Assembly (NCBI RefSeq): GCF_030143245.1
Contig: NZ_JARJNS010000006.1
Coordinates: forward strand, 62,001 to 126,000
DNA: 64,000 nt
Origin: Rhabdaerophilum sp. SD176
GTDB taxonomy: Bacteria > Pseudomonadota > Alphaproteobacteria > Rhizobiales > Beijerinckiaceae
Reading direction: 5' to 3'
The notes beneath the pieces are model-generated. The model was given only the letters and a program-made list of their open reading frames with translations. It did not search any database and was not told where the DNA came from. A program made the translations under genes and the position numbers. Shown here in pieces: positions 1 to 64,000 of the stretch (within the stretch, counting starts at the first letter, position 1; the number at the start of each line of letters is the position of its first letter).

Positions 1-848
1 GCATGATTTCCCGCGCGAACCAGACATTGATCGCCCTGCAGGGCATCGATGCCCTGATGGCGCTCGAAGCGGACACCATCCCCGGCGAGGTCAAGACAGC
101 CCGCCGGATCAAACAAGGAGCGATCGTGTTTGATCGCGTGACGTTCGGCTATCCCGGCTCCGCAAGGCCTGCCCTTGATGACGTCAGCTTCCGGATACAG
201 CCCGGAGAAAGGGTTGGTATTGTCGGGAAGATCGGCTCGGGGAAAACCACGATCGGTCGCCTGCTTGTCAATCTTTATAACCCGGATTCCGGACGAATCC
301 TGCTGGATGGCGCCGACCAGCGCCAGTTCGACCCCATGGAATTGCGGCGGGATATTGGGTTCGTCATGCAGGATTCCGATCTCTTCATGGGCACGATGCG
401 GCGGAACATCGCCCTCGGGCGGCCGGACGCCACCGATGAAGAGATCATCGCCGCGGCGCGCCTCGCCGGTATTGACAGTTTTGTGGCCCAGAATCCCGAG
501 GGCTACGACATGCGCATCGCCGAAGGCGGGTGGTCGCTGTCAGGCGGACAGCGCCAGTCCGTCGCGCTGGCACGCGTCCTGTTGCGGCGCCGGCGAATCC
601 TCTTCCTCGATGAACCGACCAGCGCGCTTGATGTCCGCAGCGAAGCGGAATTCTGCGCCCGGCTCGACGCCGTGCTCGGCCGCGACACGACATTCATTGT
701 CTGTACCCACCGCGTCTCACTCCTCGCCTTCGTCGAGAGACTGCTGGTCTTCGAGCATGGACGCCTTGTCGCTGATGGCCCTCGCGACGCGATCCTTGCC
801 GGGCTGAACAAGCGCTCGGTGGTCACGCGTGGTGCAGCCGATGCATAA
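1..848 (+). CDS. Type I secretion ABC transporter ATPase (C-terminal part, cut by window edge)
   Basis: This is the ATPase of a type I secretion exporter (HlyB/LapB/PrtD class), which sits in the inner membrane and drives one-step export of a large protein. Visible are Walker A (GKIGSGKTT, near residue 76), the ABC signature LSGGQRQ (near 178), Walker B ILFLDEP and the H-loop His in CTHR. Family members are about 560-720 residues with six membrane helices before the ATPase. Only the end of the transmembrane region remains, so the gene continues beyond the left edge and the ATG at position 3 is unlikely to be the true start. The membrane fusion gene overlaps its 3' end. With that partner and the LapG-type protease downstream, an adhesin exporter of the LapB type is the likeliest reading. 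The secreted substrate is not in the window. Confidence 0.9.
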   Translation, partial: MISRANQTLIALQGIDALMALEADTIPGEVKTARRIKQGAIVFDRVTFGYPGSARPALDDVSFRIQPGERVGIVGKIGSGKTTIGRLLVNLYNPDSGRILLDGADQRQFDPMELRRDIGFVMQDSDLFMGTMRRNIALGRPDATDEEIIAAARLAGIDSFVAQNPEGYDMRIAEGGWSLSGGQRQSVALARVLLRRRRILFLDEPTSALDVRSEAEFCARLDAVLGRDTTFIVCTHRVSLLAFVERLLVFEHGRLVADGPRDAILAGLNKRSVVTRGAADA

Positions 849-2157
849 GGATGACTTTGCCTTTGCCAATGATATCCGGGCGGCCGCCGATCTCCGGACT
901 CCGCGCACCTATGTCCTGCTCGTCCGGGTCACTGCCGCGCTGATCCTGTCGGCCGTGATCTGGGCATCGCTGGCCGTGCTCGATGAAGTGACCCGCGGCG
1001 AGGGACGCGTCATCCCGTCCCGCCAGGTCCAGGTCGTCCAGCCGCTTGAGGGCGGGTTGGTTGAGAACATCCATGTCGCCGAAGGTGCGATCGTCCAGAA
1101 AGGCGATGTGCTCATGCGCATCGACGATACGAATTTTGCCGCCCAGCTGGGCGAGATCCGTGAACGGCGCCTCGCATTGGCGAGCCGCGTCGCGCGCCTG
1201 ACTGCCGAATCCACCGGCCAGAGCCAGATCGGCTTCCCGCCCTCGCTCCTGAAGGAGGCTGGCCGGGCGACAGAGGCAGAACGGCTTGTTTTCGAAGCGC
1301 GGCAGCGCAAGCTGACCCAGGATATCGAGGTGATCGTGCAGCAGGTCGGGCAGAGGCGAGCCGAACTTGGCGAGCTGCAGGCGCAGGAACGGCGTCTTGC
1401 ACAGGCCGTCGACCTTCTCTCGAAAGAGACGGCGATTACCCGCCGGCTCTTCCAGCAGCGCGTCGTGCCGGAAATCGAGATGCTGCGTCTCGATCGCCAG
1501 GCTGCGGAAATGCAGGGCCAACTCGATGTGGTGAAGGCTTCCCTGGCCAAGGCCGAGGTTGCCATTCTCGAGGCAGAGGCACGGCGCGACAGCGTCACCT
1601 CGACCTTCCGCGCGGCGTCGGAGGAAGAGCTCGCCAAGGTCCAGGCCGATCTTGCTGTTGTGGAGGAAACCATCCGGGCCGCACAGGATCGCGTCCGACG
1701 GACCGATCTCCGGGCCCCGGTGCACGGGATCGTCAACAAGATCAGCGTCACCACGATCGGCGCCGTGGTCCAGCCCGGCCAGGCCGTGATGGATATCGTT
1801 CCGCTGGAGGACAACCTGCTGATCGAGGCGAATGTCCGACCGGCCGATATTGCCTTCATCCGCCCCGGGCAGGATGCCGTAGTGAAGATCTCTGCCTATG
1901 ATCCGACGGTCTACGGCTCGCTACAGGGCAAGGTCGAACGGATCAGCGCCAATACGATTACGAATGATCAGAAGGAGGTATATTACCGCGTCGTGATCCG
2001 AACTGTCCGGAGCCATCTTGGCCCGGATGCCGCGCAACTGCCCATCATTCCGGGCATGGTAGGCAGCGTCGAGATCCTGACCGGGCGCAAATCGGTCCTC
2101 GAATATGTGCTCCGGCCGATCCGCAAGGTCTTTGATGAGGCATTGCGTGAGCGCTAA
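841..2157 (+). CDS. HlyD-family membrane fusion protein of type I secretion (LapC-like)
   Basis: This periplasmic adaptor links the inner-membrane ABC exporter to a TolC-like outer-membrane channel. One membrane helix lies near residues 28-48. It is followed by a lipoyl-like half (ending VEGAIVQKGDVLMRID-type residues), a long Glu/Arg/Ala-rich coiled-coil hairpin over roughly residues 100-290, and the returning lipoyl/beta-barrel half with RAPVHGIVNKI and the C-terminal HlyD barrel. Its length of about 438 residues is normal for the family. The ATG at 841 lies in the last codons of the ABC gene; a GTG at 829 is an alternative start. The overlap implies translational coupling. The outer-membrane partner is not in the window. 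Confidence 0.92.
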   Translation: MHKDDFAFANDIRAAADLRTPRTYVLLVRVTAALILSAVIWASLAVLDEVTRGEGRVIPSRQVQVVQPLEGGLVENIHVAEGAIVQKGDVLMRIDDTNFAAQLGEIRERRLALASRVARLTAESTGQSQIGFPPSLLKEAGRATEAERLVFEARQRKLTQDIEVIVQQVGQRRAELGELQAQERRLAQAVDLLSKETAITRRLFQQRVVPEIEMLRLDRQAAEMQGQLDVVKASLAKAEVAILEAEARRDSVTSTFRAASEEELAKVQADLAVVEETIRAAQDRVRRTDLRAPVHGIVNKISVTTIGAVVQPGQAVMDIVPLEDNLLIEANVRPADIAFIRPGQDAVVKISAYDPTVYGSLQGKVERISANTITNDQKEVYYRVVIRTVRSHLGPDAAQLPIIPGMVGSVEILTGRKSVLEYVLRPIRKVFDEALRER

Positions 2158-2346
2158 TTGATAAAAATGGATCGAATTCCTTGGCTGGTGCGAAAGCACG
2201 CCACCGGTTTCGTCCGCTTCCGAAGCGCGATTTAACCAAAAACCGACGCAGGCCACGCATCCTCAACTGGCGCAGGGTTGAAGACCTGAACAATCAGGCC
2301 GGACCTCCGGGTTCGCTTCCCTTCGCCAACAGGTGTGGGGTTGCGT

Positions 2347-3321
2347 ATGTCGAGTTACGGGTTGCACTGGCGCTGGCCCATTGTCAGCTTTGTTGCCGGG
2401 TTTTTCCCGATCCTCGCCCTGCTTTCGCCGGTCATGGCACAGAATGCCGTGGTGGCCCGTCGTCCGGCGGCCGTGTTGACCGTGGCGCCCAGACTTGATG
2501 ACGGACCGAAATTCTTCACGATCCGGCAATTGGTTGACCGGCAGGAAGGCAAGCCGCAAAGGAATGAGCGCGAGGCACAGTCCTGGCCGCTTCGCCTGTC
2601 GACCCTCGACCCGGACAGTCCTGCGGCCTTGGCTGCCGAGTCGCCCTACCTGGGTTCTGGCTACCAGTTGTTCCCTTCCTTCCACGCGAAGGTTGCCCTG
2701 AACTGGCGCCGGATCCAGGCGGACTGGATCCGCGAAAGGGCGATCCTTGAACAATGCGAGCGCAACCCGGCCCGCTGCCCGCAAGGCGGCAGCGCCTTCC
2801 TTTCGATGACGCGGCAGGCCCGCCCGCTGGACAGGGATGCGCAGATTTCCCTCATCAATGCCCGGGTCAACGCGTCGGTTCGCTATCAGAGCGACGTGGC
2901 CCGGCATTCCGAAGCGGATGTCTGGTCGAGCCCGCTCAAGACGCTGGCGCAAGCAGGGGATTGCGAAGACTACGCAATCGCAAAATTCTACCTGCTCAAG
3001 GAAGTTGGCATTGCCGAGGATGACATGCGGATCGTCCTTCTGCGCGACCACAAGGCCCGCGATGACCATGCCGTCCTCGCAGTGAGGGGCCGGTTTGCCT
3101 GGCACTTGCTCGATAATCGCTATGACACGTTGGACAGCGATGCAAATACGCCGCATTACCGCCCGGTAATCGCGTTGAACAGCCTGCGTCAGGACCTGTT
3201 TGCCGCCCCGTTTGTCCAGACTGACGATCCCGAAGCGCAGACCAGCGCCCGGTTTCAGCCGGCCCATCCAGGTGGTGCAGAAGTGCTGATGTCGGAGCTG
3301 TCGCTTCGCGGCACGCGATGA
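2347..3321 (+). CDS. lapG: LapG-like periplasmic cysteine protease (BTLCP family)
   Basis: This is a bacterial transglutaminase-like cysteine proteinase. In Pseudomonas, LapG cuts the N-terminal retention module of the adhesin LapA and is held inactive by the c-di-GMP receptor LapD. The N-terminus has a hydrophobic signal segment (about residues 10-31, ending MAQ). The papain-like triad is visible: Cys206 in AGDCEDYAI, His241 in DDHAVLAV and Asp256 in LLDNRYD. The predicted product is about 324 residues, longer than Pseudomonas LapG because of an N-terminal extension of about 60 residues. ATG 2347 is preferred over the upstream GTG 2335. It lies 189 bp after the exporter gene on the same strand. 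No LapD homologue is present in the window, so regulation cannot be read here. Confidence 0.85.
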   Translation: MSSYGLHWRWPIVSFVAGFFPILALLSPVMAQNAVVARRPAAVLTVAPRLDDGPKFFTIRQLVDRQEGKPQRNEREAQSWPLRLSTLDPDSPAALAAESPYLGSGYQLFPSFHAKVALNWRRIQADWIRERAILEQCERNPARCPQGGSAFLSMTRQARPLDRDAQISLINARVNASVRYQSDVARHSEADVWSSPLKTLAQAGDCEDYAIAKFYLLKEVGIAEDDMRIVLLRDHKARDDHAVLAVRGRFAWHLLDNRYDTLDSDANTPHYRPVIALNSLRQDLFAAPFVQTDDPEAQTSARFQPAHPGGAEVLMSELSLRGTR

Positions 3322-3323
3322 GG

Positions 3324-4823
3324 TCAGGCAGCCCGAAGCGGCGGAAGGGCGATGGCGAGGAGATCCGCCGTCAACCCCGGCCCGAGCCGGCGCCCCGCTT
3401 CGGCGTGACGAAAGACCCCGGCCGCTGCCGCCTCGAAGGGTGGCAACCCGGCGCTTAGATGCGCCGCGATGATGCCGGCCAAAACGTCACCTGAGCCGGC
3501 GGTCGCGAGTTCGGCGCCGCCTGTGGTGTTAATCGCCGCGCGACCATCCGGTGCCGCGATGACCGTATCCGGACCCTTGTGCACGACGACGCATCCGCTC
3601 CTGCGCGCTGCGGCGCGCGTGGTCTCGACCTTAGAGCCGGTGATATCCGGCCCAAAAAGGCGGATGAACTCCCCCGCATGCGGCGTCAGGACGGCCCCTG
3701 CCCGGTTGCGGGCAGCCAACCATTCGGGCAGGCCACCGAGGGCGCTGATCGCATCCGCGTCGATTACAGCCGGCAAGCCGGCTTCGAGCAGGATAGCCAG
3801 CTTGCGTTTTGTCTCCGGCCCGATGCCAGCGGCAGGCCCGATCAGCGCGGCAGAAAACCGGGATTTCGTCAGGAGGGCCCGGAGGTCGTTGTCCTCGGCA
3901 TCCCTCTGCTCGATCTCTGCCAGCATGATGGCCGAGAGATGGGCAGCATGAACGCGCAAGGCTGCGGCGTTGCCCGCCACGGTCACAAGACCAGCGCCGG
4001 CATGGAGCGCGGCGAGCGCCGCAAGGCGCGCCGCACCGGTACGAAATTCCGGGCCGCTGATCGCGAGGATATGCCCCTTGCGGAACTTGTGGACCTCCGG
4101 CCCGGGCTCCGGCACGGCCGAGCGCCAGAGCCATGGCCCGTTCAGCCACAGCTGTAGGTCGGCCGGATCGACCGGCATATCCACGGCCTCGAGGCCGATC
4201 TGGGCAAGGATCAACGTTCCACAGAGGTGACGCCCCGGCTGCAGCCAGTGCCCGGCTTTGGTCCGAAAAAAGGTAACCGTTCGGTCGGCTGGCAGAACTG
4301 GGCCTGTGGCCAGTCCTGTATCGCCGGACAGGCCGCTGGGCACGTCGACGGCCACGATGAAGGCCCCCGATTTCGAGGTGCGTGCGATGGCTGCGGCTGC
4401 TTCTCCTTCGATGGCACGCGTAAGTCCGGCTCCATAGAGTGCATCAATCACGATCATCCCCGCATGCGGCCGGAAATCTGCCAAGGGGTGCGCGGTGCAT
4501 CTGGCGCGAGCCGCCATTTCGGCAGCAGGCGAGCCCGATTTCGGCGGATGATCGGTGAAAACCGAGACATCCAACCCCTCGGCCGCCAGACACCGAGCCG
4601 CGACATAGCCATCGCCACCGTTATTGCCAGGCCCGCAAAGCACGGCCACGGGGGCGCGGAAGGGAACTGCATCAGCGACGGCACGACCAGCCCTTTCCAT
4701 GAGGTTCAGAACCGGCACGCCCCGGCGGACGGCATTCGCATCCGCAAGGGCCATGGCTGCATTGGAGAGCAATTCAGGTGGGAAAAGACGCAGGTCACGC
4801 AAAGCCATCTCAGCGCCCTGCAT
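3324..4823 (-). CDS. nnr: Bifunctional NAD(P)H-hydrate epimerase / ADP-dependent dehydratase
   Basis: This enzyme repairs damaged NADHX and NADPHX. The N-terminal YjeF_N domain (about residues 1-215) epimerises the hydrates; the phosphate-binding motif CGPGNNGGDGYVAARCL is clear. The C-terminal ribokinase-fold domain (about 225-499) is the ADP-dependent dehydratase, with GSGDVLAGIIAAHLSAG near the end. A length of 499 residues is typical of the fused bacterial form. It is co-directional with the TetR gene: the start used overlaps that gene's stop by 14 bases, while an internal ATG at 4808 would leave almost no overlap. It is a cytosolic housekeeping enzyme, and its position behind a TetR gene may be coincidental. 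Confidence 0.93.
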   Translation of the reverse strand: MQGAEMALRDLRLFPPELLSNAAMALADANAVRRGVPVLNLMERAGRAVADAVPFRAPVAVLCGPGNNGGDGYVAARCLAAEGLDVSVFTDHPPKSGSPAAEMAARARCTAHPLADFRPHAGMIVIDALYGAGLTRAIEGEAAAAIARTSKSGAFIVAVDVPSGLSGDTGLATGPVLPADRTVTFFRTKAGHWLQPGRHLCGTLILAQIGLEAVDMPVDPADLQLWLNGPWLWRSAVPEPGPEVHKFRKGHILAISGPEFRTGAARLAALAALHAGAGLVTVAGNAAALRVHAAHLSAIMLAEIEQRDAEDNDLRALLTKSRFSAALIGPAAGIGPETKRKLAILLEAGLPAVIDADAISALGGLPEWLAARNRAGAVLTPHAGEFIRLFGPDITGSKVETTRAAARRSGCVVVHKGPDTVIAAPDGRAAINTTGGAELATAGSGDVLAGIIAAHLSAGLPPFEAAAAGVFRHAEAGRRLGPGLTADLLAIALPPLRAA

Positions 4824-5475
4824 CGGGAACGAGCAGCCCTTCCGTAATCAGATCGAGATGGGCGGCCAGGAAACGTTCCGGCGGGATCGGCGCCTCGTGC
4901 ATGAACGTCATTTGCCAGATTGCGCTCATGATGGCCGGGGCCATGATCACCAGTGGCAGGTCGGCGGCGGCTCCTTCGCGAATCTCGCCGCGCGCCCGGC
5001 CGCGCGCGACGATCCGTTCAAGCAATTCACGGCCGCGCAGCACGGTCTCGCGGTAGTAGAGTGCGGTCAGGCCCGGGAAGGTGCTCCCCTCGCCGATCAT
5101 GATCCGCAGGATGGTGTGCAGGTCACTCTGGACCAGACGCTCGTGGAGGACGGGGATGACCAACCGCAGCAAGTCACGCGTCGGGCCGGGGAAGCCATCA
5201 ACAAACCCCGCAACCTCGAGGATCGCGGGCCCCACCCTTTCGCGGACAGCCGCCATGAACAGCGATTCCTTGTCCTCGAAGTAGAGATAGATTGTGCCCT
5301 TCGCGATACCGGCACGACGCGCGACATCCTCGAGCCGCGTGCCGGCAAAGCCGCGCAAGGCGAATTCCTGCATACCCGCCGCGATGATCTCGGCGGGCCG
5401 TGCCTCCTTCCGCCGACGCCGGCGCGGAGCTTCCGGTCGCTCGTCGGTCGACACTATAACTGACTTTTTGGTCAT
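4810..5475 (-). CDS. TetR/AcrR-family transcriptional repressor
   Basis: This is a one-component repressor. The helix-turn-helix lies at about residues 28-70 (EFALRGFAGTRLEDVARRAGIAKGTIYLYFEDKESLF), after a basic Arg-rich N-terminus (PRRRRRKEARP). The rest is the helical TetR ligand and dimerisation domain. ATG 5475 is preceded by AAGGA at a good distance and is favoured over ATG 5487. It is transcribed divergently from the devBCA-like exporter. Two palindromes of the form TGACT-N4-AGTCA lie at its own start codon and just before the exporter gene, so it probably represses both units and is released by a substrate of the pump. The ligand is unknown. Confidence 0.9.
   Translation of the reverse strand: MTKKSVIVSTDERPEAPRRRRRKEARPAEIIAAGMQEFALRGFAGTRLEDVARRAGIAKGTIYLYFEDKESLFMAAVRERVGPAILEVAGFVDGFPGPTRDLLRLVIPVLHERLVQSDLHTILRIMIGEGSTFPGLTALYYRETVLRGRELLERIVARGRARGEIREGAAADLPLVIMAPAIMSAIWQMTFMHEAPIPPERFLAAHLDLITEGLLVPDAGR
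5461..5474. promoter_or_regulatory. Candidate TetR operator 1
   Basis: TGACTTTTTGGTCA is a near-perfect inverted repeat (TGACY-N4-RGTCA). It overlaps codons 1-5 of the divergent TetR gene and matches the second copy at 5510. Binding here would block autogenous expression. This is inferred from sequence only. Confidence 0.55.
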
Positions 5476-5509
5476 TAATCCTTGCATTCCCCGCCGGGCG
5501 AGTTACAAA

Positions 5510-5523
5510 TGACTTTGTAGTCA
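5510..5523. promoter_or_regulatory. Candidate TetR operator 2
   Basis: TGACTTTGTAGTCA is a perfect TGACT-N4-AGTCA inverted repeat, 30 bp before the exporter start codon and 49 bp from the first copy. It is likely the operator of the devBCA-like operon. Confidence 0.6.
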
Positions 5524-5552
5524 GCAACAATCGAAACACCAAGGATTATCGC

Positions 5553-6785
5553 ATGGCTTCGGGCGAGGACCCTGCCGATACCGCCAGGCCACCAGCTGGC
5601 CTGCCTCTGGTGGTTGTCGAACGCCAGCTTCCGGCTCCGGTCAAAAAAAGCCGTCTGCGACCGGTGTTGCGGGCGCTGCCCGCTGTTCCGCTGGTCATGG
5701 GCCTGCTGATGACAGGCGGGGTGATCGGCCTTTATTTCCAGCCTCCGGGCGTCCGGAAAATCATGTCGTGGTTGCAGCTTGCACCGGGCGGCGGCACGTC
5801 GAACCCGATCGCCGTGCCCGCGCCCAGCGCGCCGGCCGATACGGCGAAGGCGTTGCCGCGCGCGGTGATCGGGCTGGGCAAACTCCTGCCGGAAGGAGAG
5901 GTTGTCACGGTGGCTCCGCCCTACGGCGCCGGCGATGCGCGGATCAGCCGGATGCTCGTCAGCGAGGGCGAAAGGGTGGCTGCCGGCACGCTGCTCGGGG
6001 TACTCGACAACGAAAGACAGCTTCTGTCGGCGCTGGAGACGGCAAAGGCAAACCTTGCCTCGAAGGAAGCGGTGCTGGCGCAGGTGCGCAATGCCACGGC
6101 AGCCGGCCGGGCCGAAGCAGAGGCCGCGCTCGCCCGCGCCGAAACGGTGGCACAGAATGCTGTCCGCGAGTTCGAACGGGTCGAGGAACTGAAGCGTCGA
6201 GGCTTTGCCTCGGATCAGAGCCACGATCAGCGCCGGAGCCAGATGGAAGAGGCCCAGCGGGATGTGGAGCGGAACCGCGCCTCGCTGACCCGCTATGGCC
6301 AGGGCGAACTCGACCGTCAGCCGGATATCGTGGTCGCGGCGCGGAATGTCGATCTCGCCAAGGCGGATCTCGAGCGCGCGGCGGCTGACCTCGAGCGCGC
6401 CTATATCCGGGCACCGCTGGCAGCGACGGTTCTCTCGATCACCGCACGGCCGGGCGAAAAGCCGGGGACTGGCGGCATCCTCAATCTCGGCGATATCGAC
6501 CACATGAAGGCGGAGATCGAGATCTACCAGACCGAAATCTCCCGGGTCGCGCTCGATGCGCGGGTCGAGATTCAGGCCGAGGCGCTGCCGGAGGCGCTGA
6601 GCGGCCGGGTTGTGCGGATCGGGTTGGAGGTCGGGCGGCAGACGATTACCGACCCCTCACCGGCCGCGAATACGGATGCGCGCGTCATCAAAGTCACGGT
6701 CCGGCTTGATCCGGCCTCGAACGTCATCGCGCGCGGCTTTACCAACCTGCCGGTGCGCGCGCGCATTTTGCCGACCGGCCCATGA
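5553..6785 (+). CDS. devB: DevB-like HlyD-family membrane fusion protein of an ABC exporter
   Basis: This is the periplasmic adaptor of a MacB/DevBCA-type exporter. It has one membrane helix (about residues 46-66, LPAVPLVMGLLMTGGVIGLYF region). It continues with a first lipoyl half carrying VSEGERVAAGTLLGVLDNERQ, a long Ala/Glu-rich coiled coil (about 160-280), and a second half with IRAPLAATVLSITARPGEKPGTGGIL. In cyanobacteria DevBCA exports heterocyst glycolipids through TolC; the substrate here is unknown. AAGGA precedes the ATG. The stop overlaps the permease start by 4 bases (ATGA), so the three exporter genes form one operon opposite the TetR gene. Confidence 0.88.
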   Translation: MASGEDPADTARPPAGLPLVVVERQLPAPVKKSRLRPVLRALPAVPLVMGLLMTGGVIGLYFQPPGVRKIMSWLQLAPGGGTSNPIAVPAPSAPADTAKALPRAVIGLGKLLPEGEVVTVAPPYGAGDARISRMLVSEGERVAAGTLLGVLDNERQLLSALETAKANLASKEAVLAQVRNATAAGRAEAEAALARAETVAQNAVREFERVEELKRRGFASDQSHDQRRSQMEEAQRDVERNRASLTRYGQGELDRQPDIVVAARNVDLAKADLERAAADLERAYIRAPLAATVLSITARPGEKPGTGGILNLGDIDHMKAEIEIYQTEISRVALDARVEIQAEALPEALSGRVVRIGLEVGRQTITDPSPAANTDARVIKVTVRLDPASNVIARGFTNLPVRARILPTGP

Positions 6786-7957
6786 CCGGGCTGCTTGAAA
6801 AGCTGCTCGGTCGGCTGCCGATCGGCTGGCTGCAACTCAGCCACAGCAAGGGGCGGCTCGCGGCCGCGATTGCCGGGGTTGCCTTTGCCAATATCCTGAT
6901 CCTGATGCAGCTTGGCTTTCTCGGGGCGCTCGTCGGTAGCATCGCGGTTCCCTATCGCCAGTTCGAGGCCGACCTCATCATCTCGTCCTCCGACATGAAT
7001 ACGCTTGCGGATGGATCGCCCCTCCCCCGGCAACGCATGTATCAGGCGCTTGCTGTCCAAGGCGTACGGAGCGCGACGCCCGTCTATCTCGCCAAACTGG
7101 ACTGGAAGAGGCCGGATGGCTCGGTGCGGACGCTCGACCTTTTCGGGATCGACCCGGCCGTCACAACCTTCCGCAACCCGCGGATTGCCGCCCGCCTGCC
7201 TGAACTCGCCCTGTCCGATGTGGCGCTGATCGATTCCAGAACCCGCAACGTGCCGCCCGAGATGTTTTCCGCGATCGGCAGGGGCGAGCAATACCGTTTC
7301 GAGGCCAAGGGCCGGACGATCTCCGTGGTGGACACATTCGTCATGGGCGGTGGGTTTAGTGCAGACGGGTACCTCGTCGTGTCGGACCAGACCTTCCTCA
7401 AGCTGTTTCCGCAACGTGCGCCGGGCGCGCCCAACTTCATCTTCGTCACGCTGGAGCCGGGCGCTTCCCCGCAGCAGGTCCTCGCCGCCCTGCGCGCGGT
7501 TTTGCCGCCGGATGACAGCAAGGTCCGTCCCGTGGCGGAGGCCGTGGCTGCGGACCAGCGTTTCCAGACGACCCAGCGGCCCATTGGCATTATCTTCGGC
7601 TTCGGCATTGTGATTGGCGTGCTGGTCGGCATTATCATCGTCTATCAGGTGCTCTCGACCGATGTCGCCGACCACCTTCGGGAATATGCGACCTTCAAGG
7701 CCATCGGATTTCCGCAGCGATTCTTCCTCGGCATCGTATTCGAGGAAGCCCTGATCCTCGCGCTGCTCGGCTTCGTGCCTGGCCTGCTGATCGCACTCGG
7801 CCTCTACACGCTGGTTGCCGGCGCGACCGGCCTGCCTCTGGCCATGACAGTGGAGCGTGCGGTCACAGTCCTCGGCGGCACGCTGGTCATGTGTACGCTG
7901 TCCGGCGCCATTGCGACGCGCAAGCTCGCGCGGGCCAACCCGGCGGATCTGTTCTGA
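6782..7957 (+). CDS. devC: DevC-like ABC exporter permease (FtsX/MacB fold)
   Basis: This is the membrane subunit of the exporter. A first helix (about residues 24-48, AAAIAGVAFANILILMQLGFLGALV) is followed by a periplasmic domain of about 200 residues. Three C-terminal helices follow: IIFGFGIVIGVLVGIIIVY, the segment around EEALILALLGFVPGLLIALGLY, and the last around ERAVTVLGGTLVMCTLSG. The LSHSKGRL motif before the first helix is characteristic of DevC proteins. The length of 391 residues is typical. Its stop overlaps the start of the ATPase gene by one base. Together with its neighbours it would form a DevBCA complex. Confidence 0.88.
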   Translation: MTGLLEKLLGRLPIGWLQLSHSKGRLAAAIAGVAFANILILMQLGFLGALVGSIAVPYRQFEADLIISSSDMNTLADGSPLPRQRMYQALAVQGVRSATPVYLAKLDWKRPDGSVRTLDLFGIDPAVTTFRNPRIAARLPELALSDVALIDSRTRNVPPEMFSAIGRGEQYRFEAKGRTISVVDTFVMGGGFSADGYLVVSDQTFLKLFPQRAPGAPNFIFVTLEPGASPQQVLAALRAVLPPDDSKVRPVAEAVAADQRFQTTQRPIGIIFGFGIVIGVLVGIIIVYQVLSTDVADHLREYATFKAIGFPQRFFLGIVFEEALILALLGFVPGLLIALGLYTLVAGATGLPLAMTVERAVTVLGGTLVMCTLSGAIATRKLARANPADLF

Positions 7958-8670
7958 TGGCGAGCCCCCGCTTGGACAGGCCCCATTCCATTGTCGCAAA
8001 GGGCCTTGCGCATTGGTTCGGCGAGGGGGAAGCGCGCAAGCAGGCGCTGTTCGACATCGACCTCGAGATCGAGGCCGGCAGGCTCAACGTTCTGGTCGGC
8101 GCTTCCGGATCCGGCAAGACGACGCTGCTGACATTGATGGGCTGCCTTCGCCGCGTGCAATCGGGCAGCATCCGGCTGCTGGGCCAGGAACTGGCCGAAG
8201 CGGATGAAGCAACCCTTGTTGCCACACGGCGTCGGCTTGGCTTCATCTTCCAGGCGCATAACCTGCACGAGAGCCTCACGGCGATGCAGAATGTGCGGAT
8301 GGGGCTGGAAGTGCACGGGCCAGGGGCGATGCGACACTGGCAGACGGCCTGCAGGCATATCCTGACCCTGCTCGGGCTGCAGGACAGGCTCAACTACCTT
8401 CCCGGCAATCTCTCTGGCGGCCAGAAACAACGCGTGGCAATTGCCCGCGCGCTGGTCGGCAACCCCGACATCATCTTTGCCGACGAGCCGACCGCTGCCC
8501 TCGACAAGGACAGCGCGCTCAATGCCGTGAACCTGCTCAAACGACTGGGCGAGGAACAGGGGACCACGATCGTGATGGTCACCCATGACTCGAAGATCCT
8601 CGACCTCGCCGACCGGATCATCACCATCGATGAAGGCCGGATCGTCGATGGCGGCCGGATGACGGGATGA
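7957..8670 (+). CDS. devA: DevA-like ABC exporter ATP-binding protein
   Basis: This 237-residue ATPase of the LolD/MacB/DevA group has Walker A GASGSGKTT, the signature LSGGQKQRVAIARAL, Walker B IIFADEPTAALDKDS and the switch His in MVTHDSK. The start ATG at 7957 overlaps the preceding TGA (TGATG), which indicates translational coupling. It energises the DevB/DevC-like exporter. The gene ends 48 bp before the convergent tupA stop. Confidence 0.92.
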   Translation: MASPRLDRPHSIVAKGLAHWFGEGEARKQALFDIDLEIEAGRLNVLVGASGSGKTTLLTLMGCLRRVQSGSIRLLGQELAEADEATLVATRRRLGFIFQAHNLHESLTAMQNVRMGLEVHGPGAMRHWQTACRHILTLLGLQDRLNYLPGNLSGGQKQRVAIARALVGNPDIIFADEPTAALDKDSALNAVNLLKRLGEEQGTTIVMVTHDSKILDLADRIITIDEGRIVDGGRMTG

Positions 8671-8718
8671 CCGGCGGGGAATGCCGCCAGGCCAGCCCGC
8701 TTCTAGCCGCCCAAGGAC

Positions 8719-9558
8719 TTACGCTCCCGGCTGGGTGGCGTTCGGGAAGAAGAGAGAGGCGCCACCAATCTTGTAATCCGAGATGGCCTTCTGCCCTTCC
8801 GGCGAGACCAGCCAGTCGATGAAGGTCTGGCCATCCGCCTTCTTCACATGCGGATGCTTCGCCGGGTTCACGAGGATCACGCCATATTGGTTGAACAGGC
8901 GGCGATCCCCCTCGACCACGATCTCGAGATCGCCACGGTTCTTGAAGTTGAGCCAGGTTGCACGGTCCGACAGCACGTAGCCGCCCTGCGCCGAGGCCAT
9001 GTTGAGCGCCGCACCCATGCCCTGCCCGATCTCGCGATACCATGGGCCTTTCACCTGTCCGATCTCAATCCCGGCCGCCTTCCAGAGGTTCAGTTCGGCC
9101 GAATGGGTGCCGGACTTGTCACCGCGCGAGATGAAAAGCGCGCCCTTCGTTTGCACGGACTTCAGCGCGGCGACGATGTCCTTGCCACCCTTGATGCCGG
9201 CGGGATCGGTCTTCGGGCCGATGAGCACGAAATCATTGTACATCACCGGCTTGCGCTCGACACCGAAGCCGTCATCGACGAACTTCAGCTCTTGTGCACG
9301 GGCATGGACGAAAACGACGTCGGCATCGCCGCGTCGGCCGGTATCGAGCGCCTGTCCGGTGCCCTGGCTGACCACGCGCACATCAATTCCGGTCTTCGCC
9401 TTGAAGAGCGGCAGGAGGTGCGTGAACAGGCCGGAATCGGTGGTCGAGGTCGTCGAGGAGACCGTGATGAACCGGTCCGATGCCGGGGCCTGCGCAAAGG
9501 CCGGGCCCGAAAGGGCAAGAGCAAGACCAAGGCCGAGCCCCATTCTTCTACTGATCAT
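8719..9558 (-). CDS. tupA: Tungstate ABC transporter substrate-binding protein
   Basis: This is a periplasmic oxyanion-binding protein. The signal peptide covers about residues 1-22 (GLGLALALSGPAFAQA). It is followed by the TupA hallmark SSTTSTTDSGL, which supplies oxyanion ligands, and RGDKSGTHSAELNLW. The length of 279 residues fits TupA, and tungstate specificity is inferred from these motifs. A molybdate or phosphate role is less likely, because PstS and ModA carry different motifs. ATG 9558 is chosen because the signal peptide begins there. It is the last gene of tupB-tupC-tupA, 28 bp after tupC. Confidence 0.85.
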   Translation of the reverse strand: MISRRMGLGLGLALALSGPAFAQAPASDRFITVSSTTSTTDSGLFTHLLPLFKAKTGIDVRVVSQGTGQALDTGRRGDADVVFVHARAQELKFVDDGFGVERKPVMYNDFVLIGPKTDPAGIKGGKDIVAALKSVQTKGALFISRGDKSGTHSAELNLWKAAGIEIGQVKGPWYREIGQGMGAALNMASAQGGYVLSDRATWLNFKNRGDLEIVVEGDRRLFNQYGVILVNPAKHPHVKKADGQTFIDWLVSPEGQKAISDYKIGGASLFFPNATQPGA

Positions 9559-9586
9559 GGCATTTTCTCCGTTTGGTTTTTGGGGT

Positions 9587-10318
9587 TCACCAGAGCAGGT
9601 CTCCGGCGAGGAAGGCGCGGGCCTCCGGCGAAACCGGAGCCTGGAAAAACCGGTCGACGGGCGCGTCCTCGCGCAGCCGCCCGGCATGAAGGAAGAGCAC
9701 CCGTGCCGCGAGGCGGCGGACCTGCCCGAGATCATGCGTGGTCATCAGGATCGTCATGCCCTCGGCCGCCAACGCGGAAATGATCTGCTCGATCTGGCGG
9801 GTCGCTCCGGGATCCAGATGGGCGCTCGGTTCGTCGAGCATGAGCAGTTCCGGCTCAAGCGCCCAGGCGCGGGCGATGGCGAGGCGCTGCTGCTCGCCGC
9901 CGGAGAGCAGGCGCGCCGGCCGCGCCGCCAGATCGGACAGGCCGAACCGCGCAAGAGCCACGTCAGCGCGGTTGGCCGGCCGGTCGAACGAGAGCGCTTC
10001 CAAGGCGTGCAGCAGATTGGCGCGGACAGAGCGGCGCAGCATGACCGGGCGCTGGAACACCATGGCATGACGCAGTCGCCCGGCAATCCGGCCGTCACCG
10101 ACATTCCAGCCGACACTGCCACCCTCGGGTCGGATCAGCCCGTGACACAGACGGAGCGTGAGCGATTTCCCCGCGCCATTGGGCCCGATCAGGGCAGTAA
10201 CCCCTCCTCGCGGCAGCGTGAAGCTGACGTCATCCAGCAAGCGGCGGCCCTCGCGCTCGAGAACGAGCCCGTTGACAGCCAGCGGAAGGATCGAGGGCAT
10301 CCCGAGCATCGGCGTCAT
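9587..10318 (-). CDS. tupC: Tungstate ABC transporter ATP-binding protein
   Basis: This 243-residue importer ATPase has Walker A GPNGAGKSLT (Ser-Leu where Thr-Thr is common), the signature LLSGGEQQRLAIARAW, Walker B LLMLDEPSAHLDP and the switch His in TTHDLGQ. Its start overlaps the stop of the permease gene by 4 bases. It is cytosolic and drives uptake of the oxyanion delivered by TupA. Tungstate would serve W-dependent enzymes such as certain formate dehydrogenases; none is in the window. Confidence 0.87.
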   Translation of the reverse strand: MTPMLGMPSILPLAVNGLVLEREGRRLLDDVSFTLPRGGVTALIGPNGAGKSLTLRLCHGLIRPEGGSVGWNVGDGRIAGRLRHAMVFQRPVMLRRSVRANLLHALEALSFDRPANRADVALARFGLSDLAARPARLLSGGEQQRLAIARAWALEPELLMLDEPSAHLDPGATRQIEQIISALAAEGMTILMTTHDLGQVRRLAARVLFLHAGRLREDAPVDRFFQAPVSPEARAFLAGDLLW

Positions 10319-11016
10319 CCGGCGAAACGTGCGCCGACCCGGCTGGCTGCATAACCGGCGGCGTTGATTGCAAGTGTCAGCGCCATCAGAACGAGGCCAA
10401 GGCCCAGCGCGAGCGGAAGGTCACCTTTCGAGGTCTCGAGCGCGATCGTGGTGGTCATGGTGCGGGTATAATTCGCGATGTTGCCGCCGACGATCAGCAC
10501 GGCACCCACTTCGGCGCTGGCGCGCCCGAACCCCGCAAGGAGCCCCGTTGCAAGCGCGAAACGGCCATCCCAGAGCAAAGTGGGCACCGCACGCCATCCG
10601 CTCAGGCCGAGAGATGTCAGGTGTTCGCGATATTCCTGCCAGAGTTCCTCCAGCGTGCCCCGCGTCAGTGCGATGACAATCGGCAGGACGAGGACCGTCT
10701 GGGCGATCACCATGGCCGTGGGGGTAAAGAGCAGGCCAAGCGGGCCCAGCGGGCCGGACCGCGAAAGGAGCAGGAAGACGAAAAGCCCGGCCACGACCGG
10801 CGGGAGGCCCATCAGCCCGTTGATCAGCACGATCAGCGCCGCCCTTCCGCGAAACCGGGAAAGGGCCAGCCAGGCACCGAGAGGCAGGCCGATCAGGGCG
10901 GCCAGCAGGACCGCCGTCAGTGTGACACGCAGGGATAGCCCGACGATCTGCAGGAACTGCGGATCGAACGTCACCACCAGCCCTATGGCTGCCTGCATGG
11001 CCCCCAATGCATCCAT
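10315..11016 (-). CDS. tupB: Tungstate ABC transporter permease
   Basis: This 233-residue permease has about five to six membrane helices. The cytoplasmic EAA-like loop reads TSLGLSGWRAVPTLLWDGR, and a GFGRASAEVGAVLIVGGNI segment typical of ModB/TupB follows. The start at 11016 (MDALGAMQ) is chosen because the upstream in-frame extension to 11064 is hydrophilic and runs into the divergent promoter. It is the first gene of tupBCA, 93 bp from the divergent regulator gene. Confidence 0.86.
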   Translation of the reverse strand: MDALGAMQAAIGLVVTFDPQFLQIVGLSLRVTLTAVLLAALIGLPLGAWLALSRFRGRAALIVLINGLMGLPPVVAGLFVFLLLSRSGPLGPLGLLFTPTAMVIAQTVLVLPIVIALTRGTLEELWQEYREHLTSLGLSGWRAVPTLLWDGRFALATGLLAGFGRASAEVGAVLIVGGNIANYTRTMTTTIALETSKGDLPLALGLGLVLMALTLAINAAGYAASRVGARFAG

Positions 11017-11083
11017 GGAAACGATGTAGTGCGACACCTTGACGTCGAAAAGCAATTTCTGCAAAAGATAGCATTATCGGAAA

Positions 11084-11093
11084 ATTTGCAAAT
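11084..11093. promoter_or_regulatory. Palindrome in the tupB/regulator divergent promoter
   Basis: ATTTGCAAAT is a perfect 10-bp palindrome in the 93-bp space between tupB and the HTH-PBP regulator, 17 bp before the regulator's ATG. It is a plausible operator for that regulator, on position and symmetry alone. Confidence 0.35.
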
Positions 11094-11109
11094 CAATGCA
11101 GGTCTATGC

Positions 11110-11985
11110 ATGTCGACATATCTCTCGACGGAGGAGGCTGCCGCCTATCTCGGCCTCAAGGAGCGCAAGCTCTATGATATGGCGGCGGCCGGGCTGGTGC
11201 CCTGTTCCAAAGTGACAGGGAAATGGCTGTTCCCGCGCGCGGCGCTCGACCGGTGGATCGAAGCGGGGATGTCCGCCGCGTTGCCGGGACCTGCCACACC
11301 CCCTGCGATTATCGGCGGCAGCCATGACCCGCTGCTCGAATGGGCGGCGCGGCGATCCGGATCCGGCCTCGCATTGCTGGCCGTGGGCTCCGAGGCCGGA
11401 CTGGACCGTTTGACGCGGAACGAGGTGGCCATCGCAGCGATCCATCTGCATATGCCCGGCAGCGAGGATGCCAATCTCGATGCCGTCGCGACCATGCCCG
11501 GCCTCAGCGACCTTGTGATGATCCATTTCTGCCGCCGCGAGGAGGGCCTTCTGCTGCCGGCAGGCAACCCGCGCGGAATCAAGGGGCTTGCCGATGCCTT
11601 TGCCGCCGGCATCCGCTTCGGCCAGCGCCAGGCAGGGGCCGGCGCGCAATTGCTCCTGGCGAAGCTGGCCCAGGAGCATGGACTCGAACCTGAACAACTG
11701 CCCATGGGCCTCGCCTTCGAGACTGGCCAGGACCTCGCCTTTGCCCTCCGTGCGAATACAATCGATTGCGGGATTGCCACGCGGGCGGTTGCCGAAGCGA
11801 ACGGGCTCGGCTTCCTGCCGCTGGCCTGGGAGAATTTCGATCTCGTCCTGCGCCGCCGGACCTATTTCGAGCCGGCGCAGCAGGCCCTATGGGCATTCCT
11901 GCGCAGCCCGGCCTTCCGCGATCATGCGGATCGCCTTGGCGGGCTTGACGTTTCGGCAGCCGGCAGCGTGCGGTTTAACCGGTAG
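11110..11985 (+). CDS. Excisionase-type HTH regulator fused to a periplasmic-binding-protein-like domain
   Basis: This is a one-component regulator, probably tungstate- or molybdate-responsive. Residues 1-52 form an excisionase/MerR-like winged helix (STEEAAAYLGLKERKLYDMAAAGLVPCSKVTGKWLFPRAALDRWI). Residues 65-290 resemble the PBP-like domain found in molybdate-type regulators (GNPRGIKGLADAFAAGIRFGQRQAGAGAQLLL). The protein lacks a signal peptide, so the binding domain works in the cytosol. It is divergent from tupBCA, which fits metal-oxyanion control of uptake. The ATG at 11110 is chosen because the HTH begins right after it. Ligand and sign of regulation are inferred, not seen. Confidence 0.8.
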   Translation: MSTYLSTEEAAAYLGLKERKLYDMAAAGLVPCSKVTGKWLFPRAALDRWIEAGMSAALPGPATPPAIIGGSHDPLLEWAARRSGSGLALLAVGSEAGLDRLTRNEVAIAAIHLHMPGSEDANLDAVATMPGLSDLVMIHFCRREEGLLLPAGNPRGIKGLADAFAAGIRFGQRQAGAGAQLLLAKLAQEHGLEPEQLPMGLAFETGQDLAFALRANTIDCGIATRAVAEANGLGFLPLAWENFDLVLRRRTYFEPAQQALWAFLRSPAFRDHADRLGGLDVSAAGSVRFNR

Positions 11986-11993
11986 TGGCGGAT

Positions 11994-12440
11994 TCAGCCT
12001 GGTGCGAGCGCACCCATGCGGATCAGGACATTGCCATAAAGGCGCTGCTCGCCACATTGCACCACGGCGAAGGACGATTTTGCCGCCGCGTAGAAAGCAA
12101 AACGCTCCAGCGCATGGAAAGGCCCGGCATAGCCAGCCCGGCGCGCCACCAATTCCATGGATTGGATGGCTTCTGGGTGTGCCTCCGGATCGCCGACAAC
12201 CTGCATGAAGCGGACAGGGTCTTCGGTGAAATCATCCAGCGGGAACAGCGTCAGCACGGCCTCCAGCACGGAATCGACCGCGAGCCCGGGCAATCGAACC
12301 AATTCGCCCGTAACGGTGCTGGCGGCGACGGATTCTGCCGGATGGTTCGCGTCAACGATTGCGAGATCGTCGCCGTGACCCATCCGGGCGAGGAGGTGCA
12401 GCAGGTCCGGCGAGAGCCGTGGATCGATCCCCTTCAGCAT
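11994..12440 (-). CDS. fucU: RbsD/FucU-family L-fucose mutarotase
   Basis: FucU interconverts alpha and beta anomers of L-fucose. The N-terminus MLKGIDPRLSPDLLHLLARM matches FucU closely and is followed by GHGDDLAIVDANHPAES, containing the catalytic His/Asp region. The C-terminus RLYGNVLIRMG matches the conserved YGN motif. At 148 residues it has normal family length. ATG 12440 overlaps the stop of the upstream hydrolase gene. It is the last gene of the eight-gene operon that begins at 18730. Its presence is the strongest clue that the operon handles L-fucose or a close 6-deoxy sugar. Confidence 0.88.
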   Translation of the reverse strand: MLKGIDPRLSPDLLHLLARMGHGDDLAIVDANHPAESVAASTVTGELVRLPGLAVDSVLEAVLTLFPLDDFTEDPVRFMQVVGDPEAHPEAIQSMELVARRAGYAGPFHALERFAFYAAAKSSFAVVQCGEQRLYGNVLIRMGALAPG

Positions 12441-13279
12441 CAGCGCCGTCCCCTTTTCGTAAGGTAGATCCGGGCGGCATTGCCCCCCATGATGGCGGCC
12501 TTTGCCTCGGCGGTCAGGCCAGCAATCGTCCGTTCGACAATGTCGAGCCAGTCGGCATAGGTGCCTGCCAGTTCGAGAACCGGCCAATCGGAACCGAACA
12601 GGATCCGTTCAGGGCCGAAGGCTTCCATGACGGTCCGGATATAAGGATAGAGGTGATACATGCCATCGCCGGCTGCCGCCTCCGTGAGCAGTCCGGAGAG
12701 CTTCACCACCACATTCGGGCGCTGCGCGAGGGCGGCCAGATCGCTTGCCCAGGGTTCCTGGATCCGTTCCCGGATCCTCGGTTTGGCGGCGTGATCGACC
12801 ACAATCGAGAGGTCAGGAATCCGATCGGCCAGAACCAGCAGGCGCGAGAGATGTGGCGGGCGGACCAGTGCATCGAAGACGAGTCCTTCTGCCACCATCG
12901 CCCTCAGGACTGGCAGAACGGACGGCGCGAGCATCCAGTCCGGGTCGGGAATGTCGTGGATCATCGGTCGCAAGCCGACCAGTAGCGGATCCGCTGCGAG
13001 GGCGCCAACGCGGCGCGAAGCGTCGGGTGCATCAAAATCAATCCAGCCAACCACGCCGGCTATCGTCTCGTGCCGGGCGACGAGATCGAGCAGATACCGT
13101 GTCTCCGCCTCGGTCGGCGCGGCCTGGAGGAGGATCGTCCGGTCAATCCGGCCAGCCGCCAGATGTGGCGCGAGATCGCCGGGGCCGAAATCGCGGTAGA
13201 TCGCCGCGAGGGCTGGCGTCAGCCAGCCGTAGTCGCCACGGGCCAGAGACCAGTAGTGCTGGTGGGCGTCAATCCGCAT
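12440..13279 (-). CDS. Amidohydrolase, probable L-fuconolactonase-type sugar lactonase
   Basis: This 279-residue TIM-barrel amidohydrolase belongs to the COG3618 group, which includes L-fuconolactonase and L-rhamnono-lactonase. The metal-binding HxH lies at the start (MRIDAHQHYW). VDHAAKP and ERILFGSDWPVLE supply the later His and Asp. It would open the lactone made by the neighbouring aldo/keto reductase. It overlaps the reductase stop by one base (TAATG) and fucU by one base, so all three are coupled. The exact lactone cannot be read from the sequence. Confidence 0.83.
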   Translation of the reverse strand: MRIDAHQHYWSLARGDYGWLTPALAAIYRDFGPGDLAPHLAAGRIDRTILLQAAPTEAETRYLLDLVARHETIAGVVGWIDFDAPDASRRVGALAADPLLVGLRPMIHDIPDPDWMLAPSVLPVLRAMVAEGLVFDALVRPPHLSRLLVLADRIPDLSIVVDHAAKPRIRERIQEPWASDLAALAQRPNVVVKLSGLLTEAAAGDGMYHLYPYIRTVMEAFGPERILFGSDWPVLELAGTYADWLDIVERTIAGLTAEAKAAIMGGNAARIYLTKRGRR

Positions 13280-14295
13280 TATCCCTCTCCTGTCGGCGCC
13301 CGCGGGTCGATCAGCCCGGCATCGCGCAGGTCTTGCCAGAAGGCCGCGGGAACCGGAACCGACCAGCCCTCCAGATTCCGCCGGATCTCTGCCGGGGTGA
13401 CCGCCCCGAGCACCACACTCGATACGGCGGGATGGGCGCGGGCAAAATGCATCGCCGCGGCAGGCAGCGCCAAGCCATGACGGGCACAAAGCGCCTCGAT
13501 CCTGCGAACCCGGTCGAGAACGGGCTCGGGTGCATCGGCATAATCGTATTTCGCGCCGGGAATAGCACCGGTGGCGAGAATGCCGGAATTGAACACCCCG
13601 CCAAGCAGGATGCCGATGCCGCGCGCCTCCGCCAGCGGAAACAGGACATCGAGCGCGCCCTGTTCCAGCAGCGAGTACCGGCCGGCGAGCAGCAGGCAGT
13701 CGAGATCGCAATGATCGGCGAAACGGAGGCAGATCTCGACCTCGTTGACGCCGATCCCGATGGCACGGATGACGCCCTGCTCACGCAAGCGGTAAAGCGC
13801 GCGCCACGCGCCGGCCAAAGCCTCGGCGAAACGCTGGTCGACCGCATCGCCATGGTTGCGGCGGTCAACATCATGGATCAGCGCGATGTCGATCCGGTCT
13901 GTGCCAAGGCGCAGCAGGGATTGCTCGAGCGAGCGCATCGTCCCGTCATACGAATAATCAAGCGTAGCGGCAAAAGGCAGCCCGCCGGCATAGCCCTCGC
14001 GGTCCCATTCTCCGCGGGCCGGGCTCATCCAGCGGCCGACCTTGGTCGACAGGACAACCCGGTCCCGGCCGGCGCGGCGGATAGCGGTGCCGACGCGGTG
14101 CTCGGCAAGGCCGTGGCCATAAAGCGGCGAGGTATCGATCAGGGTCACGCCGGATCCGATCGCCGCCGTCACCGCCGCGATCGCCTCCTCGTCATCGATC
14201 AGGCGGTAGAGATCGCCCAAAGGCGCGGCGCCGAAGCCGATCTCGCTGACGGTGAGCCCCGTCCTTCCAAGGGTGCGTCCGGCAATGGCGATCAT
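13279..14295 (-). CDS. Aldo/keto reductase, probable L-fucose (aldose) 1-dehydrogenase
   Basis: This 338-residue aldo/keto reductase has the full tetrad: Asp and Tyr in DTSPLYGHG, Lys in LSTKVGRW and His in IALIHDVDR. The sequence resembles the L-fucose dehydrogenase / D-threo-aldose 1-dehydrogenase group, which oxidises the C1 hydroxyl of L-fucose with NAD(P) to the lactone. The start MIAIAGRTLGRTGL overlaps the dctM stop by one base. Followed by a lactonase-like hydrolase and FucU, it would perform the first oxidation of the route. Confidence 0.84.
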   Translation of the reverse strand: MIAIAGRTLGRTGLTVSEIGFGAAPLGDLYRLIDDEEAIAAVTAAIGSGVTLIDTSPLYGHGLAEHRVGTAIRRAGRDRVVLSTKVGRWMSPARGEWDREGYAGGLPFAATLDYSYDGTMRSLEQSLLRLGTDRIDIALIHDVDRRNHGDAVDQRFAEALAGAWRALYRLREQGVIRAIGIGVNEVEICLRFADHCDLDCLLLAGRYSLLEQGALDVLFPLAEARGIGILLGGVFNSGILATGAIPGAKYDYADAPEPVLDRVRRIEALCARHGLALPAAAMHFARAHPAVSSVVLGAVTPAEIRRNLEGWSVPVPAAFWQDLRDAGLIDPRAPTGEG

Positions 14296-15569
14296 CAGCG
14301 CCCCATCAAGAGCTTGGGCAGGGAGGTGGTCAAAGGTGGCCAGAGCGTAATGGCCAGCAGAACCCCGATCAGAGGCAAGAGCCGGGGAATAATGGCGCGG
14401 GACATGGCCTCGAAGGAAATGTTGGCGATCCTCGCCGTCACGAAAAGCACCACGCCCACCGGCGGCGTGATTGTGCCGATCATCAGGTTGAGCACGAAGA
14501 TCAGCCCGAACTGGATCGGATCGATCCCGAACTGGGCGGCCGCGGGCGTGAGGATCGGGATCAGGATCAGCATGGCGGCAAGCGCCTCCATGAAACAGCC
14601 AACGACCAACAGCAGGCCATTCACGGCCAGCAGGAAAATCAGCGGATTGCCGATCCAGTCGACGATCATCGGGCCGACAGTCTGGGGAATCCGCGAGATC
14701 GACAGGCACCAGGCCAGCGCCGCTGCTGTCATGACCAGTGCCAGCACAACGCCGGTTGTCTCGACCGTATCGACGATCAGGTCCGGCAGATCGGAGAGAC
14801 GGAAGTCCCGGTAGACGAAGAGGCCGAGCACCAGCGCATAGACGGTAGCCACACCGGCGGCTTCTGTCGGGGTGAACCAGCCGCCAATCATGCCGCCGAA
14901 CAGGATGACCGGCGTCATCAGCGCCCAATGGGCGCGCTTGTAGGCGGTCCAGACTTCGCGAAGGCCCGGAAAGGGATGGCGCGGCATGTCCTTGCGGCGT
15001 GCCACTTCGGAGACCATCAGCATCAGGGCCCCGGCCATCAACAGGCCGGGAATGACCCCCGCCAGGAACAGGCCGCCGATCGAGACATCCGCCGAGACGC
15101 CATAGACCACCATCGGCAGCGAGGGCGGAATGATCGGGCCGATCGTGGCCGAGGCAGCGGTAATGGCCGCTGCGGTTTCGGGGTCATAGCCCTCGTCGCG
15201 CATCGCCTTGATCTCCAGTGTGCCGACGCCGCCGGCATCGGCCACGGCCGAGCCGGACATGCCGGCAAAGATCACGCTGGCGAGGATATTGGCATGGCAG
15301 AGCCCGCCCCGGAGCCAACCGACACAGGCCGTGGCGAAGGCGAAGATGCGGTCGGTCACGCCGGCCGAATTCATGATGTTGCCCATCAGGATGAAGAGCG
15401 GCGCAGCCAGAAGCGGGAAGGAATTCGCAGCCTGCGCGATCTTCTGCGGCACAATACCGGCGGGAATGCCAGCCAAAGCCACGAAGGCAAAGGCCGCCAG
15501 CCCCATTGAGGCGAAAAGCGGGATTCCCGCCAGCAGCGCACCGAACCAGCCGAGCAGGATATAGCCCAT
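14295..15569 (-). CDS. dctM: TRAP transporter large permease (DctM)
   Basis: This is the ion-coupled transport subunit of a TRAP importer. It has about 12 hydrophobic helices, with the DctM signatures AGMSGSAVADAGGVGTLEIKAM and GGWFTPTEAAGVATVYAL, and NLMIGTITPPVGVVLFV near the end. Its 424 residues are typical. The start is set at 15569 (MGYILLGWF), since the upstream extension overlaps dctQ. The stop overlaps the reductase start. The cargo is probably the sugar or sugar acid degraded by the neighbouring enzymes. Confidence 0.93.
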   Translation of the reverse strand: MGYILLGWFGALLAGIPLFASMGLAAFAFVALAGIPAGIVPQKIAQAANSFPLLAAPLFILMGNIMNSAGVTDRIFAFATACVGWLRGGLCHANILASVIFAGMSGSAVADAGGVGTLEIKAMRDEGYDPETAAAITAASATIGPIIPPSLPMVVYGVSADVSIGGLFLAGVIPGLLMAGALMLMVSEVARRKDMPRHPFPGLREVWTAYKRAHWALMTPVILFGGMIGGWFTPTEAAGVATVYALVLGLFVYRDFRLSDLPDLIVDTVETTGVVLALVMTAAALAWCLSISRIPQTVGPMIVDWIGNPLIFLLAVNGLLLVVGCFMEALAAMLILIPILTPAAAQFGIDPIQFGLIFVLNLMIGTITPPVGVVLFVTARIANISFEAMSRAIIPRLLPLIGVLLAITLWPPLTTSLPKLLMGR

Positions 15570-15577
15570 GGTCGCGG

Positions 15578-16072
15578 TCACAGCGCCATGCCCCCGCCGG
15601 TTCCGGCCCGCGGGCCATGTCGCGCGATCTGCACTGCTTCGGCCAAAGCCTGCACGATGAGCAGGGCTGCAGCAAAGGGAATGGGCAGGTATAGAAGCCC
15701 CGCCGGCAAGGGCAGGCTGACCCACTCGATATCCCAGTTCCGGCCGATGAGCGGGGTGCCGTACCGGATGAGCTGGATCGCAAAGACGATGACTGCCAGG
15801 CGGATGGCAATCTCCGCGAGCCGCGCCAACGCGTCAGGCAGCAAGTCGACCAGCATCGTGATCCGGATATGGCTTCGCCGACGGGCGGCGATCATCAGGC
15901 CTGTAAAGCCTGTCCAGACCAGCAGGTTCTGCGCCGCCTCGTCGGTCCAGGCCAGAGGCTGGCCGATGGCCCGCGCGACCACCCCGGCCACGACCGAAGC
16001 CAGCAGGGCCGCCATCAGCAGCACCGCCATCCAGCGCAGGGCGCGGTCGGTTATTCGCGAAAGGATCGTCAT
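15578..16072 (-). CDS. dctQ: TRAP transporter small permease (DctQ)
   Basis: This 164-residue four-helix membrane protein has the DctQ pattern: a first helix (LRWMAVLLMAALLASVVAGVVAR), then WTDEAAQNLLVWTGFTGLMIAARRRSHIRI, where the conserved E-x-R-x-L/W and H-I/V motifs lie, and two more helices. It bridges DctP and DctM. The start at 16072 (MTILSR) is set after the intercistronic hairpin. The dctM start follows 8 bp after its stop. Confidence 0.9.
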   Translation of the reverse strand: MTILSRITDRALRWMAVLLMAALLASVVAGVVARAIGQPLAWTDEAAQNLLVWTGFTGLMIAARRRSHIRITMLVDLLPDALARLAEIAIRLAVIVFAIQLIRYGTPLIGRNWDIEWVSLPLPAGLLYLPIPFAAALLIVQALAEAVQIARHGPRAGTGGGMAL

Positions 16073-16094
16073 GGTCTGTCCTGAACCGGGATCA

Positions 16095-16120
16095 GGCCGG
16101 TCGCCGGGCGGCAACCGGCC
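16095..16120 (-). promoter_or_regulatory. Intercistronic hairpin between dctP and dctQ
   Basis: GGCCGGT (16095-16101) pairs with ACCGGCC (16114-16120) around a GC-rich loop in the 57-bp dctP-dctQ gap. No T-run follows, so it more likely stabilises or attenuates the dctP message than terminates it. A similar hairpin sits in the same place in the second TRAP operon (37961). Confidence 0.45.
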
Positions 16121-16129
16121 GGCATCACC

Positions 16130-17122
16130 TCAGAGCGCCTTCAGCGTATCGAAGGAGCCCTTGCCCCAGCGGGCCTCGAACTTGGCCGGAACCGTGGCCA
16201 GGACGGGTTTGCGGAAGGCCTCGAGATCGGGCTCGATCACCGTCATGCCGGCGCCTTTCAGCGTGGCGACGAGATTGGCCTCCTGGCTGAGCAATTCCTT
16301 GTCCTGCCAGGCCGCAGCGGCGTCGAAAGCGGCTTGCAGCAGGCCGCGATCGGCGGCGGACAGGCCCTTCCAAAAGGCGTCATTCACGATGATCATCCGC
16401 GGCGTGATGATGTGCTCCGTCAGGACCAGGAATTTCTGGACCTCGAAGAACTTGCCCGACTGGATCGTCGGCAGCGGGTTTTCCTGCCCGTCCACGGCGC
16501 CCTGGCTGAGCGCGAGATAGAGTTCCGGGAAGGCGATCGGCGTCGCCTTGGCCCCCCAGGCATCGGCCATGGCCTGGAAGACATCGACCGGCGGCACGCG
16601 CAACTTGAAGCCGACCATGTCGGCCGGGGTGCGGACAGCCTTGTTGCCGGTGGTGAGATGGCGCTTGCCGTAATAGGTGACGTTGAGCATCCGCATGCCG
16701 CGCTTGGCAGAAAGCTCCTCGTTCATCCTGGCGAAGATCGGCGTGTCCTTCACCTTTGCCAGATGCGCGGCGTCCCGCCAGAGATAGGGCGCCTCGACCA
16801 GCGTCAGCGCCGGAAGGAAGGCGCCAAGCGCGCCCGCGCCATCGGTCGTGAATTGCAGCGCTCCGGCAGAGACGGATTCCATCATGTCCTTGCCGGAGCC
16901 GAGCTGGCCGCCCGGAAAGACCTGGATGTCGATCCGCCCGTTTGTCTTCTGCTTCACATCTGCCGCAATCCGCTGGACCATCTGCACTTGCGGATGGGTG
17001 GCGGCGAGCAACTCGCCCCAGCGGATGGTGGTGGCCTGCGCCCGCAGCACGGACGGCATGGCCAGGGTGGCGCCGGCAAGCGTGGTGCCAGCCAGGAACC
17101 CGCGTCGATCGATCCTCGTCAT
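16130..17122 (-). CDS. dctP: TRAP transporter substrate-binding protein (DctP)
   Basis: This 330-residue periplasmic receptor has a twin-arginine-like signal (RIDRRGFLAGTTLAGATLAMP, cleaved near RAQA). The DctP core includes the ligand-carboxylate Arg region FKLRVPPVDVFQAMADAWGAKATPI, and GAVDGQENPLPTI is diagnostic. A carboxylate-bearing ligand such as an aldonate is therefore expected. It sits between the GntR regulator and dctQ, with a 57-bp gap carrying a hairpin. Confidence 0.92.
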   Translation of the reverse strand: MTRIDRRGFLAGTTLAGATLAMPSVLRAQATTIRWGELLAATHPQVQMVQRIAADVKQKTNGRIDIQVFPGGQLGSGKDMMESVSAGALQFTTDGAGALGAFLPALTLVEAPYLWRDAAHLAKVKDTPIFARMNEELSAKRGMRMLNVTYYGKRHLTTGNKAVRTPADMVGFKLRVPPVDVFQAMADAWGAKATPIAFPELYLALSQGAVDGQENPLPTIQSGKFFEVQKFLVLTEHIITPRMIIVNDAFWKGLSAADRGLLQAAFDAAAAWQDKELLSQEANLVATLKGAGMTVIEPDLEAFRKPVLATVPAKFEARWGKGSFDTLKAL

Positions 17123-17163
17123 GGTCTTTCCTCCGAAATGGGCCGTTCGCGGCCTCTGGTCTG

Positions 17164-17820
17164 TCATTCAATGTTGATGGCCCGGCTCCGGGCCTGATTG
17201 ATATGGAAGGCCATCGCGGCCACGGCGGCCTCTGCGTCCCTCCGTTCGATGGCCTCGATCACCGCCAGGTGGTCCCGCATGACCGGGATGACGAGATCCG
17301 CATAAAGGCGGGTCTCGTTCTGGCGGATCAGGCGGATCTTGATCCAGTTCACGCGGAAAGCGTTGGAGATGATCTCGTTATCAAGGTGATCGATCACCGC
17401 CTCGTGCAGGGAGCGGTCGGTCGCCTCGGCATCGGCGATCAGCGTTTCGCGCTCGCCGGCCTCTGCCCGGGCGATGATCTGCTCATGGCTGGCGCGGAGC
17501 GCTGCAACCGCCGCTTCCGACCGGGCATGGGCGAAGAGCGCGGTGGCCTGCGTCTCAAGGAAAAGCCGGAACTGATAGGCATTCCGGATCAGGTTCAGAT
17601 CAACATGCGCAACCTGCATTCCCCGCTGCGGCACGGTCGTGATCAACCCCTCGGCTTCGAGCCGGGGGATCAATTCGCGGATCGCGCCGAGCGGCAGGCC
17701 GGTCAACTCGACCAACTCGCGCTGGGAAATGAACTGCCCCGGCCGGATCTCGCGCGAAAGGAGCCTCTCGGTGAAGCTCTCATAGGCACGCTCACGAAGC
17801 TTGACCGGGGCGTTGTTCAT
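17164..17820 (-). CDS. GntR-family regulator, FCD (FadR) subgroup
   Basis: This 218-residue regulator has an N-terminal winged helix (RPGQFISQRELVELTGLPLGAIRELIPRLEAEGLI, about residues 25-62). Its all-helical FCD domain carries metal-ligand-type residues (DRSLHEAVIDHL, VMRDHLAVIEAI). It lies between the aldolase and dctP genes in the same operon and is therefore probably autoregulated. The palindrome at 18778, upstream of the first gene, is a candidate site. The effector is likely a pathway sugar acid. The start MNNAPVKL lies one base before the aldolase stop, so the genes are coupled. Confidence 0.88.
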   Translation of the reverse strand: MNNAPVKLRERAYESFTERLLSREIRPGQFISQRELVELTGLPLGAIRELIPRLEAEGLITTVPQRGMQVAHVDLNLIRNAYQFRLFLETQATALFAHARSEAAVAALRASHEQIIARAEAGERETLIADAEATDRSLHEAVIDHLDNEIISNAFRVNWIKIRLIRQNETRLYADLVIPVMRDHLAVIEAIERRDAEAAVAAMAFHINQARSRAINIE

Positions 17821-17821
17821 G

Positions 17822-18730
17822 TCATGCCGCCGCGCTCGCGCCCGAGCGAAGGGCGCCAAGTGTCGATGCCAGTTCGCGTGCGGCCGCTTCCGTCATCGGA
17901 TCCAGCGGCGCACGCATGACGCGCCAGCCGGCATCGCCGGTCTGCTCGGCGATCATGGCCTTGATGGCCGACATGAAGGAATGCTTGAGGATGGCCTCGA
18001 CCATGGCATTGATGCGCGGATCATCCTTGCCCTCATTGGCGAGCGGGCGGAGCAGATCAGGCGCGATGTTGGCGAGGCCGCAGATGCTGCCCGCCCCGCC
18101 GGAGCGGACCGAACGAGCGAGCTGGCGCTCGTCTCCCACGAGGATCTGCAGGCCCGGCAGCTCGGTGAGGCGGCGTTCGGTGGCGTTCCAGTCGCCGTTG
18201 GAATCCTTCACGCCGATGATCATGCCGGGATAGGCCTTGGCGAGGCGCTGGGTCAGCTCGACCGAGATGCCGTTCCGGGTCATTCCGGGGATATGATAGA
18301 GGATCACATCCCGCAGCTGGCCGCCGAGCCGGTCAAACAGGGCAGCGAAGAAGCGGAAAAGGCCCTCATCGCTGGCATTGCCGAAATAGAATGGCGGCGC
18401 AAGCAGCAGCGCCCGGCAGCCCACGGCATAGCCGGTCCGGGCCTGTTCGACGGCATCATCCAGGGTGGCGGCGGAAACGCCGACCATCACCTTCTGGCGG
18501 AGGTCAATCCCGGCCGACCCGACCGCCCCGAGCATGCGGTTGCGCTCGGCATGGCCAAGCGAAGCGCCCTCGCCCGTGGTGCCGAACAGGGTGAACCCGT
18601 CGCAGCCATTGGCGAGAACCCATTGGGCATGGGAAACCAGCCGCGTCAGGCAGACCTGGCCATCCGGCCGAAACGGGGTGGAAAGCGCGCAGTTCAGGCC
18701 GATGCGGCCCGTTGTCGATGTCAATGTCAT
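17822..18730 (-). CDS. DapA/NanA-family aldolase, probable 2-keto-3-deoxy sugar acid aldolase
   Basis: This 302-residue class I aldolase of the dihydrodipicolinate synthase superfamily has all hallmarks: GTTGEG (residues about 47-52), Tyr in ILYHIPGMT and the Schiff-base Lys in IIGVKDSNGD. In this operon it would cleave the 2-keto-3-deoxy acid to pyruvate and an aldehyde (L-lactaldehyde if the sugar is L-fucose). It is the first gene of an eight-gene minus-strand operon, and GAGGG precedes the ATG. True lysine-pathway DapA is unlikely given the neighbours. Confidence 0.82.
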   Translation of the reverse strand: MTLTSTTGRIGLNCALSTPFRPDGQVCLTRLVSHAQWVLANGCDGFTLFGTTGEGASLGHAERNRMLGAVGSAGIDLRQKVMVGVSAATLDDAVEQARTGYAVGCRALLLAPPFYFGNASDEGLFRFFAALFDRLGGQLRDVILYHIPGMTRNGISVELTQRLAKAYPGMIIGVKDSNGDWNATERRLTELPGLQILVGDERQLARSVRSGGAGSICGLANIAPDLLRPLANEGKDDPRINAMVEAILKHSFMSAIKAMIAEQTGDAGWRVMRAPLDPMTEAAARELASTLGALRSGASAAA

Positions 18731-18777
18731 GGATCCCTCACTCTCGGGCAGATTCAGCTGACCTGCCGACGATGTCA

Positions 18778-18795
18778 AGACTGACATGTTAGTCT
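18778..18795. promoter_or_regulatory. Candidate GntR (FCD) operator before the aldolase operon
   Basis: AGACTGACATGTTAGTCT is an 18-bp inverted repeat with one mismatched pair around an ACATGT core, 48 bp upstream of the aldolase ATG. Its size and position suit a GntR/FCD operator for the regulator encoded in the operon. It also lies in the divergent region shared with the GH17 gene at 18944. Confidence 0.5.
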
Positions 18796-18943
18796 GCACG
18801 AGAATAATCCGCAGGCTTGACCGCGATCGATCACAACCGGTGTTGCCAGCTGCACAATCCCTGCCTAATCGAAACACGAGGCAGATGGCCCAAAGCCGAA
18901 CCGTGCCCAGCCGTGCAGCCCATTCAGGACATGTAGGGATCCG

Positions 18944-20545
18944 ATGCGCATCGCCCTTGCTCTTTTTCTCGCCGTTTCTGCCCTGATCACGGGGTTCTGG
19001 GCCTGGATGGGCACACCGGTCATCGTTTCCGCCTCCACGGTGCGCGAGCCGATCTATTGTGTGTCCTTCGCGCCCTTCCGTTCGCATCAGAGCCCATTCG
19101 ACCTGTCCACCCGTATCGAAGCGGAGCAGGTCGAGGAGGACATGAAGCGGGTGCGTGCGCTGACAGATTGCGTCCGGACCTATGCGACCGATTTCGGCAG
19201 CCAGCATGTGCCGGGCATTGCCCGCAAGTTGAACATGAAGGTCTATCTCGGCATCTGGATCGGCGATGACATCATGCGGAACAGCGTGCAGGTCGAGGCG
19301 GCGATTGCGCTGGCCGCGCGCTATCCCGATGTCGTGCGGGCGATCATTGTCGGCAACGAGGTGCTGCTGCGCCGTGACCGCTCGCCGGCCGAGCTGGCCG
19401 CCTATATCCGCGAGGTGAAGAGCCGGTCGCAGGTGCCCGTGACCTATGCCGATGTCTGGGAATTCTGGCTCAAGAACCGGGAACTCGCCAATCTCGTCGA
19501 TTTCATCACCATCCATACCCTGCCCTATTGGGAGGATATCCCGATCGGGATCGACAAGGCTGCAGCCCATATCGACCATACGCTGAAGGAAGTCCGCGAA
19601 TCCTTCCCGGGCAAGGAGATCCTGATCGGCGAGGTTGGCTGGCCGAGCGCGGGCCGGATGCGCGAAGGCGCCCTGCCCTCGCTGTCCAACCAGGCGAAGC
19701 TGCTCGCCGACATGACGGAGATCGCCCGGAAGGGGAACTACAAGTTCAACTGGATCGAGGTGATCGACCAGCCCTGGAAGCGCCGTTCGGAAGGCACGGT
19801 CGGCGGCTATTGGGGCCTGTTCGAGGCCGGGGCCGACCAGCCGAAATTCTTCCCGGGTTCGCCGGTTTCCGATCATCCATTCTGGCGCTGGCAACTCGGT
19901 GGCGGCCTGGCTTTCGCGGCCTTGCTGTTCGGCCTTGCCGCAACGCGCATCCGCCGGCAGCCGAAGGCCGAAATCTCGCGGCTATGGATGCAGGTCGCGG
20001 CCGTGGCTCTGGTCGGCGGGGCGCTTGCCGGCCTCAGCCTCGAGAAGCTGGTGCTGGAAAGCATCACCTGGAAGGACTGGCTCTTTGCCGGCACGCGACT
20101 GGCGGTCATGATCGCCCTTGCCGTTTTCGGCACCTTGGCGCTCGCCGGCAACGAGACGGCGCCGCGTCTTTCGCGTGCGGTGGCCCGACTGGCCGGGCGT
20201 GCGGGCGAGCCGGCGCGGCCGCTCGACTTGCTGTTCCTTGCACTGGCCTTTTTCGCGCTGCAAAGCGCGCTCGGGCTGGCTCTGGATGCGCGCTACCGGG
20301 ACTTTCCTGCGCCGACACTGATGATGGGCACCCTGCCTTTACTCATTCTTGTCTGGCGGGACCGGAACCTGTCCGACCTGTCCGGCGGGATGGCGTTGGC
20401 CCTCGGGCTCGCCTTCACCGCGATCTGGATCCTGATCGTCGAAGGTCTGCAGAACTGGCAGGCATTATGGTTCGTGGCCAGCCTAGCCGGCGTGGCGATG
20501 ACCGTCGCGCGTGGGGCCCAGCAGCGCCAGATGCAGCAGCAATAG
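18944..20545 (+). CDS. ndvC: Membrane-anchored GH17 glucanase/glucanosyltransferase (NdvC-like)
   Basis: The protein has an N-terminal membrane helix, a GH17 domain (about residues 35-310) and roughly eight C-terminal membrane helices. The GH17 pair is intact: Glu139 in IIVGNEVLLR and Glu230 in GEVGWPSAG. At 533 residues it matches the size and layout I recall for Bradyrhizobium NdvC, which acts in cyclic beta-1,3/1,6-glucan formation, probably adding beta-1,6 links or branches. That assignment rests on recall of the family plus the adjacent GT2-GH17 synthase. AGGGA precedes the ATG. Its 3' end overlaps a convergent small membrane gene by 63 bp. Confidence 0.75.
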   Translation: MRIALALFLAVSALITGFWAWMGTPVIVSASTVREPIYCVSFAPFRSHQSPFDLSTRIEAEQVEEDMKRVRALTDCVRTYATDFGSQHVPGIARKLNMKVYLGIWIGDDIMRNSVQVEAAIALAARYPDVVRAIIVGNEVLLRRDRSPAELAAYIREVKSRSQVPVTYADVWEFWLKNRELANLVDFITIHTLPYWEDIPIGIDKAAAHIDHTLKEVRESFPGKEILIGEVGWPSAGRMREGALPSLSNQAKLLADMTEIARKGNYKFNWIEVIDQPWKRRSEGTVGGYWGLFEAGADQPKFFPGSPVSDHPFWRWQLGGGLAFAALLFGLAATRIRRQPKAEISRLWMQVAAVALVGGALAGLSLEKLVLESITWKDWLFAGTRLAVMIALAVFGTLALAGNETAPRLSRAVARLAGRAGEPARPLDLLFLALAFFALQSALGLALDARYRDFPAPTLMMGTLPLLILVWRDRNLSDLSGGMALALGLAFTAIWILIVEGLQNWQALWFVASLAGVAMTVARGAQQRQMQQQ

Positions 20546-20869
20546 GGCCGCTGCACCGGAAGCCAGATCCGCATGGTAAAGCACCAGCCCGGCGCTGCAC
20601 AGGACAAGTGCCGCGGCCATGCGGAGCCGTGTCGGCCGCCAGAGCGTCAGGACTGCCATGGCCAGCAAGACCCAACCGCCAGCCGGATTGCGGAGAACCA
20701 GCGAAAGCTGGGCGCGAAGCCGGCAGAACCAGGCATTCGCGTCTGCATCACATAATGTGCGCACGGCATCATTGTCCAGAAACAGGTGCCGCAGGCACCA
20801 GCCAAGGCCGACCGCCAGGCCAGCCCCGGCCAGAATGGCCAGTGAATGTCGCAGTTGCGCCTTCGCCAT
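20483..20869 (-). CDS. Small polytopic membrane protein downstream of the glucan synthase
   Basis: I do not recognise this 128-residue protein. It has about four hydrophobic segments (HSLAILAGAGLAVGLGWCL, PAGGWVLLAMAVLTLW, MAAALVLCSAGLVLYHA, AAALLLLHLALLG). Its ATG lies two bases after the stop of the synthase gene, so it is translationally coupled and probably serves the glucan system. Its last 63 bp overlap the 3' end of the convergent ndvC-like gene, which is unusual and makes the pair worth checking. Coding is supported by the operon spacing and the coherent hydrophobic pattern, not by homology. Confidence 0.6.
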   Translation of the reverse strand: MAKAQLRHSLAILAGAGLAVGLGWCLRHLFLDNDAVRTLCDADANAWFCRLRAQLSLVLRNPAGGWVLLAMAVLTLWRPTRLRMAAALVLCSAGLVLYHADLASGAAALLLLHLALLGPTRDGHRHAG

Positions 20870-20871
20870 GA

Positions 20872-23703
20872 TCAGCCGCTCTTCCGCTGCGGTTCCTGAT
20901 CATTGGCCGCGAAGGGGACGGAGCCCGCCGTCACCCCCGCCATGGAATTACCCGTGGCGGGCTTGCCCCAACTGGTGGCGACGCGCGCACGCAGTCCCTC
21001 TAGGCTCGGCAGGTCGAACTCGACCATGCGGGTCTTGGCACTTTCCGGCAGGCGCTCCATCAGGGCCAGCAGGACGGCGAAGAGGAACGGAATCGCCTGC
21101 ACCACCATGACGGCCGCGAACAGATAGAGCTCGCGCACTTCGGTGTAGTTGGTCATCACGACCATCGTTGCAGAGGCCAGCAACAATCCAGCCATGATGG
21201 CCTCGCCACGGGCGGCGAAGACATCGCTCTTCTGCGCTTTGCCGCCCTTGTCCGTGCGGATGAAGACGAGCTTGTCGGCAAAGAGCGACTTCCCGACCGC
21301 GCGGGCCATCGTCCATTGCAGGGACATGTGCGCCATCAGCGCCAGCGCCATCTCCTTGGCCGACATATCGACGCAGCGCTTGTACAGCAGGCCGAAATGC
21401 AGGAGCGACAGGCCGAGCATGAACAGGATCGGCAGGGTGAGGATCTTGTCCGGCACGGCAATGCTCAGGAAAGCGACAACCGGCGTCCAGACGATATTCA
21501 GGATCGCAATCAGCACGCCGAGGCTTTCATTGGCCAGCCACGAGAGCCACCCTGCCGCGAAAGTGCGCCGCTGCGGCAGCGAGAGCTTGCTGCGGCCAGG
21601 CAGGAAGGCGCGGGCATGCTTGAAAACGATCTGCATGCCGCCCGACGCCCAGCGATGGCGCTGCTTCTTGTAGTCGCGGAAGGTGTTCGGCAGCAGGCCG
21701 CGGCCATAGCGGCGGTTGGTGTAGTGCTGGAGCCAGCCCTTCTCGAGGATCGAGAGGCCGAGATCGGTATCCTCGCAGATCGTATCCTCGGACCAGCCGC
21801 CCGCGCTCTCGAGGGCAGCCCGGCGCACAAGGCACATCGTGCCATGGGTGATGATGGCGTTCTCCTCGTTGCGCAGCACCATGCCGATATCGAAGAAGCC
21901 GGCATATTCGGCATTCATCGCCTGATGCAGCGGCGAGCGGCGGCCATCGCGATGATCCTGCGGGGCCTGGACGAGGCCGACGCGAGCATCGGCGAAGGCA
22001 GGCACGAGATCGCGCAGCCAGTTCGCATCGACGATATAGTCGGCATCAATCACGCCGATGATCTCGGCGGCCGGATCGGTATGGTCGAGGGCGATCTGGA
22101 GCGCCTTGGCCTTGAAGCCTTCAACCCGGCCGGCATTGACGAATTTGAAGCGTGGGCCAAGCAGGCGGCAATGCTCCTCCACCGGCGCAACCATCGCCTC
22201 GTCCGGCGTGTTGTTGATCAGAACGATACATTCGAAATCGGGATAGTCGAGCCGGGCAACGGAATCGAGCGTCTCCTTCAGCATCTCGGCCGGCTCGCGG
22301 CAGGCCGGAATGTGGATCGAGACCTTCGGCAACGGCGCAGCCTGGGCCAGACGGCCGGCCGCGAGCAGGCGGCTCGGCTTGCGGCCAAACAGGAACTGCG
22401 CGATCTCGGCAATGTGGTTCAGCGCCACGATGACCAGCGGCACCAGCAGCACCATGCCAAGCAGGAACGCGAAGGCTGCGCCTGGCACGAAATAATGCAG
22501 CACCCAATGGCCCCAGGCGAACGCCGCCCAGGCGCCAACGGCGTTTGCCGCAAGCGTGAGCACGAGCGCCTGGCGGGTGGTGACGCGAAGCGGGCCGCGG
22601 CCCTGCAGGAACAGGATCAGCAGGCTCAGCAGGAGGCCGGCAATGACGGCAACGGTTGCTTTTTCGGTGTAGCCCCGGTCATGGATCGGGCCAGTCCAGG
22701 GGAACTTGGTGTTGCGATCGGTGGAGAAAGCACCCCAGTAGGGGCCGACGCCGCCTTCGAAGGTCTTCCACGGCTGGTCATAGGCTTCGATGATGTTGTA
22801 ATCGACGCCCAGCCAGTTTGCCCGCGCCGCGAAATCGCGGAGGATGACGGCCTGTTCAAGCCGACCCGGCGCAGCGCCATGGCGATTGTAGCCGGCGCTC
22901 GGCCAGCCGAATTCCGAGATTTTCACCTTCTTGTTCGGATAGGCCGCCTGCACCTTCGACAGGATTTCAAATGTGCTGTCCACGGCCTGATTGGCCGGCG
23001 TGCCTTCCCAGTAGGGCAGGACGTGGATGGCGATGAAATCCGCCGCTTCGACCAGTTCCGGATATTTCAGCCAAACCGTATAGATTTCACCGGTGGAGAC
23101 CGGCACCCGGCCGCCCGTCTCGGCCTTGACGCGGCGCATCAGCTTGATGAGCCGGTTCACGGTCGCACGCTCGAGCGCGTCCTTCTCCTTGGTGGCGATG
23201 GCACGCTTTTCCTCGTCGGTCAGCTGCTCGCCGCGCAGGATCGGCACATCGCCGCGGACGTTCAATTCGTTGCCGACATAGATGCCATTGACGTTCCAGT
23301 GCGTGTTGGCGAGTTTGATCGCCCGCTCCAGTTCACGCGTGTTCCGCTCGGGATCATTGTCCAACCAGGCCCCGATCGTGGCGCGCATGCCGAATTCCGC
23401 AGCGACGCCCGGAACCAGATCGGTGCCCTCGGTGACGGTGTAGGTACGCACCGCCTTCGTGTAGGGCGCGATGGCGCGGAAATCGTTGCGGATCTGGTCA
23501 GCGGTCGGAACATAGCCGTCACCGCGCTCGCGCTTCTGACCCTCGAAGGCCGTGTAGGACATGCTGGCGAGCCGCCCGACAAGGTCAGGTGCGTGTCGTA
23601 CCTCCTGATACCAACCCCATAGGGTGGCATGAAGCAGGGTGACGAGCAGAGCGGCAAGAACCGGCAGGCGGGTCAGGAACCGGACGAAAGAGGGAGCACT
23701 CAC
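20872..23703 (-). CDS. ndvB: GH17-GT2 fusion beta-glucan synthase (NdvB-like)
   Basis: This 943-residue inner-membrane enzyme has a signal-anchor helix (about residues 11-30) and a GH17 domain (40-330) with Glu146 in YVGNELN and Glu264 in ISEFGWPS. Helices follow at 350-430, then a processive GT2 domain (about 455-690) with Asp553/Asp555 in VIDADYI, ED at 644-645 and QRHRW at 681-685. Four to six further helices follow. The layout and mass fit Bradyrhizobium NdvB, which polymerises UDP-glucose into beta-1,3-glucan for the periplasm. The GH17 part probably does transglycosylation or cyclisation. It faces the ndvC-like gene convergently, with a small membrane gene between. Confidence 0.82.
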   Translation of the reverse strand: MSAPSFVRFLTRLPVLAALLVTLLHATLWGWYQEVRHAPDLVGRLASMSYTAFEGQKRERGDGYVPTADQIRNDFRAIAPYTKAVRTYTVTEGTDLVPGVAAEFGMRATIGAWLDNDPERNTRELERAIKLANTHWNVNGIYVGNELNVRGDVPILRGEQLTDEEKRAIATKEKDALERATVNRLIKLMRRVKAETGGRVPVSTGEIYTVWLKYPELVEAADFIAIHVLPYWEGTPANQAVDSTFEILSKVQAAYPNKKVKISEFGWPSAGYNRHGAAPGRLEQAVILRDFAARANWLGVDYNIIEAYDQPWKTFEGGVGPYWGAFSTDRNTKFPWTGPIHDRGYTEKATVAVIAGLLLSLLILFLQGRGPLRVTTRQALVLTLAANAVGAWAAFAWGHWVLHYFVPGAAFAFLLGMVLLVPLVIVALNHIAEIAQFLFGRKPSRLLAAGRLAQAAPLPKVSIHIPACREPAEMLKETLDSVARLDYPDFECIVLINNTPDEAMVAPVEEHCRLLGPRFKFVNAGRVEGFKAKALQIALDHTDPAAEIIGVIDADYIVDANWLRDLVPAFADARVGLVQAPQDHRDGRRSPLHQAMNAEYAGFFDIGMVLRNEENAIITHGTMCLVRRAALESAGGWSEDTICEDTDLGLSILEKGWLQHYTNRRYGRGLLPNTFRDYKKQRHRWASGGMQIVFKHARAFLPGRSKLSLPQRRTFAAGWLSWLANESLGVLIAILNIVWTPVVAFLSIAVPDKILTLPILFMLGLSLLHFGLLYKRCVDMSAKEMALALMAHMSLQWTMARAVGKSLFADKLVFIRTDKGGKAQKSDVFAARGEAIMAGLLLASATMVVMTNYTEVRELYLFAAVMVVQAIPFLFAVLLALMERLPESAKTRMVEFDLPSLEGLRARVATSWGKPATGNSMAGVTAGSVPFAANDQEPQRKSG

Positions 23704-24155
23704 GGCAGGACTTCGACCAAGGTTAGGGTTGCTGGCGCAAACCTTCTCTGCGGCGCCTGATGCGCTGTTTCGACGGCTTGCGGAATCTCTTCGATTTCGT
23801 GCGGGTTATGCCGATGGCTGGCTGTATGCCAGATGAATAATTCCTGTGAACCGCCGCGAAACCGCGAAAGATTTCGCAGTGCATCAAGCAAGGGCCGGAC
23901 CAAGCCATTTTCCTGGCTGCACGAGGCAAGAGGCCATGCCGTCGCAGGGCGAATTGCCGCTGCGGAAGCCGATTCTGCGTCCCCGGGGGCGATTTTCTGC
24001 CTGTTCCGGCATCAAGAGCCGGAATCCGGGCGCCCAGCTGCAAGGCGGAACGCCTAAACTTTGGTCAGCTTTCGCCGGCAAGGATTCACCCTGTTTCGGT
24101 GCAGCCCCGTCGCGCTGGCCATTCAGGAAGCCGGCAATTCTCTGCCGGCGCTTCC
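23704..24155. other. Intergenic region upstream of the glucan synthase gene
   Basis: About 450 bp lie between the synthase start and the end of the next minus-strand gene. Reading frames here have no hydrophobic pattern or motif and look accidental. A hairpin occupies 24126-24155. I see no clear sigma-70 or sigma-54 promoter match, although the synthase promoter must lie here. Confidence 0.4.
24126..24155 (-). terminator. Possible terminator hairpin after the FAD-oxidase operon
   Basis: GGAAGCCGGCA (24126-24136) pairs with TGCCGGCGCTTCC (24143-24155) with one bulged base. It begins directly after the stop of the gene ending at 24156, on the minus strand. There is no T-run, so it may act with Rho or as an mRNA end protector. 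Confidence 0.45.
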
Positions 24156-24461
24156 TCATTTTCGGAGGCCGGTGCAGCCTCGCCCGTCCGTTGCAAGAAC
24201 CACCACGCCACCGGCGGCATAGAGCTGGCGCACAAAGCCGGGGCTACGGCCAGCCAGCACCATCACACGGCCGCTGCCCTCGAGCAGGGCCACGTCCGAT
24301 GCGGCAATGGCCCGGAATAGCCGGGACTCGGACAGGGCGATAACGGTGACGATGCCGGGCTCGGCCCTCAGAAGCGGAAAGGCCAGCAGCAAGCTCCACC
24401 AGCCTGCCAGCGCCAGAGCAGCGCCGGCCAGCCAGTCGAAGCGCTGCCGGTCAATAATCAT
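24156..24461 (-). CDS. Small membrane-anchored hypothetical protein
   Basis: This 101-residue protein is of unknown function. One strong helix lies near residues 8-30 (WLAGAALALAGWWSLLLAF). A soluble Val/Ala-rich tail of about 70 residues resembles a short alpha/beta unit (PGIVTVIALSESRLFRAIAASDVALLEGSGRVMVLAG). The ATG at 24461 overlaps the preceding gene by 11 bases, so it is coupled. It is the last gene of the FAD-oxidase operon. I do not recognise the family. Confidence 0.55.
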   Translation of the reverse strand: MIIDRQRFDWLAGAALALAGWWSLLLAFPLLRAEPGIVTVIALSESRLFRAIAASDVALLEGSGRVMVLAGRSPGFVRQLYAAGGVVVLATDGRGCTGLRK

Positions 24462-25518
24462 AGGCGTGCTCGAAGCGACCACCAGCCTTGTCCAGCGCAG
24501 CCTTCAGGCCCGGCAGGGTTTCAAGCCGGACGAGAAAGCCGATGCGCTGCCAGCCGGGGCTCGCCTGCAGGGGCACGGCGATCAGGGCCGGCGGCAGGTT
24601 CTGCGGTGCCTGCCAGCCCTCGGGAACCAGCACCGTGACAAGGATCTCGGCCTGCCCGGCAATCTCGATGACGCGATGGCCGCCAGCAATCTGTAGCAAC
24701 AGGAACGCAGTAAAAGCTCGATAGCGCGGCGTCTCGACGATCACGCTGCCATCCGGCCGCTTCTCGATGATCCGTGCATCGGCGGTCGGCTCCATGCCGG
24801 ACAGGACGCTGCGGATCGTCAGGCTGGCGGGAGACAACCCTGCCGCAGCGGCCATTGCCTTCGCATAAAGCGCCTTGCCGCCCCATTCGAGCGAGAGGGC
24901 GAGACGCCGTTCGATCGAACGGGCCGGTGCCGTGCCCTGCCAGGGTAGTGCCCAGAGCCGGCCGAGATACTCGCCGAACGGGAAAGCATACCATGGTGTC
25001 TGCTGGAGGAAGGCAGCGTAGGCATCGCCCATCTGCCATGCGAGCTGGTCTTCCGCCGGAAATGGCGGAGCCGAGGGCCGGAACAAGGCGCCGAGCGTGG
25101 TTTCGTAGATGCCCTTGAGTCCTAACTCGGCCGAAACGCTGACTCCGATGACATAGAGCATCGCCTTCATCTCCGACGAGACCGACCCCCGCGACGAGGC
25201 TGTGCGGGCCAACGCGCAGAGGTTGCGCCAATAGCCGGCAATCGCCGCACGATAGGCGAAGGCGCCCTCCCCCTCGCGGCGCGAGACGATGGCCAGATCC
25301 TCGTAGGCATGGACGATCGACCATTCGGGATAGGTCAACAGCGTGTCGACAAGTGCACGATGATGCTCCGGCGCAAGGATCGCATCGCGCTTTGCCGGCT
25401 CGGCCGGGGGCGGCCCGAAGCATTGGGTCTCGACGTAAAGGATCGGGGCAGCCGCAAGGATGCCCAGCAAGATCGTCACAAGACCGAAAACCCGCAGGAG
25501 GCGGAACAGGCGCCGCAT
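24451..25518 (-). CDS. Conserved hypothetical protein with N-terminal membrane anchor
   Basis: This 355-residue protein has one N-terminal membrane helix (about residues 9-29, VFGLVTILLGILAAAPILYVE) and a large helical, presumably periplasmic domain. The segment LTYPEWSIVHAYEDLAIVS (about 61-79) looks like a conserved family motif, and WYAFPFGEYLGRLWAL is another aromatic-rich block. I do not recognise an enzyme fold or catalytic signature. It lies 3 bp after the four-helix membrane gene and overlaps the next gene, in an operon led by a Tat-exported FAD oxidase. A role in the same envelope process is an inference. Confidence 0.7.
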   Translation of the reverse strand: MRRLFRLLRVFGLVTILLGILAAAPILYVETQCFGPPPAEPAKRDAILAPEHHRALVDTLLTYPEWSIVHAYEDLAIVSRREGEGAFAYRAAIAGYWRNLCALARTASSRGSVSSEMKAMLYVIGVSVSAELGLKGIYETTLGALFRPSAPPFPAEDQLAWQMGDAYAAFLQQTPWYAFPFGEYLGRLWALPWQGTAPARSIERRLALSLEWGGKALYAKAMAAAAGLSPASLTIRSVLSGMEPTADARIIEKRPDGSVIVETPRYRAFTAFLLLQIAGGHRVIEIAGQAEILVTVLVPEGWQAPQNLPPALIAVPLQASPGWQRIGFLVRLETLPGLKAALDKAGGRFEHAYDY

Positions 25519-25521
25519 CGC

Positions 25522-25929
25522 TCAGGCCGTTTCGCGCCGGAACAGCACGAAGCCGGCGAGGACGGCAAACCCGCCCAACGCGAGATGCGGCAGGTTGGCC
25601 AGGATCTTGAACCCGAACGGCATGGCCTGCACGCCGTGGATCAGGATGCCGAGATCAAGGAAGCCGGACCCAGTCGCAAGCCCGAGGGCGCCATCGGCGA
25701 GATAGAGGCTGCCAAAACCCTTGAGGAATGCCAGCGCGGCGTGCCGCGAGATGAAGGCTGCGATGGCTGCCCAGAGCGCGGAGGCCCAATGGAGCGCGTC
25801 ATCATAGATATCGAGCGCGAAGATGCCGAAGGCGCGGCCCTGCGCATCGGTCAGCCCGGGAATGTAGTTGAGCGATCCGGCGACGAGCAGCGCAAGGGCA
25901 TAGCCAAGGCAGACATGGCGGGGGGTCAT
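25522..25929 (-). CDS. Four-helix membrane protein (DUF4383-like)
   Basis: This 135-residue protein has four predicted membrane helices. It resembles the DUF4383 family (LNYIPGLTDAQGRAFGIFALDIYDDALHW, then SRHAALAFLKGFGSLYLADGALGL and ANLPHLALGGFAVLAGFVLF). Function is unknown. The gene lies 9 bp after the FAD-oxidase stop and 3 bp before the next start. Such proteins may act as membrane partners, but nothing in the sequence shows a catalytic site. Confidence 0.75.
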   Translation of the reverse strand: MTPRHVCLGYALALLVAGSLNYIPGLTDAQGRAFGIFALDIYDDALHWASALWAAIAAFISRHAALAFLKGFGSLYLADGALGLATGSGFLDLGILIHGVQAMPFGFKILANLPHLALGGFAVLAGFVLFRRETA

Positions 25930-25938
25930 CAGCGCTCC

Positions 25939-27384
25939 TTACAGACGGTCAAGATAGGCATCCCATAACGCGTTTCGGAACAGGAGCTTCGGGTCGATCT
26001 GGCGCTTGCGGGCCGCAAAAAGGGGCGCGCCGGGATAGATCGAGAGAAACTGGTCCGGGCGTGCATGCAGGCGATAGGGCAAATAATAGCTGCCGCCAAT
26101 GTTCCCGACCATGTCGATCAGCGCTTCGGTGGTGGCGATCATATCGGTTTCGCCATTCGGATTGTTCTTCTGCGAGAAGGACATGACGGCGGCGATCCGG
26201 TCCGTGGTGGCATAGGAAAGCAGACTTGTGGAATCGCGCTTCACATGGCGCAGAGTGACATTGAGGAACTCGGCCGAGGCCCGGGGGATAATGCGCCGGC
26301 AGCCCTCGACAAAGGCGCCAAACTGATCGGGCGCGATGAAATACTCATGCAGAATATCCGTCCGGCGGTAATCCCGGTTCGCGAGGTTCAGCACAGGCTC
26401 GTTCATCAGGCTGTTCCGCGAGGAAATACCGGAGGACAGCGTCGGCCCAGCTGTCTTTTCCATGAACCAGCGTAGGCTCTTGCCCCATTCCCGTTCGACC
26501 TGAGCCCGATAGACGCGGCGTGAGAAGCCGCTCAACGCGCTTTCCCGCGTGGCCGGCGGCAAACCGGCAGCGGGAACAGGCTCGCGCCGATAGGTGACGA
26601 GCAAAGCCTCCTCAAAGAAGCTGCCGCGTTCGACATTGAGGCGGCCATAGATCATCGGCACGGCAGGATCATTGGCAGCGGCGATGAAGCGCGGCGCAAA
26701 TTCGCCTGCCGGCATGGCCTCGAATTTCGGGCGGAGGAGCATGTTCTCGACCATCTCGACGTCAAGGTCGAGGATAATGCCGAAAGCGCCATATCCGCCC
26801 ATGGCGAGGCCGAAAAGCTCGGGATTCTCCTCGCGCGAGCAGCGGATGATCGTGCCATCGGCCAGCATGATCCGGAAGGCGCGCACCGTCGCACCGAAGG
26901 GGCCGTAGGGCGTTGGCCAGCCATGCGCATTGACCGAGAAGGTCGCCGCCACACCGAAATCGCTGTTCGACTGCATCACAGCCGGCGAGAAACCCTGGGG
27001 ATCGAGCGTTGCGATCACCTGATGCCAGCGCGTGCCGCCCGCCGTGCGAAACTGCTTGCCGGCGCGGTCCAGCTCAGTCTGGTTGATGTCGAGCGTCATG
27101 GCCACGCCATCACGGATGAGGGCCTGCCCGCCCATCGAATGGCGCGCGGCACCCACGCAAACCGGGCGTCCCTCGCCTTCAGCGGCCTTGAGTTCGCGCC
27201 GTAGCGCTGCCACGAGATCGGCCTCGGCGTTGCGGGCGTGCCAGTGCCGCGCCACCGGCGTGGGGTTCAATCGGCTGGCATCGTTCATGATCAGCCGTGT
27301 CTGCCCGCGCGAGACGCGCGGCAGGGTGGAAAAGGCAATCGCCCCGGCCCCTGCCATCACGGCACGCCGCGTCATTTTCGGCAT
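25939..27384 (-). CDS. Tat-exported FAD-linked oxidase (VAO/PCMH family)
   Basis: This 481-residue flavoprotein starts with a twin-arginine signal (MTRRAVMAGAGAIAFSTLP). The VAO-type FAD domain includes VCVGAARHSMGGQAL, where the His is positioned to carry covalent FAD. It continues with GGTRWHQVIATLDPQG and NAHGWPTPYGPFGATV, and ends with the ALO-like KRQIDPKLLFRNALWDAYL. It resembles aldonolactone or alditol oxidases, but the substrate is unknown. A strong GGGGAGGTG ribosome site precedes the ATG. It heads a four-gene operon with membrane proteins and is divergent from the pdxA-like gene, so it may oxidise a related sugar acid in the periplasm. Confidence 0.82.
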   Translation of the reverse strand: MPKMTRRAVMAGAGAIAFSTLPRVSRGQTRLIMNDASRLNPTPVARHWHARNAEADLVAALRRELKAAEGEGRPVCVGAARHSMGGQALIRDGVAMTLDINQTELDRAGKQFRTAGGTRWHQVIATLDPQGFSPAVMQSNSDFGVAATFSVNAHGWPTPYGPFGATVRAFRIMLADGTIIRCSREENPELFGLAMGGYGAFGIILDLDVEMVENMLLRPKFEAMPAGEFAPRFIAAANDPAVPMIYGRLNVERGSFFEEALLVTYRREPVPAAGLPPATRESALSGFSRRVYRAQVEREWGKSLRWFMEKTAGPTLSSGISSRNSLMNEPVLNLANRDYRRTDILHEYFIAPDQFGAFVEGCRRIIPRASAEFLNVTLRHVKRDSTSLLSYATTDRIAAVMSFSQKNNPNGETDMIATTEALIDMVGNIGGSYYLPYRLHARPDQFLSIYPGAPLFAARKRQIDPKLLFRNALWDAYLDRL

Positions 27385-27507
27385 GGTCACCTCCCCCGGG
27401 GAATCGCACCGTCCAACCTGCCGGAGGATACAGATTGTCGGCGACGGGCCAAGCGATGCCGAGCCGGCCTGTTTGCGGCTCCTTTCGCACAAAAGATCGC
27501 GCACGCT

Positions 27508-27520
27508 GTATACAGCATAC
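27508..27520. promoter_or_regulatory. GTATGCNGCATAC-type operator, pdxA-like / FAD-oxidase promoter region
   Basis: GTATACAGCATAC differs at one half-site base from the consensus palindrome seen at 31768, 33230 and 40921. It lies 81 bp before the pdxA-like ATG and 123 bp before the divergent FAD-oxidase ATG. It is probably bound by the GntR regulator encoded at 33462. Confidence 0.6.
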
Positions 27521-27601
27521 TTGACCAATCCGGGTGAGGTTTCTAGGTTAGGCTCCGAGGTGGTTTCCCACCGCCCCCGCCCTTCTGAAGGAGTTTCGAC
27601 A

Positions 27602-28612
27602 ATGGATGCCAGCCGGCCTGTCCTTGCCCATGTGATCGGCTGTCCGGCGGGCATCGGCCCGGAACTTTCCGCCCGCATCCTCAGCGACAGCGACATCAAT
27701 GCCGCCGCGCGGATCATCGCGATCGGCGATGCGCGGGTGCTTGCGGCCGGCGCGCGGGCCGCAGGCGTGACTGTCTCCCTGCCGACCATCGGCGATGGCG
27801 ATCCGATCCCCGCCAGCAACGGCCCGGTGCTGATCGACATGGCCCATCTCGACCCTGCCACGATCCGCCCTGGCGAATTGCAGAAGCCGGCGGGCGATGC
27901 GGCGATGGCGAATTTCCGCAAGGGGCTGGCCTTGGCCAAGGCCGGGCTTGTGGACGGGGTGACCTTCTCGCCCTTCAACAAGGCGTCGATGCGGCTCTCC
28001 TACCCCGCCTATGAGGATGAGGTCGTGTTCATGAACGAGTTCCTCGATTTCAAGGGAACCGCGAGCGAGTTCAACATCCTGCCGGATCTCTGGAATGCCC
28101 GCGTCACCTCGCATGTGCCGATTTCCGGCGTTGCCGCGCTGATCACCGCCGAGAATGTGACCCGCGCCCTGCGGTTGACCGATCAGGCGATGCGGGCCGC
28201 CGGCTGGTCGCGGCCGCGCATTGCCGTGGCCGGGCTCAACCCCCATGCCGGGGATGGCGGGAATTTCGGCCGCGAGGATATCGATGTACTGGAGCCCGTG
28301 GTGGCTGCCGGCCAGCGTGAGGGCATTGCCTGCGCAGGCCCCTTCCCGTCCGACACGGTTTTCGTCCGGGCGCGCAAGGGCGAATTCGATGCCGTGCTGA
28401 CGATGTATCACGATCAGGGCCAGATCGCGATGAAGCTGATCGGTTTTGACCAGGGCGTGACTGTCCTCGGTGGCTACCCCTTCCCCATCGCCACGGCTGC
28501 CCATGGCTCGGCCTATGACATTGCCGGCAAGGGCATCGCCAATCCCGATGCGATGAGGAATGCGATGGGAATCGCAACGCGCATGGCCGCCGCCCGCCGC
28601 CGGGCGGCCTGA
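27602..28612 (+). CDS. pdxA: PdxA-family NAD-dependent dehydrogenase (catabolic PdxA2-like)
   Basis: This 336-residue member of the 4-hydroxythreonine-4-phosphate dehydrogenase family has the metal-binding His residues in VTSHVPISG, YHDQGQIAMKL and TAAHGSAYDIAGKG, plus LNPHAGDGGNFG. PdxA makes vitamin B6 precursors, but paralogues work in catabolism (D-threonate-4-phosphate dehydrogenase PdxA2; TphB of terephthalate degradation). Its place next to tctCBA and under the regional operator favours a catabolic role. The DUF1537-type kinase that normally accompanies PdxA2 is absent here. A strong terminator follows the gene. Confidence 0.82.
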   Translation: MDASRPVLAHVIGCPAGIGPELSARILSDSDINAAARIIAIGDARVLAAGARAAGVTVSLPTIGDGDPIPASNGPVLIDMAHLDPATIRPGELQKPAGDAAMANFRKGLALAKAGLVDGVTFSPFNKASMRLSYPAYEDEVVFMNEFLDFKGTASEFNILPDLWNARVTSHVPISGVAALITAENVTRALRLTDQAMRAAGWSRPRIAVAGLNPHAGDGGNFGREDIDVLEPVVAAGQREGIACAGPFPSDTVFVRARKGEFDAVLTMYHDQGQIAMKLIGFDQGVTVLGGYPFPIATAAHGSAYDIAGKGIANPDAMRNAMGIATRMAAARRRAA

Positions 28613-28637
28613 GCAACTTTCCAAGCCTTTAGGGATG

Positions 28638-28666
28638 AAAAACGCCGCCTTTCCGGGCGGCGTTTT
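28638..28666. terminator. Bidirectional rho-independent terminator
   Basis: An 11-bp stem pairs AAAACGCCGCC (28639-28649) with GGCGGCGTTTT (28656-28666), with A and T runs at the two feet. It lies between the convergent pdxA-like and tctA genes and can serve both strands. Confidence 0.85.
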
Positions 28667-28695
28667 CGTTTGATCCTGCGAAAGGCGCTCGCCCT

Positions 28696-30195
28696 TCAGA
28701 CCCGCGAGGGCCGGAGCCGCTGGCGCAGTGTCCCGAGGAGAGGCCAAAAGAGCAGGACGAGGCCGAGCAGCATCAGGCCCGTGACCAGCGGGTTGGACCA
28801 GAAGATCGTCAGCGATCCCTTCGACATGATCATCGATTGCCGGAAAGCATCTTCTGCCTTGTCGCCGATCACCATGGCGAGGATCAGCGGCGCGATCGGG
28901 TAGTCGAGCTTCTTGAACACATAGCCCAGCACGCCAAAGGCCAGGGCCAACCAGAGATCGAAAGGCCGCCCGGCGATCGTGTAGGCCCCGATGAAGCAGA
29001 CGACGACGATAAGCGGGCCGATAATGGCAAAGGGGATGCGCAGGATCGAGGCGAAGAGCGGCACCGTGGCGAGAACCAGCACGACCGCCACGACATTGCC
29101 GAGATACATCGAGGCAATCAGGCCCCAGACGAAATCCGGCCTTTCGACGAACAGCATCGGCCCGGGATTGAGGCCCCAGATCATCAGCCCGCCGAGCATG
29201 ACGGCGGCGGTGGCGGAGCCCGGCAGGCCGAGCGCCATCATCGGCAGCATCGCCGAGGTGCCGGCAGAGTGATCGGCCGTTTCGGGTGCGATCACGCCAT
29301 CCGGCTCACCCTTGCCGAAATTGGCGCGATAGGCCGAGAAGCGCTTGGCCAGACCGTAGGACATGAAGGAGGCCGCCGTCGGGCCGCCCGGCGTGATGCC
29401 CATCCAGCAACCGACAATGGACGAGCGCAGCAACGTCGCCCAGTGCTTCGGCATCTGCGCCGCTGTCCGCAGCACATCGCGCGGGGTGATCTTTGCGCGG
29501 ATGCCGTCAAGCTTCAGCCCGTCTTCGATGGTCAGGATCAATTCGCCGATACCGAACAGGCCGATCACCGCCACGAGGAAGCTGATGCCTGCCAGCAGCA
29601 CATCGAAGCCGAATGTCAGCCTCAGGCTTCCCGAGACCGAATCCATGCCGACGCCGGCCAGCGAGAAACCGAGGGCGATCGAGACCGCGGCCTTCAAAGG
29701 AGGGGCGCCGGACAGGCCGACAAAGCTGGCAAAGGCCAGGAAATAGACACCGAAGAATTCCGGCGAGGAGAATTTCAGCGCGAATTGCGTCACCCAGCCG
29801 GAAAGCGCGGTGATCAGCAGGACGCCCACGATCGCGCCGAAACCGGCCGAGAGAAAGGCAAAGCTGAGGGCCTCGGTGGCGCGGCCATTCTGCGCCATCG
29901 GATAGCCGTCAAAGGTTGTCGCAACAGAAGAGGGCTCGCCCGGGATGTTGAACAGGATCGACGTGGTCGAGCCGCCGAACAGCGCGCCCCAATACATGCT
30001 TGTCAGCAGGATAATGGCCGAGACAGGGTCCATCGTGAACGTGAGCGGCAGCAGGAGCGAGACGCCGTTCGGGGCGCCCAGCCCCGGAAGGACACCGACA
30101 AGGATGCCGAGCAGCACGCCGATCACCATCAGCATGACGTGATACCAGGTCAGTGCGACGCCGAACCCATGCAGGAGGCCGGAAAATCCATCCAT
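28696..30195 (-). CDS. tctA: Tripartite tricarboxylate transporter large permease (TctA)
   Basis: This 499-residue membrane subunit of a TTT importer has about 12 helices with the TctA signatures GVLPGLGAPNGVSLLLPLTF, TSILFNIPGEPSSVATTFDGYPMA and GMDSVSGSLRLTFGFD. Transport is driven by the ion gradient, with ligand supplied by TctC. It is co-transcribed with tctC and tctB; the tctB stop is 7 bp upstream of its ATG. Typical cargoes are di- and tricarboxylates or aromatic acids; the actual one is unknown. Confidence 0.95.
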   Translation of the reverse strand: MDGFSGLLHGFGVALTWYHVMLMVIGVLLGILVGVLPGLGAPNGVSLLLPLTFTMDPVSAIILLTSMYWGALFGGSTTSILFNIPGEPSSVATTFDGYPMAQNGRATEALSFAFLSAGFGAIVGVLLITALSGWVTQFALKFSSPEFFGVYFLAFASFVGLSGAPPLKAAVSIALGFSLAGVGMDSVSGSLRLTFGFDVLLAGISFLVAVIGLFGIGELILTIEDGLKLDGIRAKITPRDVLRTAAQMPKHWATLLRSSIVGCWMGITPGGPTAASFMSYGLAKRFSAYRANFGKGEPDGVIAPETADHSAGTSAMLPMMALGLPGSATAAVMLGGLMIWGLNPGPMLFVERPDFVWGLIASMYLGNVVAVVLVLATVPLFASILRIPFAIIGPLIVVVCFIGAYTIAGRPFDLWLALAFGVLGYVFKKLDYPIAPLILAMVIGDKAEDAFRQSMIMSKGSLTIFWSNPLVTGLMLLGLVLLFWPLLGTLRQRLRPSRV

Positions 30196-30202
30196 GGCAA
30201 CC

Positions 30203-30691
30203 TCACAGCCCCAGCCAGGCTTCGAGGGGGCCTTTCAGCATGCCGACCTTGAAGACCCGCTCGATCAGCAGATAGGCGAGGAACGGTGTCGCCAGGGCGA
30301 TGAGGCCAGCCTTGAGCATGGGGTAGCGGTTCTGCAGCACGAGCGTGCCGAACAGATAGAGTGCCATTCCGACATAGAGGCCGAGCATCAGGCTGACGAC
30401 AACAAGGCCGAGGATCGGCAGCGTGAAGCCGAGGACGAGCCGCAGCTGCTCCGGCTTCAGGAATGCATGCTCCGCCCAGCGCGGGGGCCGAAGGCGAGGC
30501 AAGGTCGCGCGCAGGGCATTGGCGAGGCTCGCCAGCAGGATGATGATCCCCATGTAGAAGGGGAAGGCGCCCGGCTCCGGGCCGGAAGGCGACCAGCCGA
30601 CACCGTATTCCATCGCACCGATGATGGTTATGACGCCGATGACGGCCAGAAAGGCCGCCATCCCGAGTTCCGCCTGCCAGCGTGCAACCAT
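30203..30691 (-). CDS. tctB: Tripartite tricarboxylate transporter small permease (TctB)
   Basis: This 162-residue four-helix subunit has the TctB pattern. The first helix (LGMAAFLAVIGVITIIGAMEYGVGWSPSGPEPGAFPFY) contains the G-x-G-PGxFP loop. The remaining helices end with PFLAYLLIERVFKVGMLKGP. It lies between tctC (12 bp) and tctA (7 bp). It assists TctA in the membrane. Confidence 0.92.
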   Translation of the reverse strand: MVARWQAELGMAAFLAVIGVITIIGAMEYGVGWSPSGPEPGAFPFYMGIIILLASLANALRATLPRLRPPRWAEHAFLKPEQLRLVLGFTLPILGLVVVSLMLGLYVGMALYLFGTLVLQNRYPMLKAGLIALATPFLAYLLIERVFKVGMLKGPLEAWLGL

Positions 30692-30703
30692 TGCCCGCTG
30701 CCC

Positions 30704-31696
30704 TTATTTCACGATCCAGCCTTCGCGCTCGAACACTTCGCGCGAGAGCTTGTCGTCATTGGCAACGAATGCTTTCAGGCTGTCACCCGAAAGGAACTGG
30801 CCGGTCTGGACGGTGCGGGCGATGTATTCCTTCCATTCCGGGGTTTCCGAGACCTTCTTCAGGACCCCCTCATAGAACTGGACCGCGCCGGCAGGCGTAC
30901 CAGCCGGGAGCCAGACCGTGCGCGGCATCTGGAAGCGTTCGACCGGGATCCCGGCTTCCTTGCAGGTCGGGATATCGGCCCAGCCCTGCGTTTCGGTGAC
31001 TTTCGGACCGGCCGGCAGGCGCGCCGGCGAGAAGACGCAGAGCGGGCGGACCTGCCCGGCCTTCCACTGGCCGATGCTCTCGTTCGGGTTGTTGGTATGC
31101 GAGTTGATATGCCCCCCGGCGAGCTGGGTGCCGACCGCGCCACCGCCCTGGAACGGGACATAGATGAATTTTGCACCCGTAACTGTGGAGAGGATGCTGG
31201 TCAGCGTCTGGTCAGTATCCTTCGACTGGCTGCCGCCCATCTTGTAGGTCTCGGGCTTGGCCTTGACCGCCTCGATATAGTCCTTGGCGGTCTTGTAGGG
31301 CGCATCCGCCTTGACCCAGAGCAGGAACTCGTCGAGGGCCAACGCGGCCACCGGCGTCAGGTCCGAGAACTTGTAGCCGAGCTTGGCGACATAGGGCAGC
31401 AGATAGGCATTGTTGGTGCCGAAAATGACCTTGTTGGGGTCGCCGGCGGCCGTCTTGGACACAAGATAGCCTTCCGCACCCGAACCGCCGCCCTTGTTGC
31501 TGACGACGATCGGCTGGTCGATCAGCTTGTACTTCAGGATGATCGACTGGATCATCCGGGTGAAATTGTCGGTGCCGCCGCCCGGGCTGGACGTCACGAC
31601 GAATTCGACCGGCTTGGTCGGCTGCCAGCCTTGCGCAGCCGCGCCAGCCATGCCGGCGGCCAGGAAGCCCAGCGCTATTCCTAATTTGCGTGCCAT
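30704..31696 (-). CDS. tctC: Tripartite tricarboxylate transporter substrate-binding protein (TctC/BugT)
   Basis: This 330-residue periplasmic receptor of the Bug family has a signal peptide (LGIALGFLAAGMAGAAAQ). The loops KPVEFVVTSSPGGGTDNFTR and VVSNKGGGSGAEGY are the two ligand-gripping segments of Bug proteins. It is the first gene of tctCBA and is divergent from the SAF-domain oxidoreductase. The operator at 31768 lies 71 bp before its start, which fits induction together with the catabolic genes. Confidence 0.93.
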   Translation of the reverse strand: MARKLGIALGFLAAGMAGAAAQGWQPTKPVEFVVTSSPGGGTDNFTRMIQSIILKYKLIDQPIVVSNKGGGSGAEGYLVSKTAAGDPNKVIFGTNNAYLLPYVAKLGYKFSDLTPVAALALDEFLLWVKADAPYKTAKDYIEAVKAKPETYKMGGSQSKDTDQTLTSILSTVTGAKFIYVPFQGGGAVGTQLAGGHINSHTNNPNESIGQWKAGQVRPLCVFSPARLPAGPKVTETQGWADIPTCKEAGIPVERFQMPRTVWLPAGTPAGAVQFYEGVLKKVSETPEWKEYIARTVQTGQFLSGDSLKAFVANDDKLSREVFEREGWIVK

Positions 31697-31767
31697 TCTT
31701 TCCTCCCATTGCTCATGCTTCGCCACAGGCCCTTGAGCGGCCTGCCTTGTGACAACTTGTCATAACT

Positions 31768-31780
31768 GTATGCAGCATGC
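31768..31780. promoter_or_regulatory. GTATGCNGCATAC-type operator, tctC / oxidoreductase divergent promoter
   Basis: GTATGCAGCATGC has one mismatch to the consensus palindrome. It lies 37 bp before the oxidoreductase ATG and 71 bp before the tctC ATG, so one site could control both transcripts. Confidence 0.6.
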
Positions 31781-31817
31781 AACATTCATCCTGTTCCCGT
31801 AAACAGGATCCCCCGCC

Positions 31818-33209
31818 ATGAACCATCACCATCGATTTGCCGAGCTCGCTGCCCCGGTCAGCCTCTGCGTGATCGGAAGCGGGCAATTCGGGCTGAGCCT
31901 GATCACGCAGGCGCGCCATATTCCGCGCCTCGCGCCGCGTATCGCCGTCGACCTGACAGCGGAAACCGCCGGCCGCGCCTTCGTGGCTGCCGGGCATGAT
32001 CCGCATGATGTGGCCTTGTGCATGACCGACCGCGAGGCCCAGGCCGCGCATCAGGCGGGGAAGCTCGTTGCAGCCGGCAGCCTCGATATCGTTCTTGACC
32101 TGCCGTTCGACATTCTCGTCGAAGCGACGGGGCATCCGGAAGCGGCGGCGCGCCACAGCCTCGCGGCCATCGACTCGCAGCGCCACGTCCTGCTTGTCAG
32201 CAAGGAAGCCGATTCCGTGGCCGGACCGATCCTCGCCCGCAAGGCGCGGGCCAATGGCGTCCGTATCGCCCCGGTGGATGGTGATCAGCCAAGCCTTCTG
32301 ATCGATCTCGTGACCTGGGCAGAGATACTCGGCTTCGAGATTCTCTGTGCCGGCAAATCCAGCGAATATGATTTCGTGGTCGACCCTGCATCCGACAGCG
32401 TCACCTGCAACGGCGTTCCGGCGCGGATCGAGGGCATTGGCGCTGCCTGGAATGACCCGGCGCTGCCGGCCGCGGACCGCGCGGCACACCGTGCCAGCCT
32501 GCTCGGCCGGCATTTCCCGCTGCGCGCGGTGCCCGATCTCTGCGAGATGACTCTGGTCGCCAATGCGACCGGTCTTGTCGCCGACCGGGCGGGGTTCCAT
32601 TGCCCTGTGGCCCGCATCCCCGAGATTGCCGAGCTTTTCCGACCGCAGGAGATGGCAGGGCTCCTCTCCGGCAGATGCCGGCTGGATGTGTTCCACCATA
32701 TCCGACTTGCCGATGAAGCGAGCTTTGCCGGCGGTGTCTTTGTCTGCGTCCGGTGCCAGGACCGGACGGCCTGGCAAGTGCTGGCGGAGAAGGGCCATGC
32801 CGTCAGCCGGGACGGCCAAACCGCGATGATCTACCTCCCGCGCCACCTGCTCGGGCTGGAGGCTGCGACCAGCCTGTTCGATCTCGCCGCCTCGGGCGAA
32901 ACGCCCTACGGGCCGGATTACGCACCGAGGCAGGATCTCGTCGCGGTGACAACTCGCCCCCTTGTTGCCGGCACTGTGCTGGAGGCTCGCGGCCATCACC
33001 ACACGATTGATGGCGTCACAGCCGAAATGCGCCCTGCCCTGCCGCTCTTGGCAGCGGCCACGACGCCATATTATCTGGTCGCCAACCGCGTTCTGGCACG
33101 TGACCTGCCGGCCGGACAGGCGATCCGGCTTTCCGACCTCGCGATCGAGCCGAAGTCGACCTTGCTCGACCTGCGCCTTCAGCAAGACGCAGCCTTCCTC
33201 GGCGCTTGA
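31818..33209 (+). CDS. NAD(P)-binding oxidoreductase with C-terminal SAF domain (COG4091-like)
   Basis: This 463-residue protein belongs to the group annotated as 'predicted homoserine dehydrogenase with SAF domain'. An N-terminal Rossmann motif (LCVIGSGQFGLSLITQA) is followed by a GFO/homoserine-dehydrogenase-like middle. The SAF unit at about residues 390-455 reads YYLVANRVLARDLPAGQAIRLSDLAIEP. True homoserine dehydrogenase activity is doubtful. SAF domains often accompany sugar-acid enzymes, which fits the surrounding carboxylate catabolism. It is divergent from tctC with an operator between. The reaction cannot be assigned from sequence. Confidence 0.75.
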   Translation: MNHHHRFAELAAPVSLCVIGSGQFGLSLITQARHIPRLAPRIAVDLTAETAGRAFVAAGHDPHDVALCMTDREAQAAHQAGKLVAAGSLDIVLDLPFDILVEATGHPEAAARHSLAAIDSQRHVLLVSKEADSVAGPILARKARANGVRIAPVDGDQPSLLIDLVTWAEILGFEILCAGKSSEYDFVVDPASDSVTCNGVPARIEGIGAAWNDPALPAADRAAHRASLLGRHFPLRAVPDLCEMTLVANATGLVADRAGFHCPVARIPEIAELFRPQEMAGLLSGRCRLDVFHHIRLADEASFAGGVFVCVRCQDRTAWQVLAEKGHAVSRDGQTAMIYLPRHLLGLEAATSLFDLAASGETPYGPDYAPRQDLVAVTTRPLVAGTVLEARGHHHTIDGVTAEMRPALPLLAAATTPYYLVANRVLARDLPAGQAIRLSDLAIEPKSTLLDLRLQQDAAFLGA

Positions 33210-33229
33210 CAGGTTACACGTCACGCTCT

Positions 33230-33242
33230 GTATTCTGCATAC
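33230..33242. promoter_or_regulatory. GTATGCNGCATAC-type operator before the GntR gene
   Basis: GTATTCTGCATAC has one mismatch to the consensus. It sits within a longer inverted repeat TCTGTAT-N5-ATACAGA (33227-33245), 20 bp after the oxidoreductase stop and upstream of the GntR gene, which suggests autoregulation. Confidence 0.6.
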
Positions 33243-33461
33243 AGAGAGGATTGGTTGCGCCTTCCCGGTGGGCACGCCAGCGGAACGGCGAGGACCCGGC
33301 AGCGAAGCGCCTGCATTTTCGGCCTCTTTGCTGAAAATTCAGGGGGCAGAACCGGATCTACGCCGGATTTATGCCATCAAGGGTCGGCTGGGGTTCTAGA
33401 AATCGAATCCCGGTTCTGGCAACAAGGAAACGCGACAGGGAAGCGCGACGCGAGGGGAAAC

Positions 33462-34160
33462 GTGGCCGATTCCGGAAAAAAGACCTGGGCCGTCTCCGAC
33501 GAAGCCATGGATGGCGTGCAACGGATCACGCGGGTGACGCTGCATGATGCGGTGCTCAACCAGCTCCGCGACATGATCATCGAGGGCAAGCTGCCGCCCG
33601 GCACGCGGATCAACGAGGGGCCGGTCGGCGCCTCGCTCGGCGTTTCGCGCACGCCGTTGCGCGAAGCCATCAAGACGCTGGCCAGTGAAGGCCTGGTAGA
33701 AATCCTTCCGGCCAAGGGCGCGATTGTCCGGCGATTCTCGGAGAAGGACATCCGCGACATTCTCGACGTGCTCAAAACCCTGGAGCAGCTCGCCGCCCGG
33801 CTGACCTGCGCCCATGCGAGCGATGCCGAGATCGCGGAAATCGCCGATCTGCACAAGCAGATGCTGCGGCTCTATGCGGACCGCAACCGGCTGGCCTATT
33901 TCAAGCTCAATCAGGAAATCCATTCGGCGATTGTCCGGGCCAGCGGCAACAATGCCCTCACCCAGGTGCATGAGCAGCTTCAGGCGCGGATCAAGCGGGT
34001 GCGGTTCATCGGGAATGAGTTGCCGGAACGCTGGGCCGGCGCCGTGGCCGAGCACGAGGAAATGAACCTCGCGCTGCTGGCACGGGACGGCGAGAAATTG
34101 TCGGAAGTGCTCGGCCGGCACCTCGACAAGACGCTCGACCGCGTCCGCGACGCGATTTGA
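33462..34160 (+). CDS. GntR-family regulator, FCD (FadR) subgroup, likely regional regulator
   Basis: This 232-residue regulator has a winged helix (RDMIIEGKLPPGTRINEGPVGASLGVSRTPLREAIKTLASEGLVEI, about residues 33-80) and a helical FCD domain with LNQEIHSAIVRAS, EHEEMNLALL and GRHLDKTL, the His positions typical of metal-binding FCD proteins. GTG 33462, with GAGGGG seven bases upstream, is the best start; ATG 33507 is an alternative. It is convergent with the enoyl-CoA hydratase gene (6 bp). The shared palindrome in four nearby promoters, including its own, is its likely target. The effector is probably a sugar acid or other carboxylate. Confidence 0.87.
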   Translation: MADSGKKTWAVSDEAMDGVQRITRVTLHDAVLNQLRDMIIEGKLPPGTRINEGPVGASLGVSRTPLREAIKTLASEGLVEILPAKGAIVRRFSEKDIRDILDVLKTLEQLAARLTCAHASDAEIAEIADLHKQMLRLYADRNRLAYFKLNQEIHSAIVRASGNNALTQVHEQLQARIKRVRFIGNELPERWAGAVAEHEEMNLALLARDGEKLSEVLGRHLDKTLDRVRDAI

Positions 34161-34166
34161 AGCCGC

Positions 34167-34952
34167 TCAGCGGCCCTTCCAGTCCGGCGGGCGCTTGGCG
34201 AGGAAGGCTTCCATGCCTTCCTTGAAGTCGCCGCTGAGATAGCAGTTCAGGATCCATTCGCTGTCATCGGGATCCCCGCCCTGCCCGATCCGGCGGAGCG
34301 ACTCCTTGGTCGCGCGGAGGGTCAACGGCGCATGACCGGCGATCAGCGCGGCGAGGCTCATCATCCGCGCGGTCAGAGCGGCGTAGTCGGGCAGGATCTC
34401 GCTGAACAGGCCGATCGCACGCCCCTCCTCCGCCTCGATCAGCCGTGCAGTGAAGATCATGTCCTTCACGCGGGCGGGGCCCAAGAGGGCATTGAGGCGC
34501 GCATAATTCCGCATCGAGAGGCAATTGCCGAGCGTCCGGGCGATCGGGAACCCGAAACGGGCGGATTCGGTGGCGATGCGGAGGTCGCAGCAGGCGGCGA
34601 TGGCTGCACCACCGCCTGTCACCGCGCCGGAGATCGCGGCAATGGTGGGAACCGGGCAGGCTTCGAGCGTGTCGAGAACGCGCTCGATCCGGTCCTCGTA
34701 GGCGAGTGCATCTTCTGGCGTGCGGAAATCGCGGAACTGGGCGATATCGGTGCCGGCGGCGAAGGCCTTGTCGCCCGCGCCGGTGAGGATCAGCGCGCGT
34801 GTGGCGCCCATGGCCTGCGGATCGGCCGCAATCCGAGCGATTTCCTCGTACATGGCGAAGGTCAGCGCGTTCCGGGCCTGCGGCCGGTTCAGAGTAATGA
34901 TACCGATCCCGTTCTCATGCGAGAATAGGATCTCGGCGGCCGCGTCGGTCAT
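34167..34952 (-). CDS. Enoyl-CoA hydratase/isomerase family protein
   Basis: This 261-residue crotonase-fold enzyme has its first oxyanion-hole loop in DKAFAAGTDIAQFRD and its second in ISGAVTGGGAAIAACCDLRIATESARFGFP. It acts on a CoA thioester, most likely the product of the CoA-transferase gene it overlaps by 4 bases. It is the last gene of the seven-gene operon starting at 40894. Whether it hydrates, isomerises or cleaves the CoA ester cannot be told from the sequence. Confidence 0.87.
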   Translation of the reverse strand: MTDAAAEILFSHENGIGIITLNRPQARNALTFAMYEEIARIAADPQAMGATRALILTGAGDKAFAAGTDIAQFRDFRTPEDALAYEDRIERVLDTLEACPVPTIAAISGAVTGGGAAIAACCDLRIATESARFGFPIARTLGNCLSMRNYARLNALLGPARVKDMIFTARLIEAEEGRAIGLFSEILPDYAALTARMMSLAALIAGHAPLTLRATKESLRRIGQGGDPDDSEWILNCYLSGDFKEGMEAFLAKRPPDWKGR

Positions 34953-36157
34953 GGTGTGGGCTCCCCCGGGCCGTGTTCGGCCAGCAACGAATCGATCTCG
35001 CTCCCGGAATAGCCGAGTTCGGCAAGGATTTCCGCATTGTGGTCGCCGGCATCGGGCGTCGGCGTGGCCAGGCTGGCCGGCGTGCGCGACAGGGTGACCG
35101 GCTCGCCGATCAGCCGGATCTCGCCCAGCGACGGATGGGTGACCGGCTTCGCGATCCCGAGATGCCTGACCTGCGGATCCTCGAACATCTCGTCCACGGC
35201 ATAGATCGGCCCGGCCGGCACGGCTGCTGCTTCAAGCCGTTCCAGCCAATAGGCTGAATCCTCGCGGGCAAGGATCGCTTCGAGACGCTCGCGTAGCTGC
35301 GGCCGGCGGGCAAAGCGCTTTTCGAGCGAATTGTAATCCGGGTCATCAGCCCAGTCCGCCTCGCCAATGGCGGCGCAGAAAGCGCGCCAGTGCCCTTCGG
35401 CGCCGACAGCAATATTGATATGCCCATTGCGCGTCCGGTAGACGCCCATCGGCGTCGAATACGGGTGGTCATTGCCGGATTGCGGCGGGACCTTGCCCTC
35501 GACGAGGTAGCGTGCGGCCTGAAAATCCATCATGCCGATCTGCGCTTCGAGAAGCGATGTCTGCACCCATTGGCCGAGGCCCGATACGGACCGCTCTTGC
35601 AGGGCAACCAGCGCGCCGATCGCGGCATAGAGGCCGGCGGCCGAATCCGCCACCGCGATCCCGGCCCGAACCGGCCCCTGACCCGGCAGCCCGGTAACCG
35701 ACATCAGCCCGCCCATGCCCTGCGCGATCTGGTCGAAGCCGGAGCGGCTGCGATAAGGCCCGGTCTGGCCGAAACCGGACAGCGATACGAGGATCAGGCG
35801 CGGGTTGAGCATGTGCAGCGTTTCGAAATCGAGGCCGAGCTTGCCCTTCACGTCAGGGCGGAAATTCTCGATCAGGAGGTCGGCCGTCTCCAGCAGGCGC
35901 AGCAGGACAGCCATGCCGGACGGCTTCTTGAGGTTGAGCGTCAGCGAGCGCTTGTTCCGGTGCAGGTTCTGCATGTCGTAGCCGTGGCGTGGCCCGCTCA
36001 TGTTCTCGTTCGGATCAAGCCCCGGCGGCGGCTCGACCTTGATCACGTCAGCGCCGAAATCGGCGAAAATGCGCACGCAGGTCGGTCCGGCGCGCACACG
36101 GGACAGGTCGATCACGCGGAGAGGTCGGAGCGCGGTCGAGGGCGCGGGTCTGGGCAT
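34949..36157 (-). CDS. CaiB/BaiF family III CoA-transferase
   Basis: This 402-residue CoA-transferase of the formyl-CoA-transferase type has DLSRVRAGPTCVRIFADFGADVIKVEPP, NEN...HGYDMQNLHRNKRSLTLNLK and the catalytic Asp in GIAVADSAAGLYA. It would activate the imported carboxylate, probably from succinyl-CoA or acetyl-CoA. It is coupled to the enoyl-CoA hydratase gene (ATGA overlap) and follows dctM by 3 bp. The pair implies that at least one branch of this region runs through CoA esters. Confidence 0.92.
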   Translation of the reverse strand: MPRPAPSTALRPLRVIDLSRVRAGPTCVRIFADFGADVIKVEPPPGLDPNENMSGPRHGYDMQNLHRNKRSLTLNLKKPSGMAVLLRLLETADLLIENFRPDVKGKLGLDFETLHMLNPRLILVSLSGFGQTGPYRSRSGFDQIAQGMGGLMSVTGLPGQGPVRAGIAVADSAAGLYAAIGALVALQERSVSGLGQWVQTSLLEAQIGMMDFQAARYLVEGKVPPQSGNDHPYSTPMGVYRTRNGHINIAVGAEGHWRAFCAAIGEADWADDPDYNSLEKRFARRPQLRERLEAILAREDSAYWLERLEAAAVPAGPIYAVDEMFEDPQVRHLGIAKPVTHPSLGEIRLIGEPVTLSRTPASLATPTPDAGDHNAEILAELGYSGSEIDSLLAEHGPGEPTP

Positions 36158-36160
36158 GGT

Positions 36161-37444
36161 TCAGTTTCCGAAGGCGAGGCGCGGGATGAAGGTGGTGATC
36201 CACGGCACATAGGTGATCACGAGCAGCGTCAAGCCCAGCGGGATATAGAACGGCATCATTTCGCGGAGGACATCGCGCATCCTGACCTGCGCGATATCGG
36301 CGACAAGGTAGAGCGCCAGCCCCATGGGCGGCGTCAGCAGGCCCACCATCAGGTTGAATACAACGACCATCCCGAGATGAACGGGGTCAACACCGGCCAG
36401 CATCAGCGGCTTGGCGATGATCGGCGCGATGACGAGGATCGCGGTGGTTGAGTCGAGGAACATGCCGACGATCAACAACAGGATGTTGACGAGCAGCAGC
36501 AGAACCAGCGGATCGGACGAGATCGACAGCATCCAGCCCGCAAGGATCTGCGGCACGCGCTCGACCGACAGGATCCAGCCAAAGAGCGCGGCGACCGCGA
36601 CAATGAGCAGGATGGCGGCCGAGGATCGGATCGTCTCCAAGGCCGCGGAGTACAGGCCATGCCAGGTCAATTCGCGATAGAAGAGCGCGCTGATTGCAAT
36701 GGTATAGACCACAGTCACGGAGGCGATCTCGGTCGGCGTGAAGAAGCCCGCGAGCATGCCGACGATCAGCAGGACCGGCGCCAGGATCGCCGGCAGGGCG
36801 GGCCAGAAATCGCGCAGGATTTCCCGGATCGTGGGCCAGCGGTCGGCGCGCGGGTAGTTCCGCTTCCGGGCGAGCCATGCCGTCATGAGCATCAGGCCCG
36901 CCACACAGAGCAGGCCTGGCAGGATCCCGCCAAGCAGCAATTGCAGCACCGAAACGCCCGTGACGGTGCCGTAGATGATCAGCGGGATACTGGGCGGGAA
37001 GATCGGGCCGACAATGGCGGAAGACGAGGTAACCGCCGCCGCGAAGGCCCGGTTATAGCCCTTTTCCTTCATCGCATCGATTTCGATGCGGCCGATCCCG
37101 CCGATATCGGCCAAAGCGGAGCCAGACATGCCAGCAAAGACCAGCGAGCCAAAGATGTTCACTTGCGCGAGGCCGCCGGGAAGCCGGCTCACAAGCGTGT
37201 CGGCGAATTTGTAGATGTATTTCGAGATACCGGCCGAGTTCATCAGGCTGCCGACGAAGAGGAAGACCGGCACCGCGACCAGCGGGAAGGAATCCATCGC
37301 ATAGAGCGTGCGCTGGGCCAGCAGGTCGATCGGCAGGCCGTTCGCGGCGAGATAGATCAGGCACGGAATGCCGATGGCCAGCACGACCGGAAACCCGAGC
37401 GCGAATAGGCCGACAAAGGCGAGAATAACGAGAAAGCCGGCCAT
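36161..37444 (-). CDS. dctM: TRAP transporter large permease (DctM), second system
   Basis: This 427-residue protein with about 12 helices carries FAGMSGSALADIGGIGRIEIDAM, GFFTPTEIASVTVVYTI and NLMVGLLTPPMGLALYLVADI. It is the transport channel of the second TRAP system in the window. It follows dctQ by 10 bp and precedes the CoA-transferase by 3 bp. The cargo is probably the acid activated by that enzyme. Confidence 0.93.
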   Translation of the reverse strand: MAGFLVILAFVGLFALGFPVVLAIGIPCLIYLAANGLPIDLLAQRTLYAMDSFPLVAVPVFLFVGSLMNSAGISKYIYKFADTLVSRLPGGLAQVNIFGSLVFAGMSGSALADIGGIGRIEIDAMKEKGYNRAFAAAVTSSSAIVGPIFPPSIPLIIYGTVTGVSVLQLLLGGILPGLLCVAGLMLMTAWLARKRNYPRADRWPTIREILRDFWPALPAILAPVLLIVGMLAGFFTPTEIASVTVVYTIAISALFYRELTWHGLYSAALETIRSSAAILLIVAVAALFGWILSVERVPQILAGWMLSISSDPLVLLLLVNILLLIVGMFLDSTTAILVIAPIIAKPLMLAGVDPVHLGMVVVFNLMVGLLTPPMGLALYLVADIAQVRMRDVLREMMPFYIPLGLTLLVITYVPWITTFIPRLAFGN

Positions 37445-37454
37445 GATCGGGACC

Positions 37455-37937
37455 TCAGGTCAGGGTGGTCTGCTTCTCGTCGGGCTTGCCGCGCGAGAAG
37501 GTGGTCCAGAAAAGGCTGGCGCAGGCGAACGCGAGAAAGGCTGCGCCGATGGCAAGCGGTCCCATGAAGAAGACGAAGGGCATTTCCAGCGTCGCGGTCG
37601 TGCTGCTGAAATTGCGGCTGATCGTCAGGAAGGCGGCTACCGAAAGCACCGAGAAGAACACGATCCCGGCAATTTCGATGGCCATTTGCAGGAGCCAGCG
37701 CGGCCGTTCCGGCAGCATGCCCTGGAATTCTTCCATCCGGATCTGCCCGCCTTCCAGCGACACAAGGGCCGCGGCAAGGAAGGTCAAGCAGATCAGCATG
37801 TAGCGGGCGATTTCCTCGGCGCCGGCCAGCGGTACATCAAAGACCCCGCGCATGATGATCTGGGTGAAGGGCGCCAGGATCAGGCCAGCCAGAAGCAGGC
37901 AGGATACGACACGGAGGACAAGGACGAGCTGTCGCAT
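37455..37937 (-). CDS. dctQ: TRAP transporter small permease (DctQ), second system
   Basis: This 160-residue four-helix protein has helix 1 at LRVVSCLLLAGLILAPFTQIIMRG and the conserved VPLAGAEEIARYMLICLTFLAAALVSLEGGQIRMEEF block. It sits between dctP and dctM and is separated from dctP by a strong hairpin. It links receptor and channel. Confidence 0.9.
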   Translation of the reverse strand: MRQLVLVLRVVSCLLLAGLILAPFTQIIMRGVFDVPLAGAEEIARYMLICLTFLAAALVSLEGGQIRMEEFQGMLPERPRWLLQMAIEIAGIVFFSVLSVAAFLTISRNFSSTTATLEMPFVFFMGPLAIGAAFLAFACASLFWTTFSRGKPDEKQTTLT

Positions 37938-37960
37938 GAATGTTTCCGGCTGGCTGTAGG

Positions 37961-37982
37961 CGGCGGGCCCGGAGGCCCGCCG
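37961..37982 (-). promoter_or_regulatory. Strong intercistronic hairpin between dctP and dctQ
   Basis: A 9-bp GC stem (37961-37969 with 37974-37982) closes a four-base CGGA loop in the 55-bp dctP-dctQ gap. It lacks a T-run. It probably raises dctP message stability relative to the membrane subunits, as in many binding-protein operons. Confidence 0.55.
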
Positions 37983-37992
37983 GAACGATGTG

Positions 37993-38985
37993 TCACTTCA
38001 CGGCCTGGATCTGGGAAATATAGCTGGTCCAGTCCGGGAAATCCTTCGCGACCTGGTCGAGCACGGCCTTGCGGAAGGCGGCAAGATCCAGCCCGTCCTT
38101 CTCCGTGACGAAGGTCATGCCCTTGCCTTCGAGTTCCTTGCGGTAACGATCGAAACTTTCCTTGTCCCAGGCCAACGTCTTCTGGCCAACCTCGGCCATC
38201 GTATCCTCGATGATCTTGCGATCGGCGGTCGGGATACCCTGCCAGATGCGCTCGTTGACGAAAACCGACAGGACCGACTGCATATGGCCGGTCAGCATGA
38301 CGAATTTCTGCACTTCGAACAGTTTCAGGGTGAAGATGTTCGGCAGCGGGTTTTCCTGCCCGACGACGAGCCCCGTCGCCAGCGCAGTCGCCAGTTCCGA
38401 GACTTCCACCGGCGTCGCGATGGCGCCCATCCCGGTCAGCATCGAGGACCACAGTTTCACAGGCACGCCGCGATATTTCTTGCCCTTCATGTCAGCGGGC
38501 GAAAGCACCTTTTCCTTGGAGGTGAGGTGACGCGTTCCCTGAAAGAAGGAGCCGACAATGCGCATCCCTCCCTTCTCGACGAGTTCCTTGTTGATCGCCT
38601 GAAGCGCGGGCGAGATCCGCGCATCGGTGGCGCGGAGCGAATGCTCGGCATCACGGTAGACGAAGGGTGTGTTGAAAACTGCGGTATTGGGTAGGATGCG
38701 GCCGAGAGAGGCGAAATCATGATGGCCGATCGCAATCGCGCCGGACTTCACACCATCGACCATCTCTGCCACGCCGCCGAGTTGCGAATTGGCGAAAACC
38801 TGAATCTCGACACGGCCTTGCGTGCGTTCTTTCACGAGTTTTGCGACCTCGTCGGCATAGAGCGTCTGCGGGGCATTCGCGACGCCGACATGCGCGTAGC
38901 GAAGTTTGATCTGCGCATCGGCCGGCGCCGTCATGAGCGGCAGGATCGCGAGACCCGGCGCCAGCAACCATTTCCAGTTCAGCAT
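37993..38985 (-). CDS. dctP: TRAP transporter substrate-binding protein (DctP), second system
   Basis: This 330-residue periplasmic receptor has a Sec signal peptide (LLAPGLAILPLMTAPADAQ). The DctP core includes KKYRGVPVKLWSSMLTGMGAIATPVEVSELATAL, with the Arg that usually salt-bridges the ligand carboxylate, and VVGQENPLPNIFTLK. It is co-transcribed after the dehydrogenase and amidohydrolase genes, so the ligand is probably their pathway's acid. Confidence 0.93.
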   Translation of the reverse strand: MLNWKWLLAPGLAILPLMTAPADAQIKLRYAHVGVANAPQTLYADEVAKLVKERTQGRVEIQVFANSQLGGVAEMVDGVKSGAIAIGHHDFASLGRILPNTAVFNTPFVYRDAEHSLRATDARISPALQAINKELVEKGGMRIVGSFFQGTRHLTSKEKVLSPADMKGKKYRGVPVKLWSSMLTGMGAIATPVEVSELATALATGLVVGQENPLPNIFTLKLFEVQKFVMLTGHMQSVLSVFVNERIWQGIPTADRKIIEDTMAEVGQKTLAWDKESFDRYRKELEGKGMTFVTEKDGLDLAAFRKAVLDQVAKDFPDWTSYISQIQAVK

Positions 38986-39033
38986 CGTTCTTCCTCCCTT
39001 GTGAGCCCTTGGGGCCTTTATTGCAGCGGGGCT

Positions 39034-39927
39034 TCAGCCCTCGCGGTCGTAAACCTTGACCAAGGCGGTCGTATCGAGTTCCGCATGGCCGAAATGGACG
39101 GCCATGCGGTAGAGATTCAGCGCATCCGCCGTCATCGGCGTGGCGGTTTTCAGCCCGGCCGTGAAGACATTGACCATCTCGAGGTCTTTCAGCATCTGCC
39201 GGGCATAGCCCTGCGGCGCGAATTCCCGGTTGGCCATGCGCGGATAGTTGCGCTGGAGCAGGTTGCTGTCGGCATGGCCACCGGCCAGGCATTCCGGGAT
39301 GCGCTTCGCGTCGATCCCCGCCGCTTCGGCCACCATCAGCGCCTCGGCCAGCACGGCATGGGTGCAGCCGACGATCATCTGGTTGATCATCTTGGCCACC
39401 ATCCCCGCACCGGGGCCGCCCATGATCGTGTAGCGGCCGGCCACATCGGCCATGAGCGGCGCGATCCGGGCAAGATCCTCCTCGCGGCCGCCGGCCATGA
39501 CGGTCAGCGTGCCTGTGCCGGAAGCCGGCGGGCCACCCGAAACAGGCGTATCGACCCAGCCGCAGCCCCGCTCCGCCAGAAGGCGCGCGCCAAGACGGCG
39601 GCAGGCCTCGACGGGGATGGTGGAGAAATCGACGAGGATCTGGCCCGGCTTCATCGCCGCAGCAACGCCGCCGCTGCCGAACATCACTTGTTCCACAGCA
39701 TCCAGGGTCGGCAGGTTGAGGATGACGAGGTCCGCGCCATCCACCACGCCGGCGGGCGTGGCCGCGATGCCGGCTCCGGCCTCCCGCGCGGATTCGCAGC
39801 GGGCCGGCGCGATATCATAGGTGGTGATGGCATAGCCCTTCGGCAGCAGATGCCTGACCATCGGCAGGCCCATCAGGCCGATCCCGATATAGCCAAGCCG
39901 TGGCTTCGCCGTTCCCGTTTCAGGCAT
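39034..39927 (-). CDS. NAD(P)-dependent beta-hydroxyacid dehydrogenase (HIBADH/GarR type)
   Basis: This 297-residue dehydrogenase has the Rossmann motif YIGIGLMGLPMVRHLL, the substrate loop DTPVSGGPPASGTGTL and the catalytic Lys in GMVAKMINQMIVG. Family members act on 3-hydroxyisobutyrate, tartronate semialdehyde or L-threonate (LtnD). Which applies is not visible; the operon context favours a sugar-acid or tartronate semialdehyde step. It overlaps the preceding amidohydrolase gene by 8 bases. Confidence 0.88.
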   Translation of the reverse strand: MPETGTAKPRLGYIGIGLMGLPMVRHLLPKGYAITTYDIAPARCESAREAGAGIAATPAGVVDGADLVILNLPTLDAVEQVMFGSGGVAAAMKPGQILVDFSTIPVEACRRLGARLLAERGCGWVDTPVSGGPPASGTGTLTVMAGGREEDLARIAPLMADVAGRYTIMGGPGAGMVAKMINQMIVGCTHAVLAEALMVAEAAGIDAKRIPECLAGGHADSNLLQRNYPRMANREFAPQGYARQMLKDLEMVNVFTAGLKTATPMTADALNLYRMAVHFGHAELDTTALVKVYDREG

Positions 39928-40894
39928 ATCCCTCTCCTATCGCATAGATGCGTCGGGCGTTTTCGACGAACAACGCCTCTTGTTCCTCCGGCGGGAAGCC
40001 CGCCACGATGGCCTCGAACCCGCTGAAAATTGCAGGGAAGCTGGCACAGATTGAATCGACCGGGAAATTCGAGGCAAACATACAGCGTTCGACGCCGAAA
40101 GCCTCGATCGTCCGCAGCACGACGCCGCGATTGGCCGCGGCCGTCCAGGCCTGGCCCGGAATGCCGATCCCGGAAATCTTGACCATGACATTCGGGCAGG
40201 CTGCGAGGCCCTGCATCGCGCCTTGCCAGCCGGCAAGCCCCTCGGGCGAGCGATCCGCCGGCAGTCCGGTATGATTCAGGATGATGGTCGTGTCCGGGAA
40301 ATCTGCCGCCAGCCGAGCTGCCTCGCCCAGATGCCACCAGGGTGTCTGGAGGTCGAAGCGCAGCCCGAGCGGTGCCAGCCGGGCGAACCCCTCGCGCCAA
40401 AGCGGATCGGCCATGCCGCCGGGTGCTGCTTCAACCGGCGAAGCGTTGGCGCGCGGCTTGTGGCGAACCGAACGGACAAATCCGCGCCCGGCATGGCTCT
40501 CAAGTACCGCTGCGCAATCGGCCCGGTCGAGCCAGGCCTGCGCCACGGCCACGCTGGGCAAGCCGGTTTCAGCGCGCAAGCCGGCAATGTAGTCCATCTC
40601 GCCGACAGGATCGCGCGGGTCCCATTCGGCTTCGACATAGACACTGGCGAGCAGGCGATAGGGCGCGGCGTCCCGGCGATACTCCTCCGGCAGATAAGGC
40701 CGGCGGATGGCGGAATAGTCGCCATAGCGGAAGCGGATCGGGGGTTCGTCGCTGAGCCAGGGATGGTAGTTCCGGCCGGGGTCCCAGACATGGTGATGTG
40801 CATCGACCACGGCGCGTCCAGCGCCGCTCGGGTTGACCGTTCCTGCCCCTGGCTGGTGTGAAATCGCTGCCTCCCGGATTGACGGCGGTGCCAC
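39920..40894 (-). CDS. Amidohydrolase family protein (sugar lactonase-like)
   Basis: This 324-residue TIM-barrel hydrolase of the COG3618/amidohydrolase 2 group has the metal-binding HxH in VVDAHHHVWDPGRNYHPW, His in TTIILNHTG and the late Asp in FASNFPVDS. Relatives open lactones such as L-fuconolactone or 2-pyrone-4,6-dicarboxylate. It is the first gene of a seven-gene operon, and the operator at 40921 is only 27 bp before its ATG. It is a distant paralogue of the hydrolase at 12440. Confidence 0.85.
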   Translation of the reverse strand: MAPPSIREAAISHQPGAGTVNPSGAGRAVVDAHHHVWDPGRNYHPWLSDEPPIRFRYGDYSAIRRPYLPEEYRRDAAPYRLLASVYVEAEWDPRDPVGEMDYIAGLRAETGLPSVAVAQAWLDRADCAAVLESHAGRGFVRSVRHKPRANASPVEAAPGGMADPLWREGFARLAPLGLRFDLQTPWWHLGEAARLAADFPDTTIILNHTGLPADRSPEGLAGWQGAMQGLAACPNVMVKISGIGIPGQAWTAAANRGVVLRTIEAFGVERCMFASNFPVDSICASFPAIFSGFEAIVAGFPPEEQEALFVENARRIYAIGEGYA

Positions 40895-40920
40895 TATAGC
40901 TAATGGTTTCCCTGTCGCAA

Positions 40921-40933
40921 GTATGCTGCATAC
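40921..40933. promoter_or_regulatory. GTATGCNGCATAC operator (perfect palindrome) in a 63-bp divergent promoter
   Basis: GTATGCTGCATAC is a perfect inverted repeat around one central base. It lies midway between the amidohydrolase and DapA-like start codons (27 and 25 bp away). It is the best match of the four sites and defines the consensus. Confidence 0.65.
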
Positions 40934-40957
40934 AGTTTTTCAGGAAGGTTCAGCGCA

Positions 40958-41902
40958 ATGGCCCAGGCCAAGGCTCCGCACAAGTTCCAGCGCCCCTACA
41001 AGGGCGTGTTTCCGGTTGTTCCCACAATCTTCGACAAGGCCGGCGGCCTCGATCTCGAGGGCCAGAAACGGTGCCTCGATTTCATGATCGATGCCGGCTC
41101 GCACGGCCTCTGCATCCTCGCGAATTTCTCGGAGCAGTTCGTGCTCTCCGATGCCGAGCGCGAGGTGCTGACCCGGCTTTGCCTCGAGCATGTGGCCGGC
41201 CGCGTGCCGGTCATTGTCACCACGACGCATTTCTCATCACGCATCTGCGCCGAACGATCAAAAGCCGCCGAGGAGATGGGCGCCGCCATGGTCATGGTCA
41301 TGCCGCCCTATCATGGCGCGACGTTCCGCGTTGGAGACGCGCAGATCGCCGAGTTCTTCAAGGTTATCTCCGATGCGATCTCGATCCCGATCATGATCCA
41401 GGACGCGCCCGTAGCGGGCACGCCCCTGCCCCCCGCCCTGCTGGCCAAACTGGCCAGGGAAATCGAGCAGGTCGCCTATTTCAAGATCGAGACAGCCGGC
41501 GCCGCCACCAAGCTGCGGGACCTGCTGGCCCTTGGCGGCACGGCGATCGAAGGCCCGTGGGATGGCGAGGAGGCGATTACGCTCATGGCCGATCTCGATG
41601 CGGGCTGCACCGGCGCGATGACCGGCGGCGGCTATCCCGATGGCATCCGCCAGATCATGGATCCCTGGGCACGCGGTGACAGGGCCGCCACCCGGGCGGC
41701 CTATGCACGCTGGCTGCCGCTGATCAACCATGAGAACCGGCAATGCGGGCTCATCACGGCCAAGATCCTGATGAAGGCAGGCGGAATCATCGCCTGCGAT
41801 GAAGTGCGCCATCCGCTGCGGCGCCCCTCGGCCGAAGCCGAGGCGCAGTTACTGGAACTCGCCCGCGAACTCGACGTGATGGCATTGCGCTGGGCGCGCT
41901 GA
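40958..41902 (+). CDS. DapA-superfamily enzyme, probable 2-keto-3-deoxy sugar-acid dehydratase
   Basis: This 314-residue class I lyase has the Schiff-base Lys in VAYFKIETAGAATKL. The usual GTTGE motif is NFSEQ, and the usual Tyr motif (YNxP) is QDAP, so it is not a standard DapA or aldolase. GPWDGEEAITLMADLDAGCTGAM and INHENRQCGLITAK fit my memory of the 2-keto-3-deoxy-L-arabonate dehydratase branch, which makes alpha-ketoglutarate semialdehyde. That call is recall-based. It is divergent from the seven-gene operon with a shared operator and stands alone on its strand. Confidence 0.78.
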   Translation: MAQAKAPHKFQRPYKGVFPVVPTIFDKAGGLDLEGQKRCLDFMIDAGSHGLCILANFSEQFVLSDAEREVLTRLCLEHVAGRVPVIVTTTHFSSRICAERSKAAEEMGAAMVMVMPPYHGATFRVGDAQIAEFFKVISDAISIPIMIQDAPVAGTPLPPALLAKLAREIEQVAYFKIETAGAATKLRDLLALGGTAIEGPWDGEEAITLMADLDAGCTGAMTGGGYPDGIRQIMDPWARGDRAATRAAYARWLPLINHENRQCGLITAKILMKAGGIIACDEVRHPLRRPSAEAEAQLLELARELDVMALRWAR

Positions 41903-41911
41903 GCCCTGGCT

Positions 41912-43099
41912 TCAGGCCGGGGCGCCCTGCGCTGCCACGGCCTGACGACGTTGCCGGAGCATCCGGAACCCGAAGGCAAGGCCGAAGCCGATGGCCAGCA
42001 CGATGATCGAGACGAGCGGCCGGTATGCGAACCAGGCCACGGCGATGACCGCGGGCCCAAGAATGGCGGTCGCTGCAGCTGCAACAAGCCCAACTGCGCC
42101 ACTGACAAGGCTCCCGAGCAGCGGAACATAGCTCGAGAGCAACGTCACCGGGGCGAAGAGCGACGAGAAGCCGATGAACATCACCAGAAGGCCGACGGCC
42201 CGAAGGATCCAGGTCAGGGTGACATTGTCCTGCTGGGCGGTCTCGAACATCTCGTCTGTGGTGCGGGTGCCCTTGGCTGCCAGCAGGAAGTCGCGGCCGT
42301 TCCGGGCCCTGTAGGGTTCGATGCCATCCGCCGTCTGCCGGCCGACGAAACTGGCCGTACCCTCGGGCAGGAGCTGATAGCTCACGCGCAGGCTGCCAAC
42401 CTGCGTGCCGTTCTGGTTGTTTGCGAGAAAGAGCATCCCGTCCCGCATCACGAGGGCTGACCCTGTTCGCCGGCGTGCAGTCTCGACCACCGTCGGATCA
42501 AGACGAAAATCGCTCGCTCCGGACAATCGTTGTATCGCATTACCAATAGGATAGGCTTCGATCTTCGCGTCGCGTGCAAAGAAAGATTCGGACGACCATC
42601 GCATTGGCGGGTTCTGATGTCCTTGCGGAACGCGGAACCGGCTCGAATCGACAGGGCGGTCGCTCCATTCCTGCGAATAGGTGAACTTGCGGTCCTGCCC
42701 CGAGCCCGATTCCTTCTCCACCCATTGGAGCATCTCGACCTTGCGGGAGAGCTTCAACCCCCGCGAACGGATGCCAAAAAGGTCATCTTGCACGCCACCG
42801 GCCGACCGGACCTCTCCGGTGACATGGACCAGCTTGCCGTCAAAAGCCGGGTCTCGGCGCTGGGTGCCGATGGATTGCACAAGCCCCTGCCCCTCTTCCA
42901 GCGCCCGCGCGGTCTTCACCGCCCGTCCCTCGTTCCAGAACAGGCCCCAGCAGGCCAGCGGGACCAGTAGCAGCCCCATCAGGATGGCGCCGAAACTGTT
43001 GGACAGCCTTTCGAGAAAGCCCTGCGGCGCGGCATGGACATCCTCGCCGGAGGGGCTGGAAACGGTGTCCTCGCCCCGGAATGGATCATTGTCTGACAT
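41912..43099 (-). CDS. TMEM43-family (DUF1625) membrane protein
   Basis: This 395-residue membrane protein resembles the TMEM43/LUMA family. The first helix at about residues 36-52 (AILMGLLLVPLACWGLFWNEGRA) ends in the family-typical WNEGRAVKTARAL. A long extramembrane domain with GKLVHVTGEV, VEMLQWVEKE and YSQEWSDRPVDSSRFR follows, with four C-terminal helices (about 290-385). Bacterial function is unknown. It is convergent with the DapA-like gene (9 bp) and divergent from the cyclase gene across 386 bp, so it could share regulation with the cyclase module. Confidence 0.85.
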   Translation of the reverse strand: MSDNDPFRGEDTVSSPSGEDVHAAPQGFLERLSNSFGAILMGLLLVPLACWGLFWNEGRAVKTARALEEGQGLVQSIGTQRRDPAFDGKLVHVTGEVRSAGGVQDDLFGIRSRGLKLSRKVEMLQWVEKESGSGQDRKFTYSQEWSDRPVDSSRFRVPQGHQNPPMRWSSESFFARDAKIEAYPIGNAIQRLSGASDFRLDPTVVETARRRTGSALVMRDGMLFLANNQNGTQVGSLRVSYQLLPEGTASFVGRQTADGIEPYRARNGRDFLLAAKGTRTTDEMFETAQQDNVTLTWILRAVGLLVMFIGFSSLFAPVTLLSSYVPLLGSLVSGAVGLVAAAATAILGPAVIAVAWFAYRPLVSIIVLAIGFGLAFGFRMLRQRRQAVAAQGAPA

Positions 43100-43485
43100 G
43101 GAACCCCCGCGCCCTGTGACCCCGCCGACTCACCCGATCGGCCATTCTTGCCGGGAATCCGGCGATATCTGCGGCGTTTTGTCCAGAACCTGCCGGCATT
43201 CCGCTGTTGATGTCCGGCTCATGCACTCGGGAATACGACTGGGGCCCTGATCGGCATATTCGAGAGAGCCTGTGGGTTTTGCCACAGATCAGGGCTGCGA
43301 AGATGCAAGGATGCAATCCGCCTTCCTTGTGTTTCCGAGAGCCGATGACCGAAAGCACGCCCCCCTGCCTGATCGAGCGCCAGCCTTCCTCTGCGAAGGC
43401 TGGCTCTCCCTCACGCCGGCCTCGCGTGACATCGCCACCGAAACTGCCTAGCTTCACCCCCCGATCCGATTGGCAGGGGGTGTCG
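43100..43485. other. 386-bp divergent intergenic region, TMEM43-like / cyclase
   Basis: Open frames run through this region but show no domain pattern, so I leave it non-coding. It holds the Crp-spaced palindrome at 43271-43286. I find no convincing -35/-10 pair by eye. Confidence 0.4.
43271..43286. promoter_or_regulatory. Crp/Fnr-type palindrome upstream of the cyclase gene
   Basis: TGTGGGTTTTGCCACA is a perfect 5-6-5 inverted repeat (TGTGG-N6-CCACA) with the spacing of the Crp site TGTGA-N6-TCACA. A flanking C-G pair extends it. It lies 199 bp before the cyclase ATG. A Crp/Fnr gene stands at the far end of the module. Confidence 0.5.
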
Positions 43486-45282
43486 ATGGCGGATGAGGGT
43501 TCGACGCTTCATCGGTTCGCGACGGGGGAACTCGCGTGGTCGAGCGGCGTGATCGTCTTCATCGACGTGATGGAATCCGTCCGGCTGACCGCCAGGGATG
43601 GCGGGCTCTTCATCACGCGCTGGATCGAACAGCGACAGGCCATCGAGGATCTCTTCGCCCGTGGTGACGGTCGGGTGATCCGGTCGACCGGAGACGGGAT
43701 CATCGGCCAGTTTTCCGAACCGCGAGCGGCTATCGCATCACTTTTCGAGGCCATGGCGATGGTCGAGCGCGCCAATACCGATCTCGCGGGCCCGCTGCCG
43801 ATTGCTATCCGCGTCGGGATGGCACGCGGCGAATTCCTGACAGACCGGCAGGACATCTACGGCCAGGCCGTCAATCTCGCGGCGCGCCTGTCCGGCCTCG
43901 GCATGCCCAGCGCCATTATTGTCCCCGAAGATCTCCGCGCGGACCTTGTCGACGGCGTCGACGCCGAGATCGAGGATCTCGGAACCTGTTTTCTCAAGCA
44001 CCTGGAGGCGCCTATCCGGGCCTATGCACTTCGTCCCGTCGGCAAGCGGCGGCTGCCGTTGATGCCGGCCCGCAATGATGCGCAACTCGTCCCCACGATT
44101 GCCGTAGTCCCGCTTGTGCCGATCCAGGGTGGACCGGCGCGGGATGCGCTCGGCGACATCATTGCCGATGAACTCATCTCTGCCCTCTCGGGTTCGCCCT
44201 ATCTGAATGTCATCTCGCGGCTCTCGGCCTCTGTGGCCCGGCAACGCGGCCTTTCGCCCGGGCTCGCGGCAGAGGCGTTGCAGGCCGACTATATCGTTTC
44301 GGGCACGTATTCCGCGCTTCAGGACAGGGTCAGGGCGACGCTCGAACTCACCGAAAGGAAGACGGGCCTTGTGCGGCTGGAGCAGCGCTTCTCCATGCCG
44401 GCGGAGGCGCTGATCACGGCGGAGTTCCATGGATTCGACGGATTCATCGCCGGGTTACTGCAGGCCGTGCTCCGGAACGAGGTCCAGCGCGTGCGGCGGC
44501 AGACCCTGCCCAGCCTCGAAAGCCATTCGTTGCTGCTCGGGGCCGTGAGCATGATGCACCGCGCCGGCCGGCAGGATTTTGCGTATGCGGCCGAGATCCT
44601 CTCCACCTTGATGGAACGCCATCCGCGCGAGACGCTTCCCTGCGCTTGGCTCGCCTGCTGGTACACGATCAAGGTGCAGAAGGGCCTCTCCGATGACCCT
44701 GCCCGCGAGGGGAACGAAGCGAGTGCTTTGGCGCGGCGGGCCATGGATCTCGACCCGGACAACCCGCTTGCGCTGGCGGTGGCCGGGTTGATCGAGACGA
44801 ATTTCGCCCGGCGCTTCGTCGATGCGGAAACCCTGCTGGACCGCGCGAGCGACCTCAATCCGAACGAGACCTATGCCCTCCTTCACAAAGCGGCCTTGCT
44901 GCAATTCACCGATCGCGGGGCGGAGGCCTATCCGATTGCGCGGCGGGCCATGATGCTCTCGCCGTTTGATCCGCATCGCTACTATTTCGAGGCCATTGCA
45001 GCCTCCTCTGCCTTCTCGGCCGGCAATTACGAGCTTGCACTCGCCCATGCCGACGAGGCGATCCGCGCCAACCGGCTCTACCCTTCCGGCAGCCGGGTCA
45101 GGGCCGCTACCCTCTGGCACCTCGGCCGGAAGGACGAGGCGCGGAAAACCGCGCAGGCGCTGCAGGATATTGAACCCAACCTCACGGTCGCACGGTGGCT
45201 GGCCAAATCCCCAGCAGCCGATTTCGATGTCGGCAACCGGATGGCGGCAGGATTGCGCGGCGCGGGAATCGCGGAAAACTAA
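43486..45282 (+). CDS. Class III nucleotide cyclase with C-terminal TPR domain
   Basis: This 598-residue protein has a cyclase domain at residues 20-170 with the key residues in place: metal Asp27 in FIDVMES, Asp70 in STGDGIIGQF, and transition-state Asn130 and Arg134 in AVNLAARL. Residues 190-330 resemble the FlgO/TolB-N-like middle domain common in rhizobial cyclases (TIAVVPLVPIQGG...DELISALS). The rest is TPR-like helices (ARRAMDLDPDNPLALAVAGL; ASDLNPNETYALLHKAALL). It probably makes cAMP in the cytosol. ATG 43486 follows GGGGG. It is 29 bp before the NGL-repeat gene, so co-transcribed. Confidence 0.85.
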   Translation: MADEGSTLHRFATGELAWSSGVIVFIDVMESVRLTARDGGLFITRWIEQRQAIEDLFARGDGRVIRSTGDGIIGQFSEPRAAIASLFEAMAMVERANTDLAGPLPIAIRVGMARGEFLTDRQDIYGQAVNLAARLSGLGMPSAIIVPEDLRADLVDGVDAEIEDLGTCFLKHLEAPIRAYALRPVGKRRLPLMPARNDAQLVPTIAVVPLVPIQGGPARDALGDIIADELISALSGSPYLNVISRLSASVARQRGLSPGLAAEALQADYIVSGTYSALQDRVRATLELTERKTGLVRLEQRFSMPAEALITAEFHGFDGFIAGLLQAVLRNEVQRVRRQTLPSLESHSLLLGAVSMMHRAGRQDFAYAAEILSTLMERHPRETLPCAWLACWYTIKVQKGLSDDPAREGNEASALARRAMDLDPDNPLALAVAGLIETNFARRFVDAETLLDRASDLNPNETYALLHKAALLQFTDRGAEAYPIARRAMMLSPFDPHRYYFEAIAASSAFSAGNYELALAHADEAIRANRLYPSGSRVRAATLWHLGRKDEARKTAQALQDIEPNLTVARWLAKSPAADFDVGNRMAAGLRGAGIAEN

Positions 45283-45311
45283 TCCCGGAAAACCAGGGGC
45301 AGGAGCTCAGC

Positions 45312-46547
45312 ATGTCGTTTGCCAACGGATTGAATGGGCTGAATGGCCTTAACGGGCTCAACGGCCTCAATGGTCTCAACGGCCTTAACGGGCTGAATGG
45401 CCTGAATGGCCTGAACGGCCTCAACGGTTTGAACGGCCTCAACGGGCTCAATGGCCTGAACGGACTTTCCGGCAGCTGGAACGCGGCTCCGGGCAGCGCC
45501 CTGACGATCCATGAGGCGCTGGCCGGACTCTACGCGCCGCCGTCATCCTTGCCCGGGCCGGTTCCCGCCACCGAGCAGGACAGCCTCGCCCGCTGGTCAA
45601 GTGATGTGCGCGCCCGCATCCTCGATGCCGAACTGTTCTCGCAGCTCGCCTTTTCGGCTGATCCGGCCAATCCGCGCGGCTTCATTGTCCATTCCTCGCA
45701 GCAAAGCTGGACCAGCGAGCCTGGCGGCCCGCATCTCTCGGCCCAGTACGACCCCATCGTGACAATGGTTCCGCCAAGCATCGCCCAGCTGGGTGACCGG
45801 CAACTGGCGCTGGTGGCCAATGCGGCCCTCCTCCGCGGAGACCGGATCCACGAGATCCTCGGCCAGATCCCGGCGCCGTTGCCTTATCTCGGCATGTTTG
45901 TCCCGCTTTCAGAGGAGCGGACGCGCTGGACGCTCGAATTGTTGTCGACAGTCTTTCGCCTGTCTGTCTTTGTCGAGATGGCCTTCAAACACGCTTTCTC
46001 GCTGCCGCGCCCGAACCAGCTTTCACCCCAGATCAACCCGGTCATCCCGACCCCGATGCACGGCACGCTGCCGAGCGGGCATGCGACGGAAGCCTTCGCC
46101 ATGGTGGCCTTGCTGGTCGAGCTTCTGGAAAAGGCCGGCGCCCGCGAGGCAGGACGGCCCTGGCGGGAGCGGCTGTTCAAGCTGGCGGACCGGATCGCCT
46201 ATAACCGGACCGTGGCCGGCGTTCACTTCCCCGTCGACAATGCAGCAGGTGCCATGCTCGGGGTTGCCCTGGCCCGATATCTCGCCGCGCGCTGCCAGGG
46301 ATCCGAGGCGTCCTGCCATTCGTGGCATTTCGATGCCTCGACTTTCTGCGGGGACGAGCCCGACGGCTTCTTCGATCACGCCGCCCTGATCCGGCAGATG
46401 GATATCGGAGATGGCCCGCCCGCCGATGCTGCCGAGGCGGGTGCCCCGGCCGTTGTTGCGGGCCTCAGCGTCCAGGCCCGGCTGACGCTCGGCTCCTCGG
46501 GCGTGCTCGGCTGGCTCTGGCAGCAGGCGCTCGCGGAATGGGCCTGA
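45312..46547 (+). CDS. NGL-repeat PAP2/vanadium-haloperoxidase-fold protein
   Basis: The 411-residue product starts MSFA, then sixteen perfect Asn-Gly-Leu triplets (residues 5-52), then a PAP2/VHPO-like domain. The anion site is complete: Lys226-x6-Arg233-Pro (KHAFSLPRP), Ser255-Gly-His257 (LPSGHA) and Arg299-x5-His305-x3-Asp309 (NRTVAGVHFPVD). It could be a phosphatase or a vanadate-dependent peroxidase; sequence alone does not decide. There is no signal peptide. AGGAG precedes the ATG. It lies between the cyclase and subtilase genes in one operon. I know of no described protein with this head. Confidence 0.85.
   Translation: MSFANGLNGLNGLNGLNGLNGLNGLNGLNGLNGLNGLNGLNGLNGLNGLNGLSGSWNAAPGSALTIHEALAGLYAPPSSLPGPVPATEQDSLARWSSDVRARILDAELFSQLAFSADPANPRGFIVHSSQQSWTSEPGGPHLSAQYDPIVTMVPPSIAQLGDRQLALVANAALLRGDRIHEILGQIPAPLPYLGMFVPLSEERTRWTLELLSTVFRLSVFVEMAFKHAFSLPRPNQLSPQINPVIPTPMHGTLPSGHATEAFAMVALLVELLEKAGAREAGRPWRERLFKLADRIAYNRTVAGVHFPVDNAAGAMLGVALARYLAARCQGSEASCHSWHFDASTFCGDEPDGFFDHAALIRQMDIGDGPPADAAEAGAPAVVAGLSVQARLTLGSSGVLGWLWQQALAEWA
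45324..45467 (+). repeat. Sixteen 9-bp units encoding Asn-Gly-Leu
   Basis: Every unit encodes NGL without exception, but the codons vary (AAC/AAT; GGA/GGC/GGG/GGT; TTG/CTG/CTC/CTT). Protein identity with synonymous drift means the tract is old and kept by selection on the peptide, not a fresh slippage product. Confidence 0.95.
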
Positions 46548-46578
46548 CGACCGGCGTCGCAGCACAAGGGAGGCGCCC

Positions 46579-48663
46579 ATGACGTGGCGAACCGGCACCA
46601 GCGCCTATCAATCGCTCCCGCTGGCCATGGACCCGCTGGCAGACTGGATCCGCCCCGAGGTCGTTCGCAGCCCGACCGGCCGGACCCTCCTGCTGGTCCG
46701 GCTGGCCGAAGGCGTGGACATTGCAGCGCTCCGCAGCTTCCGGCATGCGCCGGACCCCAACCGGCTTTTCGTGCATCAGGGCCGCGGTGTCACGACAGGC
46801 CAATGGCACCAGACGCTGGATATCCCCGCGACGGCCAGCGGCACCTGGAGCAAGGCGCGTTACCTCACTGCCCGCGCATTGCCGCTCTTCTTCGAGTGGC
46901 TGCTGGCTTCATCCTCGGTCCAGAGCCTGTTCGACGAGATCACGCTCTGCCAGTCGATCGACGCGCCGCCCGCGCCACTCCGCCTCCGCAGCGCGGCGCT
47001 TGCAGCGCCCATGGCAAAGCCGCGGGATGTCCGGGTGCTGACCGGCATCATTGATCACGGGTTTCCGGTGGCCGGTCCGGTTTTCTCGCGCCGCTCGGCT
47101 GGGCAGGGAGGTTGGGGCACCCGGCTTCGGGCGCTCTGGATCCAGGATGGCCGGCCGGCTGCCGCTCATCCCGATCAGGGCCTCGCCTCGCCGGAAGGGT
47201 TCGAATACGGCGCAAAGATTTCCGGCGAAGGCATTGTCCGGCATCTCGCCAGCGTGGATGGGGACGAGGATCGGTTCTATGCCGCGACCGGCCTTTTCCG
47301 GAGCCATGACCGGGACAGCTACTGGACCCAGCTTTCCGCCAGCCACGGCGCCCATGTCTCCGGCCTCGCGCTCGACCCCTCGGGCCCAGTGGACGGATCG
47401 GAGCCGGTTGTCGCCGTGCACCTGCCGAAAACCACGGTCGATGACAGTTCGGGCGCGGCCCTTTCGGCGCATGCCTTCGATGCGCTGCGCTTTATCCTCG
47501 CCGAAGCGGAACACATTGCCCATCCAGCGCCTGCGCCGCTTTTCGTGCTGGACGAGGGGCAGCCCCGGCCTCAACCGGAAGCGATTGCCGTGCCCCCGGT
47601 GGTTGTGAATCTGAGCTACGGGTTCAATGCCGGCCCGCATGATGGCGAGGGGCCGCTGGAGAAGGCGCTGCTCGAGATGCAGACCCTGTGGAGCCGCGCA
47701 CATCCGCGTTCGCCGCTGGTCATCGTGCTGCCGGCGGGCAATGGCTACCAATCCCAGACCTTCGCCCAATGGGATCGGCATGCCCTGAGCGATCCGGCAA
47801 AAGCCCGCGTCATCTGGGAAATTCCCCCGGATGACGGCAGCGCCAATTCGGTCCAGATCTGGTTGCCGCGGGGCTTCCGGGGCAAAGCGCATATCACTCT
47901 GACCTCGCCCTCCGGCGCCTCAATGCGGCTGGGCAACCGGAAGGGCACAATCGCCGATCTGCAGGGCCGTTCCGGCGTGCCTGTGGCCATGGGGCTCTAT
48001 TGCGCGCCGCAGGCTTCCCGCCCGCGCGGGATGTTCCAGCTTGTGGTCGGGCCGACCCAGCCGGATGCGGTCAACCGCTCGGCCAGCGGCGCGTGGGAAA
48101 TCCGGATCGAGGCCACGGGGCTGCTGCGGAACGAAGCCATCGAAGCCTGGGTGCAGCGGGATGACCTGCCCGTCGCCACGGCGAGACCCTCACGCCAATC
48201 GCGGTTCCGGCATGCCGATTTCCGCCCGTTCGATCCGCCCGGCCAACCCGGCGATGGCTCAAGAGAGACGAGCCCCGTCCAGCGGCCGGGCAGCCTGAAT
48301 GCACTCGCCACAGGGCCCCGCACGCTGGTGATTGGCGCCTGCGCCGCGCGCAAGATCTTCCCGATCGAGGTCTCGCTTTATTCCGGCGGCGGTCGGCCCG
48401 AATGGCAGAACGGGGTCGATGGCCTTGCCGCCTCCGATGATTCCGCCTTGCTCCCGGGGCGCCTTTCCTCGGGCATGCGGGCAGCGGGTTCGATCCGCTT
48501 GTTCGGTACGAGTATGGCCGCGGCCATGGCGACGCGGGAAATTGCCCGTTTGATCCACCGGTTCCGGCGCGGCAAGCCCAAGACCGTCTTTGCGCAGATG
48601 CTGGTCGACCCGCCCGTCCCTGTGCCGGATGCGAGGCGCGGAAATGGCCGGCTCGCGCCGTAG
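46579..48663 (+). CDS. Subtilisin-like (S8) serine protease with a large insertion
   Basis: This 694-residue protease has the S8 triad Asp159 (TGIIDHGF), His256 (SASHGAHVSGLA) and Ser645 (FGTSMAAAM), plus the oxyanion Asn388 (LPAGNGY). The gap between Asn388 and Ser645 is about 257 residues, much more than in subtilisin, so a beta-rich domain is inserted (HITLTSPSGASMRLG...GAWEIRIEATG). The 140-residue N-terminal part has no signal peptide, so the enzyme may be cytosolic. AAGGGAGG precedes the ATG. It follows the NGL-repeat gene by 31 bp and is convergent with the Crp/Fnr gene (8 bp). Confidence 0.88.
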   Translation: MTWRTGTSAYQSLPLAMDPLADWIRPEVVRSPTGRTLLLVRLAEGVDIAALRSFRHAPDPNRLFVHQGRGVTTGQWHQTLDIPATASGTWSKARYLTARALPLFFEWLLASSSVQSLFDEITLCQSIDAPPAPLRLRSAALAAPMAKPRDVRVLTGIIDHGFPVAGPVFSRRSAGQGGWGTRLRALWIQDGRPAAAHPDQGLASPEGFEYGAKISGEGIVRHLASVDGDEDRFYAATGLFRSHDRDSYWTQLSASHGAHVSGLALDPSGPVDGSEPVVAVHLPKTTVDDSSGAALSAHAFDALRFILAEAEHIAHPAPAPLFVLDEGQPRPQPEAIAVPPVVVNLSYGFNAGPHDGEGPLEKALLEMQTLWSRAHPRSPLVIVLPAGNGYQSQTFAQWDRHALSDPAKARVIWEIPPDDGSANSVQIWLPRGFRGKAHITLTSPSGASMRLGNRKGTIADLQGRSGVPVAMGLYCAPQASRPRGMFQLVVGPTQPDAVNRSASGAWEIRIEATGLLRNEAIEAWVQRDDLPVATARPSRQSRFRHADFRPFDPPGQPGDGSRETSPVQRPGSLNALATGPRTLVIGACAARKIFPIEVSLYSGGGRPEWQNGVDGLAASDDSALLPGRLSSGMRAAGSIRLFGTSMAAAMATREIARLIHRFRRGKPKTVFAQMLVDPPVPVPDARRGNGRLAP

Positions 48664-48671
48664 AGGCTGGC

Positions 48672-49352
48672 TCAGCCTGAATCCGGATCGGCAAGGGCCC
48701 GAAGCCGGGGCAGATCGAGGATTTCGATCGTCTGGCGCCCTGTCCGCAGAATTCCTTGGGTGGCCAGGAAAGCGAGTTCCCGCGTTACGGCCTCGCGATG
48801 CGTCGCGGTCAGCGCCGCAATTTCGTAATGGGTCGGCGCAGGTTTGATGGTGCAGGCACTGCCCGGCCGGCGGGCCTGCTCGGCAAGGCGAAGAATTGCC
48901 TTCCGGATCCGGATCGGGACGGGGTAGACCGTGAACTCGAACACGCGCGCCGAGAGATCGCGCAGCTTGCGGACCAGTTCGCGCGACAGGTTCAGGCCGA
49001 TGCGCGGATAGCGCAGGATGAATTCGTTGAACTGCTCGCCCCGCATCCGGGCGATCCGCGCCTCGCCGATGGCAATCACATCCGCCGAGCGAAGCTGGCC
49101 GTCGACCGCCGCGAATTCCCCGAAATAGGATCCTTCCGCGATGTCGAGATACACGACTTCATGGCCATCCGGCGCGAAGCGCTTGGCCTGCACGCGCCCC
49201 GACAGCACGAAGAAGATATCGGTGTTGGGTTCGTCGGTGCTGATGATCGCCTTTCCGGCCGCATAGCGGCGCACGACCACGGCCTGTTCCAGCACCGCAA
49301 TCGCCGCAGCGTCCAGCCCTTGGAAAAGAACGATTTCCGACAGTTCCGACAT
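48672..49352 (-). CDS. Crp/Fnr-family transcriptional regulator
   Basis: This 226-residue regulator has a cyclic-nucleotide-binding domain (about residues 8-125). Its phosphate-binding cassette SYFGEFAAVDGQLRSAD keeps Glu79 and Arg88-Ser89, as in cAMP-binding members. The C-terminal winged helix reads THYEIAALTATHREAVTRELAFLATQGIL. There are no Fnr-type cysteine clusters. It is convergent with the subtilase gene, and a cyclase is encoded three genes away, so a local cyclic-nucleotide circuit is plausible. A candidate target is the palindrome at 43271. Confidence 0.9.
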   Translation of the reverse strand: MSELSEIVLFQGLDAAAIAVLEQAVVVRRYAAGKAIISTDEPNTDIFFVLSGRVQAKRFAPDGHEVVYLDIAEGSYFGEFAAVDGQLRSADVIAIGEARIARMRGEQFNEFILRYPRIGLNLSRELVRKLRDLSARVFEFTVYPVPIRIRKAILRLAEQARRPGSACTIKPAPTHYEIAALTATHREAVTRELAFLATQGILRTGRQTIEILDLPRLRALADPDSG

Positions 49353-49438
49353 GGTTTCCGCCCCCGCGGCCCGCAGACCAAGCCTGCCATAAGAGGACTA
49401 GCAAAGTCCCGCGCGGGTGACCACTGGCCGGAGGAAGA

Positions 49439-50743
49439 CTAGGCGAGCACCTGCTGCATGACCACAAGGAGCACCAATCCGAGCCCGGCCTGCAGGAGCG
49501 CGGTCAGCGTCACCCAGCGCAGGCCCTGATCGGCACGGAGGCCGGCCTGATCGGAGGCCAACCAGAAATAGCCGTCCTGGATATGCGGCGCCCCGATAGC
49601 GCCGGTCGTCACCGCCAGCACAACAAGCGCCCGCCCGGCAGGATCATCCAGCCCCAGCGGCGCCAGCAGCGGAATCATCACGCCTGCTGCGGTGATCGCC
49701 GCTGTCAGGGCCGAGCCCTGCAGGATGCGGCTGACAAGGGCGACGAGGAAAGGCAGAGCCAGCCCGAGCCGTGCCGGGCCTTCCGCGACCGCCTCCACCG
49801 CGAGGCTGGCGAAGCCATCCTGATGCAGGACGAGCTGGAGCCCGCCCGCGGCACCAACGGCCAGCAGCAGGCCTGCCGAGGCCGTGATGGCGCGGGCAAC
49901 CGTGCCTTCCCCGACAAGCGCCTCACGGATGGCGGCAGGGCCGGCCGGCAGCAGGGCAAAACCGAGACCGACGACCAGCAGCATGAGCGGCAGGCCGAGG
50001 CGGATCATCTGTTCGCGCGTATTGCCGCTGGCCAGCGGCTCACTGGGGATCTGGCCGAGCGCGTTGAGAATGATCATGGCCAGAAGGCAGAGGATAGCAA
50101 GCGCAAGACCGAACACGGTCCGGCGCGGCCCGGCCGGCGTAACCGGCATGGCTTCTAGCGGGATTTCCGGTGCGCCACGCGTCAGCCAGAGCCCGAACAG
50201 GGCCTGCGCAAGTGCCACGGGTGCGCCAAAGACAAGGACGAGGCGCCAATCCGCCTGCAGGACCGCTATGGCAGCGATCGGCAACGGCGCAGGCAGCATG
50301 GCCCCCTGCAGCGCGTTGACAATGGCGGCAGCCCCCAAAGCAGCACGGGAACGGCCCGTCTGGACCAGAACAATCAACGGCTGCAGGACAGCAAGGGACG
50401 CGAGCGGTGTGCCGCCGATGCCGGCCGGCAGCGCGACCAGCCAGAGCAGACGGGGCCGCCAACGCTCGGGCAGATAGGCGCGAAGCCGCGCAACAGCGCC
50501 GGTCGCGGCGCCAATCCACGCGACAAGAATGCCGGCAAGGATCGTCAGGCCGCCGGCAGCCAGCGACTGGCCGAAACCATTGTGGAAACTGCGCGCAACC
50601 CAGGTCAGGTCAACCCGTAGCAACAGGCAGAAGAGGCAGGTCGAAAGGACCAGCGCCACGAAGGGCACCACACGATAGTGGTAGCTCAGGAAGGCCGTGA
50701 AACCGACGAGTGCGAACAGAAGAAGGAACTTGGCGTCATCCAC
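49439..50743 (-). CDS. GntP-like permease (gluconate:H+ symporter family)
   Basis: This 434-residue membrane protein with about 12 helices resembles the GntP/GntT group. The C-terminal GAPHIQDGYFWLASDQAG block corresponds to the SHxNDSGFWL motif, and ILQGSALTAAITAAGVMIPLL to the conserved GSATVA segment. Cargoes of this family are gluconate and related hydroxy acids; here the motif is degenerate, so specificity is open. It lies 86 bp from the Crp/Fnr gene on the same strand and is divergent from the GH5 gene. Confidence 0.7.
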   Translation of the reverse strand: MDDAKFLLLFALVGFTAFLSYHYRVVPFVALVLSTCLFCLLLRVDLTWVARSFHNGFGQSLAAGGLTILAGILVAWIGAATGAVARLRAYLPERWRPRLLWLVALPAGIGGTPLASLAVLQPLIVLVQTGRSRAALGAAAIVNALQGAMLPAPLPIAAIAVLQADWRLVLVFGAPVALAQALFGLWLTRGAPEIPLEAMPVTPAGPRRTVFGLALAILCLLAMIILNALGQIPSEPLASGNTREQMIRLGLPLMLLVVGLGFALLPAGPAAIREALVGEGTVARAITASAGLLLAVGAAGGLQLVLHQDGFASLAVEAVAEGPARLGLALPFLVALVSRILQGSALTAAITAAGVMIPLLAPLGLDDPAGRALVVLAVTTGAIGAPHIQDGYFWLASDQAGLRADQGLRWVTLTALLQAGLGLVLLVVMQQVLA

Positions 50744-50837
50744 GGGCGAGTCTAATCCTTTGGCGGGCCGGTGTCCTTAGCATTGCCGGCTGCCGGATCG
50801 GAAGCCCTTGCCGAGTTCCTCCCAACCGGAGTTTCGC

Positions 50838-52136
50838 GTGTCCTTGCCCAAGCGTATTGCCGCCCTCCTGCTTGCCGGACTCGCAAGCCTGCTGGCCCTC
50901 CCCGCCAGGAGCCAGCCCGCGCCGGACAATGACCGGATCGAGGTGCGGGGCCGACACCTCGTCCGCCCCTCCGGCGAGATCTTCCTGATCCGCGGTATCG
51001 GGCTCGGCAACTGGCTGGTGCCGGAAGGCTATATGTTCAAGTTCAAGAAGGCGCGCTCGCCGACAGAGATCGCGCGCCTGTTTGCACTGGCGATCGGCGA
51101 GGAAGAAGCTGCCCGGTTCTGGACGCGGTTCCGCGAAAACTACATCACGGAAGAGGACGTCGCCTTCCTTGCCAAGGCCGGGTTCAACACCCTGCGTGTG
51201 CCGTTGCATTACCGGCTCTTCATGCCGGAAGCGCAGACCGTGCGTGGCAACGAACCGCTGGTCTTCGACGGGCCGGGCTGGGATTTGCTCGACCGGTTCA
51301 TCGGCTGGTGCCGCAAATACGGTCTCAAGGTCATCCTCGATGCCCATGCCGCCCCCGGCGGCCAGACCGGCATCAACCATGATGACGGAACAGGCTTTCC
51401 GCTGATGTTCTATGTCCCGCGCGAAAGCCGGCGGACCATTGCCTGGTGGGAGGAATTCGCCCGGCGCTACAAGGGCGATCCGACGATCCTCGGCTTCGAG
51501 TTGCTGAACGAACCGATCTCGACCTATCATGACGAGGACCGGCTGAACTGGCTACTCGAGCCTTTCTACAAGCAGGCCGTGGCGGCGATCCGCAAGATCG
51601 ACCCTGACCGCGTGATCATCCTGGCCGGTTCGCAATGGGATCAGAACCTCAAGATTTTCGAGCCTCCCTTCGCGCCAAACCTCGTCTATGTCTATCACCA
51701 GTTCTGGTCATCGACGCGGCGGGATGCGATCGAGGATTACATCCATTTCTCGCTGAAGAACAACGCACCGGTCTTTCTCGGCGAGGCGGGGGAATTCAAC
51801 AACCGCTGGAACGAGGCGTATCGCCTGCTCAACGAACGGCATGGGTTCGGCTGGTCCTACTGGACCTACAAGAACCTCGATTCCCGCTCGACCATTGCCA
51901 GCATCCGCCAACCCGGGGGCTGGTCGAAAATGGCAGCGCTCGGCTCGATGCCGGTGCCGGACCTTGCCCGTGCCGGCCTGACGCGGGACGAGGCACGCCG
52001 CATCCTCGATGCCTATCTCGAGGCGATGCTGTTCCGGAATATCGAGATCCGCCCCTGCTATCTGCGCTCGCTCGGGCTGTCTCCCGAACTCGAACCCGCC
52101 TGTGCCGCCGAACGTCTGGCCGGCAGGGGCGACTGA
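50838..52136 (+). CDS. Secreted glycoside hydrolase family 5 enzyme
   Basis: This 432-residue TIM-barrel glycosidase has a signal peptide (residues 1-25, AALLLAGLASLLALPARSQ). GH5 landmarks are GIGLGNWLVPEGY, LDAHAAPGGQ, the acid/base Glu225 in FELLNEPIS and the nucleophile Glu316 in VFLGEAGEF. The exo-beta-1,3-glucanase branch of GH5 seems likeliest from the HAAPGGQ motif, which would connect it to the NdvB/C glucan genes 27 kb away. GTG 50838 with GGAG upstream is the best start. Confidence 0.87.
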   Translation: MSLPKRIAALLLAGLASLLALPARSQPAPDNDRIEVRGRHLVRPSGEIFLIRGIGLGNWLVPEGYMFKFKKARSPTEIARLFALAIGEEEAARFWTRFRENYITEEDVAFLAKAGFNTLRVPLHYRLFMPEAQTVRGNEPLVFDGPGWDLLDRFIGWCRKYGLKVILDAHAAPGGQTGINHDDGTGFPLMFYVPRESRRTIAWWEEFARRYKGDPTILGFELLNEPISTYHDEDRLNWLLEPFYKQAVAAIRKIDPDRVIILAGSQWDQNLKIFEPPFAPNLVYVYHQFWSSTRRDAIEDYIHFSLKNNAPVFLGEAGEFNNRWNEAYRLLNERHGFGWSYWTYKNLDSRSTIASIRQPGGWSKMAALGSMPVPDLARAGLTRDEARRILDAYLEAMLFRNIEIRPCYLRSLGLSPELEPACAAERLAGRGD

Positions 52137-52155
52137 CGCGAGGCGCCCTGTAAAG

Positions 52156-52175
52156 ACCACGCATTTCTACGTGGT
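52156..52175 (+). terminator. Weak hairpin after the GH5 gene
   Basis: ACCACG (52156-52161) pairs with CGTGGT (52170-52175), 20 bp after the GH5 stop. A second short CCAAAG/CTTTGG pair follows at 52183-52210. Neither has a T-run, so termination is uncertain. Confidence 0.3.
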
Positions 52176-52324
52176 TCTGGCCCCAAAGTGACGCTCCGGA
52201 ACCGCTTTGGCCGCGACAATGCTTGACTTTCTCAAGGGCGGCACGCTGTTAGTCCGCCCGTCGGCCGGTTCCGCCTGCGCGACCCAGGTCCTCCAAACGG
52301 GAACGCGCCCGGAACAAGAACACG

Positions 52325-53698
52325 ATGAGCGCCCTGAAGGCCAACGCGACGACCGCTTTCTCGCTGGCAGCACTGACAGCCTTGCTGCTCTGGCCCGCCT
52401 TCTGGAACGGCGCCCCGCTCTTCTATTATGACAGCGTCGACTATCTCGAGATGCCGTTCACCGGCAGCCTGCCCGTGTTCCGGACCGCGCCGTATGGCTG
52501 GTTCCAGTGGTTTGCCCGGATCTCCGGCAGCCTCTGGACGCCCCTCGTCCTGCAGGCGCTGATGGTCGCCACCATGGTTTGGCTCTCGGCCCGCAGCTTC
52601 GTGCCAAGGCTGCCGTCCTGGCTGTTCCTGCTCGGCGCCGGCCTGCTGGCCGCCGTCACCGGCTGGGCCTGGTATGTCAGCCAGATCATGGCGGATGCGG
52701 TGACCGGCGCGGTGCTGCTGGCTGCTGTCGCGCTGCTCTGCGGCGAGCGCCTGCCACGCGGCCAGAGATGGCTGCTGATCGGGCTGACAGCGATCGGGAC
52801 ATCCTTCCATCTCAGCCATCTCGCCGTCGTTTGCGGGCTTTTCATAGCCGGCGCTGCGGCGCGGATGATCCTCAGCCTGCGGCGGATTTCGGCCCCTCTC
52901 CGGCTCGGAGACCTCGCCGCCACAATCATCATCGCCATCGTCATTGCGGTCACTGCGAATTACACCGCGACCGGGCGCATCTTCCTTTTCCGCGACCCCG
53001 CCAATCTGCGGCTCGCCCTTTTTGTCGAGACCGGCCTCGTGCAGCGCTATCTCGATGATGTCTGCCCGGGCAATGACAAGGCCTCGCTCCTCTGCCCGTA
53101 TCGGAAGCGGCTCCCGACCACTGCGAATGCCTATCTCTGGAACACGTTCGGTCCGTTCCACGAGCTTGGTGGCTGGCAGAGCGAGCCGCACAAGCAGGAA
53201 GCCAAGGTCATCGTCCGGGAAATCCTGAACCGCTACCCGGGCGAGACCTTCAGCCGTCTCGGCAAGGCGGCCGTCGTGCAGTTCCGCATGGTCGAGACCG
53301 GCGATGGCATCCGGCCCATGCACTGGCATCTGGAGAAGCCCATCCGCCGTCTCTATCCCGGTTCCATCGAGGAATTCCTCGGCGCAAGGCAACAGGTGAT
53401 GATCGACTTTCACAGCTATGCCGCGAGAGATACGATCCTCTACTGGACATCACTTTTCGCGATGCTGTTCTTCGCGATCAGCCGGTGGCTCTCCGGCAGT
53501 CGCTGGCCGGCAATGGCCGCTCTGTTCGTGTTCCTCGCCCTTGCCGGAAACGCTGTTGTCTGCGGGGCGTTCTCGAACCCGAACCACCGCTATCAGGGTC
53601 GTGTCGCATGGCTTCCCCTGCTCCTCGTTCTGCTTTCCGGCGCCGAGATGGCGGGCCTGCGCCTGAGCAGGGATATGCCAGGCCCTGCCGAGGGCTGA
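52325..53698 (+). CDS. Polytopic membrane protein of unknown function (GT-C-like appearance)
   Basis: This 457-residue protein has roughly ten to eleven membrane helices and a soluble loop at about residues 230-340 (DDVCPGNDKASLLCPYRKRLPTTANAYLWNTFG). The N-terminal loop FYYDSVDYLEMPFTGSLPVFRTAPYGWFQW contains an acidic DxxDY after the first helix, as in GT-C glycosyltransferases. That resemblance is by eye only. The gene stands alone between GH5 and the ABC operon. I do not recognise the family. Confidence 0.7.
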   Translation: MSALKANATTAFSLAALTALLLWPAFWNGAPLFYYDSVDYLEMPFTGSLPVFRTAPYGWFQWFARISGSLWTPLVLQALMVATMVWLSARSFVPRLPSWLFLLGAGLLAAVTGWAWYVSQIMADAVTGAVLLAAVALLCGERLPRGQRWLLIGLTAIGTSFHLSHLAVVCGLFIAGAAARMILSLRRISAPLRLGDLAATIIIAIVIAVTANYTATGRIFLFRDPANLRLALFVETGLVQRYLDDVCPGNDKASLLCPYRKRLPTTANAYLWNTFGPFHELGGWQSEPHKQEAKVIVREILNRYPGETFSRLGKAAVVQFRMVETGDGIRPMHWHLEKPIRRLYPGSIEEFLGARQQVMIDFHSYAARDTILYWTSLFAMLFFAISRWLSGSRWPAMAALFVFLALAGNAVVCGAFSNPNHRYQGRVAWLPLLLVLLSGAEMAGLRLSRDMPGPAEG

Positions 53699-53821
53699 CA
53701 GGCCGATTTACAGAGCGGCCAGCGAAAGATCTGGTCTGAGGCATTGTTGCTGAACAAAGTCAGTTTGCCTATTTTTTAAGCGTTTTTTTACAGCCGGACC
53801 TGAACCGCATACAGAACTGGC

Positions 53822-53837
53822 CGGCATGCCCCTTGCT
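53822..53837 (+). promoter_or_regulatory. Sigma-54-type promoter before the ABC/ureide operon
   Basis: CGGCATGCCCCTTGCT matches the RpoN consensus TGGCAYG-N4-TTGCW at all informative positions except the first T. The GG (-24) and GC (-12) dinucleotides are correctly spaced. Transcription would start near 53848, about 50 bp before the ATG at 53899. This fits nitrogen-limited expression. Confidence 0.6.
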
Positions 53838-53898
53838 TGTCCTGAGGCAGAAACCGGATCGCGCCTGCGAACCGGACCAGCAACAGGAGAGCCAGGGT

Positions 53899-54966
53899 AT
53901 GACCAAGATTGTGACAACCGACAGCGCCGGAACACGCCTGACCCGCCGGACCTTGCTCCATACCGGCGCGGCCCTCGGGGCCGGGATCGCCATGCCCGGC
54001 ATCCTGCGGGCGCAGGCGCGCGAGATCGTCATCGGCGGCGCCGCAAGCCACAAGCCCTGGGTCGAAGCCCATGTGATGCCGGCCTTCGAAAAGAAGTACA
54101 ATGCGAGGATCACCTTCGAAGGCACGAAGTCGCTCGTAAACCTCGAGAAAATGCAGAAGAACAAGGACAAGCCCTATCTCTCCATCGTGCAGATGGACGA
54201 CCCGGTCATGATTCTTGCCGTCAAGGAAGGCCTGCTCGAGCCGATCACGCCGGCCAAGGTGCCGAACATGGCGAAGCTCAAGCCCGGCACCGTGCATATG
54301 AACGGGATGTGGGCGAACTATCTCCAGCCCTGGCAGGGCATTGCCTACAACACCAATGTGCTGAAGACGCCGCCGACCTCGTGGGCCGAAGCGCTCGATC
54401 CGAAATTCAAGGGCCGGATCATCGTGCCGTCGCTTCAGAATACGGAAGGCCTGCCGAACCTCTTCATGTTCGCGCATCTCGCCACCGGCAAGCCCATGAC
54501 GGAAGCCTACAAGGACATCGACGCCGCCTTCCGCGAAATCAAGAAGCTCAAGCCGAACCTGCTGACCGTCTACAGCCAGATGCCACAGGCCTTCTCGCTG
54601 CTGGAGCAGGGCGAAGCGCACATGATCCTGGGCGCGCTGTCTTCCTTCGGGATGCAGCGCCGGCTCGACGGCGCGCCGGTTTCCATGGCCGCGCCGAAAG
54701 AAGGCATTTTCCCGGTTCCCTCGGGCATCGCCGTCGTCAAGGGCGGGCCGAACATGGAACTGGCCCTCGCCTATATCAACGAATTGCTGGGAGCCGAGGT
54801 CCAGTCCAAGATTGCCCCGCCGACTTTCGCCCTGCCCACCAATGTCGATGCACCGGTTCCGCCGGGCATGCCGACCGATGCGAAGATCCACACGATCGAC
54901 TGGGCCTTCGTGGCCGAGAACCGCAACGAGTGGGTGAAGCGCTGGGACCGCGAAATGGCCAGCTGA
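53899..54966 (+). CDS. ABC transporter substrate-binding protein (spermidine/putrescine-type)
   Basis: This 355-residue periplasmic receptor of the PotD/PotF/Fe3+-type family has a Tat-like signal (RLTRRTLLHTGAALGAGIAMP). Core segments include GMWANYLQPWQGIAYNTNVLKTPPTSWAEALDPKFKGRI and PSGIAVVKGGPNMELALAYIN. The ligand is unknown; downstream enzymes suggest a nitrogenous compound such as a ureide or hydantoin. It is the first gene of an eight-gene plus-strand operon behind a sigma-54-like promoter. Confidence 0.87.
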   Translation: MTKIVTTDSAGTRLTRRTLLHTGAALGAGIAMPGILRAQAREIVIGGAASHKPWVEAHVMPAFEKKYNARITFEGTKSLVNLEKMQKNKDKPYLSIVQMDDPVMILAVKEGLLEPITPAKVPNMAKLKPGTVHMNGMWANYLQPWQGIAYNTNVLKTPPTSWAEALDPKFKGRIIVPSLQNTEGLPNLFMFAHLATGKPMTEAYKDIDAAFREIKKLKPNLLTVYSQMPQAFSLLEQGEAHMILGALSSFGMQRRLDGAPVSMAAPKEGIFPVPSGIAVVKGGPNMELALAYINELLGAEVQSKIAPPTFALPTNVDAPVPPGMPTDAKIHTIDWAFVAENRNEWVKRWDREMAS

Positions 54967-55012
54967 GGCTGGCCTTGCGCCCCTCCCTCTCTCGATCCGA
55001 ACAGGCCTGACC

Positions 55013-56089
55013 ATGAACCCCGCCCCGTTTCTTGATATCCGGAAGGCGAGCAAGGATTTCGGATCTGGGCCTGTCCTTGACGGAGTCGACCTGGCGGTCT
55101 CGCGCGGCGAGTTCATCTCGCTGCTCGGCCCTTCGGGCTGCGGCAAGACCACCCTGCTGCGGATCATCGCAGGCTTGACGGCAGCCGATGGCGGAATCGT
55201 CACGCTTGACGGGCAGGAGATTTCCCGCCTTCCGCCGCATCGGCGCGATGTGGGCGTGGTTTTCCAGAACTACGCCCTCTTCCCGCATCTCACCGTGGCG
55301 GAGAACATCGCCTTCGGGCTCCGGGCCAAGGGTGCGCCGGCCGCGGAGATCACGGCGACGGTCGAGCGCTTCCTGACGCTGATCCATATGGAGGCTCTTG
55401 CCGGTCGCTCGGTCCGGGCCCTGTCGGGCGGCCAGCAGCAACGCGTGGCGGTCGCCCGGGCCCTTGCGACGAAGCCCAAACTGCTTCTGCTCGACGAGCC
55501 GTTCTCGGCGCTCGACCGCAAGCTGCGCGAGACAATGCAGATCGACCTGCGCCGGCTGCTGCGCGAACTTGGCACCACGGCGATTTTCGTCACCCATGAC
55601 CAGGACGAGGCGCTGATCATGTCAGACCGGATCGCAGTGATGAATCGCGGGCGGATCGAGCAGCTCGATACGCCGGAGGCGATCTATGCCCGGCCGGCAA
55701 CGCCATTCGCCCTCGAATTTGTCGGGCTCTCGACGCGGATTGCCGGCACAGTGACAGGCTATGATCCGGACGGCTTCGTCACGGTCGAGACGCCGCTCGG
55801 CACGATCCGTGGTCGTGGGCGGTTCGAGGTCGGGAGCCCGGTGCTGCTCGGTGTCAGGCCGGAGCGGATCCGGTTCGGCGCGGAAGACGGGGCGAATGTC
55901 GCCGCACCCGTTCTGACCGATATCGTCTTCCAGGGCGCGCGCATCCAGGCGCATTTCGCCAGCGCGGACCAGCGCCCCGTGATGATCGAGACCTCCGGCG
56001 CGTTGCCTGCCGGGCTGACGGCGGGATCGCCGGTCACGATTTCCTTCGCGGTCGAGGATACGATCGCCTATCCGCTGGCCGCAGCATGA
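55013..56089 (+). CDS. ABC transporter ATP-binding protein (PotA-type)
   Basis: This 358-residue importer ATPase has Walker A GPSGCGKTT, the signature LSGGQQQRVAVARAL, Walker B LLLLDEPFSALDRK and the switch His in VTHDQDEA. A TOBE-type regulatory domain occupies about residues 270-355. It powers uptake with the two permeases downstream. The stop overlaps the next start by 4 bases. Confidence 0.93.
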   Translation: MNPAPFLDIRKASKDFGSGPVLDGVDLAVSRGEFISLLGPSGCGKTTLLRIIAGLTAADGGIVTLDGQEISRLPPHRRDVGVVFQNYALFPHLTVAENIAFGLRAKGAPAAEITATVERFLTLIHMEALAGRSVRALSGGQQQRVAVARALATKPKLLLLDEPFSALDRKLRETMQIDLRRLLRELGTTAIFVTHDQDEALIMSDRIAVMNRGRIEQLDTPEAIYARPATPFALEFVGLSTRIAGTVTGYDPDGFVTVETPLGTIRGRGRFEVGSPVLLGVRPERIRFGAEDGANVAAPVLTDIVFQGARIQAHFASADQRPVMIETSGALPAGLTAGSPVTISFAVEDTIAYPLAAA

Positions 56090-56922
56090 TGCGCTGGCTC
56101 CCCCGCGACCGGATGCTGTGGCTCGCCGCGCCGGCCCTGTTCTATCTCGCCTTTTTCTATGCGATGCCGTTGATCTACCTGCTCGGACGCAGCGTGATCG
56201 GCCCGAACGGGCCGACCCTGTCGCTCTTCGCGGGCTTCTTCGCTGACGAGTATAACTGGCGCGTTATCGGCAACACCCTGCGGATCGCCCTGTTGGTGAC
56301 GCTGGTCTCACTTGTCATCGGCTATCCGGTCGCGCTCGCGCTTGCCCGGGCACGCGGACTGGCGCAGGTCATGCTGCTGACAGCCATCATCCTTCCCCTG
56401 TCCGTGGGCGTGGTGGTGAAGGCCTTTGCCTGGCAGATCGTGCTCCGGCGCGACGGGGCCATTGCCAAGCTGCTTGTCGCCACCGGCATCTGGGATGAGC
56501 CGCAACGGCTGCTCTTCACCGAGCCCGGCCTCGTGATCGGCGCCGCGAATGTCTTCCTGCCCTTCATGATCCTGCCGATCTATTCGGTGGTGAAGCTGAT
56601 CGATCCGCGCCTCTCCGAAGCCGGGGCGACCCTCGGCGCAAGCCCGATCTACCGCTTCCGCAAGATCATCCTGCCGCTGACCATGCCGGGGCTGATCAGC
56701 GGCATGGCCTTCGTGTTCTCGCTCTCGGTCTCGATGTTCGTCATTCCCAGCCTGTTGATGGGTGACCGGTTCCAGACCCTCGCCACCCTGACCGGCCGGT
56801 CCTTCCTGCTGATGCGCAACGAGGCGCTCGGCTCGGCTACCGCCGTCGTGCTGCTGGTGCTCGCGGTTTCGATCGTCGTCGGCTCGACGATCCTCTCGCG
56901 GCGGATCGGGAAAGCAGCATGA
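56086..56922 (+). CDS. ABC transporter permease (PotB-type)
   Basis: This 278-residue protein with six helices has the EAA loop SEAGATLGASPIYRFRKIILPLTMPGL (about residues 185-212), which docks to the ATPase. It overlaps both neighbours by 4 bases, so translation is coupled. It pairs with the PotC-type permease to form the channel. Confidence 0.92.
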   Translation: MMRWLPRDRMLWLAAPALFYLAFFYAMPLIYLLGRSVIGPNGPTLSLFAGFFADEYNWRVIGNTLRIALLVTLVSLVIGYPVALALARARGLAQVMLLTAIILPLSVGVVVKAFAWQIVLRRDGAIAKLLVATGIWDEPQRLLFTEPGLVIGAANVFLPFMILPIYSVVKLIDPRLSEAGATLGASPIYRFRKIILPLTMPGLISGMAFVFSLSVSMFVIPSLLMGDRFQTLATLTGRSFLLMRNEALGSATAVVLLVLAVSIVVGSTILSRRIGKAA

Positions 56923-57719
56923 CCGCGATAGAGAAGCTTGCCACAGCCCTGATCTGGACGATTGCCAGCCTGGCGGTGATCTTCCTCATGGCGCCGCTTG
57001 TGATCACGGTGGCGGTCTCCTTCGGCGATTCCACCGTATTCTCGCTGCCGCCGCCGGGCTGGTCGCTGCGCTGGTACGAGCGCCTGCCGACGACACGCGG
57101 CCTCGCCGCGTCGCTCTGGACCTCGGTGCAGATTGCCGCCCTCTCGACCCTCCTGGCGCTGATCCTCGGCACGCTTTGCGCGATCGCGCTGGTCCGCGGC
57201 ACATTCCCGGGGCGAGAGGCGATCACAACCTTCCTGATCTCGCCGCTGATGCTGCCGGGCCTCGTGGTTGGCATCGCGATGCTTCAGGGCTTCCGCGCCT
57301 TCGGCCTGCGCGATACCTGGACCAGCCTGCTGGTGGCGCATGTGATCATCACCATGCCCTATGTGGTGCGAACGGTCCTCGCAGCGCTCAGCCTGTTCGA
57401 TTTCACGCTGATCGAGGCGGCGCGCACGCTCGGCTGCTCGTATCTGCAAGCCATCCGGAAGGTGCTGGTGCCTGCGCTGGCGCCGGCATTCCTCACCTCG
57501 GGGATGTTCGCCTTCCTCGCCTCTATGGACAATTACCCGATCTCGATCTTCTTTACAGATGCCTGGACAAAAACCCTGCCGATCCAGATGCTGCAGCTGG
57601 TGGAGGAACGCCCCGATCCGATGATTGCCGCCGTCTCGACCCTGCTTATCCTGCTGGCTGTTCTGGCCATGATCGTCGGCGACCGGCTGGTCGGGCTGAA
57701 GCGGCTGGCGGATTTCTGA
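56919..57719 (+). CDS. ABC transporter permease (PotC-type)
   Basis: This 266-residue protein with six helices has the EAA loop IEAARTLGCSYLQAIRKVLVPALAPAF (about residues 168-194). It is the second channel subunit of the importer. Its stop lies 3 bp before the deacetylase-fold gene, tying transport to the catabolic enzymes. Confidence 0.92.
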   Translation: MTAIEKLATALIWTIASLAVIFLMAPLVITVAVSFGDSTVFSLPPPGWSLRWYERLPTTRGLAASLWTSVQIAALSTLLALILGTLCAIALVRGTFPGREAITTFLISPLMLPGLVVGIAMLQGFRAFGLRDTWTSLLVAHVIITMPYVVRTVLAALSLFDFTLIEAARTLGCSYLQAIRKVLVPALAPAFLTSGMFAFLASMDNYPISIFFTDAWTKTLPIQMLQLVEERPDPMIAAVSTLLILLAVLAMIVGDRLVGLKRLADF

Positions 57720-57722
57720 TCA

Positions 57723-58688
57723 ATGACGCCTTCCCTCCCCTGGCTTGAGCCGACCGACCGCGATTTCGAAGGCTACCGGCACGGCGAACCCGATATCCGC
57801 TGGCCCGGCGGGGCCCGGCTGGCGGTTTCGGTGGTCGTCAATGTCGAGGAAGGCGCAGAACTGGCAATTTCTGCCGGGGACGAGGCCAACGAGGCGATCT
57901 ACGAGGCGCATGAACGGACAGAAGGCGTGCGGGATCTCTGCATGGAGAGCCATTACGAATATGGCACAAGGCGCGGCTGGTCGCGGATCCGGGCGGCGCT
58001 GAAGGCCCATCAGGTCCGGGCGACACTCAATGCCTGCGGCCGGGCTTTGGCCCATTCGCCCTGGATCGCCGCCGAGGCCGTGGCTGACGGGCACGAGATT
58101 TCCGCCCATGGCTGGCGCTGGGAGCGGCATGTCCATATGGACGAGGCGACGGAACGCCGTGCGATTGCGCGGACCGTGACCGCCATTTCCGCCAGTGCGG
58201 GCAGCCCGCCCCGGGGCTGGCACACGCGCTCGGCCACCTCGCCGAATACCCGCCGCCTGCTGATCGAGCATGGCGGATTCCTGTATGATTCCAACGCCTA
58301 TAACGATGATTGCCCCTTCATGGCCCATGAGCGCGGGCGCGATCTCGTGATCCTGCCCTATGCGTTCGACACGAATGACATGCGGTTCCAGCCCGGCGGG
58401 GCCTTCGTGCAGGGCGATGATTTCGCCGCCTACTGCATCGCCGCGTTCGACCGCCTGTATCGCGAGGGTGCCGACGCGCCGCGCATGCTCTCGATCGGGC
58501 TTCATCTCCGGATCATCGGACGCCCGGCCCGGATCGGTGGGCTGGAGCGCCTGCTGGCGCATATGGCCGGCAAGCCGGGCGTCTGGTTCGCCCGGCGCGA
58601 CGAGATCGCCATGGCGTGGCGGGCCGGGCTCGGCCTGCCCGCCTGGGCGCCGCGCCCTTCCCTCTCCGCCTTCGAGGTCACTCCATGA
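57723..58688 (+). CDS. Polysaccharide-deacetylase-fold hydrolase, PuuE (allantoinase)-like
   Basis: This 321-residue NodB-fold hydrolase has the PuuE-type variants of the motifs: VVNVEEGAE at motif 1, EISAHGWRWERH at motif 2 and RGWHTRSATSPNTRRLL at motif 3, then GGFLYDSNAYNDDCPF. PuuE hydrolyses allantoin without a classical amidohydrolase site. An amide or cyclic ureide substrate fits the neighbouring amidase, racemase-fold and hydantoinase genes better than a polysaccharide. There is no signal peptide. It overlaps the amidase start by 4 bases. Confidence 0.83.
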   Translation: MTPSLPWLEPTDRDFEGYRHGEPDIRWPGGARLAVSVVVNVEEGAELAISAGDEANEAIYEAHERTEGVRDLCMESHYEYGTRRGWSRIRAALKAHQVRATLNACGRALAHSPWIAAEAVADGHEISAHGWRWERHVHMDEATERRAIARTVTAISASAGSPPRGWHTRSATSPNTRRLLIEHGGFLYDSNAYNDDCPFMAHERGRDLVILPYAFDTNDMRFQPGGAFVQGDDFAAYCIAAFDRLYREGADAPRMLSIGLHLRIIGRPARIGGLERLLAHMAGKPGVWFARRDEIAMAWRAGLGLPAWAPRPSLSAFEVTP

Positions 58689-60070
58689 ACCGTGGGCGCG
58701 ACATAGCCGCCGCCGTGCAGGGGGGCAGGCTCGACCCCGTCCAGCTGGCGCGGGAGGCGGCGGCGGCCTGTATCGCCAGCCAGGGCCAACTCAACGCACT
58801 GACCGTGATCGACGGCGCGCGGGCAGAGGCCGAGGCAGCGGCGATCCCGGCTCGTCTGGCAGCCGGCGAGAGCCTGCCGCTGGCTGGCGTGCCGATCGTG
58901 GTCAAGGACAATATCTGGGTCGGCGGCTGGCGGATCACCCAAGGCTCGATGGCCTTCCGCGATCATATCGCCCCACGTGATGCCCTCTGTGTCGAGCGCG
59001 CCCGGAAAGCCGGTGCGGTGGTCGTGGCGATCGGGCATTGCCCGGAATTCGCCTGCAAGGGCAATACGCGCTCGCCGCTCCACGGGGTGACGCATCACCC
59101 GATGGATCCGGACCTGACGCCGGGTGGCTCCTCGGGGGGCAATGTCGCCATCGTCGCGGCCGGCGCGGTGCCGATGTCGATTGGCACGGATGGCGGCGGA
59201 TCGAGCCGCCGCCCGCCGGCTCATTGCGGGCTGGTCGGGTTCAAGCCGAGCTACGGTGCCATCCCGCACCCGTTCGGTTTTGCCGAGCCGTTCTGGTGGA
59301 TCACCTGCATCGCGCCGATCACGCTTGATGTGGCCGATGCGGCGCTGCTCTTCGCCGCGATGGCGGGTCCGGACCTGCGGGATCCGGAAAGCCGGATGAT
59401 CATGCCTCTGCGGAATGAGGACATGAAGGGCTTCCGCCTGGCATGGCATCCGACCCTCGGCCTCGACGCGCCGGTCGATTCCGATGTGGCGGAAGTCTGT
59501 GACCGCGCCATCGCAGCGCTACGACAGGCGGGATTGCGTATCGCCGGCGCTGCTCCGGCATGGCCGGCGCCCGCGCTTCGGTCGAGCCTCGCCGCGATCC
59601 AGTTTGCCGGGCTCGCGGCCTTGCATGGCGAGGCCTATCGCCGGGATCCGGAGCTGACGGATCCGGATGTCGCGGTCCAGATCGAGCAGGGCTTTGCCGC
59701 GAAGGGCACGGATGTCGCGCTCGGGCTGGAGGCGAGCCAGCAGATCCGCCGAGCGCTGGGCGCCTTCTTCGTCGAGCATGACCTCCTGCTCTCCCCCACC
59801 ACCCCTTGCGTTGCGTGGCCACATGCCCAGCTCGGCCCGCCGGAAATCGGCGGCAAGCCGGTCGACCCGCGTGGCCATGCGGCTTTCACGCCCCTCTTCA
59901 ACCATGGCCAGAACCCGGCCCTCTCGATCCCCTGCGGACGCGGCCGCGATGGCTTGCCGGTCGGCCTGCAGATTGCCGGTGCCGTGGGCGAGGATTACCG
60001 CGTCCTCACCTTTGCCGCCGAAGCCGAACGCATCCTCGCTGAAGCGGGGCTCTGGGCGGGGCTACCATGA
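58685..60070 (+). CDS. Amidase signature (AS) family hydrolase
   Basis: This 461-residue amidase has the Ser-Ser-Lys apparatus: Lys in GVPIVVKDNIWV, the Gly/Ser block PGGSSGGNVA, and the nucleophile region in IGTDGGGSSRRPPAHCGLVGFKP. Family members hydrolyse amides, carbamoyl compounds or 1-carboxybiuret (AtzE). Here it probably releases ammonia from a carbamoyl or amide intermediate. ATG 58685 overlaps the previous stop, and its own stop overlaps the next start. Confidence 0.9.
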   Translation: MNRGRDIAAAVQGGRLDPVQLAREAAAACIASQGQLNALTVIDGARAEAEAAAIPARLAAGESLPLAGVPIVVKDNIWVGGWRITQGSMAFRDHIAPRDALCVERARKAGAVVVAIGHCPEFACKGNTRSPLHGVTHHPMDPDLTPGGSSGGNVAIVAAGAVPMSIGTDGGGSSRRPPAHCGLVGFKPSYGAIPHPFGFAEPFWWITCIAPITLDVADAALLFAAMAGPDLRDPESRMIMPLRNEDMKGFRLAWHPTLGLDAPVDSDVAEVCDRAIAALRQAGLRIAGAAPAWPAPALRSSLAAIQFAGLAALHGEAYRRDPELTDPDVAVQIEQGFAAKGTDVALGLEASQQIRRALGAFFVEHDLLLSPTTPCVAWPHAQLGPPEIGGKPVDPRGHAAFTPLFNHGQNPALSIPCGRGRDGLPVGLQIAGAVGEDYRVLTFAAEAERILAEAGLWAGLP

Positions 60071-60810
60071 AGATCCTGCTGCTCAACCCCAACATGACGG
60101 AAGCCGTGACCGAACGGCTGGCCGGAGCGGCCCGGCCGGTGCTTTCGCCCGGCACGCAGCTCGAGACGGCGACGGCGCCGTGCGGCTTCCCCTATATTTC
60201 CAGCCGGGCGGAAGCACAGGTTGCCGGCGCGATCGCCCTCGAGATGCTGGCCGAACGGCAAGGCACTTTCGATGCGGCGATCATCGCCGCTTTCGGCGAT
60301 CCCGGCCTGTTCGGGGCCCGGGAATTGTTCGATGCGCCTGTCATCGGCATGTCGGAAGCGGCGATGCTCACCGCCTGCATGCTCGGCAAAAGGTTCGGTA
60401 TTGTCAGCTTCGCGGCCCAGATGGGTCCGTGGTACGAGGAATGCGTCGAGAGCCATGGGCTTGTGCCACGCTGTGCGGGCGTGTTCTGCCTCCGGGAGGC
60501 CTTCACCTCGATCACCGATGTCGCCGCCGAGAAGCAGGAGGCATTGGTCGCACTGGCCGGCGAGGCCGTGGCGAAGGGCGCGGATGTGATCATCCTCGCC
60601 GGAGCGCCGCTGGCCGGGCTGGCGCGCGAGGTCGCGACGCTCATTCCCGTGCCGCTCGTCGATCAGGTGCAGGCGGCGGTCCGGCAGGCCGAGACGCTCG
60701 TGGCCCTGGCACCGCACAAGGCAAGCGCAGGCGGTTTCCGCAGGCCGGGTGCCAAGCCAACCAGCGGCCTGAGCCCGGCCCTTGCGGCGCGCTTCGAGCA
60801 TAATGACTGA
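60067..60810 (+). CDS. Asp/Glu/hydantoin racemase-fold protein lacking the usual catalytic cysteines
   Basis: This 247-residue protein clearly has the HyuE/allantoin-racemase fold (MKILLLNPNMTEAVTERL; FGDPGLFGARELFDAPVIGMSEAAM). The first catalytic Cys, normally in the ACFGDP motif, is Ala75 (IIAAFGDPG). The second, normally in LGCAGM, is replaced in IILAGAPLAG (about 176-184). The two-Cys racemase mechanism therefore seems impossible. It could be a divergent lyase, isomerase or binding protein. It overlaps the amidase stop and precedes the hydantoinase by 18 bp. Confidence 0.8.
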   Translation: MKILLLNPNMTEAVTERLAGAARPVLSPGTQLETATAPCGFPYISSRAEAQVAGAIALEMLAERQGTFDAAIIAAFGDPGLFGARELFDAPVIGMSEAAMLTACMLGKRFGIVSFAAQMGPWYEECVESHGLVPRCAGVFCLREAFTSITDVAAEKQEALVALAGEAVAKGADVIILAGAPLAGLAREVATLIPVPLVDQVQAAVRQAETLVALAPHKASAGGFRRPGAKPTSGLSPALAARFEHND

Positions 60811-60828
60811 CGGACCGAGGAGGACAGA

Positions 60829-62244
60829 ATGGCCGAATTCGACCTAGCCATCCGCAATGGCACCGTGGTGACCGCATCCGACACGATCCGATGCGATATC
60901 GGTGTGCGCGGCGGCCGGATCGTCCAGCTGGCCGAGGCGATAACCGGCGCTGCGCGCGAAATTGATGCCAGCGGGCTGATGGTGCTGCCAGGCGGGATCG
61001 ACAGCCATGTCCATCTCGATCAGGATTCCGGCCCCGAAATCCGGATGGCAGACGGTTTCGAGAGCGGCACCCGCGCGGCTGCCGCCGGCGGCACGACGAC
61101 CGTGATCGCCTTCGCGAAGCAGAAGAAGGGGACGTCGCTGCGTGCCTGCGTCGAGGCCTATCACAAGAAGGCCGAGGGCAAGGCGCTGATCGATTACGGG
61201 TTTCACCTGATCGTTTCCGATCCGACGCCCAGCGTTCTCAACCAGGAATTGCCGGCTTTGTTCGGCGATGGCTGCACCTCGTTCAAGGTCTTCATGACCT
61301 ATGACGATCTGGTGCTCAACGACCGCCAGTTGCTGGATGTCTTCGCCGTGGCCCGCCGCGAACAGGCGCTGGTGATGGTCCATGCCGAGGGCTACGACAC
61401 GATCAAGTATCTCACCGAGAAACTGGAAAGCGAGGGCAAGACCGCGCCCTATTTCCATGCCGTTTCCCGGCCGCAACTGATCGAGCGTGAGGCGACACAC
61501 CGCGCGATCAGCCATGCCGAACTGATCGACGTGCCGATCATGATCGTCCATGTCTCCGGGCGCGAGCCGATGGAGCAGATCCGCTGGGCGCGGCAGCGCG
61601 GGCTCAAGGTCTATGCCGAGACCTGCCCGCAATACATTTCGCTGACGGCCGATGACCTGAAAGGCGAGAACCTCGAGGGCGGCAAATATGTCTGCTCGCC
61701 ACCGCCGCGTGACGAGGACAGCTGGAACGCGATCTGGGAGGGTCTGAAAGACGGAACCTTCCAGGTCTTCTCCTCGGATCATTGCCCGTTCTTCTATGAC
61801 AGTACGGCCGGCAAGCTGCATCCCAAGGCGGCACAATCCTTCCGATATGTGCCGAACGGCATTCCCGGAATCGAGACGCGGATGATGATCCTGTGGTCGG
61901 AGGGCGTGGCCAGAGGGCGGATCAGCCCGAACGAATTCGTGGCGCTGACAGCAACCAACCATGCCCGGATCTACGGCCTGTACCCCCGCAAGGGGACAAT
62001 CGCTGTCGGGGCTGATGCCGATCTCGTTCTGTGGGATCCGAACCGAAAGGAAACCATCCGGCAGGAGGCCCTGCATCACGGCTCGGATTATACGCCTTGG
62101 GAAGGGTTCGCCGTGACCGGCTGGCCTGTCATGACCATTGCCGGCGGGCGGATCGTCGTGGAGGAGGGAAAGGTGCTGGGCCAGCCAGGCGATGGCAGCT
62201 TCCTGCGCCGCGATATCTCTCCCTATGCAAGAGCCGGGGGCTGA
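60829..62244 (+). CDS. Dihydropyrimidinase / D-hydantoinase family cyclic amidohydrolase
   Basis: This 471-residue enzyme opens cyclic amides such as hydantoins or dihydropyrimidines. The binuclear metal site is complete: HxH in GIDSHVHLDQD, the carboxylated Lys in TSFKVFMTY, His in LVMVHAEG, His in IVHVSG and Asp in VFSSDHCPF. GGACAG precedes the ATG. It is the last plus-strand gene of the operon and is convergent with the HpxZ/AtzH-like gene (9 bp). It is the strongest indication that the operon degrades a cyclic ureide. Confidence 0.92.
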   Translation: MAEFDLAIRNGTVVTASDTIRCDIGVRGGRIVQLAEAITGAAREIDASGLMVLPGGIDSHVHLDQDSGPEIRMADGFESGTRAAAAGGTTTVIAFAKQKKGTSLRACVEAYHKKAEGKALIDYGFHLIVSDPTPSVLNQELPALFGDGCTSFKVFMTYDDLVLNDRQLLDVFAVARREQALVMVHAEGYDTIKYLTEKLESEGKTAPYFHAVSRPQLIEREATHRAISHAELIDVPIMIVHVSGREPMEQIRWARQRGLKVYAETCPQYISLTADDLKGENLEGGKYVCSPPPRDEDSWNAIWEGLKDGTFQVFSSDHCPFFYDSTAGKLHPKAAQSFRYVPNGIPGIETRMMILWSEGVARGRISPNEFVALTATNHARIYGLYPRKGTIAVGADADLVLWDPNRKETIRQEALHHGSDYTPWEGFAVTGWPVMTIAGGRIVVEEGKVLGQPGDGSFLRRDISPYARAGG

Positions 62245-62253
62245 ACTCGGCCG

Positions 62254-62640
62254 TCAGCCTGCCTCGGCGATAACGCTGACATGCGCCGCCGCCACCTTCC
62301 AGCCTTCCGGCGTGCGGACCCAGACCTGGCTTTGCCGCCCGACCTTGCCGGGCTGGTTGTCGCGGTAGAAGAGCGTCCAGGCCGTCGCGCAATCCCGGCC
62401 ATAGGTGGTGATCACCGTCCGGTCCAGCCGACGCGCCAACCCGACGGAAGGGCGTGCCGCGCGGAAGGCCGCGATCTCGGCATAACCATAGAGGTTCTCC
62501 GTGGCGCCGAAGCGGATCGTCGTGTCCCTGTCGAGGAACAGCGCATCGAGCGTTTCGACATCGTTCGTCACGAGCGCGGTTTCATAGCGCGCGAAGACGG
62601 CCTCAACCTCGGCGAGCACGTCGGGGATGTTGATTTCCAT
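62254..62640 (-). CDS. hpxZ: HpxZ/AtzH-like (DUF3225) NTF2-fold protein
   Basis: This 128-residue protein of the SnoaL/NTF2-like fold has the pattern of the oxalurate-catabolism protein HpxZ and of AtzH (NDVETLDALFLDRDTTIRFGATENLYGYAEIAAFR; QSQVWVRTPEGWKVAAAHVS). HpxZ belongs to allantoin/oxalurate gene sets and AtzH to cyanuric acid degradation, which supports a ureide role for the locus. It is on the opposite strand to the operon, so it may be expressed separately. Confidence 0.75.
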   Translation of the reverse strand: MEINIPDVLAEVEAVFARYETALVTNDVETLDALFLDRDTTIRFGATENLYGYAEIAAFRAARPSVGLARRLDRTVITTYGRDCATAWTLFYRDNQPGKVGRQSQVWVRTPEGWKVAAAHVSVIAEAG

Positions 62641-62708
62641 GGTCCCTTTCCAGTCCTGCTGTCAGGCCTGGACAGGCAATGGCCGTGCCACCCTGCCCTG
62701 CGCCCCGG

Positions 62709-63320
62709 TCAGGAAAAGGCGTAACCCTGAACGATGCGCACCACATCGGCCAGGTTGCGCGCCTTGAGCTTCTGCATGCCCCATGCGCGATGGCCCTCGA
62801 CAGTACGCGGGCTGATGTTGATTTTCAGTGCGATTTCCTTCGTGCTGTATCCCTCGGCAGCCAGTACGAGCACCTGACGCTGGCGGGGCGGAAGCGCCTC
62901 GAACTGTTCGCGCATGGCCAACCGGGCCAGTTCGGCCGCCCTGCGGTCCCGCGTGGCGGCGATTGCGTCGTGGATCAAGGCGAGAAGGCCCGCCTCGTTG
63001 AACGGCTTCTCGAGAAAATCATGGGCGCCCTGCTTCAGGGCCGAAACCGCCATCGCCACATCGCCATGGCCGGTAATAACAATGACCGGCGGCGCGGCCG
63101 GGTGGGCGGTGACATGGCGGACGACATCAAGGCCGGACTGGCCTGGCATCCGCACATCCGTCACGATGCAATCGAGTTGGAGCCCCTTGTCGAAGCGATA
63201 GAGGAATGTCTCCGCATCGACGAAGCACAATGTCTCCATGCCGCCCTGCGCGAAGAACATCGACAGCGAATCCAGAACGGCGGGATCATCATCCAGCAAG
63301 GCGAGGCGTGCCCTTTCCAT
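62709..63320 (-). CDS. FixJ/NarL-type response regulator
   Basis: This 203-residue regulator has a receiver domain (residues 1-120) with the acidic pocket LLDDDPAV, the phospho-acceptor Asp in CIVTDVRMPG, Thr in VITGHGD and Lys in FLEKPF. The LuxR-type HTH at about 140-200 reads PPRQRQVLVLAAEGYSTKEIALKINISPRTVEGHR. It is encoded 17 bp downstream of the histidine kinase, so the two form a two-component system. Targets are unknown. Confidence 0.93.
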   Translation of the reverse strand: MERARLALLDDDPAVLDSLSMFFAQGGMETLCFVDAETFLYRFDKGLQLDCIVTDVRMPGQSGLDVVRHVTAHPAAPPVIVITGHGDVAMAVSALKQGAHDFLEKPFNEAGLLALIHDAIAATRDRRAAELARLAMREQFEALPPRQRQVLVLAAEGYSTKEIALKINISPRTVEGHRAWGMQKLKARNLADVVRIVQGYAFS

Positions 63321-63337
63321 CCTCTCTCTCCTTCTTT

Positions 63338-64000
63338 TCAGCCGGCCGGCAGGGACACGACAATCCGCGCGCCTACCGTGCCGTTGCCGAGTCGCAGCAA
63401 ACCGTCATGAGCCTCGACAATTGTGCGGCTCAATGCAAGCCCGACGCCGATTCCCGTCTCTTTCGTCGAGAAGAACGGAATCGGCACGCCGTTGATCAGC
63501 TCCACTGGAAGGCCGGGCCCGCTATCCGACACAATGGCATCGACAAGGCCGTCACGCGGGGGCAGCACCTCGATGCCGATCTGCCCCCCGGATTCCATGG
63601 CCTGCGCGGCATTCTGGATCAGATTCACGAAGACCTGTTCGATCTGGAGCTGGTCGGCCATGACCAGCGGAACCGGGTTTGGCAGGCGGAGCTTGCAGGA
63701 GATGCCCTTTGCCGTGAGGTCTCCGAGGCACAGCGAACGGGCATTTGCGATGATCTCGCCAAGGTCATGCGGCCGTTGCAGGGTTGTGTCGAGCTTGAAC
63801 AGAGCACGAAGCCGCCGCACCACATCGCCGGCCCGCGTGATCTGCCCGCTCGATTTCTCCGCCGCCCGCCGGGCATCCTCGATATTCAGCGCGCTTTCCG
63901 CCAGCGCGCTTGTTACCAGCCGGGAATAGGTGCCGGCAGCCATCAGGGGCTGGTTGATCTCATGCGCGATCGACGAAGCGAGCTGCCCCATGCTGGCGAT
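63338..64000 (-). CDS. Sensor histidine kinase (C-terminal part, cut by window edge)
   Basis: Only the catalytic core is in the window. It shows the phospho-acceptor H-box SSIAHEINQPLMAAGTYSRL, the N-box QVFVNLIQNAAQAM, the G1 box VSDSGPGLP and the G2 box STKETGIGVGLALSRTIVEAHDG. This HWE/FixL-like core suits partnership with the FixJ-type regulator downstream. The sensor domain lies beyond the right edge, so the signal cannot be read. Confidence 0.92.
   Translation of the reverse strand: MASMGQLASSIAHEINQPLMAAGTYSRLVTSALAESALNIEDARRAAEKSSGQITRAGDVVRRLRALFKLDTTLQRPHDLGEIIANARSLCLGDLTAKGISCKLRLPNPVPLVMADQLQIEQVFVNLIQNAAQAMESGGQIGIEVLPPRDGLVDAIVSDSGPGLPVELINGVPIPFFSTKETGIGVGLALSRTIVEAHDGLLRLGNGTVGARIVVSLPAG

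Follow-up and report, generated by a model that had tools for sequence, protein, structure and literature searches.

What keeps sixteen copies of one tripeptide perfect at the start of a bacterial enzyme? The question is raised by an open reading frame (ORF) in the window, that is, the whole 64,000-nucleotide stretch of the Rhabdaerophilum sp. SD176 genome analysed here. An earlier note on this DNA described sixteen Asn-Gly-Leu (NGL) triplets joined to a PAP2 catalytic domain beside an S8 peptidase, a fusion that proved to be real and general across relatives; in other genera the architecture is shared and the repeated word is different.

The window locus and its PAP2 enzyme

The array-PAP2 protein (411 aa; 45312..46547, + strand) begins with MSFA, continues with (NGL)16 at its N-terminus (48 codons; 45324..45467, + strand) and then reads SGSWN. 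An AGGAG-like site precedes its ATG, and no signal peptide was seen by eye. Searching with three exact NGL units returned the array as the sole matching place in its own genome, and one place each in 5 of the 8 genus genomes searched. Both flanking genes lie on the same strand as the PAP2 gene. The S8-type (subtilase) peptidase (694 aa; 46579..48663, + strand) starts 31 bp downstream and matches PF00082 with an E value of 9.6e-4 and 19 bits, just under the cut-off of 21.8. The regulator gene (43486..45282, + strand) ends 29 bp upstream and encodes a class III nucleotide cyclase domain, a weak FlgO-like match and C-terminal TPR (Pfam PF00211, 4.3e-5, and PF14559, 1.6e-5; FlgO, 0.009, below cut-off); its start Met was picked by inspection, the longest ORF starting at 43207. 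A convergent Crp/Fnr-type regulator (48672..49352, - strand; Pfam cNMP_binding, 1e-17) follows the peptidase. Upstream of the module, this bacterial genome also encodes a TMEM43-like protein (41912-43099, - strand; Pfam PF07787, 3.3e-61).

The enzyme belongs to the PAP2 superfamily (Pfam PF01569, residues 213-324, E 1.8e-15, 57.3 bits against a cut-off of 27.2). It carries K-x6-RP, PSGH and NR-x5-H-x3-D, which we take to be the three catalytic motif forms of the superfamily, and in 13 aligned domains K174, R181-P182, P202-S203, H205, N246-R247, H253 and D257 were invariant and G204 nearly so. The closest solved relatives by sequence were the acid phosphatase 7f17/7f18 (2.4e-10 and 4.1e-10) and the LpxE structure 6ebu (2.4e-6), and the vanadium bromoperoxidase 1qi9 matched weakly (0.073); on sequence, acid phosphatases thus appear closer to the window protein than haloperoxidases. 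The PAP2 soluble phosphatases and vanadium haloperoxidases share family and catalytic motifs with the array-PAP2 protein but have neither the word array nor the near-constant regulator and peptidase neighbors. None of the NCBIfam and PADLOC models names the protein above cut-off, and searches of openly licensed PMC papers turned up none on the family.

AlphaFold2 modelled the window protein with a confident PAP2 domain (mean pLDDT 76.6, pTM 0.75) and gave the single-chain array a pLDDT of about 30, with residues 1-62 below 50. A relative with a positively charged AGR array was modelled similarly (array pLDDT about 30, residues 1-47 low). The array is predicted to be disordered.

Uniform arrays, scrambled codons and changing words

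The sixteen NGL units are encoded by 11 different 9-mers, all of whose differences are synonymous. Asn is specified by AAC (10) and AAT (6), Gly by GGC (8), GGG (4), GGA (2) and GGT (2), and Leu by CTC (6), CTG (5), CTT (3) and TTG (2). Mean DNA identity between units was 0.766, compared with 0.786 expected with random synonymous codons (z -1.0). Four congeners whose proteins are 85-95% identical carry fifteen or sixteen NGL units, so that the count in orthologues suggested by the earlier note gave 15-16 per array in five congeners. We aligned these arrays at the best unit offset before counting changes. In all ten pairs, the array showed 0 amino-acid changes and 19-28 synonymous changes in 45-48 codons, whereas over 359 codons of the PAP2 domain the same pairs showed 18-55 amino-acid changes and 77-136 synonymous ones. 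The constraint on the peptide is thus tighter than that on the enzyme, which bears out the proposed long-term selection on the array.

To see how general the array is, we surveyed PAP2 homologs. The protein was present in 90 of 374 genomes of one family (that of genome G706; E <= 1e-40). In wider samples (E <= 1e-20, overlapping in part) it was less common, with 13/385 genomes of the class, 20/398 of the phylum and 1/274 of the class of G456. Culturable Phaeobacter and Rhizobium also carry the module on plasmids, and the phage records searched gave no match. Of 188 PAP2 ORFs, combined from sets of 89 and 99 with a few counted twice, 185 bear a tandem array of perfect peptide units, in most cases right at the N-terminus. 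In the first set, reduced from 90 to 89 by removing identical PAP2 domains, three or more perfect units were present in 88; the remaining one, L022, starts at a contig end. In the second set, from 98 loci fetched in the G706 family survey, 97/99 had an array; the exceptions were L210, which is frameshifted, and L249, which is imperfect. Among the relatives examined, none that was intact lacked a repeat altogether; such an ortholog had been named in the earlier note as evidence against its view. The array of L210 (word GAQ) is read in a different frame, and this locus is apparently a decaying copy. L249, with the hexamers NTRSGA/NTRSGL/NTRSHL/NTRMGF, is the only member seen that looks intact and yet has units that clearly differ along the whole array. 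Two plasmid loci also appear to be decaying and still have uniform arrays: L125 (Parasedimentitalea marina), in which PAP2 is split, and L103 (Phaeobacter inhibens M647), in which module genes are annotated as shortened.

Among the 185 arrays, a pool that keeps near-identical strains (Phaeobacter) and probably some loci fetched twice (e.g., L026 and L164), we counted 103 distinct words, each 2-6 residues long: 151 arrays were built of triplets, 21 of quadruplets, 8 of pairs, 3 of five-residue and 2 of six-residue words. The median copy number was 9, with at least five copies in 177 arrays and fewer in 8. In 161/185 cases no more than 15 residues separated the array from the nearest Met upstream, and 12 had no in-frame upstream Met. 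In a distant branch (L089, L094, L131 and L133) the arrays are dipeptide repeats (NK, TK, NR), and those of L089 and L094 sit well inside the ORF rather than at its start. As a control, arrays of at least five copies occurred in 178 PAP2 ORFs, compared with 0/173 S8 and 0/184 regulator ORFs of the same loci. A scan of 4,176 ORFs of at least 150 aa found 191 with such an array, comprising the 178 PAP2 ORFs and 13 others, several of which resemble antisense readings of an array. Chance is excluded as the source of the arrays.

Words from distant genera include MGH, SGGT, GGH, MAS, TAM, GGK, GGGGA, GES, GSF and GGQ, as well as GVS, GGF, NSF, NAD, ARD, TGN, ENA, AGR, QTQ, NQG and others. In the 103 words Gly was over-represented (105 versus 25 expected) and Pro under-represented (4 versus 21.2). 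An initial impression from 43 words that Pro, Tyr and Trp were absent was dropped, because the 103 words show Pro to be rare and Tyr and Trp to be present. Net array charge spans -14 to +13. This diversity bears on the suggestion of the earlier note that the period-3 Gly might form a collagen-like or polyglycine-II bundle. Gly enrichment fits that suggestion, the collagen-like bacterial adhesins Scl and Lcl likewise have Gly at each third residue, as do many array words, and Pfam Collagen (PF01391) matches the NGL array at 6.9e-8 (32.6 bits against a cut-off of 27.2); NCBIfam collagen-like matches to it fall far below cut-off. However, the NGL array has Gly at every third residue without any Pro, unlike a Pro-rich Gly-X-Y repeat. 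Among the relatives, which do not need Gly, it is absent from 32/103 words, and periods of 2, 4, 5 and 6 occur. With the Pro depletion, the charge range and single-chain models that lack order (pLDDT about 30), the bundle is not supported as a general explanation, and we consider it highly improbable.

Words change quickly. In the first set (97 later arrays left out), the same word was shared by 60/60 pairs with PAP2 identity of at least 90%, 18/19 at 80-90% and 18/28 at 70-80%, then by 2/21 at 60-70%, 4/29 at 50-60%, 10/139 at 40-50% and 17/3,532 below 40%; below 70%, words are mostly lost (33/3,721 pairs share). A tree of the 185 proteins required no fewer than 120 word changes, compared with at least 162 in 200 label shuffles, and only 12 changes of word length, compared with at least 29. 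Of 55 sister pairs, 30 had different words, and 12 of those 30 were one edit apart, compared with 6.7% of random word pairs. This result suggests that one residue is often swapped in every unit, and such switches were SGV/TGV/AGV in one genus, SGGT/SGGA and NGK/NGR. The N-terminus of L130 reads NAH three times and then TAQ four times, with three TAQ units identical in DNA; this two-word array is probably a word switch in progress. In Phaeobacter, nine of 21 records vary in copy number (NSF 5-7) at a constant word. Arrays with different words have mostly lost codon homology position by position: of 22 pairs tested it was clear only in L081/L106, which share a word, and borderline in L106/L107 (8/500 shuffles), so unit-by-unit change cannot be told from re-expansion. 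Different words within two-copy genomes (G310, G743, G152, G799, G802 and G808) were not counted as evidence: among unrelated copies, a shared word occurs in only some 0.5% of pairs in any case.

We compared codons across the family using one array per word and at least six copies (n = 89). In 79/89 arrays the likeness of the units in DNA did not exceed that expected from codon usage (z <= 2). Nine of the ten arrays with z > 2 contain Ser; a trace of duplication survives there because no single synonymous step joins the two Ser codon families. Neighboring units resembled each other less than they do after shuffling in 79/89 arrays (Stouffer -11.2 at lag 1), with an excess of likeness at lag 2 (+4.2) and a weaker one at lags 3 and 4 (+1.3 and +2.2); an earlier redundancy-reduced set had shown the same avoidance at lag one in 48/55. 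Synonymous codons had been said to vary freely within the NGL tract. All unit differences are indeed synonymous, but the variation is not wholly free, since adjacent units avoid likeness. This codon order fits selection against slippage, by which the peptide stays repetitive and the DNA does not. It follows from these data that units must match each other while the word is free to change.

The same data weigh on the simplest alternative, that the array is only a flexible linker whose uniformity is left over from DNA duplication. The predicted disorder, the copy-number variation between strains, the identical DNA units in some arrays (the NAH/TAQ array of L130) and the codon-family memory in Ser words all accord with a linker of this kind. 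Nevertheless, neutral duplication cannot yield randomized synonymous sites with unchanged amino acids, as seen in those 79 arrays, and adjacent units tend not to use the same codons. This reading is disfavoured, and we regard it as improbable. Short tandem repeat tracts of variable copy number near the start of an ORF are also known from phase-variable bacterial genes. The arrays resemble them in position, tandem layout and varying copy number, but their whole-codon units keep the frame and their codons are randomized and neighbor-avoiding, so slippage appears to be selected against. On these grounds, neither neutral slippage nor phase variation was retained as an explanation. Copy-number variation without codon drift, which the earlier note had named as a sign against selection, was borne out only in its first half: copy number varies (NGL 15-16, NSF 5-7), and codon drift is present.

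The conserved module and candidate readers of the array

A TPR regulator, the array-PAP2 enzyme and a peptidase are encoded, in this order, by a conserved module. The regulator was found in 184/188 loci and the S8 peptidase, by model, in 173/188. Of the remaining 15 loci, five have a Peptidase_A4 neighbor (three by Pfam, two by a derived model), four (L070, L089, L131 and L133) have an S8 found by Pfam and missed by the model, two (L152 and L239) leave the contig downstream, and L075, L094, L244 and L255 were not counted either way. The Asp, His, Asn and Ser columns, that is, the subtilase triad (Asp-His-Ser) plus the oxyanion Asn, were kept in 40/40 complete S8 homologs aligned, the 41st being truncated; this alignment supersedes a regular-expression scan for S8 motifs (20/41). 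The regulator's output domain varies, being a cyclase in 26/90 loci and a winged helix or SARP in others, and a Crp gene similar to that of the window lies near 14/90 loci. A heme peroxidase lies beside the module in L133 (6434-8486, annotated), next to a C1-family peptidase, and a peroxidase-like gene, identified by eye, in L032 (9477-11276); a heme peroxidase may be an extension of the module. The cyclase regulator matched PycC at 0.004, the only hit among five module proteins searched with PADLOC models; PAP2, S8, Peptidase_A4 (L072) and the winged-helix regulator (L095) gave nothing, and by this measure the module does not match a known anti-phage defence system.

A peptidase beside a run of identical peptides suggests that the array itself could be the product. 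The peptidase would cut it into identical short peptides with a signal or antimicrobial role; the PAP2 domain, being fused to the array, would act on its own tail, and the word would be species-specific as for a signal. Identical N-terminal repeats fused to an enzyme with a dedicated peptidase alongside, and the 103 words, agree with such a multicore precursor. There is also a real precedent for the layout in the plant precursors described in PMC12186524, the burpitide cyclases, as there is in the borosins: core and enzyme form one chain with multiple identical cores. The split precursors in that paper, however, carry recognition sequences, which the arrays here do not have; the units abut without spacer or recognition sequence, the words are only 2-6 residues long, and a PAP2 domain stands in place of a known RiPP enzyme. 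Moreover, many words (GGA, GGV, AGI, GGL) lack a side chain that could be modified, an exporter was not recognized among the constant parts of the module, and the loss of one of 16 copies should be near-neutral, yet units are strictly conserved. We consider the precursor unlikely.

Alternatively, the neighboring peptidase could be what reads the array, as its cognate substrate, docking site or decoy, in which case the word would co-evolve with the peptidase and not with PAP2. The peptidase adjoins in nearly all loci with intact catalytic residues, an unrelated peptidase family fills its slot in one branch, and Pro is depleted in the words, all of which would suit such a role. We asked which module protein changes with the array, by three approaches.

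Array charge was negatively correlated with the charge of the first 60 residues after the array (Spearman -0.51, p 2.8e-8, 103 words). Little link was seen in the rest of the domain, where residues 180-210 gave a weak one (-0.23), and none was found with the peptidase (0.06) or the regulator (-0.12; 91 words). This mirroring is carried by 23 charged words. In 23 contrasts between closest relatives, the correlation for the first 90 residues was -0.51 with a sign count of 11:8 (p 0.65), and the sign count for the whole post-array protein was 15:7 (p 0.13). Simple local charge balancing could be its source.

In genus g347, 16 pairs with different words differ by 27-33% in the PAP2 domain at a PAP2 fourfold divergence of 0.29-0.60, whereas the five same-word pairs differ by 2% (0.10), 13% (0.26), 9% (0.39), 22% (0.45) and 20% (0.49). 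The S8 and regulator proteins show no comparable jump at word switches, except that the S8 of L147 has itself diverged, which makes comparisons with L147 less clear. Horizontal replacement of PAP2 as the cause is disfavoured, since fourfold divergence is about that of neighboring genes; in several AGV pairs it is somewhat higher in PAP2 than in S8 (e.g., 0.41 versus 0.31), so partial replacement by recombination is possible. No PAP2 acceleration accompanied the SGGT/SGGA switch (PAP2 0.11, S8 0.21) or the GGF/NSF switch (PAP2 0.32-0.37, S8 0.49-0.54).

In partial Mantel tests on 76 loci, unit distance tracked S8 (0.18, above all 200 permutations) and the regulator (0.19) given PAP2, and did not track PAP2 given the others (-0.01). 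Two tests thus favor reading by the PAP2 protein itself and one opposes it, and none is conclusive. For a peptidase reader, the S8 value counts in favor, but the regulator scores equally high, array charge is not linked to the peptidase, S8 does not accelerate at the g347 switches, and 103 chemically unlike words face mostly one peptidase family. Reading by the peptidase is, in our judgement, doubtful.

A possible self-type tag

Over the peptidase-read tag and the multicore precursor we favor, tentatively, a third reading: the NGL tract may be a disordered, multivalent self-type tag that its own PAP2 protein reads and the module's peptidase trims. The near-universal array, uniform peptide, scrambled neighbor-avoiding codons, fast word turnover, conserved neighborhood and charge mirroring are computed; what the matching of units is for, we infer. 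The N-terminus would bear many copies of one word whose identity is arbitrary and whose uniformity is selected. To be read by the PAP2 protein, the array would either fold back onto its own chain or dock to a neighboring copy, and this reading would hold the enzyme masked or clustered. The TPR regulator would switch the module on, and the co-encoded peptidase (S8, or Peptidase_A4 in one branch) would trim the array, by which the enzyme would be released or switched. A mismatched unit would weaken the tag and be purged by selection, whereas a new word could spread through unit expansion, after which codon divergence would restabilize the array. Several results speak against this self-type tag: the array is modelled without order, the g347 acceleration was seen in one genus only, and the partial Mantel ranking is opposite, placing S8 and the regulator over PAP2. 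Strongly charged arrays argue against plain self-association.

Selection that enforces the sameness of units and leaves the unit sequence free is unusual. Enforced sameness implies a reader or a self-matching function, and none of the family models searched explains it. The codon pattern is a clean natural case of a repetitive protein whose DNA is selected not to repeat. It is possible, at well short of even confidence, that the array is a peptide "password" of arbitrary sequence, present in typically 4 to 20 uniform copies, rewritten array-wide, codon-scrambled and read by the enzyme. If this is true, self-type identity in the family would be coded by repetition and not by a fixed motif.
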